A stretch of 64,000 nucleotides of DNA from contig NC_064438.1 in the NCBI RefSeq assembly GCF_023343835.1, forward strand, positions 56,258,578 to 56,322,577, read 5' to 3'. Source of the stretch: Lagopus muta (Eukaryota > Chordata > Aves > Galliformes > Phasianidae). Position numbers and translations under genes: made by a program. A model generated the notes under the pieces. That model did no database searches, had not been told where the DNA came from, and saw nothing but the letters and a program-made list of their open reading frames with translations. Numbering within the stretch: the stretch's first letter is position 1; the number at the start of each line of letters is the position of its first letter. Below, in pieces: positions 1 through 64,000 of this stretch.

Positions 1-47
1 CAAAGAGGGATGGTGGGACCAGCTCCCCAGAGCTCCCAGGTACTTAC

Positions 48-566
48 TGGTGCTTGTGCTAGTGCCGATGGTGTTGATGGTGGTGGGGACGGAGGAGGAG
101 GAGTAGAGGGGCAGATGGCCGTTCTCGCAGGCCAGGTTTTTGTCCTGCCAGCTGGAAGCGCTGACGCTTATGCCCGAGTCTCGAGAGTTTTGCCATCCGT
201 TGAGTTTATCATCGGAGTTCTGTCTTTGGTGATAGTAGTGAGTCTGCCCGTAGTCCACAGAGTCCGAACGGCCCCTGCCCTGGCTGCCAAAGGTCCCCGA
301 CGTGCGGTCCTCCAGGTGGTTGAGCCACATGGCCAGAGCGCTGCGGTCCTCCAGTGAGGTGGCCGGGTGGATCAAGGCGTAGGACAACAGCTGCCTGCTC
401 TCCTCGATGTGTTGGTTGTGTTCGATCGAGTGGGCAAGGATTTTAGGCAAGAGTTTCATGTATTCGACTTTCGCTTCGATGTTTCCGGGCTTCAGTAAAG
501 GCAGGTGGGTTAACAATAGGGATATCACTTTATCCTTGGATTCCTGTTGCCATTGGTTAATGATTC
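48..566 (-). CDS. SAMD4A: SAMD4A coding exon 2 (residues 66-238)
   Basis: A 519-bp exon between acceptor ...ttcaacag|GA and donor ACCA|gtaagta. It encodes [13 protein letters not shown]... through [13 protein letters not shown], the [10 protein letters not shown] segment, a Ser-rich [20 protein letters not shown] linker and [13 protein letters not shown]. Residues 67 to about 150 form the alpha-helical Smaug-similarity part; the rest is low-complexity and probably disordered and phosphorylatable. The reading frame is fully open on the minus strand. It is an unusually large internal exon preceded by a 40-kb intron, with a CR1 element only about 75 bp upstream of its 3' splice site. Confidence 0.95.
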
Positions 567-640
567 CTGTTGAAGGAATTGGGGGGAAAAAAAACGAGAA
601 TTGAGAAATCAGCAAACAGATCTAATGAATAAATGAATGG

Positions 641-832
641 ACTGGAACAGGTTGCCCAAGGAGGCTGTGGATGCCCCATCCCTGCAGGCATTCAAGGCCA
701 GGCTGGATGTGGCTCTGGGCAGCCTGGGCTGCTGGTTGGCGACCTGCACACAGCAGGGGGTTGGAACTGGATGAGCACTGTGCTCCTTTGCAACCCAGGC
801 CATTCTATGATATTATATGATATGATATGACT
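641..832 (+). mobile_element. CR1 LINE 3' fragment
   Basis: Typical avian CR1 3' end: gttgcccaaggaggctgtgg motif, then cattcaaggccaggctggatg, and a decayed terminal ATTCTATGAT/ATATGATATGA tail. Lies about 75 bp upstream (in gene sense) of SAMD4A exon 2, antisense to the gene. Confidence 0.9.
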
Positions 833-1619
833 CAGAGAGGGTAAATACAACATGACAAAGGGATCCCTGTGTGCGTGATGCCACAGCACAAATTTCTGTC
901 AAGCAGGGAGTCACTGCTCTTCAAATTCAGGACCGACAGCCACCGGGCATCCTGCACCCATAGGGAGTGAAAAGGAGCTGGCACAGGGTGTGAGCCCTAA
1001 AGAAAAGTCAGCATTCCACAGGGACATGAGGTGTGGGACAAGCAAGCCAAAGTGTGCAGAGTGACAACCTGCCTGCAGGAATTCAAGGAAGGGCTGCGTT
1101 GTAGCAACTGCAGGGCTGTTGTTAGCTCGTGGCAGTTGGGAGAGGCTTTGGAAGAGCAGAGGAAAAAAAAAAACATGGGGTCTAGCTTAAAAAATATGCA
1201 AACAGAGAAGACAGGGAATTACAAACTGGTCACTCAACTCATGCGCCTGGAAAACTGATGGAACAAATAATGAAACAAGCTACTTGTAAGTACTCAGAAG
1301 ATAACAAGATGATAAGTGACTGCTGACACAGATTTGTCAAGAACAATTTAATTTCCCTCTGCGACAGAGTAACTGGCCTGCGAATAGCTGGAGCAGCAGC
1401 AAGCACCGTATGTCTTGATGTTCATCAGACGCTGCTGCACACAGCTTCCTTGCCAGCAACGCAGAGAGACACACTCAGGTGGAACAGCCGCCATGTGGGC
1501 ACAAGGCTCATCAGAAAACCATATGGGAGTTGTCAGGAGTGGTGACCCACTGTCAGCGGGGAGGTGAGCTCAGCAGGGAGCCCTGGACCCACTGATGCTA
1601 CTTGGAGTTTTGTTAGTGA
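833..1619. other. Intronic sequence, nothing recognised
   Basis: Unique-looking intronic DNA with no credible exon, RNA gene or repeat that I can name. Confidence 0.6.
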
Positions 1620-1885
1620 TAAAATCATAGCATCATTTAGGTTGGAAGAGACGTCCAAGATCCCCAAGCCCAATCATCAGGCCACCCCACCGTGCCCACT
1701 GCCCCTGTCCCTCAGTGCCACAACTCCATGGCTCTGGAACACCTCCAGGGATGGTGACCCCACCACTCCTGGACAGCTGTGCCACTCCATCACTGCTGTT
1801 TCGGAGAATTTTTTCCTAATATCCAAGCTGACCCTCCCTTGGAGCAACTTGAGGGCCATAACCTCTCATCTATCAATAGGGTGAT
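1620..1885 (-). mobile_element. CR1 LINE 3' fragment
   Basis: Reverse orientation: starts with the aaaatcatagcatc tail, then ggttggaagagacg, and the ggaacacctccagggatggtgacccc block. A more diverged CR1 subfamily. Confidence 0.85.
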
Positions 1886-2049
1886 GTGATAGATGTATTT
1901 GATGTACGCATCCATGAAATGAAGATTTCGATGTCCACCTGTAGGGTCAGCCCACCAGCTTGGGAAGACCCAAGCGCAGCAATCAACCCAACACTTCCAA
2001 CACCTTATTACACCACGACCCTAAAAAAGGCACTGCTCAGCATCCAGCT

Positions 2050-2352
2050 AACATAATCACAGAATGGCCCGGGTTGGAAGGGGCCTCAAGGATCATGAAG
2101 CTCCAACCCCCCACCACACGCAGGGCCACCAACCACCACATTTCACAGCAGCCCAGGCTGCCCAGGGCCCCATCCAACCTGGCCTTGAACACCTCCAGGG
2201 ATGGACGGGGCATCACAGCCTCTCTGGGCAGCTGTTCCAGCACCTCACCACTCTCACAGCACAGAACTTCCCACTGACATCCAACCTCCATCTGCCCTTC
2301 CTCAACTTCAAACCATTTCCCCTTGTCCTGCTGTTATCTCCCCTTTCAAAGA
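2050..2352 (-). mobile_element. CR1 LINE 3' fragment
   Basis: Reverse copy: cacagaatggcccgggttgg tail, then accacctccagggatgg and ctctgggcagctgttccagc. Same subfamily as the copies at 55800, 57436 and 60271. Confidence 0.9.
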
Positions 2353-2465
2353 GATGAAACAAACAAACCCTAAAGTCAGCTCCCTGACACAAACACCAGT
2401 GAGCAGCAGCAAACAGCACTCTGGCTTCACATTCCCATTTCCAGGCATGCAACTGTTTTAATAGG

Positions 2466-2484
2466 AAGCCACTAGATGGCTTGC
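2466..2484 (+). promoter_or_regulatory. Candidate CTCF motif (plus orientation)
   Basis: GCCACTAGATGGC (2468-2480) matches the CTCF core CCACTAGRKGGC. Motif inspection only; occupancy unknown. Confidence 0.4.
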
Positions 2485-3109
2485 TGGAAGCGCTGCTGGC
2501 TCTCCCTGGAACTTTCTGCAGTGGCACACGCTTCCCTGCAGCCCCAGCCTCCTCCCCATCCCTGCTCACCATCGTGTGACGCAGCTTTGGGTGGGACAGA
2601 ACCCCGGTTCTGGCAGCAGAACCGAGATGTTGGCGCTCAGTGCATGCGGACATGTGCACGCTCTGCTGCTTAAGAAGTGGATTTGGAAAAGCAACACTCA
2701 ACCTAAGTACACTTGTAGGGAATACAGAAGTGCAGCAAGAGGCTGGGTGCATTCTGCTGTGGATACATAACATTTTGGGTCATAATTCACTGTTCTGAAC
2801 TCTTCTAGCTGGCCACTGTTTGGGGGATCTGAGCATGATCTCTCTGCCAAGAGAGATCTCACCATTACTCTTACCAAGTAATCGGGTGCTCTGCATGGGA
2901 CCACTCTCAAAACACTCTGGTGCAGCTCTGCTTTTTCACACAGAGTAATTAAACACAAACAGAAAAGCAAGAAGAGTGTTAAAGACCCTTTGCCTCCAGA
3001 AGATCCTAGTAGGGAATTTGGGATTATTTGGGGTAACCTTCTCAGTGAGAACAGCCCATGCAGTTTTCCTGTGCCTGTAGCTCTGGGTTGTTAACCCTCC
3101 CCAGCACAG

Positions 3110-3182
3110 AGGGTTGGAGCTCCATGATCTTTAAGGTCCCCTCCAACTTAAACCATTCTGCCATTCTTTGATGATCCTATGA
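3110..3182 (+). mobile_element. CR1 tail fragment
   Basis: Short remnant: gggttggagctccatgatc, then a diverged tail with attctgccattctttgatg. Confidence 0.65.
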
Positions 3183-3808
3183 CCAACCTCATCACCATCA
3201 CTTCTGGCCCTTGCTATCTTTTCCATCATTTCCACAGTTTGCAAAGGCAATATGAAGCTGAAGACTTACTGTACAAAGCTGATGAAGGCAGATTTGTGCT
3301 GCAAGGCCAACAGGATGACCACACACCCAGTCACTGACAGAGCTCCTGCTTGGGACACTTGCTTTGAGCACCCAAGAGGTTTTAAGGGTTGAAATAACAA
3401 GTCCTAAAGGATGGAGACCTTATCCCAGAGCTGTGGATGAGGGGTGGGCAACCTCAGCAGGAGCTGTTGCCAAAATCAGCCTCCCATGATCAGGTGGGAC
3501 TTAACTTGTGTCCCAGCTGCCAGCTCTCCCAGTCCCTACATGCTGCCTGCGATGCTCACAGGTCACAGGTGTGGACACTAATGAGATAACAGCCTCATTA
3601 GTTCCTCTAGGTGCTGCTTCAACAACACTTGATGCTCTCTGAGGCAAAAATAAAACCTCTGGTTGCTTGAAGGAATGCCAGGGATATAAAAGATATTCAG
3701 ATATTTGCAACAGCCATGTAAAGTGCCATGTGAAACTGCAGTCTCATTTATCCTTCCAGAGTGGTATGCCTGCCACAGAGCAAAGCACAGGGGGTGCCAG
3801 CCTCAGAT

Positions 3809-3910
3809 ATCACAGAATGGCCAGGGCTGGAAGGGACGTCAAGGATCATGAATCTCCAACCCTTCTGCCACATGCAGGGCCACCAACCTCCACCCATATC
3901 ACTGGGTCCT
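3809..3910 (-). mobile_element. CR1 tail fragment
   Basis: Reverse tail tcacagaatggccagggctgg followed by gacgtcaaggatcatgaatc; truncated after about 100 bp. Confidence 0.8.
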
Positions 3911-6282
3911 TCTATTAAGGCTGAAGCTCATGCTGCTTTATGAGCAGATGCAGTGGGGAGACAGCAGAGAGAGCACTCTTGTCCTCTCAGCCTTCCTCCA
4001 TCAAAACAATGTCTGGTGTTTAGAAAGCTCAAAGTAGGCAATACCTGTTTGTTTGTTTGTTTGCTCCATTCTAATTTTTGCAAGCAGCCTTCTAGCTTCA
4101 AGTTGGAAACCAGTGACCCTGCACAGAAGGATGGGCTGCCAGCACACTCTCAGGGATGCATTTGCTCATTAGCGGTGATGTCTCCGAGGAACAATGAAAT
4201 GCATGATATCTCTTGAGTGCTTAAAATAAAAAACAACAACCCCAGCCAAGATAAACCTTTTCATTTTGAAAGCAGAAGGGAGAGCTTTGTGGCAGAAATT
4301 GGGTTATGCTCCTATTGTCGTACGCAAGTTATCGCATTTCACAAGTGAAGTAGACAAATGTGTCAGCTGAGGCTTTGACAAAGCGGGCAAGATGAATGAT
4401 GTGCGATTTATGAGCCAGACACCAGCCTATAATGAGTAACAAGGACAACAATTAAAGACTGCAAGTGTTTTAAAAGCTGCCCAAGGATTTTCTGAATGAC
4501 AAAGAGTATGTTTAAATAGCAGGCTTGGTATCATTGCTCCACAATGGTAAGTCAGTGCATTTAAGGGCTCCTGTTGTCAGTGAATTACTCTTAAATTACT
4601 GTTTTATTATACCCTTGTTTTCAGTTTAACAACATATTCCACAAAAAGTTCTCAAAAACACATTCAGATGATTTGCACAAGCAAGAAATGACTAAGAGTT
4701 AGTAAGCTCCATGTATCTGAAGGGCACTGACTAAGCAGGACACCTCCGGAATGGCCAAACAGATCAGTGCTCCCAGCTCTACCCAAGGACTAAAAACAGA
4801 GTTTCTATCAAAAATTGATACTGGGATCCCTGATCTTGCATGGGATGTGCCCCAGCATTGGGGTCTTGGAGGAGGAACGGAGCCCAACTGACCGAACCCT
4901 CCTAGGGATGGACTAAACTGAGGATGGACTACACCCCAGGTACACCACTGCATCTACTTGGAGCGAGCCTGAAATTGGCTGCCCTGGTGCACATAATGGC
5001 TATTTCTGGGCGTGCAGGAAGGGCAAAAAATGCCCACCTAGAGAAACTCTTCCTCAGCAACATTCCCAGAAGAGCTTCCCATTGTTTGCAGTTTCCTGCA
5101 TCACCACTGCGGCCCTGGCACTGCTGCAGGGCACAGCTCAGTGGAAGCATCCACTCTTTTTGGCATAAAAAACAGCACTTGGACCTCTCCTGCTTCACAA
5201 AGCTCCAGCAGCACACGTATTAACAGCCCTACAGTGTCTTTGGGCACACGCCATCTTCCAGGGAAGTGCCATCACCAAGAGGCAAACAGCACCCCTATTC
5301 TTAACGGCCATTTGTTCCCACGTGTCTCAAACACTTGCCTTGATTTCCATTTGGATTTTGATGAGTTAAGCTTGAATTTATCTTTTTTTTTTTGCTTCTG
5401 GATGAACTGCAGTCTGATTTAACCAGATCTCACGTTCTGCATCTTCTCAAGACACTTGTGAACCTGTGCTCAAGCCTCCTTCCATTCTTGTTTCCCTTAA
5501 GTTCCACAGAAGATAAAAGCTGCATCTCTAGCAGGATGTGACTCCACATTCATTAATCCTGAGACCATCGTAATGCTTCTGCTGGCTCTGTGACTTCCAG
5601 AGGCCACACTGATCAGCTGTTATTTGGCTTAGTATTAAGTTTGAGTGGAACAGAGTGACCAATCCCAACCCTACACAGAGTGGTTTGAAAACAAGAGAGC
5701 AAAAAAAGAAGTCAGATCTTGGCCAGAAGACACAGCACGTTGTTTCAGTGGATTTACATCATTTTCTCCCTACATAAGGCCCAATCAAAAGAGCAACATT
5801 CAAGCAAACCAAGTGAGAACCCTGCTGGAAACCCTCTCTGTACCCCTTCCAGAACACATCAATACCCCCACCATTAAAAATTGGCAGCCTTCCCCTGCAT
5901 GAGAGGCCAATAATAAGTATTTCAGCATGTGCCTTTGCTTTATGGCAACTGATGCTAATTAAAAAAAATATATCTCGACGACGAAGATTTCTGCAGACCT
6001 GTCAATTGCAGCAGATAGATACAAGCTGTGAGCACGGCTCTTGCTTGAAAATATGGTGAACCCAAATCCTGCTCCTTGTCTCACCAAAACCAAGGCTCTC
6101 ACCTATGCAGGTCTTGGGAAAAAATGTGGGAAGTGGTGAGCAAGCTCTATTCCTGTAGGAAATGTTGGCAAGGAGATGGGAAAAGGAGGTCTCAAAGCAA
6201 GCAGAAACCAGGAAGGCTTGTGGGCTGGACTGCCCACCTCAACACCTACAAAACCCAATGGTCTGCAGTTGCTTCATTCTAT
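3911..6282. other. Unique intronic block
   Basis: No repeat or exon recognised, apart from a short (TTTG)n run near 4046-4062. The AT-rich part 4200-4700 is free of CR1 and could hold a conserved non-coding element; that would need alignment. Confidence 0.45.
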
Positions 6283-6535
6283 AGGATGAGAAGTAATGCA
6301 TTCAAGCTGTGCCAGGGAAGGTTCAGGTTGGATACTAGGAAGAATTTCTTCTCCAAAAAAGTAATGAGACAGTGGCACAGCTGCCCAGGGAGTGGTGGGG
6401 TCACCGTCCCTGGAGGTGTTCAGAGAAGGTGGAGATGTGGCACTGAGGGACATGGGTAACAGGCATGGTGGGATGGATTGGAGTTGGGGATCCTGAAGTC
6501 TCTTCCAACCTGAATGATTCTGTCATTCTATAATG
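6283..6535 (+). mobile_element. CR1 LINE 3' fragment
   Basis: Sense copy: ttcaggttggatactaggaag, a diverged ggcacagctgcccaggg block, then cttccaacctgaatgattctg tail. Confidence 0.85.
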
Positions 6536-8341
6536 CATCACAACAAGGCAATTACCAAACTGCCCCTTCCTCTACCTGGTTGATTTCCATGCAGATGATC
6601 TCAAAGGACAAATGGATCTTTTGCCATCAGCACCCACTACAAGGGGACGGACAGACAGCAATCTGCGCCTTCAGCCATGAAAAGCCCATATACAGCACCC
6701 ATCCTCCAGCACCCCAACCAGTGCATACTTCAGACTCAATGGAAAATGTGTTGGTTATGCTCTGCAACCCATGGGTCCTCTTGGCACTGGCGCTCCTCTG
6801 TGCTGCCAACAGCAACCTCACATTCAACAGGGATAAAAATATATCAAGCACTTTCCTAACATTTTGTTTTCATCTGGCAGAAAAGCTCAGAGCAGAAGGG
6901 GAGATCAACAGGCCGTGGTGGATGGCGAGGAAGAAAGAGGAGATGCCATAAAAATGGAGCAAGAGCGATGGGCACTGCATGGAGGGGGCTGGAGAAGTCC
7001 CAGTGCAGGCAACACCAGTCCCTTGGAAAAGCAAAGGCAAGAACCAGGCAGCAAAAGCAAATGTTTGTGACTGTAGCCACAGTGCTGAGAGAAGCACAGA
7101 GGACTTCAGGATGGAGGATCTTCACTGTCTTTAATGAAGGAGATTAAGGACCTCCATGTAAACTACACGATATCCCTTCAACAGGCAAACTCTTCAGCAC
7201 CCATCTCCAAGGCAGCAGGATGGGCTCGCTGGCACTGATGGGCTGCAAGCTCCAAAGAGCTCCCTGACCATCATCAGCCATATTTTTGTGCTGGAGGTCA
7301 GGTCCCCGCAGCTCTGAAATGAAGGTACCCTGGTGCAGAAGTAGATGGGCATGGAAGAGCATCGCAGGGCTGGCTGCTGTGTCTTGAATGCACTTTGATT
7401 CTGAAAAACAGCCAAGTTCTTCCAACTCTCCTATGCAAGCCACTCTGAGGTGCTGCTGGCCATACGACATGCAGCTTATGGCAAAAACAAACCAAAGCAA
7501 ACCACAAAACCCCAGTTCTTTGGAGGCTGTGACATGAGCCCAACTTTGCCCTTTTAAATGCAGTACACCAAACCCTCCAAAGCATCGTCAGCCCTGTCAA
7601 TGGTCTGCTTCACAGTGAATGTTCCCTTTCTTGCATGGAAGACATCACTGCAAAGGATGCTCCCAGATGGAGCAAAACACTCCTTGTTTTGTTCAGCAGC
7701 AGAATGAACTGGGAGATCCCTACACAAAATGTCCCTTAATTCACACAGAGCTACAGGGACAGAAGAGCCTGGCTCCACTGTGCTGGAGAATGAGTAGAAG
7801 GAAAAAAGATTTTCACTTTTAACACTGCTTTCTCCCTAAACGCAGTGACCTTCCAGAGCTCCAGTTCTTGTGAATCCATTCGTACAAACCCAGAACCAAT
7901 GTACTTTTAGCACTGGAGAATCGAATGGCACAAGCATTATGTGTGTGTGCTTCTGCAGACAGCAACAAGAATGAAGATTTTTCCTAGCACCTATTTCCTA
8001 GCACCACTAGGGTCATCAACCCAAAGCAGACTTTCAGGAAATCCACTGGGAGCATGAGTCTTTTTCCACAACATAATAAATACCAAGCTGAAGTTTGCTC
8101 CATTTTCACACCATGCATCTGGTGGGAAGTTTACGGGCTTGTTTTCTAGGCCATAACTGTCGCACATTTTTGCTGTGGAGCATAAAACCACGTATTATCA
8201 TAATACTCCCTAGCAACATGATTTTTAATTCAGTGCAGAGCTTTGCAACGTGGAGAGCATCTCACTGAGTCACAGCTAAGACAACATGCTGGGAAACCTC
8301 ATCAAAAGCCCCACAGGTGCCACAGGGACCCAGACCATGCT
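6536..8341. other. Intronic sequence, nothing recognised
   Basis: Many short chance ORFs overlap in several frames; none shows a protein family, flanking splice sites or codon bias I can support. Confidence 0.5.
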
Positions 8342-8395
8342 GATCACAGAATCACAGAATGGCTTGGGTTTAAAGGGACCTCAAAGATCTGATGA
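8342..8395 (-). mobile_element. CR1 tail remnant
   Basis: Only the last ~50 bp: atcacagaatcacagaatgg, then cttgggtttaaagggacctc. Confidence 0.7.
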
Positions 8396-9062
8396 ACGAT
8401 GGCATTCAGTTTCAATGCAATGAAATACCTGGGAAAGACAAATTAGCATCCCGAATTTCGTCAGCTGCGGTCCAGAAGGCTCAACCTTGTTGAGCAGTGA
8501 CAGCATAGATGGAAGCAGTGCCAACGGATGTGAATCGGGGCTGAAGAGTGAAAATCCCACAAGTTCTGTCTGACTTGGACAGAAAAATGTGGGAAATGAT
8601 GCAGTGTCAGAAATCAGAGCTCAGAGCTGGCCAAGGTACCACCTCTGCACTTCTTATGCAAAGCCCAAGAGGAGGCCAGATGCTCACCAGGGCATGGGAA
8701 AAAGAACATGCTGCAAGGAATGACCAACAGGAGTGGATCAGAGACTCACGTGCTTGAGATTCAAACAGAACAGGAGCCTCCAGACATGTCCTGGTGGTTT
8801 CTGAAGCATTCCTTGCCTCATCCCTATGCACTGTAGGGTAGCAATGAGCCATGGGCACGAGCACTTGCAGTCTTCGATATCGCTCAGAGATCCCAAAACA
8901 CTTTCCCAACTCAGGCTGGAGGAGAAGCAAACCCCAACTGAAGCTCAAGCAGGCAGCCCGTCACCAGACAAGGCCTCACAGTGCTAGTTTCTATTTATTT
9001 GCTGGAGCACACGAGCTCCTTGTGGGCACTGGAGGCATCGTGCTCCCAAGCCCAGAGAACTA

Positions 9063-9205
9063 TGGATACCCATTCCTGGAGGTGTTCAAAGATGGGGCCC
9101 TGGGCAGATTGATCTGGTGTCTGATATAGTGGCTAGCAACCAGCCCATGGCATTGGAGTTGGAACTGGAGGTCCCTCCCATCCCAAGCCATTCTATGACT
9201 GTATC
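9063..9205 (+). mobile_element. CR1 LINE 3' fragment
   Basis: Sense copy: tggatacccattcctggagg, ttcaaagatggggccctggg, ending ccattctatgactgt. Confidence 0.8.
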
Positions 9206-9699
9206 TGCTGATGGAGGAAAGCAGCTGAAAAAGCAAGGGGACATTCTGTATGGGACGAGGGAAGGTAGCAACGACACCAAAATGTGGTTTCAGTGCTGTT
9301 CCTGGGCCATAAGAGGAAGAGAGGAGGGAATCCAGCACATCCTGAGCATGCAATGCCGCGACAGAAATACCGAGATGGCCGTCCCTGCAGTGGGACAAAG
9401 ATATCCCTGCTGCTGGGTCGGATGGCTGCTGGGATGGGTCAGTGAGGATTAAAAGCACAAATGGAAAAGGGTGCCTCCAGCTGCCCCGTGGCCTCCTGCA
9501 GCTTGGGATTGCAGCAACAGCAGAACTTGGAGGGTTTTGCTGCTTTGGGAAGCATGGGGTGCAGATGGTAGATGAGCTCACTGCTTCTACTTGCCTTGGG
9601 GTTACATTGCTCATGTGCCTCTGCTTGTCCTCCTGTCCAAGTTTTGAGTGGAATTTCTTAGGATATAGGAAGCCAAACGTAACAAAGCACGTGACAAAG

Positions 9700-9812
9700 G
9701 GCAGAGGTGGCTGGGGGAGCGGGGGACATGGTGCTGCTGGGTTGGGGTTGGACTTGGTGATCTTGAAGGTCTTTTCCAACCTGAACAATTCTGTGATTCT
9801 ATGATTCTGTGC
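9700..9812 (+). mobile_element. CR1 tail fragment
   Basis: ggttggacttggtgatcttg, then tccaacctgaacaattctg and two copies of the terminal GTGATTCTAT-type octamer. Confidence 0.8.
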
Positions 9813-10059
9813 CTTCCATAACTCTTCTCTGAGCCCAGTGCATAAAAACACCCAAAGCTTCATTACTTTCAGCAGGGAGATTACAGGCAAAAGCACACAC
9901 GCTGAGGAAGCACTCCTCTGACTTCTTCATTTCAATTGCAAAAAGCCTTTTAGCAAAAGCTCAATTGAAATGCAGATAAGTTTCTTCAAAGGCTATAAAA
10001 AAAATATTATCTGGATGTCATAACTGTGTTGCCTAACATGGATAAAGGATTTAGAAGGG

Positions 10060-10880
10060 GGAAAATACTAAAAATAAGTTATGAAGAGTATGTAAGGTAT
10101 TGATATACAGCACATGGTTTCAACTGTTAATCATTGAACAGATTCCAGTGTAAAAATAAAGAGACTGGAGCTGCACATAATGGAGGAGTTGCTCTATTTA
10201 TAAACTTCTCTGTGCAAAGGGCAGCGAGGGCCGGGGCGAGCGGGCAGCGAGGCGGAGGGCTGTGCGACCCAGCACATCTTTTGAGGGAAAAGAAGGAGAT
10301 TTTTTTCTTCACTTCAGCGTTGTCAACAAAATCCAAGCGAGTTGTACGAGGGGCCGTGTGTTCCACGTGACCGTCAGCATTTGCAGCTACTGCATGTGAC
10401 AGCTCTCCCAATTTAGCCCGCAACTGACTCCCTCTGACCTGCAATAACACCACTCCCAAATTAGAGCCCTCCATTTGGCTTGGCTTTGCGCCGGCCCGGG
10501 GAGCGACATAAAGCATCCTTTTTCTCTCTCCCCCCCCCCCCCCCCACTGAACATTCATAATCCCATCCTTCGACTCTGCCAACTCAAACCCCAGCTCTGG
10601 GCTCTTTTAGCTTTTTCCTCTTCTTTTTGGGGGGTGAAGGGAGCGTGGGGCAGCAACAGAGGCGGGTGGAAAAACACCAAGAGATGAAAACAACAACAAA
10701 ATCAGCCCAAAAATTCCAACTCGGTGACATTCAGCTGGAAAAGCTCAATGACTCACATGCAAATAAAATCTGCCTGAATTCGCCGCTGCATGACGCAGGC
10801 CGCTGGCTTCGACATAAAAAGGCCGCGATGAAATCATCCACCATTCAATTCCAGCTTGGAAGGCGGTGAAAAAAGCGGCC
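10060..10880. promoter_or_regulatory. Candidate intronic enhancer with muscle-type motifs
   Basis: CR1-free block with locally raised CpG (10210-10270). It has two exact MEF2 consensus sites, CTAAAAATAA (10068-10077) and CTATTTATAA (10194-10203). It also has an E-box/USF site CACGTGAC (near 10366), a CAGCTG E-box (10732-10737), AP-1 TGACTCA (10749-10755) next to octamer ATGCAAAT (10757-10764), and a CArG-like CATAAAAAGG (10813-10822). Function is inferred from motif density only. Confidence 0.35.
10531..10546. repeat. Poly-C run
   Basis: About 16 consecutive C following a TCTCTC tract; typical of avian genomes and prone to sequencing error. Confidence 0.9.
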
Positions 10881-11388
10881 GCATCAGCGCGGCTCCCTCG
10901 GCTTAATAGGAAACACTAAGGAAGGAAGCAGAGCAGGGTGAGAACATCCCCGTTCTCCCCTCCTTCCCCCCGGCACCTCACGCCATCCGTCGGCATGGCC
11001 TCTCGGCTCTGGGCGCTGGCAGGCCGCTCTCTGACTAGCTCAAAAGTGAAATAAAAATAAAACGTGGCGACGTAGGAAGGCGAAGCCTCGCTTCTCCCAG
11101 TGGCTTCTTGCAGAGATTTCTGCCCTGGCCTTTGCAGAGCGCTGCGATGTTGTGTAATTCACATTTACAAACGCTGGAGAGGGTCCAGGTGCTGCCAGCA
11201 TCCCCCTATGCACATGGTAAATCTTAGCTCTTGGGTGTTCCCTTGCTTTGAAACACGATTGCTTTTTGCACGCTGCCTGACGCTCCTGCAGTGCTCTGGG
11301 GATGGTGTGCATGGGGCCCCCCAGCACTACCATTAACAGCTAAAATTAACAGAGGGAAGGGGTCAATCAACTCAGAAAGGTAATTTTC

Positions 11389-11525
11389 ATAGGACTGCAG
11401 AGCTGTCTGAGTTGGAAGGGATCCTTAAAGGACATCCAGTGCAACCCCCCTACAACAGACAGGGACACCCACAGCTCCACCAGGTGCTCAGAGCCCCATC
11501 CGGTCTGATGTCTTCAGGGACGGGA
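11389..11525 (-). mobile_element. CR1 tail fragment
   Basis: tcataggactgcagagctg, tgagttggaagggatcc, then ctccaccaggtgctcagagcc: a diverged reverse CR1. Confidence 0.7.
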
Positions 11526-12617
11526 CATCCATCATATCACTGGGCTACTGATGCTGAAGGCTCTCCAGAAGGCTCTTCCTGCTCCAGCTGAAAGAAGTCC
11601 TTAAAATGAGCATTGGCACCCCAAAATATTGCTCCAGGGCACAGCAAGTGTGCACCCACTGCTCACCCCAGCATCCGGTGAGGCCACACATGGTTTCAGC
11701 TGGGATAATGGAAGGAACGTCAGGGCACTCGGTGATGTCCTGAGTGCTGGTCCCCAAGGGGTTTCGTACCCAGCTGGATCCCAACCCGGTCCTGCAGTGA
11801 GGAGCAGGGAGACGAAGGTCCATAAAAGGGAACCAGGAGAAGCGAGACTCCTGCCAGCAAGCCTGCATTTGCTCTGCAGGAATCTGCACCTCCCCTGGAG
11901 GGAGAAAAATATAAATATCCAGAGGTCTGCAAGTGGGGAAAGGTTGGAAACACCCATACGGAGCCATCGGTAGAGCTGGGGCCATCTGGTCAGCCCCGGG
12001 CGAAGGGACACTGCCCTCCCCTCGCCACCAGATGCTAATTCCTTTCATCCTCATCCCGTGTAATTTTAGGTTTGGGAATGGGACCATCTGCCGGGGAGAT
12101 GCTCGGTTATTTCTGTCTGTGCCCTGCCTTTCGCCACTCCCTCTTTAAAGGAAATCCAAATCGGGCATCGTCGCACGCTGCGTTGCTCATCCCGTCCTCT
12201 AATCACGGCGTGCTAACGAGCAGCACGCTCTGCAAGGCTGGCACTCCTCAAAGCATGGGCTGTCATTATCTTCAAAGCACTTTTTTGTTCCTCCCCACAT
12301 CACCACCGCAAGGCGGTCATTATTCAATTCTTCTCAATCTGGTGGGCTTGGTTCACTCTCCTGGAGCCCGGCCAAGACGTGCACAGCAAAATTCAGCGCG
12401 GCCATAGGAAAGATAAAACAAACCCGTTCCTATCTTTGGATGCTCACAGGCCACTGCTGTTGCTTCCCGTCACACAGCGGACATGGAAATGTTAAAAATA
12501 AAGTGAATGCTGGAAACGCACCGGCCAATAATGTAATTTCCACATATTAAGAGGAAACAGAGCCTGACGAAAAAGGAGTTTCAAGGAAAGTTTTACTCAG
12601 CTACACATCCAAATCGT

Positions 12618-12690
12618 GCAATCACAGAATCGTTACGGTTGGGAAAGGCCACCAAGTCCAACTGCCAATCCATCACTACCATGTGTTTCA
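12618..12690 (-). mobile_element. CR1 tail fragment
   Basis: atcacagaatcgttacggttg followed by ccaccaagtccaactgcc; short reverse remnant. Confidence 0.7.
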
Positions 12691-12996
12691 GTCTGAGGTT
12701 TGGCCTGCTTCTCAGATCTGAACCCATTTTTATTGCTGGAAACCAGCATGACGCAACACAGTCCATTGGGAGCACCTTGAGCTGACATCCATCCACTGGT
12801 GGCACCCCAGTGCACTGAAGATTCAGACCCTAAAGACCCTGCTAGAGATTGCTCTGCTGCCAGGCTCCTCAAAGCACAACCTATATAGTACTGTCCATGG
12901 AAAACACACCTGTGATTTTACAACAAAAACCTCCTTGCAATGCTGGAGGTATAAGAACCAAGCCCTGGCCACAGTTCTGCACTGCAGGAGTGTGGG

Positions 12997-13190
12997 GAAT
13001 CACAGAATCACCAAGGATAGAAAAGACCTCTGGGATCATCCAGTCCAACCATGCACCTATCACCAGTAGCTCTCACTAAACCATATCCCTCAACACAACA
13101 CCTAAATGTTCCCTGAACACCTCCAGGGCTGGTGATCCAGCACCTCTCTGGCATCTTGTGAAGCCGCTGCTCACCTCAATCTGAACATGA
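12997..13190 (-). mobile_element. CR1 LINE 3' fragment
   Basis: aatcacagaatcaccaagg tail, atcatccagtccaaccatgc, cacctccagggctggtgatcc. Confidence 0.8.
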
Positions 13191-13398
13191 GATGCATGGG
13201 TCTGCATGAGCATTTACCTTAACGAGCAGCATTGATGCCCTTGCAATTACATGGCCCTGCTGCTCAGCTGCTTGCTTTGGCTTTGTACAGTGCTGAATAC
13301 CCAAGGACTCCCCTTCCCCACCACCTGCTGCCCATGGAAGTCCCCAGAACAGCACTGAGCATGTTCACAGCAGATATATGTTACATCCTCGTACTCAT

Positions 13399-13570
13399 CA
13401 TCCTAGAATGGCTTGGATTGGAAGGGACCTCAAAAATCATGCTGTTCCAAGCCCCTTGCCACAGGCAAGGGTTGCCAACCATGAGATCAGACTATCCAGG
13501 AACCCAGTGTTCCCACTGCTGGATCACACACAGTTTTTTGGTCCACCAACAGTCCCAAGAGCTTCTCTCC
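13399..13570 (-). mobile_element. CR1 LINE 3' fragment
   Basis: tagaatggcttggattggaag, ttgccacaggcaagggttgcc; inner part diverged. Confidence 0.7.
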
Positions 13571-14763
13571 ATCTACTGCTTACTCAGCCTGCATTCATGC
13601 TTGGGACTGCCCTGACCCAGGGCTGAAAAGTTTCTAAACAGTCAATGAAATCATTCCTCTTCTTCCCTTTTCTTTCTCTTGACCAAATATCGCAGTATTT
13701 GGGACAAAACATCCAACCAAATGGAAGACAAGTGTTTTCTTTCCTGCACAGGAAAATCACCTTCCGTGCATCCTGTTGTTCTCCCCTCTGCAGCAGCAGT
13801 GCATTGCAATAACCCCCACGGAGAGATTCAGCCCACGCTGCTCTGCACTAACATTCTCTGGGGTTTCTCAATGGATAAATCCACACATCTCCAATCAATT
13901 GCTGTGAGCTAGCAGCTCCTGTGGTGCCCAAAGCGTGAACTGTGGAAGGAAAGGAGCTGTGCTGATAAAGCTGGTGGGAGTGGAAGATGCAGCGGACACA
14001 GGGAGAGTGCCACAGCCTCAGGCAGCCACGTACTGGGCTGCAGGGAGATCTGACTGCTGAATACCTGCAGTGTTTCACAATCTGGCCAGACGGGATAGAA
14101 CTGCACCCCATGGGGACGCAGACAGTTTTGCTGTGTTGCCTGAGTCCAACAGAATCCTCCTCCTGCTCATCGCTGCTTCTGCAGCACCTGTGTTGGCAGA
14201 GCCGTGGGAGGCTGAAGCTTCCCAGCTCAGAGGAATTCCTGCAGCTGCTTGGGTCCTCCCTATCTCCAGCCTCCCTGTGTGATGCGTAGGGAAGCTTCAG
14301 GATGTGGGGCACACTCCTCTGCATTATCACCCATCTCCTCCTGTTATCAGGAGACTCTTCTCAATATTTTCTGATGCTGAAAGCAAAGCAACCTCCCTGC
14401 AAGGCCCAGCAATTTTCTTTAATTCTTTTCCTTTGAATTTCCTTCATCTAAGACTAAGCACAGTTACTTTTCATAATGTAAATACGTCTATTATGAAGAT
14501 AATTTATGGCCTGGCATTATTCACTGAGATTAATGAAGCATCCTCACTTCTGTAGATAAAACATCTTTCCAAGTGCTTCCTATAGAAACATTGCTTATTC
14601 AGACTTACTACATTATTCATCTGCAACACAACCCCGTAACGGCTTTCCATTAGCAGCCACTTCTGCAAATAGGAGACAAAGCAGCACCCCTATGGCACAG
14701 CTGAGGACTCCCCAAGGCTTCACCGTGCCATTCCTCCCCCACATCTCCCAGCCTTTCACAATG
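13571..14763. other. Unique intronic block
   Basis: No exon or repeat recognised. The AT-rich part 14380-14620 is repeat-free and compositionally unlike its flanks; a conserved element is possible but not shown. Confidence 0.4.
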
Positions 14764-14950
14764 CAGGGTGAGGCACTGGCACAGGTTGCCCAAGAAGGCT
14801 GTGGATGCCCCATCCCTGCAGGCATTCAAGGCCAGGCTGGATGTGGCTCTGGGCAGCCTGGGCTGCTGGTTGGCAACCCCGCACATAGCAGGGGGTTGGA
14901 ACTGGATGAGCACTGTGCTCCTTTGCAACCCAGGCCATTCTATGACTCTA
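14764..14950 (+). mobile_element. CR1 LINE 3' fragment
   Basis: Little-diverged sense copy of the same subfamily as 641-832: gaggcactggcacaggttgcc, through gcagcctgggctgctggttg, to cattctatgactctac. Confidence 0.9.
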
Positions 14951-15149
14951 CAATGCTCCTAAATGACTTCTGGGGGAAAACCATGTAGGAGGCCAAGCTA
15001 GTAAGTTGCATCTAATCATGCAGTGCATGACTTCGAGTAGACATTTTGCCATTTCTTCCAGGCCTGCTTTACATGCTTTGTGGCTGTGCCCCTGGCACCT
15101 TCCCTGCACATGGGGTGAGGCCATAAAGGCAAAAAGCCATCTCTTTGGA

Positions 15150-15290
15150 TTGCAATGCACGGAGATACCCACAGCTCCATCAGTGCTCAGAGCCCATCAT
15201 CTCTGAGCAGTCTGTGCCAGTGCCTCACTGCCTGTATCATAAAACCTTTTTCCTTAAGGATCTCCCTGTGAAGTACCTTATAGAATAGAA
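15150..15290 (-). mobile_element. Diverged CR1 fragment
   Basis: acagctccatcagtgctcag and gccagtgcctcactgcctg are reverse CR1 segments; the ends are unclear. Confidence 0.5.
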
Positions 15291-15533
15291 AGTTAACTCT
15301 GCATGCTTCTCAGAAGAGTCCTTCGCAACCTGAGGAGCAGCACTGCAAAACACCACCTCTATCAATCAACATCTAAAGTAGCTATAATACTCCCTCATAG
15401 CTCCCACACAATTCCCATAGAACTATCTCCAGTCAAGACACAAATCCAGCTCCCTTTGTCTCCCATCTGCAGCCACAGACGTCTTTCAGAAACCCAAGCA
15501 GATCAGCAGTCATTTCGGAAGGAAAAGTTACAA

Positions 15534-15775
15534 TCATAGAATCATTAAGTTTGGAAGGACCACCAAGACCACCCAGCCCACCCATCAACCCATCACCACC
15601 ACACCACTATACCACGTCCTTTCCTGAGCACCTCCAGGGACAGTGATCCCACCACTCCCTGGGCAACCTGCTTCAACACATCACCACTCCTTCTGAGAAG
15701 AAATGCCTCCTAATACTCAACCTGAATCTCCCCTGGTGCAACTTAAGGCCATTACCACTTGTTCTGTCGAAGACC
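15534..15775 (-). mobile_element. CR1 LINE 3' fragment
   Basis: aatcatagaatcattaagtttgg tail, acctccagggacagtgatcc, aagaaatgcctcctaatac. Confidence 0.85.
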
Positions 15776-16766
15776 TATTGCCCTCAGCTTCTGGCAAACC
15801 ATGGGGACTCACAATGGAAGAAGTATTAGTTTATCAAACAGGGAAAATCTGCTCGTAGTAAGGACCCCAAAGCACTGGCACAAGGAGCTGGGCAATCTTC
15901 GTTATAGGAAGAATTTACAAGCAGAACAGACAAGTGTGTCTAGTGGAGACAGAGCATCTCCAGGCTCTTTCCACCAGTCTGCACAACACTACCTCACGAT
16001 CAAGTTTATCCATCTCCTTTGCACTTCAACAAAATGGTTTTACAGATCTTTTGTCTAAGATGACAGCTATGCTTACTTAGAAATAAATACTCAGAGCAAA
16101 AAAGTGCTTTTCTTGCGCTTCCTGAGACACGCGGGTTTGATTAGGGCTGGTGAGAATGGAAGCCTTGCTGATCAAATACAGTAGGTGATACGACCCAACA
16201 TCTGAAAGCCTGGAAAAATAGCTTTAGAAAGCATTAGCTCCCACATTTTCGTGTAATCAGACGCAATGCTAGCCAACAAAACCCTGGTTCTAATAGCCAA
16301 TCCAAGTTTTGCTTGGCTGGCAGACAAGAGTTGCTTTCTGTTTTTTAACTCCAGCATAAGTCACTCTTGAGAAACAGATTTCGCCTGCATTGTATTTTAA
16401 ACAAGTCAATAAAAATGTAATTTAGAGGAGTTGGTATTAAAAGGTTGGGGTGAGGTTTTTCCATTTCTTATTCCTGAGTAGATGTTACACTCCAATCTAT
16501 CTGTCTGGCATGTACAAAACCTGTCTAGAGCAGCTCCTCAGGAGTATGTGCTATCCCCCAGTGATTTGTGAATGATTTTCCATCACTCTGAGTGGATATA
16601 TTCTGCTTTATAGCTATCCCATCGTGCTGCCTTCCCTTCAGATCTTCGTCCCTGCGCAGGTGAGAGCCTACACGGGGAGCATAGGGCACCCATCATCACA
16701 GCATCCATGTGTTCAATGAGGGAAGAAATCTGAGCACACATATATAAATATATATAAAACCACAAA
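15776..16766. other. Intronic sequence, nothing recognised
   Basis: No exon or interspersed repeat I can name; a short AT run sits at 16738-16758. Confidence 0.5.
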
Positions 16767-16983
16767 TTCATTACGGTTGGAAGGGACCTGCAAGATCCCC
16801 AAGCCCAACCATGCCCACTGTGCCACATCTCCACTGTTCTGGATCACCTCCAGGGATGGTGACCCCACCACTCTCTGGGCAGCCTGTTTCAGCACATCAC
16901 CACTCCTTCTGAGAATAAATTGTTCCTGATATCCAACCTGACCCTCCCCTGGTGCAAGTTGAGGCTATTACCTCTCTAGTTAT
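16767..16983 (-). mobile_element. CR1 LINE 3' fragment
   Basis: attacggttggaagggacctg, caagcccaaccatgcccac, ctccagggatggtgacccc; adjoins an AT microsatellite. Confidence 0.85.
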
Positions 16984-17386
16984 ACAAGTCTTTGGACAAT
17001 GAGGCAAGTTTCCTAAGAAAAGATCATTCTGAACATCTGAAAACAGAGCACACTGGTACTGCAATGTATCTTTCATTTACCACTACAGGCTGCATCACTA
17101 CCAATGGGATTCTTTGTTTTCGCAGATCAATCAAAAGCCCAACAGGTTGCTTGGAGCCCCTTAAGACTTCTTTTCTTTTGCAGCTGTTTAGGGTTGGAGA
17201 CTGGCAGGATGGGAGGGAGGCACAGCAAACACATGACTGCAGACCTAAAAATACACTCTTGGTATCACAACAGGCCAAGAATAGAGAGTGGGACGAGCCT
17301 GATGCCAACGTGTTTCTTTGTTTTATTTTTCCACTCTGCGCAGCATCAGGTGGATCAACGAGACTGGCTCTTGGCACTGCTATGTG

Positions 17387-17549
17387 GGCTTGGGTTGGAA
17401 GGGCCTTAAAGATCATTCAATTCCAACCATGCCATGGGCTGGTTGCCCCCAGGAGCTCATGCTGCCCGTGGCTCCATCCATGGCCTTGGGCACCTCTAGG
17501 GTGAGGCACCCACAGCTTCTTTGGGCAGCCTGTTCCAGTGCCTCACCAA
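17387..17549 (-). mobile_element. CR1 fragment, left arm of a fold-back
   Basis: Reverse CR1 (gggcttgggttggaagggcc ... cagcttctttgggcagcctg) that runs directly into a CR1 fragment of opposite orientation at 17550. Confidence 0.8.
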
Positions 17550-17574
17550 GCTGCCCAAAGAAGCTGTAGGTGCC
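17505..17574. repeat. 25-bp inverted repeat, 20-bp spacer
   Basis: Arms 17505-17529 and 17550-17574 are reverse complements with one mismatch, built around CAGCTTCTTTGGGCAGC. Formed by two abutting, oppositely oriented CR1 3' fragments. Confidence 0.85.
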
Positions 17575-17640
17575 CCATCCTTGGAGATACTCAGGACCAG
17601 GTCTGATGATGGAAAAAAGGCTGAGATGGGTCACAGTCAC
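17550..17640 (+). mobile_element. CR1 fragment, right arm of a fold-back
   Basis: gctgcccaaagaagctgtagg then ccccatccttggagatactc: sense CR1 segment facing the copy at 17387. Confidence 0.75.
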
Positions 17641-18197
17641 TAACAGAGAACCCTCATGCCCTTGGCAGGGCCTTCCTTCCAAAGGTGAACTGGGATTTTT
17701 AGAACATGCAACTGGAGGCAAGGCTGGAGGCGTAGCAAGAAACATATCAGGTGTGGGGAGAGACATCTCCCACTAAGGTTTAAAGAAAAAACATTACGAG
17801 ATTACTGACAGGTTCGTAAGGGAGCTGGTATAATGGCTGTGCAGGGCTGGGTGGTGATCAATTACACGACTTGCTGCATTTGGAGTAATGAGTGCTTTAT
17901 GCCCGTGGGATCCCCGCTTTTCTATCCACTTCAATACAGCTCTCATGCACGGATCAAACTGCCTGCGAAGGTATTTATACATGGCTGGATCAATTCTTTG
18001 CATCCTCCTGGGTAAACTAAACAGAGTGCTTTCCCTAAGCATCCTCTAACACAGGATGCCAGGCTTGTTTCTCCCAGGTGCTCTGTGCGCTAACAAAGAG
18101 CTGGTGCAGATTCATCCACGGTCAGCACAAACACCTCACATTCATTTCTTTGTCCCCAGGAAGGAGGTCCCAACCTCCTGTGTCACACTGACTGCAT
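17641..18197. other. Intronic sequence, nothing recognised
   Basis: No repeat or exon recognised. Confidence 0.5.
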
Positions 18198-18345
18198 TCA
18201 TAGAATCATAGAATCACAGAATCGTGGAATGGCCTGGGTTGAAAGGGACTACAATGATCATTGAGTTTCAACCCCCTGATATGTGCAGGGTTGCCAACCA
18301 CCAGACAAGGCTGCCCAAAGCCACATCCAGCCTGGAATTCAGCAG
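18198..18345 (-). mobile_element. CR1 LINE 3' fragment
   Basis: Four terminal octamers (atagaatcatagaatcacag), then ggcctgggttgaaagggac and atgtgcagggttgccaacc. Confidence 0.85.
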
Positions 18346-18469
18346 GATCCTGCATGGAAACCTCATTAAAACACCACAAGGACACACAACTGGGATGCTT
18401 CCATTCTCCCTCAAGCCTCATCATCATACAAACAAAAGCAGGTTGCTCTGCAGCCAACCATCTCCAATT

Positions 18470-18632
18470 GGCACAGGTTGTCCACAGAGGTGGTGCTCCA
18501 TCCCTGTAGACACCCAAGGGCAGAGGATGGGCTGTGAGCACTGATGGAGCTGTGGGTATCCCTGTTCATTGCAGGGGAGTGGGACCAGAGGGCCTTTAAG
18601 AGTCCCTTCCAACACAAACCATTCTATGACAC
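18470..18632 (+). mobile_element. CR1 LINE 3' fragment
   Basis: cacaggttgtccacagaggtg, ctgatggagctgtgggtatcc, ccattctatgacac; opposite in orientation to the copy 125 bp away. Related to 21190-21362. Confidence 0.85.
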
Positions 18633-21189
18633 AGAGTTCCTTATTTTCCTTCTCCTTTAAGGGCTTGAAGTGTCTGAAAATAGAACATTCCGTGATGGCA
18701 GAAAAAAAATAAGAAAAAAAGAACCAAAAAACAACACCCATCAAATAAGAAGTAGGTCAATCAGATAATAGGCGTGATTTAGGAGAAAAAAGGCAGCGTT
18801 CGTAATGGGCTAAAAACGGCGCTGATGTGTTGCCGAGAAAGAATATAATTAAAAGTATTTTTAAAGCGGCGCTTCCCCACCCCAGTCACAGAAATCACAG
18901 CTCACACTACCAGGATTGCTTCCACCTCATGGAGCAGGAATGTGCTGGCATGCCACAAGCTGGCCGAAGAATGCGGAGTTTCCGTAGGACGAGAGAAGAT
19001 CCCAACCGACAGCGGTTAGCTGCATTCTTTCACTGGTACATCACTGCGACCCATTTATACAGCACGGCAACGGAAACCGGCTGGGGGGTGGGATGTGACA
19101 TTTCCATCCCTTCGCTGGTTAATGAGGTGGGGGGAGAGGTCTGAAAAATGCAGATGTGGGTGAGTGAAATGGGAAGTAGAAGGTGATGGGATGGGTGATG
19201 GGGTATGTCTTACTGGAGGCTCTCTGGCTGCTGAGGATGGACATCGGTGACTTATATAAGGAGCACACCTTTGAGCTGCATTCATTCAAGACCGAGCTCC
19301 TTGGAACAAGGCTCTGCCCTAATTAGGTGCACATGGCCCAATTCAAACACGCCCGGGACATGACTCAGGAATTGCCGAGTGGAAGGCTCCAGCCCTGTGT
19401 TATGCAAGAGGTCACGCCAGACAAACCCTCTGGCTCCCTTTGGCCTGAAAATACTGAAACCCAAGTGCTGCATGTGGGCAAAGCAGGCTGCCTCCTTGCT
19501 TTTCTGGGACTCCACCAAACGCCAGGCAGCCCCTTGCTCAGCAGCACTGGCCGGATCCCTGTGAGGCCCCAGGGCTGCCGGACAAAGCCATCGCATCCAA
19601 GGATGCCGTTGGACGTGGGAAGCATCTCCAGGGACATTCCCACCCACTCTGCTCTCGGTGCTGCCAGAGAGGAGCAAAGGGGATGAGTCAGGCCCAGAGA
19701 GTTCATTCCTTCAACTCCTGCTCCTTGCTATAATTATCCTTTGGGGTAATTAGATAAGCAGCCCTTCCTTTCATCTCCCCACAGTGCGGTACCATCCGCC
19801 CTGCAGTGTGAGGAACCGCTGTCAGCCCCCAGGTGGGAGCAGTGCCCCCAGCCCCCACAGCCTCCCCCCCCCCAAGCTTTGCACCCACTCAGGATCAGTG
19901 AATGCACAACAGAGGTGATGGGAGAGGGAGAACTGGGGGCTGCATCAAAAGGAGGCACGAGGAGACGCACATCTCAAGATTCTCCTGCCTACAAAGGGGT
20001 GGCTGGACGCCTATAAACCCAACTCGGAGCAATCCCACCACCCCCTCAGCACCCCAGCAAGCAGCAGGCACATCAGGCGTGCCGAGCCCGGCAGCTCCCT
20101 GCTGGAAAATGTGGGCTCGAGCCTCCCCCCTCCCATCCCACCCGCACTCCCTCTCCTACAGGCACGCACAGGGAGGGAGAGAAGAGAGAAACCACAAGCA
20201 AATGTTCTGCTGCGTGATTTCCCCTCATCAGGCTCTCATACTCAAGGCTTGAATTGTCTTCAGGAGGAAATGAAAAAGGAAAAACGAAATCCTGGAGGCA
20301 GCACCGGAGGACATGCATGATGCCCCATTGACATTCGGTGTAAAGGTAAACTCCTCTGCCAGAGCTTAATTGAATCGGAGAACAATTAAGCATTATTAGC
20401 ACCTGTAATTTTTTTTTTTTTTATATGGTAAAAACTCCTCGTGGCACAGGTTGGAAAACCTCCAAGCCTTTGACCATTAGCAGTGAAGACTGGTGGAGAA
20501 GGACACACAGTGGTTACGTACACAGGCAGCACAATGGAGCTCCGGAGGCTTTGCAAGCATGTTACACACCTAGTGTGACAAAAAGAGCAGCCTCCTTTCT
20601 TGCTGTGATACGACATGGGGGGCTCTGCCTTATCTCTGGGCATCCCATGGTACCCGCTGTGGTCTGAACATTGCTGTCCCACCCTGCAAACAGAGCACGG
20701 CGTTTTCCAGCACTTTGGAAAAACAGTTTCAGAGGCAGCAGAACCTCTCTTGGCACCTCCAGCAAGTTTCCATTAGTTCAATGCTGAGGGATGATTTCAC
20801 TTCGGAGCCGAAACGTGGAAAGAGGCAGAATGAGTAAGAAGCAGCTAAACACACGTTAGTGCCCCTCCTAAGGCTGAAGGGCTCCTGTCAGCTCCTTGGG
20901 GGCACTGCCTCACCCTGCACATCTAGGGAGATGCTTGCAGGGAGGATTTCTGAGCTGTGTGCTGGTAAACGAAGCTCCAGTGGGGGTTTCTCTGAGTCCT
21001 GGTGGGGTTCACATCCTGTAACCACATCCTGAAGGTGCAGGGGTGCCCCAGGACACCCATCTTCCCTGCACCCACAGCACCAGGGGCTCTGTCTGGGATA
21101 GAGACAAGCCCATATACTGCAGTGCTGTACACCATGTCCTGCACTTTGTCCTCCTCTGATCAAAGAAGGCTGATAATTCACAATAAAGG
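18633..21189. other. Unique intronic block
   Basis: No exon or CR1 recognised. Locally CpG-containing stretches (18790-19090, 19530-19620) and TGACTCA/TGAGTCA AP-1-type motifs (near 19361 and 19685) occur; there is a poly-T run near 20409-20422. Confidence 0.4.
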
Positions 21190-21362
21190 TGGTGAAGCAC
21201 TGCACAGGCTGCCCAGAAAGGTGGTAGTGCTCCATTCCTGCAGACAGCCAAGGTCAGGAGATGGGCTCTGAGCACTGATGGAGCTGTGGGTGCCTCTGTG
21301 CATTGCAGGGAAGTTGGACCACAGGGCCTTTAAAAGTCTCTTCCAACTCGAATGGTTCTATG
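21190..21362 (+). mobile_element. CR1 LINE 3' fragment
   Basis: gcactgcacaggctgcccag, ctgatggagctgtgggtgcc, tcttccaactcgaatggttc. Confidence 0.85.
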
Positions 21363-22529
21363 CTGCAATATGCTTACAGATGAAGGCTGAAGTGGCTGCA
21401 ACCCACCCAAAAGCAGAGCACTCACCAGCCAAGGGCAGCCCCTGCACGGTGCAGGACAGGGCTCTGGGTAGGGATGGAGCCAGCCCAGGGGAACACCACG
21501 AGGTCCTGCAGCATCCCTGCCCACACTGAACACCAGTAGTGCTGCAAGTAAAGCCAAGGTTTATCCAGGTCCAAGCAACTCAGCTATAAATAACACCACT
21601 GCTCAGACTTCCCGAGCAGAATGTGTCTTTTTTGGAGCTTGGAGTGATGGAAGGAAATGGCAGCAGTCAACAGGTAGCAGGCATTCAGTTATTTAAAGCA
21701 TTTTCATAAAATTAATTGGCATTTTCCTTACAGAGGGAAAAAAAAAGGAAGAGATGGTGACAGGACATACCCCAGGGACCCAGACGATCCAATTTCAGGC
21801 ACCTAATTAAAATTAAATTTCAATTAATTTCCAATTACTTTATTTGAAATTCATTTTTGTATTTCTGCTTTTTTTTCTTTTGGTGAGTTGCCTAAAAATG
21901 AGCACATCCCTTCCTTTGCTCCTCAATCCAACACCACCCCCCATACCAGGAGTGCAGCTCTGCAGCACACACAGCGCTTGCACTTCCAGGTCTAGAATAA
22001 TTCATTACATTTTTGCTGAAGACATTGCTGGCACATCACATATTCCTTCTCTGCCTCTGGTCCTTTTCTCCTCCAAACTACCGAGGCCTTGTTTAAATCA
22101 GAGCTTCGTTATTAGTACTATTACTACTGCTGCAGTCTCTTGGTTGCTTTCAGAATTGCTCCTCCTCCCTTCAGGTCTTACTGCCACCACCATGGGGCCA
22201 CAGTGATGGGAGGAGTCATAGCAAAAACCAAATAGCTGCTAAATAACAGCAAACCAACTCTTCTATGCTGGTGCATTTCACATTCTTCATAGCCAGAGTT
22301 CTGGATTAACCCCAGGGAAACATTGCTAGTGCTTGGAGAGGCTCATTGAGGTTTGCAGGGAGCCTGGGAGCCCTCAGTGCCAGGCAAGAGTGCAGGGTTG
22401 GGTTTTTGTGGTAGCTTTTAAATCTCTGTGCTCATGGTGGAGTGACTCCATCAGGTCTAAAAACACCTCTCCACACTTCTGCTGAGCCCACCCTGATAAA
22501 AACGGGCACAGAAGGGGAATATAAACACA
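21363..22529. other. Intronic sequence, nothing recognised
   Basis: AT-rich stretch 21690-21860, otherwise featureless to inspection. Confidence 0.5.
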
Positions 22530-22703
22530 TTGCAGCTTGCCCAAGGAGGCTGTGGATGCCCCGTCCCTGCAGGCATTCAAGGCCAGGCTGGATGTGGCTC
22601 TGGGCAGCCTGGGCTGCTGGTTGGAGACCCTGCACATAGCAGGGGGCTGGAGCTGGGTGAGCATTGTGCTCCTTTGCAACCCAGGCCATTCTAGGATTCT
22701 ATA
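22530..22703 (+). mobile_element. CR1 LINE 3' fragment
   Basis: cttgcccaaggaggctgtgg through gctgggctgctggttggag to ccattctaggattctat. Confidence 0.9.
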
Positions 22704-22755
22704 TAAACCAGCTGAGGGTACGGGAGTGGATTTTGGATAACCAACTGGGAGCATG

Positions 22756-22875
22756 AACCATTCAGACTGGAACAGATCTCCAAGATCCCCAACCCCAGCC
22801 CACCCCACCATGCCCACTGCCCACATCCCTCAGTGCCACATCTCCACAGTTCTGGAACACCTCCAGGGATGGTTA
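22756..22875 (-). mobile_element. CR1 fragment
   Basis: aaccattcagactggaacag, aagatccccaaccccagccc, gaacacctccagggatgg; reverse, 50 bp from the sense copy at 22530. Confidence 0.75.
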
Positions 22876-23394
22876 TTTGTTCCTAACATCTTTAGAAAGG
22901 GAGAAAAATAATATCTTTGTGTTCTTTTACTCTACCCTTAAAGAGACCGGTTTGATTCCTGATGCTCTGGCATATTTCTGTCTCTTACTGTACTTCAAGG
23001 CTATTTTCTCGCTGCCAAAATATGCAACGAAAAGCAACACGAGTCCTGCAGCTCTGGGGGAAGGGCTGGCCCTGCAGCTCTTGTTATCTTTGGATGGGAA
23101 GACAGAGACAGGCAGACACAGTTAACGCCTCGGATATATCCAGATCTAACCACTGTCCTACCAAGGAAGTTAGAAAACAGAAAAACACCACAAAGGGCAT
23201 TTCAAATGACAAGATGAAAGCCCAGTTGGATTTATTACCGGCGTCCGCAGCCTCTCGGATGTAGCCCACTTGATGATGCTGATTGTACAGCACGGGATCT
23301 CGGACTGAAACAGGAAACCTGGAAGCTGAGCAGCGCCAAACCTCCTCCTGGAGGGTCACTGCTTCTGCCATTGTGTCATGGACCCGGTGTTTCT

Positions 23395-23612
23395 GGTTCA
23401 GGTTGGGTATTAGGGAGGATTTCTTCTCTGAAAGAGCAGGGATGTGCTGGCACAGCTGCACAGGGAGCGGGGGAGGATCATCATCTCTGGGGGTGTACAA
23501 GAGCCATAGAGATGTGGCACTGAGGTACACGGGCAGTGGGCACAGTGGGGATGGGTTGGGCTTGGGGACCTCAGAGGTCTTTTCCAACCTGAATGATTCT
23601 GTGATTCTAACA
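23395..23612 (+). mobile_element. CR1 LINE 3' fragment
   Basis: ggttcaggttgggtattagg, gatgtgctggcacagctgc, ttttccaacctgaatgattc, gtgattcta. Confidence 0.85.
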
Positions 23613-25044
23613 CAGGGGGGGCTGTATTAATTGCTGTGCTGAAAACTCAGAGGGAGTGTGCTGAGCTTCAAAGACTCATTTACTTCCCCCAGAACAAGAG
23701 ACAAAAGTCCTTCGGTCTGTTTTCCATTAGAAGAGAAGTAGCCTGAATAGCTTCCTATTGTTCTTCTGCTTATGGGGCTCGCTTCCCATACTCACATCAC
23801 AGCCCAGTTGGTCTAGATGGAAACTAAGAAAACCCCAGAAATGCTGATTTTTGGAAAATGAGAGTTTATACTGGGAAAACCTCACTTACAAGCCTTGCTG
23901 CTGAGTCTGTTTCCCAGGCATCTGCAAGCATTTGCCAAGGGCAGAAAATCCAGCAGACACCCAACCTGCCCCGTCCCAACACCCGTGCAGCCCTGTCCTC
24001 TCTACAGCCAAAATAATGCAAGCAAAAAACATTGCCACCCCAGCCGTGCCCTCCAGCATCCAGCCCCCAGTGTACCTGTAAAGCTCAGTTGTCAAGGGGT
24101 TGGCCACACATTGCATCCCATGGGGACCAGACTGAGGTCACAGCTGTTAACCATATACACCTGGCCACTAATGTCCAGCATATATCTAATCGTAGAGGTA
24201 CAGCAAGTTCCTATATGGAAAGTACCAGCAACACAGATCAAGGTGCAGATGAATAAACCACACTGTGTGCTGCTCCTACCTGCATAGGACACAGACTCAG
24301 ACTTCGCCAAGCCCATGCAGAGGAACTCTTTGCAAGCTGGAGAACTGCCTGCCTGGTGATGAGGGTAGGCTGCAGGAAGGCTGGTTCTGCAGATGCCACG
24401 GGGCTTGGGTTGGCCAGGAACAGGACTCACCGTGCTGGTGGAATGGCAAAGCTCTTCTTGCACTCACAGGTGCTCCGCTGAGCACTTTGCTAACTGAATG
24501 GACAACTCCACACTCAACTGAACGTATGGCGTTTGTACCAGTGCTGTTTTTATTTCAATAGGCCCCTGCAAAGTATTTTAAGGCCAGGCTGGACTGCTAA
24601 ACTATCATTAGAGACCCTTTTGTGGAAAAAAAACAGGGTTTACTTTAGCCTGTTTTTCAAAGCCTCAGCATCAGGGCAGGGTCTGGGTGTGAGCCCAGGC
24701 CCAGATGCCCAGCCTGGGGACACGTCATCCCATGCTTCCAGGGGCACAGTGCCCACAACCAGCTGGAAAATGGCCAGAGAGCTCTAATTAATCAAATTGC
24801 TTGTTTGCATTTACAGAACTGCTTGTCCAGTGGGCTCCAGCAGATGCTGGAAGTAAAGTAGAGCTGCTGCACCCCTCCCTAAGTGCAGAGGGACCCAGGG
24901 GTCAGGGAGGTGCTGCCTTAAACCTGCTCCATCCCTTTGCTGGTTTGAAGGCCAGGAGAACAAATGGGAGGAATGGGAAAAAACAGCAGGAATGTGAAAG
25001 CTGGCTGAGACCCCAGCAGCTGCACCAAATGGCACAGCACAGAA
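23613..25044. other. Intronic sequence, nothing recognised
   Basis: No repeat or exon that I can support. Confidence 0.5.
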
Positions 25045-25390
25045 CCACAGGACTATAGGAGTTGGAGGGGACCTCTAGAGATCATCAAGTGCAAACCCTG
25101 CTAAAGCAGGCTCCCTACAGCAGGCTGCACAGAATGTATCCAGGTGGGTTTGTGCATCTGCAGAGAAGGAGACTCCACCACCCCTCAGGGCAGCCAGAAC
25201 CTGTGCTCCATCACAGGAGGGAGAGGGGAGAATCACCTCCCTCACCCTGCTGGCCACGATCTATGGCCCTCTTGGCCACCAGGACACATTGCTGGCTCAT
25301 GGTCACCCTGATGGTCACCAGGACACCAAAGTCCTTCTCTGCAGAACAACTCTCCAGCAGCAAAGCCCCAAACTGTACTGATGCATGCAG
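25045..25390 (-). mobile_element. CR1 LINE fragment with internal deletion
   Basis: Reverse tail (ccacaggactataggagttgg) runs into segments of the ORF2 C-terminal region (tggccacgatctatggccc; actgtactgatgcatgcag). The middle is missing relative to the 30395 copy. Confidence 0.75.
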
Positions 25391-27657
25391 ATAGGAGGGG
25401 AAACTCTGGGAAGGGTGGATAATGGGTGGGCATGGGGCAGAGGGAAGAAAGGATAAAGAAAGAAAGGAAAATGCGGCAGAGCAAAAATGAAAAGGCCTGT
25501 AGGAGTGATACAGAGCTGGCTTGCAGTGCCTGGGATCTTGCATTTTCTGGCCTTATTTATGAAACACAAATAATCCAGCCTTCTCTGTACACAGCCAGAT
25601 CCGGTGGAATTACATGTCTGAAGACTCTGTCAACAGAGCTGTGGAAACACAGCTCAAGGCAACCCACACTAACAAGGGTGCCTTTATCACTGGACCTGGC
25701 CACCTGAAGCACATGGGATGGCTGTGAGAATGCTCCATGGGCTGCTGGGGACACTGTGGGGTGGGACCTGGTGCCATGATCCAGCAAGGAGAACTGCCCA
25801 TTCTGCAGAGATAGTGGCAAATTACAAAGCAAAAACCCAGCTCACCCAAAAGGCAGAGTATGGAGAGACAGAGCATGGAGTGACAAGGCACGACTGCCAG
25901 CCTGTTAGATGGGGAAGATGACGGGTCCTCCAAGAGCTTGGCCCCAATAAGCACAATCCAAAGGCAAGTAAAAGGCTCCACTTCAGAACTAGAGGTCATG
26001 AAGAGCAATGCTCGCCTGATTATTCCTTCTCTATTCACACTTTCAATTGCACAGGCAGATTTTTAAGGCAATGCAGAAAAGCCTCAGCACATTTCTGTGT
26101 GTGCATGAGCACACTCGCTCCATCCCAGCGCTGTACGGCACCGTGCCTACACCCACACTTTGTGCTTACTGCAGCATTTCTATCCAGAGCCCTCAGCACA
26201 AATTCAGTTAGCTTCCCACTACCCTTGCCAGGTAGATTATCTGCCTCTTACAGAAAGGACCATGGAACACAGATGAAGCCATCTGATATCTCCTATCACA
26301 AACTGTGGACCCCTTCTTGTTCATCTCTGGGACAAAGGGATAACAGCACAGCGCCCTGTGGGGGGCTCAGCAGTTTCAAGCAAGGCATTTCACCTCAGAG
26401 CAGGACCTGGGAGCCACCATCCCCATTTGGGTTCCTTGGTGGATGTCTACCCTACTTCCTAAGTCAGAAAGGAGCATGATTTAGGGCTGGTCCACAACTG
26501 GAGAACAAGATCATACATGTGGACAGGCATAGGACAGGCATAGAGATGACAGCGCACAGACCTGCAAGAGCTGCCATGGGCGCTGCTTCTCTTGCCCCAG
26601 TACCAAAAAATAAGCCTTAATTCCTAATGACTGAACTTGAAGCAAGAGCAAAGATGATGTGGAAATACAGGTCTCAGTGGCAGCAGGCTCAGAAGGAACA
26701 GCAGCACCTGCTATAGCAGCCACCCTGTCTTGGTCCCACTCCATGGCACAGGCACTCACCCCAGACTCTGGTTCCTAAATTGAAGACAGCCAAACAGAGA
26801 GGAGCTCTGAAACAAGAGCCAAAGCCAGAGCTGGGCGCATGCCATGAGGGAGGGAATCCATCCCCACGCAGCCCTCACCCTGCTCTGGTGGTGTGAGATG
26901 GAGACGGACGGAGACCCAGCATGGGGAGCGTGGGTTCAAGGACAGCCTGGCCTTAGCCTTCCCCTCCACACCCTGTGAGGGGCTGTAACCACCATGAGGC
27001 CTCTGCTCTGGGTCCAACAAACCCAGTCCTCATCCACCTCTTGCCCTCCGGACCCCCCTCCATCCCCACAGCCCTCCTTCAGCCGTTCTCAAAAAAACAA
27101 AGAGAAATCTTCAGCACCGAAAATCCCACACAGCAAAACTGAGCAAAGCACGTCAACAACAGCAACTGGTGTGCTGTAACCCAGGCACAAGTGTTCTCCT
27201 TGCAAGAAGGAGATGCATTTTTAGAAAGCTTCTTTTGCAAAAGCTGTTGGTGTCGGCGGGCCTTTTGTTTTCCTTCCCAGCACCAAGTACTCACGAGCAT
27301 CCTGGAAACCAACCAAAGGCCATTTTTAGACTGAGATGTGAAGAGAAGAGCATGTCACTACGCGTCTGAGCTAGATGCAAAACTCTCAGCCATATGCTGG
27401 AGGTTGCTGTAACAAAAGAGACAGCGACAACGAAGGGAAGCCTCAGTGCTCAAGCACTGGGTAGATAAGCGAGATCAGAAAACAGCTCACTTCTATTTCA
27501 TTGATGGGGTTTAAAAGGATGGAATTTCTCCCTGATGTGAAAGCAGTACAGGAGTTGGACAAGATGACCTTTCAGGGTCCCCTTGGACTCAGATGATTCC
27601 ATAAAAGTTATCAAATTACTCATTTAAAAGCAGTGCAAATCTTGTCATCTACTCAAT
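25391..27657. other. Intronic sequence, nothing recognised
   Basis: Purine-rich stretch 25436-25490; otherwise unique and without supportable features. Confidence 0.5.
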
Positions 27658-27730
27658 AGAGGCTGCCCAGAGCAGTGGGTGCCCCATCTCTGGAGATGCT
27701 CAAGGCCACGGATGGGGCCCGGGGCAGGCT
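27658..27730 (+). mobile_element. CR1 fragment
   Basis: gaggctgcccagagcagtgg then tctggagatgctcaaggcc; short sense remnant. Confidence 0.7.
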
Positions 27731-28337
27731 GAGTAGGGGAGCACCCAGCCCACAGCAGGCGGTGGAAATGGATGCATCCTAAACATATCCACATCAGTAT
27801 TAAATTCTGCCACAGAGGCAGGAAGCTTCTGCCCAGCGCCCAGCCCCTTGATGAGGGAGGTGGCAGCGAGGCATCCCACCAATGCTTCCTCTCCACCATC
27901 CCTCTGAGGCAGCCGGTGACCATGCCGAGGGGCCCTGCTCATCCTCAGCCTCCTCTTCCCGGCCCAGCTACAATTTCAGGCTGCAGTTGTTCCTCAATCA
28001 CTTCTTGTTACACACACCCCATCCTTCCTCTCCAGGGCAGGGTGCCTGCACAAGACGATGGCGCGTTCTACAAGAGCAAAGTTAAAGCAACCTTTCCCTA
28101 AGATCCAATAACCCAGCAGCTGCTGCGCTCCGATTAAACACAGCTACCTGGAGGATCCATATATAGATAAGTATGGCTGATTTCTACTGGGCATCCTGTA
28201 GAAAAGGGAATAAGGAATGTGACAGCACTGCAGGGCAGCTTCACCCACTGTGAAGCATTCGCTGATACTGCAGGATCAACACGTGCTCCAATCTGCACAA
28301 ATACAGCTAGAAGAAGTGGCTTACACCAATCCCGATC

Positions 28338-28600
28338 ATAGAATCATTTATAGAATCATAGAAAGAATCATAGAATGGCTTGGGTTGGAAAGTACCATAA
28401 AGATCATCTATGTTCAACCCCCCTGCTAAGTGTAGGGTCACCAACCACTAGAAGTTTCTAACTTCAGGTTGGAAAAGACCACGAAGCTGATGATGTCCAA
28501 CCCCAGCCCACCCTCACCATGCCCACGTCCCTCACTGCCACATCTCCACAGCTCTTGAACACCTCCACAGACGGTGATACTACCATCTCCCTGCCAATAG
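28338..28600 (-). mobile_element. Two adjacent reverse CR1 fragments
   Basis: A tail with four decayed octamers (28338-28380) heads one copy to about 28450. A second CR1 of another subfamily (taacttcaggttggaaaag ... cacctccacagacggtg) follows at once to 28600. Confidence 0.8.
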
Positions 28601-28965
28601 ATGCCATGCCCAGAGCTGCAGCTCAACCAAGTAATCACGACATGAGTTTTTTAGGGCAGAAAATACTCAAAGCAGAACGAAGGAAGGTATTTCAGACACA
28701 TGAATGCCACTATGCGTATCCAAACTATTTCCACGTGGGTTCTGGAGAGCCAGCCACCGCATTCTGGTGGCCAACAGGCAGCTCACAAGCAAGTGTTGCA
28801 GATTAAGCACTAAGCAACATTTAAAAAACAGCTGTAAACACTCATGCCATTCGAACCCAAGGGCCAGGAGCAAGGCTGAGCCTTGGAGACAGCAGTCCTG
28901 CTACATTACAGCAAATGGGTGTTATTTGTTATGTGATGAGAATCAAAAGGACACGGTTTAGCAGG

Positions 28966-29040
28966 CAATACTGGTGGTAGGTGGATGGTTGACTGGATGA
29001 CCTTAGAGGTCTTTTCGAACAGGAATGATTCTGTGAAAGA
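28966..29040 (+). mobile_element. CR1 tail fragment
   Basis: ggttgactggatgaccttag then ggaatgattctgtga. Confidence 0.7.
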
Positions 29041-29063
29041 GTTTGTGCTCTTTAATGGAGCTT

Positions 29064-29280
29064 TAGGTTGGATATGAGGAGGAACTTTTTCAGCCAGAGG
29101 GTGGTGAGGCAGTGGCACAGGTTGCCCAAGGAGGCTGTGGATGCCCCATCCCTGCAGGCATTCAAGGCCAGGCTGGATGTGGCTCTGGGCAGCCTGGGCT
29201 GCTGGTTGGTGACCTGCACACAGCAGGGGGTTGGAACTGGACGAGCATTGTGATCCTTTCCAACCCAGGCCATTCTGTGG
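29064..29280 (+). mobile_element. CR1 LINE 3' fragment
   Basis: Little-diverged: aggttggatatgaggaggaac, ggtgaggcagtggcacaggt, ccaacccaggccattctgtg. Confidence 0.9.
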
Positions 29281-29622
29281 GCTCAAATTGTGGTTTACCA
29301 CCAAGAAAATCCATCTCTAGAAAACAAGAGCACATGCTGCAGCTTCAGAATACGCTCAACATTAAAAGTTGTACTGTTATCTGACTGCAACACCCAGCTC
29401 TGAGCAGCAATACATCACAGAGCCATCCTACCCTTGTGAAGGCGTCGCTTCTGTGCAATAGCCCTCCCATACACAGAGCAAACCATAGGAAAAGAAGGAA
29501 AAAAAGAAGAAAGCCTCAAAAAAGCCCACATTTCCTTGACGAGTTTTATTTTTAAATGCCGGTCGCCCCAGCCTGCTCGGGGAATTGGGACGTGAGGAGC
29601 AGCTCCCGTGCGAGGGGATGAC

Positions 29623-29635
29623 TGGTGACTCAGCA
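29623..29635. promoter_or_regulatory. MARE/NF-E2-type motif
   Basis: TGGTGACTCAGCA matches the Maf/NF-E2 element TGCTGASTCAGCA at 12 of 13 positions, in a CpG-containing, repeat-free patch (29530-29640). Motif match only. Confidence 0.35.
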
Positions 29636-30012
29636 GGTAAAAGCTGTCAAAAACACGTCCAAAATTGGAAGGAAAAAAAAAAAATCAGAAGAGAAAACTA
29701 AAAATACAGCAGCAGCACTGCTATGAGCGCTGGCTGAGTGCCTGGCCCCACCAGGAACACACTGCAGCACGGGGATCCCCATCCCTATGGGGGAACCCTG
29801 CCCCAGGGCTGGGTGAGGAGGGGTCCCACTGGGCCACCAACACCAGCAGGGCCAGGTGACACAAGGACCCCGTGCTCACCCCCACCAACCCCTACATGCA
29901 CAAAACATCCCATTTTTGCACCTGGTTTTTCCTTTCTTTTTGAAAGAAGAGTCCAAAAGCCAACATGAAAGGCTGCATATACACCCTTTCCCCCAAAATG
30001 CCTCTGACTTCT

Positions 30013-30145
30013 TGAATCACAGAATCCTTAGAGTTGGAAGGGACTTTTAAAGACCATCTAGTCCAACCCCCTGCAGTGAGCACAGACACCACAGCTCCAT
30101 CAGGTTGCCCAGGGCCCGATCCAGCCTTGCCTTAACGGAAGCTCC
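30013..30145 (-). mobile_element. CR1 LINE 3' fragment
   Basis: tgaatcacagaatccttagag, atctagtccaaccccctgcag, catcaggttgcccagggcc. Confidence 0.85.
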
Positions 30146-30394
30146 CTATTGCCACGTTGATGCTAACTGCTGGGTTCCGTGCTGCCGAGTCTCCTTACAG
30201 GAATTGAAAAACAATAAATTAATTGCATTTGGAGAAACGCCATCATTTACAATTGAGCAATTAAGAACAGATCTCATTCCCGATATTGCCGCATTCTTCA
30301 GCTTATTGAGTTAGTCAGAAACTCGTACTATCAGCACACTCCATTCCCTGTTCCTCAAAACAAAACTCAGGCCGCGTCCTTGCTGCTCACATTA
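30146..30394. other. AT-rich unique block between CR1 pieces
   Basis: Non-repetitive stretch between two reverse CR1 segments; low CpG, possibly a conserved element, not testable here. Confidence 0.3.
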
Positions 30395-31215
30395 GAGGTT
30401 CCCTACAACAGGTCACCCAGGTTGGCATCCAGCCGACTCTTGGCTATCTCCATAGAAGCAGACCCCACCACCACTCTGGGCAGCTTGTTCCACTGCTCCG
30501 TCACCCTGACCATAAAAAAGCTCTTCCATATGTTGGTATGGAACTTCCCGCATTCAAGTTTTAGGCCATTACTCCTCGTCCTATTGCTACGCACCACCAA
30601 AAAGAGCCTGGCCTCATCCATTTGCCTCCCATCTCCCTTTAGATATTTATAAACATTCATCAGATCCCATCTCAATCTTCTCCAGAACAGACGCAGATCA
30701 TGCAGCCTTTCCTCATAGACACTCCAGAACCTTTATCATCTTTGTGGCCCTCTATTGGGCTCCTTCTGGGGGATCCCTGTCTTTTTTGAACCAAGGATCC
30801 CAAAACGGGACACAGTGTTCTAAATGTGGCCTCACCAGGGCAGAGTAGAGGGGGAGAATCACCTCCCCTAGACCTGCTGGCCACGCTTATTTTGTTGCAC
30901 CCCAGGATACCATCGATTGGCCTTGTTGACCACGAAGGCACACTGCTCACTTGTGGCCAACCTGTCATCCACCAGGCCCTTCTCTGCACAGCTCATCGCC
31001 AGCAGGTCAGCCCCTAACCCGTACTGATGCATGTAGTTATCCTCCCCCTGCCCCCCTGCAAAGTGCAAGACTCTACATTTGCTTTTGTTAAACCTCATCA
31101 GCTTCCTCTCTGCCCAACTCTCCAGTCTGCCCAGGTCTTGCTGAATGGAAGCACAGTCCTCAGATGTGTCAGCTGGCTTTGTACCATCAGTGAACTTGCT
31201 GAGTCCTGGGAGGCA
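30395..31215 (-). mobile_element. Long CR1 LINE copy with ORF2 C-terminal remnant
   Basis: About 820 bp of reverse CR1, reaching into the end of the reverse-transcriptase ORF. Minus-strand translation gives recognisable CR1 ORF2 pieces (SIQQDLGRLESWAERKLM, FNKSKCRVLHF) interrupted by frameshifts and stops. Dead copy; no 5' half and no endonuclease domain. Confidence 0.9.
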
Positions 31216-31335
31216 TTCAAGAACTGAGATGTGGCACTGAGAAACACGGTCGGTGGGCACAGGGGGTGGGTTAGGGCAGGATATCATCTTAGTGGTCTTT
31301 CCCAACCTTCACAACTCTGTGATTCTAACACCTGC
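31205..31335 (+). mobile_element. CR1 tail fragment
   Basis: gaggcattcaagaactgagatg, ggtctttcccaaccttcac, aactctgtgattctaa; abuts the reverse copy in opposite orientation. Confidence 0.75.
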
Positions 31336-33334
31336 CCTGCACATCACCCGAAATGCTGGTGGAACTGCAGCATCCCAAAGGCAAGCTGGCTCAACCCAAG
31401 CCAAGTAAGACCTGGGCTTCTGCAGGGATCCCCCTTACAAAACACATAAAATAATAAAGTGATGGAAAACCCGCCACATACTTGTAGTGACAGCGATTCC
31501 AGCAGTCTCATTTCCTGCTAAAACCTTCTCCAAGACACACGCATTGTTTCACTAATTGTAAGTCTATTGAGAAACAGGCTACCCTCTGCTTTCAGACTGG
31601 AGTTAGTTACGCTTGGTCTGACCTTGCATTACTTCGAAGCACTGCAACATTAAGAGAAAATTAGAGTGTCTTGTTAAATTCTTTAAAAGGTAAAGCAACC
31701 CTATTACTCCAGGTTCACATGCAAAAAAATCAGGCTCTTAACAAATCACAACCACTGCTTTAATGCGGCAGGATTTAGCCTTTTATTTTAAGTTCATTCA
31801 TTTCTCATTTACTTGAGTGATCGTGCCAGCTTTAATGAGCTCTCCCTATGAACACCGCAACAACAAAGGATTGGGGCTGCTTGTGTTACAGGGCTCTTCA
31901 CACCTAGGATGAAATTCCTACATCATTGCCTCTGTCCCGACTGCCAAAAACAGATGATCTGTTTTTATAAATGCATCTGACAGAGAGGATTCGTCTCTTT
32001 GGTCACGATAAAGAAATTAGAGTAACTGTATGTGTAAACTGAACTAAAGAGTGCATCAGATTAAAACACATCTGGGCCGCTGTGCTGCTCCTGGATCACC
32101 TTTCAGCACCTATCTGGTACCCAACATCTGCACACCCTGAGCACTGATTCCAAGCAGCCCAGGAGCCACCGTTTTGGGCAAGAGGCTCTGAAGGTTATGG
32201 ACTGACTCAAGCACATAGGATGTTAGGGCAAGGCTGTGCCCCACAGGGCTGTGGGCATGGCACAGCTCCCAGGGCAGCGGGCACAGCCCTGAGTGCCGGA
32301 GCTCAGGGAGTGCTTGGGGCACTGCTCTGACATTGGGTTTGGGTTTTGGATGATCTCGTATAGAGCCAGGAGTTGGACTTGGTGCCCAACACAATGTCCT
32401 TGATGGACCTTGTGGGTCACACTGGAGCTGGTCGGGCTCTGCACCCTGGGCGTTTGCATCACTGACCACCATCCACTCGAGGTACAGGGGCAAAAATAAG
32501 TTGCTTCTATTTTAAACCCAGAAAGCAACTGAACATCAGTGCCAGCGTGCAGTTTGGCTTTATGAGGGATTTGAAGAACTTGGCTCCTTCATTCTCTAAT
32601 CCCACACGATGCTTCCCCGCTACCCGCCAGTATCGACTTAACAATGCAAAAGCATCTGCCCACATTTTTGCCATTATTTCGAACCCAGCAAAGAGCACCC
32701 TCCCCTTTCAGGAGGGTTAATCTAAAGAGCAGTTGCCAAAATGCTGAGAACAGGGCCAAACAATAGCTCCTCTGATGGAATTCCTCCACTGCATAGAGAA
32801 GAACGCAGGATCCCCCTGGGGCTCACCCGCTCCCATACAAAAGATGACAAGCAGAAAGTTCCAAGTGCACCTAAATGCAATGCTGCACATCAACCACAAC
32901 GTGAGGTTGGATCAGTGCAACAATGGCTTTGGCAAAATGCAAAGCCCAGCCATCAGCGCTGGCCACCTATCCTTAAGATGGAGCCTCACTCCCTTCTTAG
33001 TGCACAACCCGCTTTTAGCTGCTCCCCTGCTTTAAATACCTCCATACCCACTCCCTGTGGAATCTCAGATCAGCTTTTCCAAAGCCTGGGCGGTGATGCA
33101 GACAGCTGGGCAGCAGCAGCTACGGTCCCCATCCACCCAGTGTTATTTATAAGGGCTCTCTGCCTGACCCAGGGTTGACATCGACCACAAAAAGTGTTCA
33201 GCATCCAACCGACTGCTGCGGAATAACGCCATGAGCACAGCCTGAGCACACACCTCTGCACTGCACTGTGTGCTACATGTATCATAACAGCAGCTCTATG
33301 TCATCCATTTCCCCAGCACAGACCCATAAGGGCT
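31336..33334. other. Unique intronic block
   Basis: Repeat-free to inspection. The 31480-32080 part is AT-rich and non-repetitive; no exon recognised. Confidence 0.45.
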
Positions 33335-33365
33335 GGAAGGGACCTCTGGGAATCATCCAGTCCAG
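33335..33365 (-). mobile_element. CR1 tail remnant
   Basis: ggctggaagggacctctgg only; the rest is lost. Confidence 0.5.
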
Positions 33366-33462
33366 CAAGTAGCCCAATGCATTGAGTTGTGCATCTCTAG
33401 TTGGTACGCACCCTAAATGGACAGATTAGTAGTTTTTTTAGAACCTAATTAGAAAGCATTTC

Positions 33463-34130
33463 ATAGAATCACAGCATGGCCTGGGTTACAAAGGAGCACA
33501 GTGCTCACCCAGCTCCAACCCCCTGCTGTGTGCAGGTCACCAACCAGCAGCCCAGGCTGCCCAGAGCCACATCCAGCCTGGCCTTGAATGCCTGCAGGGA
33601 TGGGGCATCCACAGCCTCCTTGGGCAACCTGTGCCAGTGCCTCACCACCCTCTGGATGGAAAACTTCCTCCTCATATCCAACCCAAACCTCCCCTGTCTC
33701 AGTTTAAAGCCATTCCACCTTGTCCCATCACCATCCACCTCACAAACAGCCATTCCCCCTCCTGTTTATCCGCTCCCTTCAAGTACTGGAAGGCCACCAT
33801 GAGGTCTCCCTGGAGCCTTCTCTTCTCCAAGCTGAACAATTCCAGTTCCCTCAACCTTTCCTCATAGGAGAGGTGCTCCAGCCCTCTGACCATCTTAGTG
33901 ACCCTCCTCTGGACCCATTCCAAGAGCACTGCATCTTTCTTGTACTGGGGGCCCCAGGCCTGGATGCTGTACTGCAGACAGGGACTCACAAAAGCTGACA
34001 GAATCACCTCCCTCTCCCTGCTGGCCACCCTTAACGCAGCCCAGTTTATAGTTGGCCTTCCAGGCTGCAAGCTGTCTGCCTTATTTGGCCTACCCCCCTT
34101 CTCCCACATCTTCACATCCGGGCCCATTGT
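33463..34130 (-). mobile_element. Long CR1 LINE copy with ORF2 C-terminal remnant
   Basis: About 670 bp reverse copy with a little-diverged 3' end. Its minus-strand frame still reads [18 protein letters not shown] and [14 protein letters not shown], the conserved C-terminal part of CR1 ORF2, over some 100 codons. 5'-truncated and non-functional; the best-preserved CR1 reading frame in the window. Confidence 0.92.
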
Positions 34131-34182
34131 AGGGGAGTGGGACCAGATGACCTTTAAGGAGCCCTTCCAACTCAAATGATTC
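34130..34182 (+). mobile_element. CR1 tail remnant
   Basis: aggggagtgggaccagatgac then cttccaactcaaatgattc, facing the preceding reverse copy. Confidence 0.65.
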
Positions 34183-34896
34183 ACCTTCCCGCTCATCTCC
34201 TGGTTGGCTGCACCTGGGAACCACAAGGATGGATGCATGCCTTCTATGACACACAGATACCAGCTACACGAGCACAAGGGGGTAGGGAAGGAAAAAAATC
34301 AATGGCTCCAGGTTGTTTTCTGCAACTCCACCAACCATAGCACCAGCATGACAGCAGACATGGCCAACTTTGCTGGCAAACACTCAGCTATAAACAGCAA
34401 ACAGGAGCCGTCCTTGCCCTGCTGCTCACAGCCACCAGCAGCATCCATCCCCAAACCCATTCTGTCCACATTCACCCTCAATTCACTGCAAATTAGGGAA
34501 ATTCGGGACCAGCATCGGTGTGAGGAGGCCCCCAGCTCTGGGGATCCTTTGGGGACACCCTTGAGACACCAGCATCACGAGCAGCTCCATCTCCAGCCCG
34601 TTGTTATGGTTACAGAGTGTTGATTTTTCCCTTCTTTTAAAAAGGATTCTTATCAGTTTAGCATAATTCTGCCAGTCAATAACAATTCTTATCTCAAAAG
34701 GTCACTCGGGTGGCTACAGCTCAGCACTGCATCTCCACTCGCGTTATCGGCAGGGAAACAGCCTGGGGACATCATTTGTTTCTCCTTTTGAACACAATCC
34801 ATCCCTTTGGAACACTGAGATTTGAGCTGACCCTAGGGGTGATCACAACGAGGATCATCATCTTCTACAGGTTAAGCCTCTGCTCCCAGGTAACAG

Positions 34897-35075
34897 TGAT
34901 AGGATGAGAGGTGATGGTCTCAGGTTGTGCCAGGGGAGGGTCAGGTTGGATACCAGGAAGGATTTATTCTCCAAAAGGCAGCGATGCAGTGGCACAGCTG
35001 CCCAGGGAAAGGGGGTTCACTGTTCCTGGAGGTGTTCCTAGAGGGATGAGGCACTGAGGGACATTAGCAGTGGGT
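34897..35075 (+). mobile_element. CR1 fragment
   Basis: taggatgagaggtgatggtc, tcaggttggataccaggaag, tgcagtggcacagctgccc; the 3' tail is lost. Confidence 0.8.
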
Positions 35076-36532
35076 ATGGTGAAACAAGAAAATAAATTGC
35101 AGCGGCGTGCAAATTTTGGAGTATTTCAAGCATTCAAACCATGTTTTACAGCTCCTTGAGTACTTCCCACAGCAATCAAGTCTCCAACCCCAACACCAGC
35201 CACATCCCATCAGACGTATACAAGGAACAGGTTAGAAGTACAGTTTGTGGCTCATCTGAAATAGGTTTTACCAAAAAAAAAATAAGAAGAAAAAAAGGCA
35301 GTCTGGAAGGAATTACTCATGGAGATAAGTAACAGATGAGCTTCCCCAGGTTCTGCATGGCCCCTCCAGGGCTGCTTGAGAGCAAAGGAAGAGCAGAGCT
35401 GCCAAACCCTGCTCATGGCACTTGCAATATTAACACTGCTTCAAGGAAAGAGCATCTTTAAGCCACGTCTAGCTCCTGCAAATGCCAGGTGAGGCTTGTG
35501 GGGACAGCAGCAGAAGCTGCCATTGGTGCCACAACGGTAATGGAAACACCTCTGGATTTGTTTGAGCACACTGGCACAGGAGAAGGTCTTCTGCTGCCCT
35601 GAGACAGCAGAAGTAAAATTATTTATTTTAAATGTAACCAAAGGAAGATTTTGCATTGTACCTCAAGGCTGCACCCAGGAATGGCCGCAAAGGGCAACAG
35701 AATCAATACCAGCAAACCCCAAGGTCCTCACCCAGGTCTTTGTGCAGAGATCAGTCCCACGCAGGAAGGCAGAGCAGAGCCACCAGCAACAATCCGGGCA
35801 CCTTTGCCAACATTTCCAGTGCACCCATCTCATGGCATACATCAACAAATGGAGCTGCAAGCTGCAGATCCGTGCTTGGCTCCCACCAGACCCAGAGGCG
35901 TTCGCCTGCTGCGTGGCAAAGCTGAGAAAAGCTCCTGCCAGGGAGCGGGAAGCCAGCCCTGGGTCTCTGCCTGCTCCAGCCCAAACCTCCTCCTCCTTCA
36001 GCATCACGCAGAGCCTTGAGGCAGCTCTTGGGAAACCAAGAGTTAACAGAGAGCACCGCTCTTGTTTATGCGCTGAATATAGAAGGAGAAAATAGAGGGG
36101 GCGATGCACACTCAGAGGCACACAGGCATCCACGCATGATTCATGCAAGGATCGGTCCCCTCCGTGCCAAGCCCCACTGCTGGGCTGCCCCTGCAGCAGG
36201 AAGCCTTCAACAGCCACCGGAGCTTGGCTGAGGGCTGCTGCACACAGCGGGTAGGGGGAGCCCCAAACCCATCTGCACCCCAAAACGGATCCAAATCACC
36301 GCTCTCAGCTCTGCCCCCACAGCTCAGCAGCACGAGGCGACCTGCCCTTTCCCTGCAGGTTATCTGCAGTAACATTAGCCAGCAGCACGGAGCCAGAGGG
36401 CTGCAGCACTGACGAATGTGTCTTAAAATAAAGCCGGCGTTCACACTAATTACTATTTCAGTTAGTCACATTGATTGCAAACATTGCTCCCAGCCTGGAA
36501 AATAACGGCGTTCATGGGCTACATGTTAAGGA
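35076..36532. other. Intronic sequence, nothing recognised
   Basis: The 35640-36110 stretch is open in several frames on both strands but shows no family signature or splice context. Confidence 0.45.
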
Positions 36533-36792
36533 GGCGGTCAGTGGGCAGATGGGGATGGGTTGGGGTTAGACTTGGGGATCTTAAGAGGTCTTTTCCAACC
36601 TTAATGATTATGTGATTATAAGTTAAATTAATGATAACGGTGGGGTTTGATGAGGGATTACAAGAACCTGGAATCATAAAATGGCCTGGGTTGAAAAGGA
36701 CCACAATGATCATCCAGTTTCAACCCCCTGCTATGTGCAGGGTCGCCAACCAGCAGCCCAGGCTGCCCAGAGCCACGTCCAGCCTGGCCTCC
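36533..36792. mobile_element. Sense CR1 tail (36533-36618) then reverse CR1 (36672-36792)
   Basis: ggttggggttagacttggg and ttttccaaccttaatgatt mark the sense tail. ggcctgggttgaaaaggacc and gggtcgccaaccagcagccc mark the reverse copy, which ends abruptly at 36792. Confidence 0.8.
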
Positions 36793-38159
36793 ACAAGATA
36801 TCACCAACTCCGGCACAGACGAAGCAGGGGGACAGCACTGAGGGCTCCAACTCTCCCCAGCTGACAAAAGCCCCTTAAAAAGAAAACCATTTTAATTAAA
36901 ACAGAATATCACAAGTGAAGTTCATCATCTACCAGGACCAAAGCTGGCAGCTCTGTTGGCATCCCCTTTAGGTAGAGATGTGCTGGCAGCACTGCCTCCA
37001 GCGTTTCCCAGTGCTCCCATCTCACAGGCACTTAAACCAGAACTCAACATTACAGCAAAGCCAAGGAAAACAGAAAGCAGGGCACGGCCCTCAGGCTGGG
37101 TACAGGGTAGTTTGCTATGGGTGGTTGGAGGGGAATGGGGTTTTGCTTCCCAACAAAATGGAGCCACAGCCACCCCAGGGCAACCGAGGCGAGCTCTGCA
37201 GGCACAAGCTGTGGCTTTTATTAGACAGCTGGAAAAAAAAATACGAGCACAAGCCCTCCTTTGAGCTGGTGCACCTTTGCGCTTGGCCATTTTTTCCAGC
37301 TGCATCATTTGGTCTAATTAAAGGCACTGCCTCTCCCTGGCTCTTCCTCCAGCAGCTCCTTGTCGGGACACCAAATCTGTGTGGTGTGGATGCCCTCATC
37401 GGGGTGTAGGACTGTGAGGTCCTGGGGTAACCCTGCCCAGCACTGAGGGATGCACTCCATGCTCAAAACCCCACAGTGAGCCAAGTGGAGGGTGAGCTTT
37501 GTCTGCATACCTCCCATGGCCATTGTGCAGGACAACCACAAGCCAAATACTTCACCAGAGCAAGGAGGAGAGAATTTGCTTCTTCCTTGTCCTTTACAAC
37601 TGAGCACCAACACCTTCAAGGCAGCCCCGCTCCCATGGAACAAACAGCAGGATTCAAAGAGCAGAGCAGCACAGGGCTCAGTGACGATGCTGCTTTCAGA
37701 ACTTGGTGTGATTCCATTGCCAGTCAAGTGACAAATGCTATTTAAAAGACACAGGTGGTTTTATGGACAGGGCAGCAGACCAAAAGCTGCTTCCTACAGC
37801 CGAGAGCTGCGGGGCAGATCTCCAATTCCCCTTCCCATTAAGGAACCATCACATCCCTTGGGATGCTTGCAGGTACCCGGCTCCTTGCCAAGGGAAACCC
37901 CCCAGAGAGAAGGGGACTGATGGCACAACCTGGGTTTGCGGTACAGATGTTAGAGGATGTGTCCCTGGCCCCACAGCTGAGCACCAGCCCTGGCTATGGG
38001 GAGTGAAGACAGCCAGGGGATGACATTTCCCATCATCAGAGCAAGTGACCCCATGGCTCAGCCTTACTTCACCACACTGCCTGCATCACAACCCCATGGC
38101 TGAATGGCAAACATAGACACAGCTCTCCATTCTCCAGGGACATGGCAGTCATCCATCCA
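36793..38159. other. Intronic sequence, nothing recognised
   Basis: No exon or repeat supported before the minisatellite begins. Confidence 0.5.
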
Positions 38160-38882
38160 AAACATTACTGGGACTCAGGGATACCCAAAAGGCAGCCAGA
38201 AATCAAGGGCAACCACAACGGGATACCAAGATACAACCAGAACCAAAGAAGATCCACAGAGACATCCCAAAACACAACCAGAACCCAAGGGCACCCAGAA
38301 TGGGACATCCCAAAACACAACCAGAACCCAAGGGCACCCAGAATGGGACATCCCAAAACACAACCAGAACCCAAGGGCACCCAGAACAGGACATCCCAAA
38401 ACACAACCAGAACCCAAGGGCACCCACAATGGGACATCCCAAAACACAACCAGAACCCAAGGGCACCCAGAACAGGACATCCCAAAACACAACCAGAACC
38501 CAAGGGCACCCACAGTGGGACATCCCAAAACACAGCCAGAACCCAAGGGCACCCACAATGGGACATCCCAAAACACAACTGGAACCCAAGGGCACCCAGA
38601 ATGGGACATCCCAAAACACAACCGGAACCCAAGGGCACCCAGAACGGGACATCCCAAAACACAACTGACTCCAAGGGATACTCAACACAGAGCACCCCAA
38701 ACCACAACTAGAACCTACAGTCACCCACAACAGGATACCCAAAAGACAACCAGAAGTCGGGGATATCCACAGCAAGACACCCAAAACCACACCTGGAACC
38801 CAGGGGCACCCACACTGGGATGTGCAAAACACAACTGGAACCCATGGGCACCCACAGTGGAAAACTCAAAACACAATGTGAA
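38160..38882. repeat. 43-bp-period minisatellite
   Basis: Tandem array of about 17 units. Nine near-perfect units start at 38284 and recur every 43 bp up to about 38668; degenerate units flank both sides. Unit landmarks are cccaagggcaccca, gggacatcccaaaac and acaaccagaa. Because 43 is 1 mod 3 and the unit lacks stops, several long ORFs on both strands run through it; these are treated as artefacts. Confidence 0.95.
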
Positions 38883-38929
38883 GGAAAACAGCAGTGCAGG
38901 TAAGAATTAAACCACAGCTCTATCTGCCG

Positions 38930-39330
38930 CAGGGGATGCAAGGCTGGGCTGCGCCGACGCGGGCGGCCGTGCTTCGGCCCTTCAGCCGTTTCTAAAAGCA
39001 GCATCCCAGCACCGAGGCGCACCCCGCAGCATTCCTGCCTCTCATTCCTGCAGCTATAAAAGGAAATGGCCAATTCCAGCCTTTCTCCCTCGGACCATCG
39101 CCGATCTCGGGGTGGTTTCCTGCGGGCGGGCGGCTCGGCCCCGCGGCGCTGGCCCTCGTCACCAAATGGCAGCGGGGCCGGCTGCCAAGCGGCCCTAATG
39201 GGGAACAGCTGGAGCGGGACTGCGCTCCTCCCGCCCCGCAGACACTGGGGCTCTGTTTGGGAGCCGACTGCAGCGGATCGCCATTGGGATCTGCTCGATG
39301 CGTTCCGGCCCTGAGCGGAACCGCTGGGTC
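38930..39330. promoter_or_regulatory. CpG-rich patch with TATA motif inside the SAMD4A intron
   Basis: About 400 bp of dense CpG 1.3-1.8 kb inside the intron from exon 1. A TATAAAAGG (39055-39063, plus strand) lies in the middle, followed by a pyrimidine-rich Inr-like region at +25 to +35. Could be an alternative or antisense promoter, an enhancer, or simply island shore. Confidence 0.3.
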
Positions 39331-39365
39331 TGAAGCAAAAAGGATGCTTTGCAATAGGGCTTAGG

Positions 39366-39502
39366 TTTTTTTTTTTCCCTCCCCCTCCCTTTTTATTTCT
39401 TGTCCACTTTTCCTTCTTTTTGTTTTTCCCTCTCTGTTTTCCTTTCCTTTTTTTTTTTTTTTTTTTTCTTTCCCTCCATTTTCCTCCTTTTTTTTTTTCC
39501 AT
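39366..39502. repeat. Poly-pyrimidine tract
   Basis: T/C-only runs (T stretches of 9 to 23) on the plus strand. In transcribed SAMD4A RNA the tract reads as poly-purine. Confidence 0.9.
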
Positions 39503-39672
39503 TTCCTCCATTTCTGGGGGGACAGACTGGGGAAAACCCAACTGTCCAACTTTAAGACTCGCATTCCACACCGCAGAAACTCTACAGCAACTTCCATCCC
39601 CATCACTGTAAATACACACACGGGGACATACGCTAGCAATACATGCATGCAAAGGCACGTACAGGAACATAC

Positions 39673-39780
39673 GTGGCTCTGGGCAGCCTGGTCTGCTGGT
39701 TGGCGACCCTGCATATAGCAGGGGGTTGAAACGAGACGATCATTGTGGTCCTTTTCAACCCAGGCCATTCTATGATATGC
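39673..39780 (+). mobile_element. CR1 LINE 3' fragment
   Basis: gtggctctgggcagcctggtc, catatagcagggggttgaaac, caggccattctatgatatg. Confidence 0.88.
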
Positions 39781-39968
39781 ACATATAACAACCCCAATAA
39801 CTGCATTAACACTTTACTCCAACTCCATTGACTTCTGCAGAGTTGAGGAAGTCGGGACAGCAGTCACATAAAGCCCCAATGCACTTTCCCAGCCCTGCAC
39901 ACTCCCTGCAGTGCATCCCGTGAATGCAGCAGCAGAAAGAACACAAGGGGGGTATTGAGAGCTGCAGG

Positions 39969-40022
39969 AAAAGAAAAAAAAAAAAAAAAAAAAAAAAAAA
40001 GGAAAAAAAAAAAAAAAAAAAA
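39969..40022. repeat. Poly-A tract
   Basis: About 52 bp of A interrupted by one GG. No retrogene body precedes it, so it is a simple repeat, T-rich in the SAMD4A transcript. Confidence 0.9.
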
Positions 40023-40582
40023 GTGTGTCCAAACAGGATCTGAGTGATGAAACAGAAATTGCCACATTTCAAAGAAATTCGGATAACCCAGCTGGCCAGA
40101 CCTTGAGAAAATAACAGTTCGCCTAAGGTAGCAATGGGCTCCTTGTTGCAGAGAGCAAAGCGAGCCACGTTGTCCAAAAGAAGCCTGGAAAATCCAGACT
40201 CTACGTGACCTGACTTACTTATTGCACAGGAAACTGCATGGAAGGAGGAAGGGGGGGAGGAATAAAAAAAAAAAAGAAAAGAAGCCACCAATCATTCATG
40301 CTCCCGTAGTTACACCGCGCAATAGTTGGCTGTGCTGGAAGCCAAGTGGAATGAGCCATCAGCAGTTTGAAAATGTGAGAGATGGCGGGGCGGGTGGGGA
40401 GATCAACAGGGTTAGGTATGGATATATGGCTTTGGCTGCATTAGGGCAGATAAGGGGGAACACACAAAGGGGGAAAGTAAATAAAAAGGCGGGGGGGAAA
40501 GGAAAGGAAAAGGACAAGGAGAAAAAAAAACTGAAAAACGGAATAGAAAAGGGGGAAATAAAAGGGGTTGCAGCAAACTCAC

Positions 40583-40778
40583 CGGGGTTGTTGGCCTCCC
40601 CTTCGAGGACGTGCAGCTCGGTGCAGTCTGCCAGCGAGTGCTCCAGGCAGAGCTGCAGGAAGCGCGCCTGGGTCCGGCTCACGCGTTTGAGCAGCGAGAG
40701 CAGCGCAACAGTCTGCTCGCACTCGTTCCAGCCCTTGAACCAGCCGGCCAGAACGCCGACCTGGTCTCGAAACATCAT
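40583..40778 (-). CDS. SAMD4A: SAMD4A coding exon 1 (residues 1-65)
   Basis: Starts at a double ATG ([17 protein letters not shown]...) and reads 65 codons plus one base to ...GEANNP, followed by the consensus donor G|gtgagt. The sequence is near-identical to vertebrate SAMD4A N-termini as I recall them: helical, with the [14 protein letters not shown] and [15 protein letters not shown] segments typical of Smaug similarity region 1. The start is chosen because the double Met is conserved in the family and sits 16-20 bases inside a CpG-rich leader with no nearer in-frame ATG. Confidence 0.95.
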
Positions 40779-41205
40779 GGTGCTGAGGGCCGGGGTGCGA
40801 GGGGAGGGCTGCTCTCCTCCTCCCCCCCAACCCCCGGTGATAGAGCCGGGTGACGGTGAGGATTTCCTCTGCGATGCGAGGCTGGGTTGGTGGGTGGGCG
40901 TAGGGTGCAGCTTCGGGTTCGCTCGGTTTTCTTCGGGGGTGGTGATGGCGATGCGGAGTAAATGGGGGTGGGAGGAGTGGGAGGGGAGGTGGGGAAAAAA
41001 AATTAAGAAAAATTTAAAAAGATGAAGGAGGGGAAAAAAAAAAAAAAAGGTAAAATAATAAGGAAAAGCCCAGCGGTCTGCGTGCACCGAGCCGGCCCTG
41101 CGCTGCGAGTGTGGGCAAGGCACGGAACGAGCGGGATCGGGCCGGGGGGGGGGTCACACCTGGAAGAGAGAAATGGGGAGGGGTCAGAGGGGGGCAGGAG
41201 GAGGA

Positions 41206-41256
41206 GGAGAGGAGAGGAGAGGAGAGGAGAGGAGAGGAGAGGAGAGGAGAGGAGAA
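41206..41256. repeat. (GGAGA)n microsatellite
   Basis: About ten pentamers in the predicted 5'-UTR intron of SAMD4A. The purine-only strand could form triplex or quadruplex-like structures; likely length-polymorphic. Confidence 0.92.
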
Positions 41257-41518
41257 AGGCACGCAGCAGCCGGGCACTGCAGCCCGCTGCCTTTCTCCTC
41301 CTCCTCCAGATCTGGGCTCACCCCACCGCTTTGGGGGGGGGGGGACGACAGTGGGAGCCCCCTCCCAGCGCGCAGACAGCCCCCAGAAAATATCCCTGGG
41401 GGAAAGGAGGAAGGGATGGATCTCTTCCAACACCCTTCTAGGAGGGGGCAACGCAGCAATTTCCGCCCCCCCACAAAATAAAAGTTCCCCCCCCCCCCGC
41501 CCGCTGCCCAGCACTCAC

Positions 41519-41710
41519 CTCATTCACACCGGCCTCGGGGTGCTGGAAGAGGAGGGAGGGGGGGGAGAGAGGCGTGGGGGGGGTCGTGCCATGGCGGGGA
41601 ATGGGGAGGGGGGGGAATAAGGGGGAGAGAAGGGGGGGGCGCGGGGCGCGAGCGGCGGCGGCGGCTCCGCGGCGCGAGACTGAGCCCGGCGGCGCGCCGA
41701 GCCCCCGCTC
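41519..41710 (-). other. SAMD4A: Probable non-coding first exon of SAMD4A
   Basis: A strong minus-strand donor (GAG|gtgagt, exon end 41519) lies upstream of coding exon 1, and a good acceptor (ctctcttccag, intron end 41160) lies between them. This implies a 359-bp 5'-UTR intron (41160-41518). The 5' end is unknown; about 41710 is a guess from the CpG core. An unspliced leader is the alternative. Confidence 0.45.
41524..41592 (-). CDS. Upstream ORF (22 codons) in the SAMD4A leader
   Basis: Minus-strand ATG in a strong start context (gccATGg) opens a 22-residue, Pro/Ser-rich frame that stops five bases before the predicted 5'-UTR splice donor. If transcription starts upstream of 41592, scanning ribosomes would meet it before the SAMD4A start, so it could damp translation. 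The peptide itself is low complexity and need not be functional. Depends on the start site, which the sequence does not fix. Confidence 0.35.
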   Translation of the reverse strand: MARPPPRLSPPPPSSSSTPRPV

Positions 41711-41737
41711 CCCACATTGCGCTCATTTGCATAGCGG

Positions 41738-41745
41738 TGACGTCA
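41738..41745. promoter_or_regulatory. CRE palindrome TGACGTCA
   Basis: Perfect 8-bp CREB/ATF site, six bases from an octamer motif and next to a GC box in the SAMD4A promoter core. Motif match only. Confidence 0.55.
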
Positions 41746-42008
41746 TCGGGAGGGCGGGGCGCGGGAAACGAAGGGGGGGGGGGGGGGACGCGCGCCCTCC
41801 TCTCGTTCCCCGCGTGCCCCAACCCCGTGCAACAGCTCCGCGCGAATCCGCGCTGCTAATTCAGCGCTCCGGTCCCCTCGCGCCAAAAAAAGCGCCGCAG
41901 TCACACCTCCCCCCCGCCCTCCCCGCTCCCCATCCGCAAAGCTTCCCCCCCCCCCAAACCCCCAGCCGTCATCCCGCCCTCAAAGCTGCGGGCTTCCCGC
42001 TGGGGGAA

Positions 42009-42025
42009 GCCGCCATCTAGTGGAG
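42009..42025 (-). promoter_or_regulatory. Candidate CTCF motif (minus orientation)
   Basis: Reverse complement reads CTCCACTAGATGGCGGC, a good CTCF core, at the upstream edge of the SAMD4A CpG island. Confidence 0.5.
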
Positions 42026-42227
42026 ACAGCGGGGATGGCAGCGGCCGCTTGGATCATTTAATTATATTTCATGATACGCATCATATGCATATATGCGTAT
42101 TGGGCCAGCCGTTGGTGAGGGTATCGCTGTGTGGGATGCGGGGGCTCAGTGGTGGTTGTTGGTGCTTTGGGCTGTGATGAGTCCAGTGGGTTGGAGTTGT
42201 TGGGTGTTGTGAAGTGGTGCGAGTTTG

Positions 42228-42430
42228 GGGGGGAAAGGAAGAGGAGAAAAGGAGGAGATAAAAGAATGGAAAAGGAGGGGAACGAAAGTAAAGAGGAGGA
42301 TGAGAAAAGGAAGCAAAAGAAGGGAAGGTAAAGAAAAAAGGAAAGGAAAACAAAATGAAAATAGGTGAGAAGGAAGAAAAGGAAAGAAGAAAGAAAAATA
42401 AAAGGAAAAAGAAAGAAAAATAAAAGAAAG
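42228..42430. repeat. Purine-rich (GGAAA-type) tract
   Basis: About 200 bp almost purely A/G on the plus strand, non-uniform unit. Explains the Lys/Arg/Glu-rich chance ORFs. Confidence 0.85.
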
Positions 42431-42799
42431 CCTTTTGTAGAAGGCTGCGTATCCATCAGCACACGGAGGCCTAGATTTCCTATCTTGTTAGAAGCAAACC
42501 TGAATAAAAACATCACAGCAGGAAGGATGGAAGAATTAAACGCAGCATCTCTTGCTTGTTCCTAAACAAAGTCTGGGAGCTGCCCACCAAGACGTGACTG
42601 CATTTTCATTACCTTGCACCGCGCCGTGGGCTGAGAGCTGCGCCATTCCCAGCAGTTGGAAACCTGCTTCCAACCCGAGATGTGCCAGCAGCACAGATAG
42701 AAAGGCAGTTTTTGTACTTAATTAGCAATTAAGTGTGTCTGGTGCTGACAGAATGATGGGGATTTTAGGTTTTAGATGAAGCCAGGCTGCTGGGGGGGA

Positions 42800-43146
42800 G
42801 GAAAATCTTCCTCCTATGAAGAAAGGTTGAGGGAAGTGGGCTTGTTTAGCTTGGAGAAGAGAAGGTGGCAGGGAGACCTCATGGTGGCCTTCCAGTGCTT
42901 GAAAAGTGTATAAACAGGAGGGGAATGGCTGTTTGGGAGGGTGGGTGGTGATAGGACAAGGAGGAATGGCTTTAAAGTGAGACAGGGGAGGTTTAGGTTG
43001 GATATGAGGAGGAAGTTTTTCAGCCAGAGGGTGGTGAGGCACTGGCACAGGTTGCCCAAGGAGGCTGTGGATGCCCCATCCCTGCAGGCATTCAAGGCCA
43101 GGCTGGATGTGGCTCTGGACAGCCTGGGCTGCTGGTTGGTGACCTG
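42800..43146 (+). mobile_element. CR1 LINE 3' fragment
   Basis: Sense copy of about 345 bp: gaaaggttgagggaagtgg, tggagaagagaaggtggcag, ggttggatatgaggagg, ending at gttggtgacctgcac without the octamer tail. Intergenic, upstream of SAMD4A. Confidence 0.9.
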
Positions 43147-46100
43147 CACTACCTGATTAAAATAAGAGATCAGGATGATGTTCCGGTGTAGATGGCTGTG
43201 GTTACAAATCTGCCAAGTGAAATTACAAAGCCTGCCCACGAGGTGCTGTGGGATGAGCATCTAACATGTTGCTGCAAGCAGATCCATTGGTTGGGTCCTG
43301 GGAACAGCTTGCTCGTTGCTTACAGGTTGCTAAAAATGAAAGATATAAATGAGCCCATCAAAACACGTCAGAATATCTGGAGACCTTTATATCACATTAT
43401 TTTCAGGCCAGGAGAAAAGCAAACAGTTTGCCACAGGTAGAGCATCAGATGCTGCTGGACTTGCTGGAGACTTTTTAGTATTTGTTAAAAAGTTGGGCTG
43501 AAAGAGAAGATCGTAGCAGGCAGATTTATTTACACATTTTCACATGTCTGGGAAGATACTTAAAGGCTGAAAAGCTGGAAAAGCTATAGCTGTTCATGTT
43601 CTCATAAACACGAGCCCACCAGCTCTTGGTGGATCTCTTTCTTCAGTCTTACAGCAAGATCACAGCATGGCCTGGGTTGCAAAGGAGCACAATGCTCATC
43701 CAGCTCCAACCCCTGCTGTGTGCAGGTCACCAACCAGCAGCCCAGGCTGCCCAGAGCCACATCCAGCCTGGCCTTGAATGCCTGCAGGGATGGGGCATCC
43801 ACAGCCTCCTTGGGCAACCTGTGCCAGTGCCTCAGCACCCTCTGTGTGAAAAGAGATATAAGGGTAAGTTACAGGCTGGATTCAGGCTGGACTTGGAGCA
43901 GGTCATCCTGCAGAGGAAGGTTTGCCAGGGTCTAGAGTTGGCCACCTATGAAGAAGGCAGCTTCCAAAGGAGCAGCAGCAGCTGAGTTGTCGATCTTGTC
44001 TTCACGTATGGCAGTGCCTGGGGGAAGGCAGTGCTTTCCAAGCTGTCACGTGCCATAAATCACTGGCCTGTTTGGTCTTTGATCAATGAAACGTGCTGTC
44101 ATAGAAAGGGGTCTGCTAACCTTGGCAGCCAGAGCAGCCACATGAGAAAGGCATTGCCTGCCCCTTGGGGCTCCCTGCTTGCCGGAATCCTCCTCAGCCT
44201 GCCAGCATCAGCCCACCCCAGGCTTCCTGCAAGCTGCTGCATTCTGAACTTGCAGTCTTGGCTCTTTCCCTGCAGGGGAAAATGGTGAAATCAAGGACCC
44301 TCGGGAAGACCAAAACCCCATACCTAGAGCAAGGTGCCTGCACTGTGACTGACCAGCTAAGAAGCAGCACAACATCTGTATCTCACAGCCAGTTCTGGCA
44401 GCAGGAGACTGATGCACGATGAGCCTGGTAACCCATGGGGTCTCGCAGGTGGACTCAGTAACACCTGTGAACTCAGAAGGAAAAAAGAAGAGGACCAACT
44501 GCAAAGATAATTCACAAGTTAGCAATCCCTCCTCTAACTTGTTAAAGTAGCCTTGCTCACAAGGAGCTGATAGACATCGAAATAAGGATCATTATGAGAA
44601 ATTTCTCACCAGTCCCCTGACTTCAGCTGCTATTGAGAAGTCTGCCAAGAAACACTAGATTTGAAGTGGTAATTCAGTGGGAGAGTAAAGAATATTAGGC
44701 CAGCCCTAAACCTTCATTTACAGAGACAAAACCCTGGAGGAAACATCTGAAACCTAGAGAGCTTTCTAGGCACGAACTTGCTCCTGACACAAGGACACCA
44801 CAGACTGAAGCTATGAAGCAAAGGTAATAATTTGTGTAGATAATTTACTGCAGAATTAATTCTGGAATTCGTCTGACCCTCAGAAGAGCATCCAGTCACC
44901 CTGCTGGTGTTGTCTAAAAAAAAAATGGGAATGCAGTGAGTGTGGCAATGACGATGGCAGAAGTCACAGGGATGGCATTTCTATGGTGGAGGAGTGCATT
45001 TGCAGGGAGGGTGAACTAAACCAAGTGGAGAGGATTAACTCCTATTTATATTCTGCAACAAAAATCATTACAAATTAATAATGCCCCAACACTGTTCAAA
45101 AGAATCAACTCTTGCAGCAAGATGCCTGCATGTGCTCCTGATGTCACCACATCCATAAACCTAACCTTTAATGAGTAGAAAATGAACTCAATGTTTTATT
45201 ACATTTATCACAACAGAATGACAGAGGTTTTTTTCTCCTCTCAGTTTTTGTGGATCACAGGATGGTTTTATTTCTGCATTACAGCCTTGAATCCCTGTTT
45301 TAAGACAATCAAGAGAGGCACAAGACAGCCTTAAGGCTGCTCCTGTTACTTCTCTCCTCATTCATTTTTTGAGATGGCTTCTTAGAAGGGCAAACGTAAT
45401 AAGCCAGCTACTGTACTTGCCATAACTCTCAGTTGGGTCTTTGATTCGGGCCAGCAAGGAAGCTCGTTACATCTGATAAAGCAACTAAGCATCTCTGGAA
45501 AATGCTGTTAAAAATAGAACATGAAGCAAATGAAAAGCTAGGAGACCTAATGGTAAATACATGGCCTGGAAGTTCAGCACAGCTACATCCTGTTTGCCAT
45601 TATTATTTAATACTGGCATCGATCTGCTGAAGGATAAGACAGACCAGGCAATTCTCTGTGGAGTTTACTTGAATACCATTCCAGCCTGAGATTAAAAAAA
45701 GCCCAGAAGCTTGCATCATACTGGGAAACTTCAATAAATTGGTGCTGCTGGTAGTTTTACAGTAGTAAAAAAAGCCCACCAAACTCACTTCTTTCTTTGA
45801 TCACTCCCAAAGCCAAACCAAGTCCCTGCTAAAGCACAGAGCCACAAAGCAGTGCCCAGCTCCAGGTTAGAAGTAGTGCAGCACTAAGCCGTGCCTCTAA
45901 TGATCTGCATGGCCTCTATACCAAATGCAGGTAGGGTAAATTGTACATGTGGCACCGTGCATACAAGGAAGTCTGAAAAGCAATTATTTCTACCATCATC
46001 ACCTCTCCTTCCATGCACAACATTCAGCAACACAGACAGAGAGGCTAAACTCAGCAACCACCTCCCTCCATCAGGTCTGCAGCAACCAAGCCAGCAAAAC

Positions 46101-47280
46101 TCAGGATAACAGACACAGGGAAAGTGATCTTTGTTTTCAAAACTGCTTTCACCCCTCTGCTTCTTGCATGTTCACATACTCACTAGCAGCAAGACGTGTG
46201 TCCAAATGGTTGAGACTGCCTACAGTGAAAGAGAAGGCAAGGAATGTTTGTCTATCAAATCCTCATGCCTTCGCAGCTCAGACTGAGTGCTGAAGACACC
46301 AGATGGTATTTAGAGTCTTCATAAGCTCTCAATACAGGCAGCTCTGGTTCTTTTGAAGTTGCATCACTCTGTTGTTTCTCCACATCTGCACCGTGTTCTC
46401 ACCTGTGGGATAGCCTTGCTACCAGCAGCACTCCAGCCAGCAATTGCTCCTTCTGTTATTGCACTCTCTGCATTCCTCTTAGTGTTCTCAGCCTCTTAAA
46501 TTGCCTCACATACACCATTCATTGCCGTGATGATTTCCAAACAGAACCATTTGTCTTTGGAAGTTCTCTGTAAGCACTTTTCAGTCCTTCCTCAAATATA
46601 TATGCATTTAACTCCTGTTAGATACACAGTGCAAACAGCAGGCTGATTTGGCCAGCCATTTATTCCAGGGTTCTCTGGTAAGGAAGGTCACTGTAGGTAG
46701 AGCAGACAAACAGTCTTACACAAAGCCTATGGATATTTGGAAGTCTGTGGCCATGTGCATCAATTCCCAACCTCTGTCTATCTTCACAAACAAGCACAAC
46801 TCTTTTCATGACTACTGAAGTCTTTTACTCAAAAATAAATGCCAAGAATTTAGACAAATCGAGGCAAAACTAACAGAAAAGAAAATAAGTGACAGAAAGA
46901 TGAAGATGGAATACCTCGAGCAGAAGCTGCCTTCCCTGTTTTGGAGGTGTGTGACACCGAAATCAGCACTAGGGCAGCGTTGATACAGGAGCCACAGGAG
47001 AGTGCAGCTGAAATGCTTGGAGCACAGCTTTTTCTCCCTGGGACTGAGCATGTGTCCTGAAAATGGATATGGGGCAAAGGGACAGAGGAACACGATGCAA
47101 GACAGAGCAGGCACTCCCTGTTTTTACAGGTTCTAGCAAGTGTCTGCATTTGTGTCCTCTATCAGTAGATTTGAAACCCAGCCTGTGTTTGGCTCTCAAG
47201 CACAACAACTTCTCATCAGCCATTTTTACTGCTTTTGACAATGCTACTAAGAGAAAAAAAGATAGTTTTCAACAATTCTT
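43147..47280. other. SAMD4A-CGRRF1 intergenic region
   Basis: Apart from a reverse CR1 at 43663-43847 I see no exon, RNA gene or named repeat. Short ORFs are scattered and without splice context. The stretch becomes AT-rich after 44.5 kb. Confidence 0.5.
43663..43847 (-). mobile_element. CR1 LINE 3' fragment
   Basis: cacagcatggcctgggttgc, ccaaccagcagcccaggctg, tccttgggcaacctgtgcc; little diverged. Confidence 0.9.
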
Positions 47281-47291
47281 TAGCTTCTTTC

Positions 47292-47297
47292 TTTATT
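47292..47297 (-). terminator. Candidate poly(A) signal of CGRRF1
   Basis: AATAAA on the minus strand (in CTAATAAAGAAAG), followed downstream by a U-rich stretch. Gives a 3' UTR of about 0.93 kb. A nearer AATAAA at 48212-48217 is only about 10 nt past the stop and unlikely to be the sole site. Confidence 0.4.
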
Positions 47298-47861
47298 AGA
47301 GTAAGCAAATGGCCTGGGACTACTGATAAAAGGAAAAGTAATGGTCAACTGTTCATCCAATCTGACAATGCAAGTAAACAGAATTGGAAATTCCCCAAGC
47401 AGGCAACTGGTATAAGAATAGCACAGCAGAACTGCTCAAGTAACTCCATGGAGTAATTAACTAACATTTGTATGGAGAACAAGTTCTTGCAGCCATTGCC
47501 AGAAGATTGAAAATCTGTTGCAAGATGACATAGTAGTAGCAGCTCAGGCTTGAAAGTGTCAGCAAGGTTTAGTTCAAGGCAACAAATAGCAACAGAACCC
47601 TTTGCATTCCTTCCACTGGGCTTTGGCTCAGGCCCTTCACACGCACATCATATCAAAACAGCCCCAAACAGTGTCCTGAACAACTTCTCCTTCCAGCTCC
47701 TGTCACACCGCAGCCTTTGTCTACAGAATAAATATGCATGGGTTTGACTACAAAGAATGTAGCCTTTCCTTCATTTGTCACGCTCTGTAAAGTGCCAGGT
47801 TTCTAAATTATAAGGAATTAAGATGACATAAAGCTCTAATATCTTAAATATAATAAATATA

Positions 47862-47890
47862 GAATAAGCTGTGTCATTCACAGCTTATTC
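47862..47890 (-). other. Perfect 12-bp hairpin in the presumed CGRRF1 3' UTR
   Basis: Arms GAATAAGCTGTG (47862-47873) and CACAGCTTATTC (47879-47890) with a 5-nt loop. A second 8-bp hairpin (47902-47909 / 47917-47924, ACTTGCAA/TTGCAAGT) lies 11 nt away. Confidence 0.8.
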
Positions 47891-48225
47891 ACTTCAACTT
47901 CACTTGCAAGTTTTGTTTGCAAGTAGATAAAGCTAAATTTAGTAATCAAAATAGCCTGCAGTAGTACTCCATGAAAAATTAGTAAGAAGCTATAAAAATA
48001 ATCCCATCCTTCAAGTAGGTCCTACGCACTTCTTCTGTCCACATTGCACAGAGAAATGCAATGTTCCTGCGAGCATATGGAGCGAAGACACATAAGGAAG
48101 CTGAAAATTGCCTAGCAGTGAAAAGCAAAACTGTACAAGTTAATGCTAGATATCCTCCCATAAACAGTCTGTTCTCTACATTTAACCTTGGTGCATACAA
48201 CCCAATCCTTTTATTTTTGTCTCCA

Positions 48226-48576
48226 TTAAAAAACTCTTCCAGGATGAACATCTTGCGAGATCTGGGTTGATTCATCTTCATCTTGCTCCTTTTTACTGCA
48301 GAGTGGGAAAGACTCTTGAACAAACTGCCTACACATGGGACACTGCTGAAAATACTTAATGCAGCCATCGCACAAGCACGTGTGCCTGCAGGGCAGGAGC
48401 ACCCAGTTCACTGTGCCATTCTGGCACACAACGCAGTCTTTACTGTTTTCTTCATGCAATTCTGGTTCGTCTTCAGCCAGTCCGGCTTTTTCCAGCAAGC
48501 TTCTGTCTGTGCTTCTCTCATCTGGAGAGGTACCACACGAAGGTGGTGTAGGACTATTTGCAGACATGAAGAGCTG
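48226..48576 (-). CDS. CGRRF1: CGRRF1 coding exon 6 with RING finger and stop
   Basis: Acceptor tattttag|[24 protein letters not shown] ... then a C3HC4-type RING ([37 protein letters not shown]) and an acidic tail ending HPGRVF. The tail is about ten residues longer than the mammalian protein as I recall it. Confidence 0.95.
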   Translation of the reverse strand, partial: QLFMSANSPTPPSCGTSPDERSTDRSLLEKAGLAEDEPELHEENSKDCVVCQNGTVNWVLLPCRHTCLCDGCIKYFQQCPMCRQFVQESFPLCSKKEQDEDESTQISQDVHPGRVF

Positions 48577-51500
48577 CTAAAATACACATACACACAAGCA
48601 TTTAGCACAAGTCAGCAATCTACCCCCAATACCTGGATACACACGTTCCATGTAAATTCCCACCACGACAGATTTGTTTGGTCCCACTGGGTCAAATAGG
48701 ACCAGCCTCATTCCTTGCACGAGTCAGGACAGTTTCCTGGCCTTCAATGATACATATCAATTCTATGCTTCTGAAATACAAAACACTGGCAAAATAGTAA
48801 AGATAAGCTGTCAAATCTTACCTTAATCAAATCAGTGTGCATGCGTGAACTTTAACTGAACCGCACTGGTTGTGAGCAGCTCAGCTTTCTGTTTCTGGCT
48901 TATCATTATCTGTGCCTAGAGGGATGCTTCTACCCACTCCCACCCCACATATATCCCAGCAAACCTTCAGAATTACCTCCCTTTACCCACTCTGCTCTTT
49001 CTCACCTTGAAATCCTTTATTCCTTTCTAGGGTGTTTTATGGAAAGAACAAATTCTTCTGGGCATGGCCTGTTAATAAAGCTGGTGAACTACCATGCAGA
49101 CAAAGGTGCCCATAGGGAACACACTGCTCAACTGTATTACAAAGTGCAGCTGCACAGTTGTTTCTGTTTAGTTTAAGCTGTATTTTTTACAACAGTAACA
49201 GAAAAATAAACCTCAAATGGGGTCAACTTGGAAGTTTACCTGGATTAAATATGTCAGTAAAAGATGGCCAAGACAAACATCTCTTGGGAAAAATTTCTTT
49301 CCAGATGAATGCTAAGTGAGTCAATTGAATTGATTTGGCACCATTTCTAGCTAGTTGATATTATACATTACTGTTATTATCATGATAATAGAATTACATC
49401 ATCAACAGACATGGGACACAAACAGTCCCAAACACACATAGATAAGGGAAACTGAAAAGGAATGAAGAGAACATAGGTTCATCTGATAGCAGCCTGCACT
49501 AATCTTTGTACACATTGTGGTAAAAAGAAATTAAGAAGTCTTCTAAGGCTCTTCCAGTTGTATAGCAAAAGAGGAGAAAGTGCTGCTTTGAGAGACTAGC
49601 AAGGAAATAACTGTTTTGTAGAGAAGCAACATTCAGTAGCTAGTTAATTTATTACTAGTGCCTTAACAGGTGGACAGGAGCTAGGCATCCGAGACTAGAA
49701 ACACCTTCTTTAGTAAATCCTGGATACTTTCAGGTATTCCTGCACAGTAACTTTGGCTGGAACTTCTCAACTAATAAAATAATTGTAACTATTACTGCAA
49801 GGAACTTGATAAAAAGTCATGCACTAACTTAAGCTCCTGAAAGCCCACACAAACTAAGCTTAGCACAAGTGTCAGAACGTGGCTTACCTTCAGATCATGG
49901 TACTGGCCTTGAGCTAGAAGCAGGTACTGATATAATATTCTGCAGGAAAGTCTGTAGCTCTCATCAGGAACATGAATGACAGCCACCATTGAAATCTACC
50001 AAATGAAAAAGTATGTTTAATATCTTTCCTTTCTATGATATGCTTCATATAAAATGGTGTGACATGGAAAGGCTTGGGTTGGAAGGAACCTCAAGCTTTA
50101 AAGATCACATATGCTGCTGTAACTTCTGACCTGCTCATTTCCTTACACAATCAGGTCTTCATCAATACTGACTTCAAGCACAGAGGAAAACAGAATGCAG
50201 GCTAAGGTAAAAATGGGAAGTGGCACAAGAAAGCTCTTGGTGGAGTCTCAGCTTCCTGCCCTGGTCATCCACTGCACCCTCCTGTAACCAGCTTACAGCA
50301 GAGAGTTGCCCTGCCTGCTCTCAGCTGCTGGAATTGGGCCCTGTACCAAAAAGCTCATGCCCTCCTCCTGAAGCTCAGTGCTTAAGTGCTTATGCAACTG
50401 AGGTAGGGCTTACACACTCACACATGTGCCTCAGCCTCAAAATCCACTACGTGGCTAATTACACACAGAGCTTAATACACACATACCTGTGCACGTGTAT
50501 TTATACTAACTGCATTTACTATCCTTTCTGCAATAAGGGTTTTTTTCTCTAATCACAATGCCTCAAGAAAATTCACAAAGCTTCGTGCTGGCTTAGTTTT
50601 GGAACCTGAAAGTCATCAATTCTCCATGAGAATTCAGCCCTCGTGCTTTGATGAGGTTCTACAAGCTAGCAGTGTGTCTGTATTACACCATCACACCCCA
50701 AATGCTGTTTCAGTGGCAATGCATGTCCTCAGCTCACTGCTCATTCAGACAGAGGCAACTTTCTGAACCACGAGTAGGAGCCATTCCAGATGGAAACATC
50801 TCAGCTCTTTAAGGTGTTGTTTCCTCTGTTGTGCTGCCCTAGAGGACAGAAATCTATTCAGTGATGCTAGGACCTGGCATTAACTTTGTGCTGTTTGATC
50901 ATAAATCTTCCTTTCGAGTGCTTTCTATCTTTTTAGTTGTACACCACGACCAAGTTACTTCTCAATCTTCTGTTTAATACACTGAGTCTTCTACACCTTC
51001 AGTTCTGCTGTTCTTCAAATAATTTCTGTAACGTTTTTCTGTTGTCACATGAATCTGGTGTGGAAAACTAGAGGAAAATTCCAGCACAAAACCACACAGG
51101 CATGATCTGGCCATAAATGCATTCAGGATGAAAGTTAGCCCATGTTCTTAGCTTTCAAGTCAGCCATCAGCACAAATATCTCTGCCAGATCTAAAAAAGA
51201 AGGTCTTTCTTTGCCAACAGCAATCTGAAACACCGTATCTATCAGCGACAGGAGCTCCAGCACAGAGAAATATCCCTAAAATATATTCCTGTATTACTTA
51301 CAATATCATATATTTCCCTGTCTTCTTCATCGGCTAATGTCAGCAGTGCTATCAGAGGATAGCAAAGTCGAGGCACTGGGCCAAAATCGACAACTTGAGC
51401 ATCTTCTGGTAGCTGACAATATTTTTCTTCCCTGTCATTTTTTTTGATGCTTTCTTTGTGTCAAGGAAAACAATCAGTGTCACAGTGATAGCAGTGACGT

Positions 51501-54500
51501 TTGCATAAAGAATATCTGTCACCAGATTTATTCCTAGTTACATCGTACCAAGAGCTGCCTCATGTTCACAGCTCTCCCTGTGCCAGCAAATTAGCAGATT
51601 CTGTCAAACCAGTTGAAAGAAAGGATACAAGTATTGCTGTCGATAGAGATATTCGTTGTACAGAGCATCCTCTAATGCTTGAGGAGTATTTATTCTGAAG
51701 CAGTAGACGTGTTTTTGCAACGCCTCGTGGAGTTTTTGAACATTGCAGCCCCAGTAGCACGTGAGAACACAGTCTTCCAGACAGTCAGGTGTCAGTGTCA
51801 CACCCTCTTTTAGAAAGAAGATAAGGACTTCATTAATTGCATTGACTCACCCATGTGCAGGAATTCTAAGAACTGCTAAGTTTTAAAAGGAAACAGGCAG
51901 AAAGCAACCTCAGCATCCCAGATCTTTACCGTTTTAATCTAATCTTTAAAAATCCAAACTAGGTTTGGTGCTTCTGGAAGACAACGATGAGAGGGCAGTG
52001 GGTGTGGGGAGATACAAACACTGCCTGAGCTAAGAGAAGCAGCATGTGCACTACAAAGGGTAAATTTTAACTTCTGCTAACATTTTACAAGCACACTGGA
52101 AGGCTCAAGAGTGTAATCTCTAGACCAAAGTCCGTTCCCTCTTTAGACAATGACAGTAATTGAATCACTGACCTACAGCACCCACCATGGCCTACAAGGA
52201 TAAGGCCCTCTTGGTCATGCAGAGGAATGCTAAAAAGAGGATGTGTGCTGCATTCCCTCCTTAAAAACCAAGCATCCAACACAGCAACCTCTTCAATGCT
52301 AACAGCACAAACAGGAACACAACTCTTGAGAAGTCCCACCAAATTCAAGTGCTCAAACCTGCTGGAAAATTCATGCCACTTGATGACTAACTGCAGGGAT
52401 TTGTTCTGAGTGTGCTTCTTTGTTGTTTGGTTTGTTGTGTTCCTGTTCTCTTTTTTAGGTTTTTAAAGAAATGAAGACAAGGAATGTTCTGCTGCAGCCT
52501 TTTCTCATCCATTGGAAGGCTTTGCATCTGCTTGGGTGGAAAACGCTCGGCCTTGTTTCATACTCCCAGCCATGCAGAAGTACATGAATTTTACTTCCTG
52601 TGTGGGTGATCTCAAGGATTGCAGGGACTACTTGATCCACGCAGATACTTCACTTCAGTGTCCACTGAATCATACATACATATTTTCTTTATAGTGTAGT
52701 GCAGTTCCAAACACCAGTGCAGAAGAAATTTGATTGTGAATCAGATAGTGCATACTCTATACTGAATTCTAATTAAAGTTTACAAAAAACACTGACAGTA
52801 ATTGGTAATCTGCAAGTTTTTCTAATTACTTGAAAACCTGTTATAGCAGGAAGTGATTCAATAATAAGAATTAAACTGTTCTTAAATATCCAAATATTCT
52901 GCTTTAAACACAGAATCATAGATTCCTAGAATGGCCTGGCTTGAAAAGGACCACAGTGATCATCTGGTTTCAACCGCCTGCTCTTGCAGGGTCACCAACC
53001 AGCAGACCAGGCTGCCCAGAGCCTGTTTGTAGCCTATTTATGAATGGTGACAAAAGGATTATTCCTTCTGTAATGATGGAAGTGTATTTCAGAGGAAGTA
53101 CTGATAAGTGGTGAGAGCAAGAAAGAGAAAGTATTACATTTAGGACCACTAACAAAAATTAAGCACATTAGAAATCTACTGACTTGTCACTGAAGCTGTG
53201 TCAGGATGAGAGATTTCTAAACCAAAAGGATTCTTCACTTGTCTCATCTGCTTCTTCAGTACTCTGGTGCTGGATTCTGCTTCTTCTGAGTTTCTGAGAA
53301 TAACAGGAACACCCAAACCGAACCTGAGAGACACAGAATAAGAGCAATGAGCACGTTATGCACCGCTGTTGGCATGTCTGAGTTTCTGTTCAGCTCTAAG
53401 TAACTTGCAGCACAACAAATGGATCCAGTGTGGCTCTGCACAATATCTGTTAGGATGCATATAAGAGAGCATATAAACAGGAGGGGGAATGGCTGTTTGT
53501 GAGGGTGACAGGACAAGGGGGAATGGTTTTAAAGTGAGACAGGGGAGGTTTGGGTTGGATATGAGGAGGAAGTTTTTCAGCCAGAGGGTGGTGAGGCACT
53601 GGCACAGGTTGCCCAAGGAGGCTGTGGATGCCCCATCCCTGCAGGCATTCAAGGCCAGGCTGGATGTGGCTCTGGGCAGCCTGGGCTGCTGGTTGGTGAC
53701 CTGCACACAGCAGGGGGTTGGAGCTGGATGAGCACTGTAACCCAGAGCACTTTGCAACCCAGGCCATGCTGTGATTCTGTGCATAAATAACACAGCCTGC
53801 CAATTCAGCTCCAGCTTTTCATGGCAGAACATAGGGGTCTTCAGTGTTTAAAAACAAACAAACAAACAGGGAGAATACTTTGACAGTATTTCCAGAGAGA
53901 AATTAGTGAGGATGGTCAATGCCCCCTAGTGGTAAACGGTTAACCAAAGCTTTCTTACATTGACATTCTGCACATCCAACCACAGGACAAAAAAGCCATT
54001 GCTTACTGAGATGGAGCAGATTTAAGGGACTGGGTGCTGTGCAGGAAGACCTGCGAGTGAATCATCCAGCCCTGTGGTAAGCATAGCTGTAACCACAGCC
54101 AGTGAGATGGCTGTAGAGATCAAGATCCTGATTTTGCATTTTATCCTTGATTACAACAAAATGCCATGTCTAAATCAGAGGTCTTACAACCTCTGCACTG
54201 AGCCAGAAACCAAATGTGAAACAGCCAAGACTGAATCACAGGTGCAACTCCAAGACCTCTGCAAAGGTGAAAGTAGCACGCAAGCCCAAGCTGCAGCTTG
54301 ACTCTAAAGTGACAACTTCTGAACCTTTGCTTCCTCTACTTAAGCATCCCATAAACGAAAATAAAAATCAAAGAAAATGACAAGAAATATTTCAGGGTGG
54401 TTTCTGACATCATCTTAAAAACCCTGAGGTTTTCACATTGCCCAGGGCTCTTAGGGAACTGCCACAGAAGATCAGGATCTACAAAACAAGCTCCATAGAA

Positions 54501-57500
54501 CACTTCCTTTGTCTTTTGGCTAAAAACAACTCAGTGTTAAGGTGACAGCAATAACTGTCAGTAAGCAAAGGATAATTAGAGAAGCCACCCTAGACACACA
54601 GTCACAAAAGTGCTTCAGAGACCGATGGGATTTTTGTACCTGCGTTAATCCAGCATTGCCTCATTCCTCAGGTGACAGGGAGGCTGTGGGGGTCCTTTGC
54701 TAATCTAGTTGAGAACACAGTTATTAATTAGCTCAGGCTGCACTGTCACCATTTAGAGCTGCTGCTGCCATCGCTGTCTGTTCAATGGCCTCAAATTTTA
54801 CTTATTACTTCATCTTTGATAAATTCCTTTGGTCTGCCAGACTGATGGAAGCACTGACATTTCTTTGCTGATATAACATAGGGTGCTCAGCCATGCTTAG
54901 TTTGTGCATGTGGAACATCAGATCTCTTATCCAGTGCAACTAAACACAGCCATGCCTACTTTGCAGGGGCTGTAATGAATTATGCCAGCTTCACATCTTA
55001 CTCTTAAAGAACCCAGGTGCAGCAGCTGCTCCACTTATTCAGCATCTAAGACTCAGTGGAGCTAATCTCTCCAGCCACACATAAAGATGCCTCCTGTTTT
55101 ACACCATCTGGCCGATTCCAAAGTAAGAACCCTGTTCATTGGAAACTTCCAAATCCTCTGGTTAAAAGCAACAGGATAATCACCATGAAAAAAAGAAAGA
55201 AAAAAAAGGCTCCAGTATGGTTTTAGCAGCAGCTGAAGGCAAAAGGCCCTCTCTGCTCAACAGTAAGATACAGCGCTTCTGTCAATTTTAAGGCAGCATT
55301 CGGCACACAAGGGATGAAAAAAGCCTTCATGATTTAACTTTCCACCAGCCCAGGTTGACAGCTAGTATATGGGACAATTAATTTCTTTAGAACCACCCTC
55401 GTTTACAAAAGGCAGGTAGTTCCAATGGTTTTGTCCAAGCTGATTTCTTCAGTGGGCCGTGCGGACCTGGAAGAGATGCTGAGCTCACAGCTCCCCCTGC
55501 TACAAGCATTCATCTCCAGTCAGGAGGCAACTCACAGGGCCATATGCAGCCAGCCTAAACCCCACTTTTGTCTCTGTGCCCATCTAATGAGCTGGCTCTT
55601 CCAGCAAGCTTCCTGTTCTGTAACCTATTCTCTAAGTAGGGCCACTGCCTGTAAAAAAATGATGCTCTTCAAATCAAGGCATGGTTTTGTTAATTCAAAC
55701 ATCAGCATTCCTAGGCAGTTGGTGTTTTCCAGGCTAGCTGCCACCATCACCTGTATGTTTACGAAACAGGCTGATGATTGATGGATCCTGAATGATTGAT
55801 TGATCCTGGAGAAAAGAAGGCTGCGGGGTGACCTCAATGCAGCCTGCAGTACCTGAAGGGAGCCTACAGACATGAGTCAGCTCTTGGAAAGGGGAGATGA
55901 CAGCAGGACAAGGGGAAATGGCTGGAAGTTGAGGGAGGGCAGATGGAGGTTGGATGTCAGGGGGAAGTTGTGTGCTGTGAGAGTGGTGAGGTGCTGGAAC
56001 AGCTGCCCAGAGAGGCTGTGATGCCCCGTCCATCCCTGGAGGTGTTCAAGGCCAGGTTGGATGGGGCCCTGGGCAGCCTGGACTGCTGTGAAATGGGGAG
56101 GTTGGTGGCCCTGCATGGCACAGGGGGGTTGGAGCTTCGTGATCCTTGAGGTCCCTTCCAACCTGGGCCATTCTATGATTCAGTGATGCTGAACATGATG
56201 GGGTGAACAAAGTTGGGTTGGACTCGATGATCTCTGGAGGTCCCTTCCAACCCCTACAATTCTGTGATTCTGTGAAAGTGTCATTATGGCAATCCATCAG
56301 ATAGCATGCATTCAGATGATACCATATGAACTTATAGCATCCTGTGTAGCAGATTGCTTTCATGAGTTAGGAGGTTCAAAAAGTACTTTGGCAGAGCTGT
56401 AGCTGCAGACACACTGAATTTGCTTGGAGCTTCTTGGATTCTTCAGTGCTGGACATGCTTTTATTAAGACTGAATATCTTTAGAAAGAGATTTTCACCTT
56501 CACCAGATGCAAACCAATCTACAAAAGTTATACGTGGAAGTTAAGTTCACCTATGTTCAGTTAATAGATGAGTTCAACATAGATTGAGTTTAACATTTAG
56601 AGAAGCCAGGTCTATCATTGAGACGTGATAAAGGTGCACAGTGATAAAATAACCCCTATCTATAGAATACAAGGTTTTCAGAAGATGTAGTCCATCAGAA
56701 ATACACTTCCCTGCTCTCTCAATTATCTATGCAAAAGCATGTCACAAGAAATAAGACCTGGGGAAAATAATAACTAAAATAATGAGTAATTTGGTAAAGA
56801 AACACTGGTTTTTGCATTTATATACAAGAGATTTATTTAAAACATGATTTAGTATCTCGATTGACAGATGTAGTGAAAAAGGGGAGTGCAGTGAATGGTA
56901 AGATAGCACTGCCAGTGTGCAGTGGGACAGAGGGAATTGTGAAAAAAGATTTCTACCACCTCTCCTGAAGTAAGAAACGATGTGGAGCTTCATCCAGCAG
57001 GACCAACCTTGCCTTCACTTCCTCCTACCCAGCACTAGGGGAGGCAACGCAAAACAAGAATAAAATCTTTCCACAGAACATATCTGAAAGATCAAAAGGT
57101 AAATTAATTCAGACTGAAAGCAATTGATGGTATATCTTTGAGGCAGTAGCAGCTAATGAAGTGATGTAAACAAGAGCAAGACATTGCACTAAAGGAAAAG
57201 TCTGCCACAGCATTTATAAGCTGCCAAAAGAACAAAAAGCTACAGCTAAAACATCAGCATTTTAATGAGACAAAGAAAGCAATACACTGAAGCAGAGCAC
57301 TTCAGATATTAATACTGAGCCAAGAGGATGAAATGCAGTTTCCTCCAGAAACCACACAAATGTCATGTATTCACATTCTGATTGCCAATCGATGCTCTCA
57401 GCTTGGCATGCATCTGTATTTATTTAAGTGCTTTCCTTTGAGAGTGGTGAGGTGCTGGAACAGCTGCCCAGAGAGGCTGTGATGCCCCATCCATCCCTGG

Positions 57501-58961
57501 AGGTGTTCAAGGCCAGGTTGGATGGGGCCCTGGGCAGCCTGGGCTGCTATGAAATGGGGAGGTTGGTGGCCCTGCATTGGTGGGGGTTGGAGCTTCGTGA
57601 TCCTTGAGGTCCCTTCCAACCTGGGCCATTCTGTAATTCTGTGAAATGATGAAGCTGACGCACTGGTTCAAGTCTGATGGATTGAGGATTCACCATATGA
57701 GAGCATTGCCTGATGGTCACGTCAGAAGCTGGACAAAAGACAACATGGGCAGCTGCTAAAGCATGGGGGCTGCCCATACAACTGTCTGATACTGTCCAAG
57801 TGTGCTAAGAACTCAAGGCTCTATCAGCTCTAGAAATTCAACCCCCTGCTTGTTCATAAGATGGAAGTGCTCCTCTGCAGTGCCCTGGCTCAGCAGCAGG
57901 TCTCCCAGCAGCACTCACACACAAGGAGCAGGCTGGGGATGGCTGGCTCACTCTCCACATCTGCCTCTGCAGCCCGTGCAGACAAACTCATGGAGCCTTA
58001 AGCTTCAAGACCTTGGGATTAAACTGCAGAAAGGAGAGCAGCTGCAGCATCAGCACAGGGAATACAGACAAAAATAGGAAAATAGAAAAAATAGACAAAG
58101 AGAGGAGAAGGGGGAATGGCTTTAAAGTGAGACAGGGGAGGTTTAGGTTGGATATGAGGAGGAAGTTTTTCAGCCAGAGGGTGGTGAGGCACTGGCACAG
58201 GTTGCCCAAGGAGGCTGTGGATGCCCCATCCCTGGATGGGGATTCAAGGCCAGGCTGGCTGTGGCTCTGGGCAGCCTGGGCTGCTGGTTGGTGACCTGCA
58301 CACAGCAGGGGGTTGGAGCTGGATGAGCACTGTGCTCCTTTGCAACCCTGGCCATTCAGGATTCTATGATTCTATTCTATGTTTTTTCTTCTCACGTGTG
58401 CATGTAAGCTGTGCAGAAGTGGGATCTCAGCCACACTGATAGAGGTACATGGAAAGCCCCTTCTAAACTGCAGAGAAACAACAGGTTTTTTTTTTACATA
58501 CCCAATAAGTTCAGTCTTAATCTGTGGAAGTCTGCACATTTTTACTGCTAAGTTTAGCAGTGTTAGATTCCTCCTTGATAGCTGCAACTGGACTGACTTC
58601 CTTCAGCTAACTCTTCTTCATCATCATTCTGTGATTCTTTCCCCCACACAAAGCAGCCCCTCACCCACTCCAGCAGGTTCCAGCCCCCCTCATCCCCAAA
58701 CCTATGACATCTCACACAGCCTCACTTCTCCCACCACCCCAGCCCTCACCCCACAGCTCCATTCCCACATCGCAGCAGCCCCCCCCCCATTACCTCAGCC
58801 CAGGCCCATCACCCCACACCGGCCTCACAGGCAGCACCGGCCCCCCGCCGCACTCACCAGCCCAGCACCAGGCCGCTGGTGACGAGGAAACAAACGAACA
58901 CCACCGTGATGTAGAAAAGCGGCGAGTACTCATAGAGTGTGACGAGAAACACAGTGGCCAT
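48226..58961 (-). CDS. CGRRF1: CGRRF1, cell growth regulator with RING finger domain 1 (complete, six coding exons)
   Basis: Exons (gene order): 58858-58961, 53184-53323, 51629-51806, 51302-51449, 49888-49995, 48226-48576; together 1029 nt = 342 residues plus stop, close to the mammalian length. All junctions keep frame. Residues 13-35 form an N-terminal membrane anchor ([20 protein letters not shown]). The middle has [19 protein letters not shown] and [16 protein letters not shown]-like family motifs. A C-terminal RING spans about 274-308 (CVVC, C289, H291, C295/C298, C305/C308). The family is described as an ER-associated E3 ubiquitin ligase that restrains growth. Intron 3 is U12-type; the others have GT-AG ends. 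Divergent from GMFB, sharing its promoter. Confidence 0.95.
48577..49887 (-). other. CGRRF1: CGRRF1 intron 5
   Basis: 1311-bp GT-AG intron without recognised repeats. Contains a 16-bp perfect palindrome TATTATCATGATAATA (49375-49390). Confidence 0.85.
49888..49995 (-). CDS. CGRRF1: CGRRF1 coding exon 5
   Basis: 36 codons, phase 0 both ends: [18 protein letters not shown] ... [15 protein letters not shown], between ggtag| and |gtaagc. Confidence 0.94.
49996..51301 (-). other. CGRRF1: CGRRF1 intron 4
   Basis: 1306-bp GT-AG intron; only a CR1 tail remnant (50066-50110) is recognisable. Confidence 0.85.
50066..50110 (-). mobile_element. CR1 tail remnant
   Basis: aaaggcttgggttggaaggaac, then cctcaagctttaaagatc; about 45 bp. 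Confidence 0.65.
51302..51449 (-). CDS. CGRRF1: CGRRF1 coding exon 4
   Basis: Completes Phe, then [47 protein letters not shown], donor ATT|gtaagt. Confidence 0.93.
51450..51628 (-). other. CGRRF1: U12-type (GT-AG) intron 3 of CGRRF1, 179 bp
   Basis: Donor GTATCCTTTC (51628 downward) equals the minor-spliceosome consensus. TTCCTTGAC (branch A at 51461) matches the U12 branch site and lies 11 nt before the AG at 51451-51450. Only this AG (not the upstream one in acacaaag) restores the frame to [16 protein letters not shown]. Confidence 0.93.
51629..51806 (-). CDS. CGRRF1: CGRRF1 coding exon 3
   Basis: Acceptor ttctaaaag|AGGG; reads [19 protein letters not shown] ... [18 protein letters not shown] ... 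[10 protein letters not shown]. Ends TACTT followed by the U12-type donor GTATCCTTT; reading on into the intron would give PFFQLV-stop. Confidence 0.93.
51807..53183 (-). other. CGRRF1: CGRRF1 intron 2
   Basis: 1377-bp intron containing one reverse CR1 (52913-53022); nothing else recognised. Confidence 0.85.
52913..53022 (-). mobile_element. CR1 LINE 3' fragment
   Basis: aatcatagattcctagaatgg, ctggcttgaaaaggaccac, gggtcaccaaccagcagacc. Confidence 0.85.
53184..53323 (-). CDS. CGRRF1: CGRRF1 coding exon 2
   Basis: Acceptor tctctcag|GTTCGG completes Trp and reads [18 protein letters not shown] ... [15 protein letters not shown] ... ASVT, then donor ACAA|gtcagt. Donor is weaker than consensus but keeps phase 1. 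Confidence 0.9.
53470..53785 (+). mobile_element. CR1 LINE 3' fragment
   Basis: About 315 bp, little diverged: aaacaggagggggaatggc, gagacaggggaggtttggg, down to ccaggccatgctgtgattc. Confidence 0.92.
53921..53932 (-). promoter_or_regulatory. Candidate CTCF motif (minus orientation)
   Basis: Reverse complement is CCACTAGGGGGC, an exact CTCF core, just 3' of the CR1 at 53470. Motif match only. Confidence 0.5.
53933..55799. other. CGRRF1 intron 1, unique part
   Basis: No exon or interspersed repeat recognised. Confidence 0.5.
55800..56278 (+). mobile_element. CR1 LINE 3' fragment plus second tail
   Basis: 55800-56190 is a 390-bp sense copy (ggagaaaagaaggctgcgggg, gaggtgctggaacagctgcc, gggccattctatgattcag). 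A second tail from a different subfamily (gggttggactcgatgatctc ... gtgattctgtg) follows to 56278. Confidence 0.92.
57436..57645 (+). mobile_element. CR1 LINE 3' fragment
   Basis: Same subfamily as 55800: ttgagagtggtgaggtgctgg through ttccaacctgggccattctg. Confidence 0.92.
58100..58372 (+). mobile_element. CR1 LINE 3' fragment
   Basis: Sense copy with an altered gcaggcattcaagg segment (now ggatggggattcaaggcc, near 58235-58250), otherwise little diverged, ending in attctatgattctattctat. Confidence 0.92.
58858..58961 (-). CDS. CGRRF1: CGRRF1 coding exon 1
   Basis: [20 protein letters not shown]..., 34 codons plus two bases, then CTG|gtgagt. Encodes the N-terminal signal-anchor-like segment. 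This ATG is the first in a CpG-rich leader and matches the conserved family N-terminus. Confidence 0.93.
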
Positions 58962-59456
58962 AGGGCCGACCGGCAGACAGCCGAGCCCAGCCGCCCGCCC
59001 CACCGCACAGGCTACCGGCCAGCTGCTGCGCAGAGCGCATGCGCAAAAACCGGACGCATGCGCAGCAGCGGAGTGAAGCCGTTGCCCTCACCTTAGCGCC
59101 CTCTCCTGAGGGAACGCCTCGTTGCCATGACACCGCGCGGAGGGCGGGGCCTCGGCGTCATGGCAACAGGGCGCGGCGCGAGGACGGAGGGGGTCACGTG
59201 GCCTCACGGCACGCGCCTTTGCCCTTTCCCTTTCCTTCTCTCTCCCTGGGGGCCTTGAACCTCCTCGCTTCCCGTAGGTGGCTGCCAGTTCCCGCCCAGA
59301 CGCGGCGACGACGCTGATTGGCTGAAAGAGAGGAGCGGGGAGGGAGGGAGGAAGGCGGGGTCCTTTTGGCGCAGGCGCAGTGGGGGGGGCGGCTCAGTGA
59401 GGAGGCGGCGGGGCGGCGGCGCGGACGGTTGTGGTGTTGGCGCGCGCGCGCTCAAG
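58962..59456. promoter_or_regulatory. Bidirectional CpG-island promoter, CGRRF1/GMFB
   Basis: The two start codons are 495 bp apart, pointing outward. The interval is CpG-rich and TATA-less. It holds NRF1-type sites GCGCATGCGC (59035-59044), CGCATGCGC (59055-59063) and GCGCAGGCGC (59369-59378). It also holds the inverted repeat GTTGCCATGAC/GTCATGGCAAC (59121-59131, 59157-59167), an E-box GTCACGTGGC (59193-59202), a CCAAT box read as ATTGG (59316-59320) and a CTCF-like GCGCCCTCTCCTG (59097-59109). NRF1 and CCAAT elements are common in divergent housekeeping promoters. Confidence 0.85.
59121..59167. promoter_or_regulatory. 11-bp inverted repeat of RFX-like half-sites
   Basis: GTTGCCATGAC and its exact reverse complement GTCATGGCAAC, 25-bp spacer. 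Extending to CCG gives 14 of 15 pairs. GTTGCCATG resembles the RFX X-box half-site. Confidence 0.6.
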
Positions 59457-59459
59457 ATG
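59457..59459 (+). CDS. GMFB: GMFB coding exon 1 (start codon only)
   Basis: ctcaagATG directly followed by donor gtgaga, so the exon contributes only the initiator Met. Needed because exon 2 begins AGTGAATCT (Ser-Glu-Ser) without its own start. Confidence 0.88.
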
Positions 59460-62400
59460 GTGAGAGGAGCTCGCGCCGCCTGAGGGGGGATGGGCGGGAC
59501 GGAACGGAACTCTGTGGGGGAGCGGGGTTTGTGTACGCACAGCTCTTTCCTGCGGGTTTGGGCTCAGCCCGGGTCGGGAGTGAGGGAAACGCTCCCTTCT
59601 GAGAAGAGCTCTGAGGAGAGCGGGGCTCGTGGCGGCTGTGGGAGCCGTGGGGAAGCTTAGATCTGAGGAGAAATAAGCACAGGGGAAGGCGGTGCGCGCG
59701 CAGCGCTTGCAGCTGGAGGAGCCCCGTGACAGCAGAGCCTGAGATTTATTTTTTTTTAGTTATTTTTATTTATTCTTTTTTACGAAGTTTAAAAACGCAG
59801 CCGTTGAGGCAGGGAAACCTTAGGAATTGTTGGGTAACGGGCGAGCTGGGGCTGTGCGAGGTGTGCTGGGGGGAGGCTCAGGAAGCGGTGCGAAGATTGC
59901 GTGTGTCAGGGCAGCAACCTGCGGGTGACACCGCTGCTTCCTTCCCCATCGTCAGCGTGGTGACTCATAGGGCAGCTGGGTGCTGCTTCGGAAAGCTCAG
60001 GCTTCACAAATGTTGCTCCCGTTTTTTTAAATGCTTTGGGTTTTTTTCCGCTCGTGCTGCTGTGTGTTAGTTCCATGTAGTTGGCTTGTCAAGTCTTGAG
60101 GGAACGCCTCTTTCCTTTTAAGGGCTATATGGTGGGAAAAGAAATCCTTGATAGCAATGGAGGAGAATAGTCTTGCTTCAAGGATACAATGTAATGTGTT
60201 TATAGTTAAATGTTGGCTTTGAGGAGGGATGGGAGGACAGGAAGGCGTGTTGTTCTTAAAACCTGCTTTCACAGAATGGCTCGGGTTGGAAGGGACCTCA
60301 AGGATCATGAAGCTCCAACCCCCTGCCACCAATGCAGGGCCACCAACCTCCCTGTTTCGTAGCTGCCCAGGGCCCCATCCAACCTGGCCTTCAACACCTC
60401 CAGGGATGGACGGGGCATCACAGCCTCTCTGGGCAGCTGTTCCAGCACCTCACCACTCTCATAGCAAAGAACTTCCCCCTGACATCCAACCTCAATCTGC
60501 CCTCCTTCAGCTTCAAACCATTTCCCTTTGTCCTGCTGTTATCTCCCCTTTCAAAGAGTTTATGGGCTCCCTTATTTCCTAGTTTATGTGTTTGCGTTGA
60601 AACTTCTGACAGATGACTTCAATTCCATTTCCTAAGAGTTTAAGGGCACATATCCCTGATGTGGGGGTATTTCTCATATTAAAGAGCTTTCTCTCAGCTG
60701 TCTTTTACCTCTGCAATTCTCTCCATAGAGTGAATCTCTGGTGGTTTGTGATGTTGCTGAAGACCTGGTGGAGAAGCTGCGAAAATTCCGGTTCCGTAAA
60801 GAAACCAACAATGCTGCCATTATAAGTAAGTTTAAAACGTGACTGGCGAAGATCCTACGATCCTGTGGGATCCTTTCTTTCTTCCCATGTAGTTTTGTTG
60901 CTGTAACAGGTAGGTGTGAGCCAAGAGTCTGCGTCTGCCATGAACTGGAGTACCTCCTGTTCTGCCTCTCTACTGCTAACAGTAGAGAAATACAGTTTTA
61001 ATGACATGAGGCCTGACTTCATCTGCTCTTGGTAGAGCTTTTTGTGGTTAGTTGTGGCTCAGAGTTCATGGCTGGTTTTAAAATGATAGCAAAAACAATT
61101 TGTGGCATGGTCACTTCAAGTTTGTAAATTGTATAGCTTTTAAGCGTGATATTTTTGACCCTTGTCTCTGAAATCTGCAAAATACATGTTGCTGTGAACA
61201 GCCTTTGTATAACTTCTGACTTCAGGGATTTTGTGAAACCACGGGGCAGGGTCTGAAGAAATAATGGAGGGATGAGAAATGTACTTGTGAGGTGCTGTTA
61301 AAAAGCTTTATGCTTATGTTGTGTAAATCACTTGAAAGCTGATCTGTGTTTTATTTTGATTTGTAGTGAAAATCGACAAGGATAAGCAGTTGGTGGTACT
61401 GGATGAGGAGCATGAGGTTTGTTAAATGCATTGTAAATAAGAGTATCTTCAGCCTGCAATGTATTGTTGTCTCTAAGGTACTGCCTTAGTTTCAAATTGT
61501 TATCAAACTCTTAATCTAATTTGGGTCATGAGCTGGTTTGAATGCATGGACACTGCATGTAAAGCACGGTGCTATTAATAGTGGGACTGCAGAAGTGAGG
61601 AACTGTGAGGCAACAAATGAATTGCACGAAATATAAGTTAATTCAAAGCTGTGATGGTGCAACTCTGTATGTAAGAGGCATCTTTGGCACCTGCTGGCTT
61701 CTCAAAGACTTCTCTGCAGCGTTTCCACGTGGATCTGCATATGGATCTCTGAACTCATCTGCTGTCAGTTAGAAGCTAGGCTTGCTAGTCCTTTGCAGCT
61801 CCTAAATTTGATAGATGGCATAGTAAGCCACCTTGTAGTATTTCTTAATGGTACATGGGGCAAAATTAAATCCTCCAAAGGGATTGGAGCGTTACTTGTA
61901 GCTCTTACACCCTAGAATGTAGCAGCTGACATAGTGTTTGAGTGGCGTGGGGGCTCTTGGCTCGTTCAAGGAGCAATTTCTCAAGGAGCACCTTTTATGT
62001 AGCTGGTTTTTAACAGATACTTATTTGGATGTGCTTGTTTACCTCTGTTTAGTGCTGGAGTTACAAAAGCACTGTAGCTGCCAGCTTATCCAACTAGAGC
62101 CAGAATGTTTTCCAAAGTCATTATGCCTAAACTAGGGATGATTATTCACATTAATGTTTAGTCACAGAAATCTATTAGCAGACAAGCTTTCTTAAGCTGT
62201 TCTAGTAATCTGTGTTAGAGATAGTTATCAATTAAACTGGAGACGTGCATCTAACTTGCAGGTGTTTTACCACCCCACTGTTGTGCTTTAGCCTTCACAG
62301 TATACCTTCAAGTGCAAGTTCATTTGTTCAAATACTGCTTGTGTTTAATGTTACCAGGGTATTTCCCCAGATGAGCTAAAAGATGAGCTGCCTGAGAGAC

Positions 62401-64000
62401 AACCTCGATATCCTTTTGTGCTGCTGGCATTTGTCTTAGTCGCTCCTGGAAGCTGTTCAAATGTTTAAAGTTGAACTTCACCTTTTTAGGCTAATGCTTG
62501 CCTGTGATGAGACTTCAGTAACACTTGATTTGTGAGGCATCTTGGGGATCAGTTCTCGTGATGCACCGAATGATTGTCCCAGTTCTTAAAGACTTAAAGC
62601 AGCGACTGATGCAGTTAGGCCTTTCCCAAGGCTTTATTTCCTTCTAAGCTACGCTCTGTAACATTTAGGGAAGTGCTGTTAACTCACAAAGCGAGTAAAG
62701 TGCTCCAGTTTTGCATGTTGCTACTTGCACATACAGAATGCTGCCCGTGTAACTTAGGATCTGTTTTGGTGCTTTCCTAGCATGTGCTCCTTGCTGTTTT
62801 GCTGCAGGTACTGCTGCTGGGAGCACTTTAGGCTGGGATGTAGGGGAGAATCCCTGTGCTGAAAGAGGGGAGGGGGGAAAAAAAAATAAAAGAAGTGAGT
62901 TGGCAGAGGGAAGTGAACTTTTTCTAACTAAACAAAACAAGAGGGGTACTTAAGCTACAGCTGATGAAAATATCTGTTTTCAGTATCCTTCAGAGCTGGC
63001 TTGCAACGTTCCAGGTGCCATTCTGAAGCTTTACTTCCATGACTGTCGTGCAGTAGGAGGCTGTAAAGCTGGAGTTCAAACTCCTGAGAGCACCTGGAGC
63101 AGTGAAGTGCTCGGTCTGTGCTGAAGGGATGTGGCTTTCAGCAGGCCAGCAACAAGACAGCCATGAGTGTGAGAAGTCTTCTTACCAAAGTGGAGGAGGA
63201 ATCTTTGCAATGAAAGGGGTGTTTTTAGCTGTCTGATCTTCAACAGCTGTAAGGAGGCAACCTTCACCATCTGGCTGCTGTAGAGGTTGGTAAAAACAGG
63301 CAGGCCCAGTTCTGAAAGTCAAATATGGAAGTGAAAGTAAAAGACAGACTGCAAATTTGAGTCATCTTCTAGAACGCGTGACTTCTTTGTGCCTGTATCA
63401 AGCTCTGATCATTGATGATTATCCTCACCAAATAATTGGTTTCTCAGTTTCCTTAACCTCAGAAAAAACATTTATTGTGTACAGTTACAAGTATCAGCAT
63501 GAAGATGGAAGAGTTTCTTATCCGCTGTGCTTTATCTTCTCCAGTCCTGTTGGTGAGTGAACCCTGTGAATGGCAGCTACTGCGTGCTGTGAATGTGGGA
63601 ATGTTCTTTGCAATAGAGGAGAAGATAAGTGCTTAATGCTCAAATATTGGTGCAAGGCTGAATTTATTTATGCCTGTGCTGCAATCAGGGCACTATAAAG
63701 CTGTGGCACTGCCTGGAGACCTTTTTTGGAAGAGAGGAATCTCTAGTATATTAACTCTGTCCTCACCATCTGCTCGAGGCAATTGTTAACGCTCCCATCT
63801 GCCCAGATCTCCCTACTTGCTAGAGGTTTTCACTGCATTTGGGGTTCACATTTAAGACACTTAGGTAGTAGAGTGCAAATATGCTTTGTTGTCCATTTCT
63901 GAAGGCTGAAATGAAATATCAGTTTCCTGCATAGGTGTCCAAATGGTGTGTTTTTCTGACTGGGCCCACTGTGATCTCAGTGGCACGCTCTGTAACGTTT
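59457..64000 (+). CDS. GMFB: GMFB, glia maturation factor beta (5' five coding exons; partial)
   Basis: Exons: 59457-59459 (Met only), 60729-60825, 61367-61416, 62358-62407, 63470-63552. Joined in frame they give residues 1-94 and the first base of codon 95, out of about 142: [93 protein letters not shown]. This is an ADF-homology protein of the GMF class; family members bind Arp2/3 and promote actin debranching rather than binding actin filaments. The remaining exon(s) with the C-terminal helix lie past 64000. Intron 4 is an AT-AC U12 intron. Ubiquitous-type promoter shared with CGRRF1. Confidence 0.96.
59460..60728 (+). other. GMFB: GMFB intron 1
   Basis: 1269 bp, GT-AG; the first ~400 bp continue the CpG island. 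Contains a reverse CR1 at 60271-60562. Confidence 0.88.
60271..60562 (-). mobile_element. CR1 LINE 3' fragment
   Basis: cacagaatggctcgggttgg, acacctccagggatggacg, ctctgggcagctgttccagc; same subfamily as 2050, 55800 and 57436. Confidence 0.92.
60729..60825 (+). CDS. GMFB: GMFB coding exon 2
   Basis: Acceptor tccatag|AGTGAA; the next AG would create an immediate stop. 32 codons (SESLVV...NNAAII) plus one base, donor A|gtaagt. Confidence 0.95.
61367..61416 (+). CDS. GMFB: GMFB coding exon 3
   Basis: Acceptor tttgtag|TGAAAATC completes Met; [16 protein letters not shown]; donor GAG|gtttgt (weak +3 to +5). Confidence 0.93.
62358..62407 (+). CDS. GMFB: GMFB coding exon 4
   Basis: Acceptor taccag|[22 protein letters not shown] plus CG. 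The next bases are ATATCCTTT, not GT. Confidence 0.95.
62408..63469 (+). other. GMFB: U12-type AT-AC intron 4 of GMFB
   Basis: 1062 bp. Donor ATATCCTTTT is an exact minor-class AT-AC donor. TTTCCTTAAC (63448-63457) is a perfect U12 branch site, with its A 13 nt before the terminal AC (63468-63469). CG+A restores Arg and FIVYSYKYQ. Using the nearby AG (63461-63462) would break frame. Confidence 0.96.
63470..63552 (+). CDS. GMFB: GMFB coding exon 5
   Basis: Completes Arg, then 27 codons [18 protein letters not shown]...SSPV plus G, donor G|gtgagt. Core beta-strands of the ADF-H fold. Confidence 0.96.
63553..64000 (+). other. GMFB: GMFB intron 5 (start)
   Basis: Intronic; no exon or repeat recognised before the window ends. 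Confidence 0.8.

Follow-up and report, generated by a model that had tools for sequence, protein, structure and literature searches.

The intron between exons 4 and 5 of the gene for glia maturation factor beta (GMFB) in Lagopus muta raises the question of which splice sites join the two exons and which spliceosome would use them. The original prediction, made from the letters of a 64,000-nucleotide stretch of contig NC_064438.1 (the window), placed an AT-AC intron of the minor spliceosome at this point, and we examined this assignment by motif scoring, by enumeration of the possible joins and by comparison with the published human gene.

Judged from its predicted protein, the gene in the window is GMFB rather than the glia maturation factor gamma gene (GMFG), and it is an intact member of the ADF/cofilin family. 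Among PDB entries, residues 4-95 matched best to the solved glia maturation factor beta of entry 1v6f (184.1 bits), which is presumably the mouse protein, and four GMFG chains followed with lower scores (155.8-156.3 bits); the sixth and last match was 5ynr (68.3 bits). The Pfam family Cofilin_ADF was also recognized (5e-21, 95 residues). Once exons 6 and 7 were added from the neighbouring stretch of the genome, a frame of 142 residues was open throughout. The features of GMFB and of its neighbour are summarized in Table 1.

Table 1. Positions of the features of GMFB and of the adjacent CGRRF1-like gene, numbered from the first letter of the window
Feature	Position	Strand	Basis or remark
GMFB exon 1 (the ATG is its whole coding part)	59457..59459	+	join/frame analysis
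GMFB exon 2	60729..60825	+	GT-AG introns on both sides
GMFB exon 3	61367..61416	+	join/frame analysis
GMFB exon 4, ending in CAACCTCG	62358..62407	+	join/frame analysis
GMFB intron 4, AT-AC, predicted U12-type, 1062 nt	62408..63469	+	motifs, frame, human counterpart
Predicted U12-type 5' splice site ATATCCTTT	62408..62416	+	0/9 mismatches to RTATCCTTT
Predicted U12-type branch motif TTCCTTAAC	63449..63457	+	0/9 mismatches to TTCCTTRAY
Decoy AG past the branch point, 7 nt upstream of exon 5	63461..63462	+	probably unused
GMFB exon 5, starting with ATTTATTGTG	63470..63552	+	join/frame analysis
GMFB exon 6	65017-65090 (window-like numbering)		outside window, same contig
GMFB exon 7	from 67487 (window-like numbering)		outside window, same contig
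CGRRF1-like coding exon 1	58961-58858	-	
CGRRF1-like coding exon 2	53323-53184	-	
CGRRF1-like coding exon 3	51806-51629	-	
CGRRF1-like intron 3, putative minor-type GT-AG, 179 nt	51628-51450	-	motif scoring
CGRRF1-like coding exon 4	51449-51302	-	
CGRRF1-like coding exon 5	49995-49888	-	
CGRRF1-like coding exon 6	48576-48227	-	ends one base short of the stop codon end

The donor of a U12-type intron is recognized first by U11 and subsequently by U6atac snRNA, and pairing of U12 snRNA with the branch motif makes the branch A bulge; the consensus sequences used for scoring were RTATCCTTT for the donor and TTCCTTRAY for the branch. Intron 4 of GMFB begins with ATATCCTTTT and ends with TTCCTTAACCTCAGAAAAAAC, and both of its motifs agree perfectly with the consensus. 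The predicted branch A is at position 63456, 13 nt before exon 5, the terminal AC is at 63468-63469, and position +5 of the donor is C, not G. By eye, and unscored, no polypyrimidine tract was seen from the branch motif to the exon (CTCAGAAAAAAC), and the stretch just upstream of the branch motif (TTTCTCAGTTTCC) was pyrimidine-rich in part. Against RTATCCTTT, the donors of introns 1, 2, 3 and 5 show seven, four, five and seven mismatches, respectively; against TTCCTTRAY, the best branch-like sites of introns 1, 2 and 3 show three each. The donor, branch motif, terminal AC and exon 5 start all lie exactly where they had been predicted. Taken together with the 13-nt spacing, the protein join described below and the human counterpart, which has been termed a minor intron (PMC7244321), the perfect motifs bear out the assignment to the minor-intron class, and intron 4 of bird GMFB is almost certainly a U12-type intron of the AT-AC subtype that has been conserved.

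Given the dinucleotide make-up of the window, any one site matches RTATCCTTT perfectly with p 4.9e-6, and p is 2.5e-4 for a TTCCTTRAY without mismatch whose A stands 8-20 nt upstream of a particular exon. On both strands of the window (128 kb of strand), two perfect donor motifs were observed against 0.63 expected, and four perfect branch motifs against 2.45 expected, both from dinucleotides. In the whole genome, an assembly of 1.03 billion bases, both strands together contain 24,175 exact copies of RTATCCTTT, compared with 35,364 of the reversed control; because the motif is so common, and rarer than its reversed control, a lone donor motif carries little weight. What carries weight is that a single coding gap is bordered by the two motifs, one at either edge. 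A scan of the window for RNA families gave no match at the gathering score. Inside intron 4 there is also a U12-donor-like sequence, GTATCCTTCA (62983-62992, + strand); about 0.008 copies of its 8-mer GTATCCTT would be expected in a sequence as long as this intron, so that it is mildly unlikely by chance. As an alternative donor it would form, with the AC end, a disfavoured GT-AC pair, and we read it as probably a chance decoy.

To place the junction, we combined 50 ends of exon 4 (last base 62390-62439) with 60 starts of exon 5 (first base 63430-63489). Exactly three joins in this grid gave the GMFB protein, namely 62407/63470 (AT-AC), 62408/63471 (TA-CA) and 62409/63472 (AT-AT), the latter two being the first cut moved along by one and two bases, respectively. 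The AT-AC join connects ...CAACCTCG to ATTTATTG... and reads QPRFIV, identical to the solved GMFB, and we chose it among the three equal joins because it alone belongs to a known intron class. The statement in the original prediction that AT-AC ends give the only in-frame join is thus too strong as worded, since the two slid joins give the same protein and many GT-AG or GC-AG joins keep an open frame with an altered protein; what stands is that AT-AC is the sole known class among the joins that restore the protein. The same enumeration bears on the reading that this is an ordinary GT-AG intron with an exon boundary differing in birds. Many GT-AG or GC-AG pairs near the junction do keep the frame open, as a wider listing showed (donors after 62358-62479, acceptors before 63380-63519), but the protein is altered in these joins, and none of the GT-AG or GC-AG joins in the 50 x 60 grid restores the protein sequence of the solved GMFB, so that we regard this reading as extremely improbable.

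Nor do the AT-AC ends by themselves specify the spliceosome, as introns with these termini that are removed by the major spliceosome exist (PMC2831892), for example in some sodium-channel genes. However, all sodium-channel AT-AC introns of that kind have a G at donor position +5 (PMC2831892), where GMFB intron 4 has C, and the latter carries the full U12 donor and branch motif in addition to the minor label of its human counterpart (PMC7244321); removal by the major spliceosome therefore has next to no chance of being correct. For the preferred, U12-type reading, we propose that the donor ATATCCTTT would be read by U11 and then by U6atac snRNA, and that U12 snRNA would pair with TTCCTTAAC, bulging the branch A. 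The first acceptable 3' end past the branch A would then be the AC, 13 nt on, with the AG at 6 nt being too near.

This AG, a decoy 7 nt upstream of the acceptor, is indeed where it had been predicted, and ends 6 nt downstream of the predicted branch A. In some of the transcripts it could in principle be the 3' end of an AT-AG intron, as a regulated or erroneous event giving a frameshifted product. The human site has an AG in the corresponding position, 6 nt upstream of the exon (PMC7244321). The choice of the 3' site in U12-type introns is error-prone (PMC3584512), and a little splicing to the AG may therefore occur. Against its use, only 6 nt separate the AG from the branch A, pairs of the AT-AG kind are disfavoured and the optimum distance from branch to acceptor is 11-13 nt (PMC3584512), within which the AC falls; we infer from these points that the AC is used and the AG skipped. 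In bird GMFB, moreover, splicing to the AG would add 7 nt, shift the frame and lead to a stop. The AG and the following A-run are together one base longer in the bird than in human, and therefore use of the human AG, 6 nt from the exon, would keep the frame, whereas use of the bird AG would shift it. Use of the AG as an acceptor in part of the transcripts thus seems very unlikely, and the AC remains the preferred 3' end.

Since the other introns seen in the gene are of the GT-AG type, every transcript of GMFB should require the major as well as the minor spliceosome. The dependence of GMFB on the snRNPs of the minor spliceosome, and the effect on its output, would follow from the intron class, as the original prediction had proposed. 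If intron 4 were retained, a stop would be met 19 codons past the junction codon, and therefore retained transcripts should make no GMFB.

A second putative minor-type intron was found in the neighbouring gene on the minus strand, which we take, by its resemblance to the human protein, to be CGRRF1; the Pfam RING finger zf-C3HC4_3 in its protein (1.5e-13) agrees with this name. The two genes are arranged head to head, with their ATGs 496 bp apart (region 58858-59460). Intron 3 of the CGRRF1-like gene (GTATCCTTTC ... TTCCTTGACACAAAGAAAG) looks like a U12-type GT-AG intron from its motifs, having no mismatch among nine positions in either the donor GTATCCTTT or the branch motif TTCCTTGAC and a distance of 11 nt from the branch A to the exon. 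The other four introns of this gene have five to seven donor mismatches and two to four at the best branch-like site. The only two perfect minor donors of the window are those of this intron and of GMFB intron 4, and among the introns scored (four complete introns and one further donor in GMFB, and five introns in the CGRRF1-like gene) there is one apparent U12-type intron per gene.

We found no mention of CGRRF1 with the minor spliceosome in open-licence papers (U12DB, IAOD and MIDB were outside this scope and may well list the CGRRF1 intron); the only co-mention of CGRRF1 and U12 was in a paper on the newt lens, with one mention of each term. A mention of minor-intron genes sharing a bidirectional promoter was likewise not found in open-licence papers. 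It might be speculated that the pair is a jointly transcribed unit in which both outputs would depend on the minor spliceosome and would respond differently to AT-AC-specific factors such as CENATAC, but we consider this unlikely. With its GT-AG minor-type intron, the divergent neighbour lets the two subtypes be compared side by side in a natural setting.

Depletion of CENATAC in human cells affected 92% of the A-type and 24% of the G-type minor introns (PMC8280824). GMFB is not named in the main text of that paper, but intron 4, as an AT-AC minor intron, belongs to the group described there as most sensitive to CENATAC loss. The view in the original prediction that AT-AC termini are the rarest class is misleading, because they form the second commonest minor subtype, accounting in the IAOD table for 18% of the chicken set of U12-type introns and for 26% of the human set (PMC7367187). 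For chicken, 381 of the 398 introns in U12DB were classified alike by the IAOD paper's own method (PMC7367187).

The original prediction had also called for a comparison with the same position in human GMFB, and the only paper found in the open-licence literature on GMFB as a gene with a minor or U12-type intron supplied it (PMC7244321, eLife 2020). No open-licence paper linking glia maturation factor, under its full name, to a U12 intron was found, and in broader searches neither the 20 papers listed of 42 contained this name nor the 10 listed of 51 the symbol GMFB. In PMC7244321, the class of human GMFB intron 4 is stated as minor, and exons 4 and 5 with this intron were placed in minigenes; as a point of caution, where the major sites leading to exon 3 of Srsf10 had been exchanged for the GMFB minor sites, that exon was hardly included. 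The printed human sites are TCGatatcc at the 5' end and ttctttaacttgagaaaaacCTT at the 3' end. Our comparison was made by eye from these letters, with human as the only ortholog compared. The exon pair 4-5, the exon end TCG, the donor start ATATCC and the AC end are common to human and bird, the branch regions are nearly identical, and an AG stands just before an A-run in both. The differences are in the branch motif (human TTCTTTAAC, bird TTCCTTAAC), in the distance from the branch A to the exon (12 nt in the printed human letters, 13 nt in the bird) and in the start of exon 5 (human CTT, bird ATT). At the matching outer exon edges, the human sites are gccagGGC (end of intron 3) and TTGgtaagt (start of intron 5), and the bird sites are CCAG/GGT and TTG/GTGAGT, with the slash marking the exon border.

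A minor intron in GMFB is thus already known from the published human gene, and the bird case is real but ordinary; what the raw sequence adds is that this intron has been kept in a bird, its AT-AC subtype included, and that it is a clean case of an intron that cannot be placed by the GT-AG rule alone. Compared with AT-AC introns of the U12 type in general, GMFB intron 4 is alike in donor, branch motif, spacing and termini, with no difference in the features tested. With the U2-type AT-AC introns of the sodium-channel genes it has the AT-AC termini in common, but unlike them it has no G at +5 and carries the full U12 motifs.
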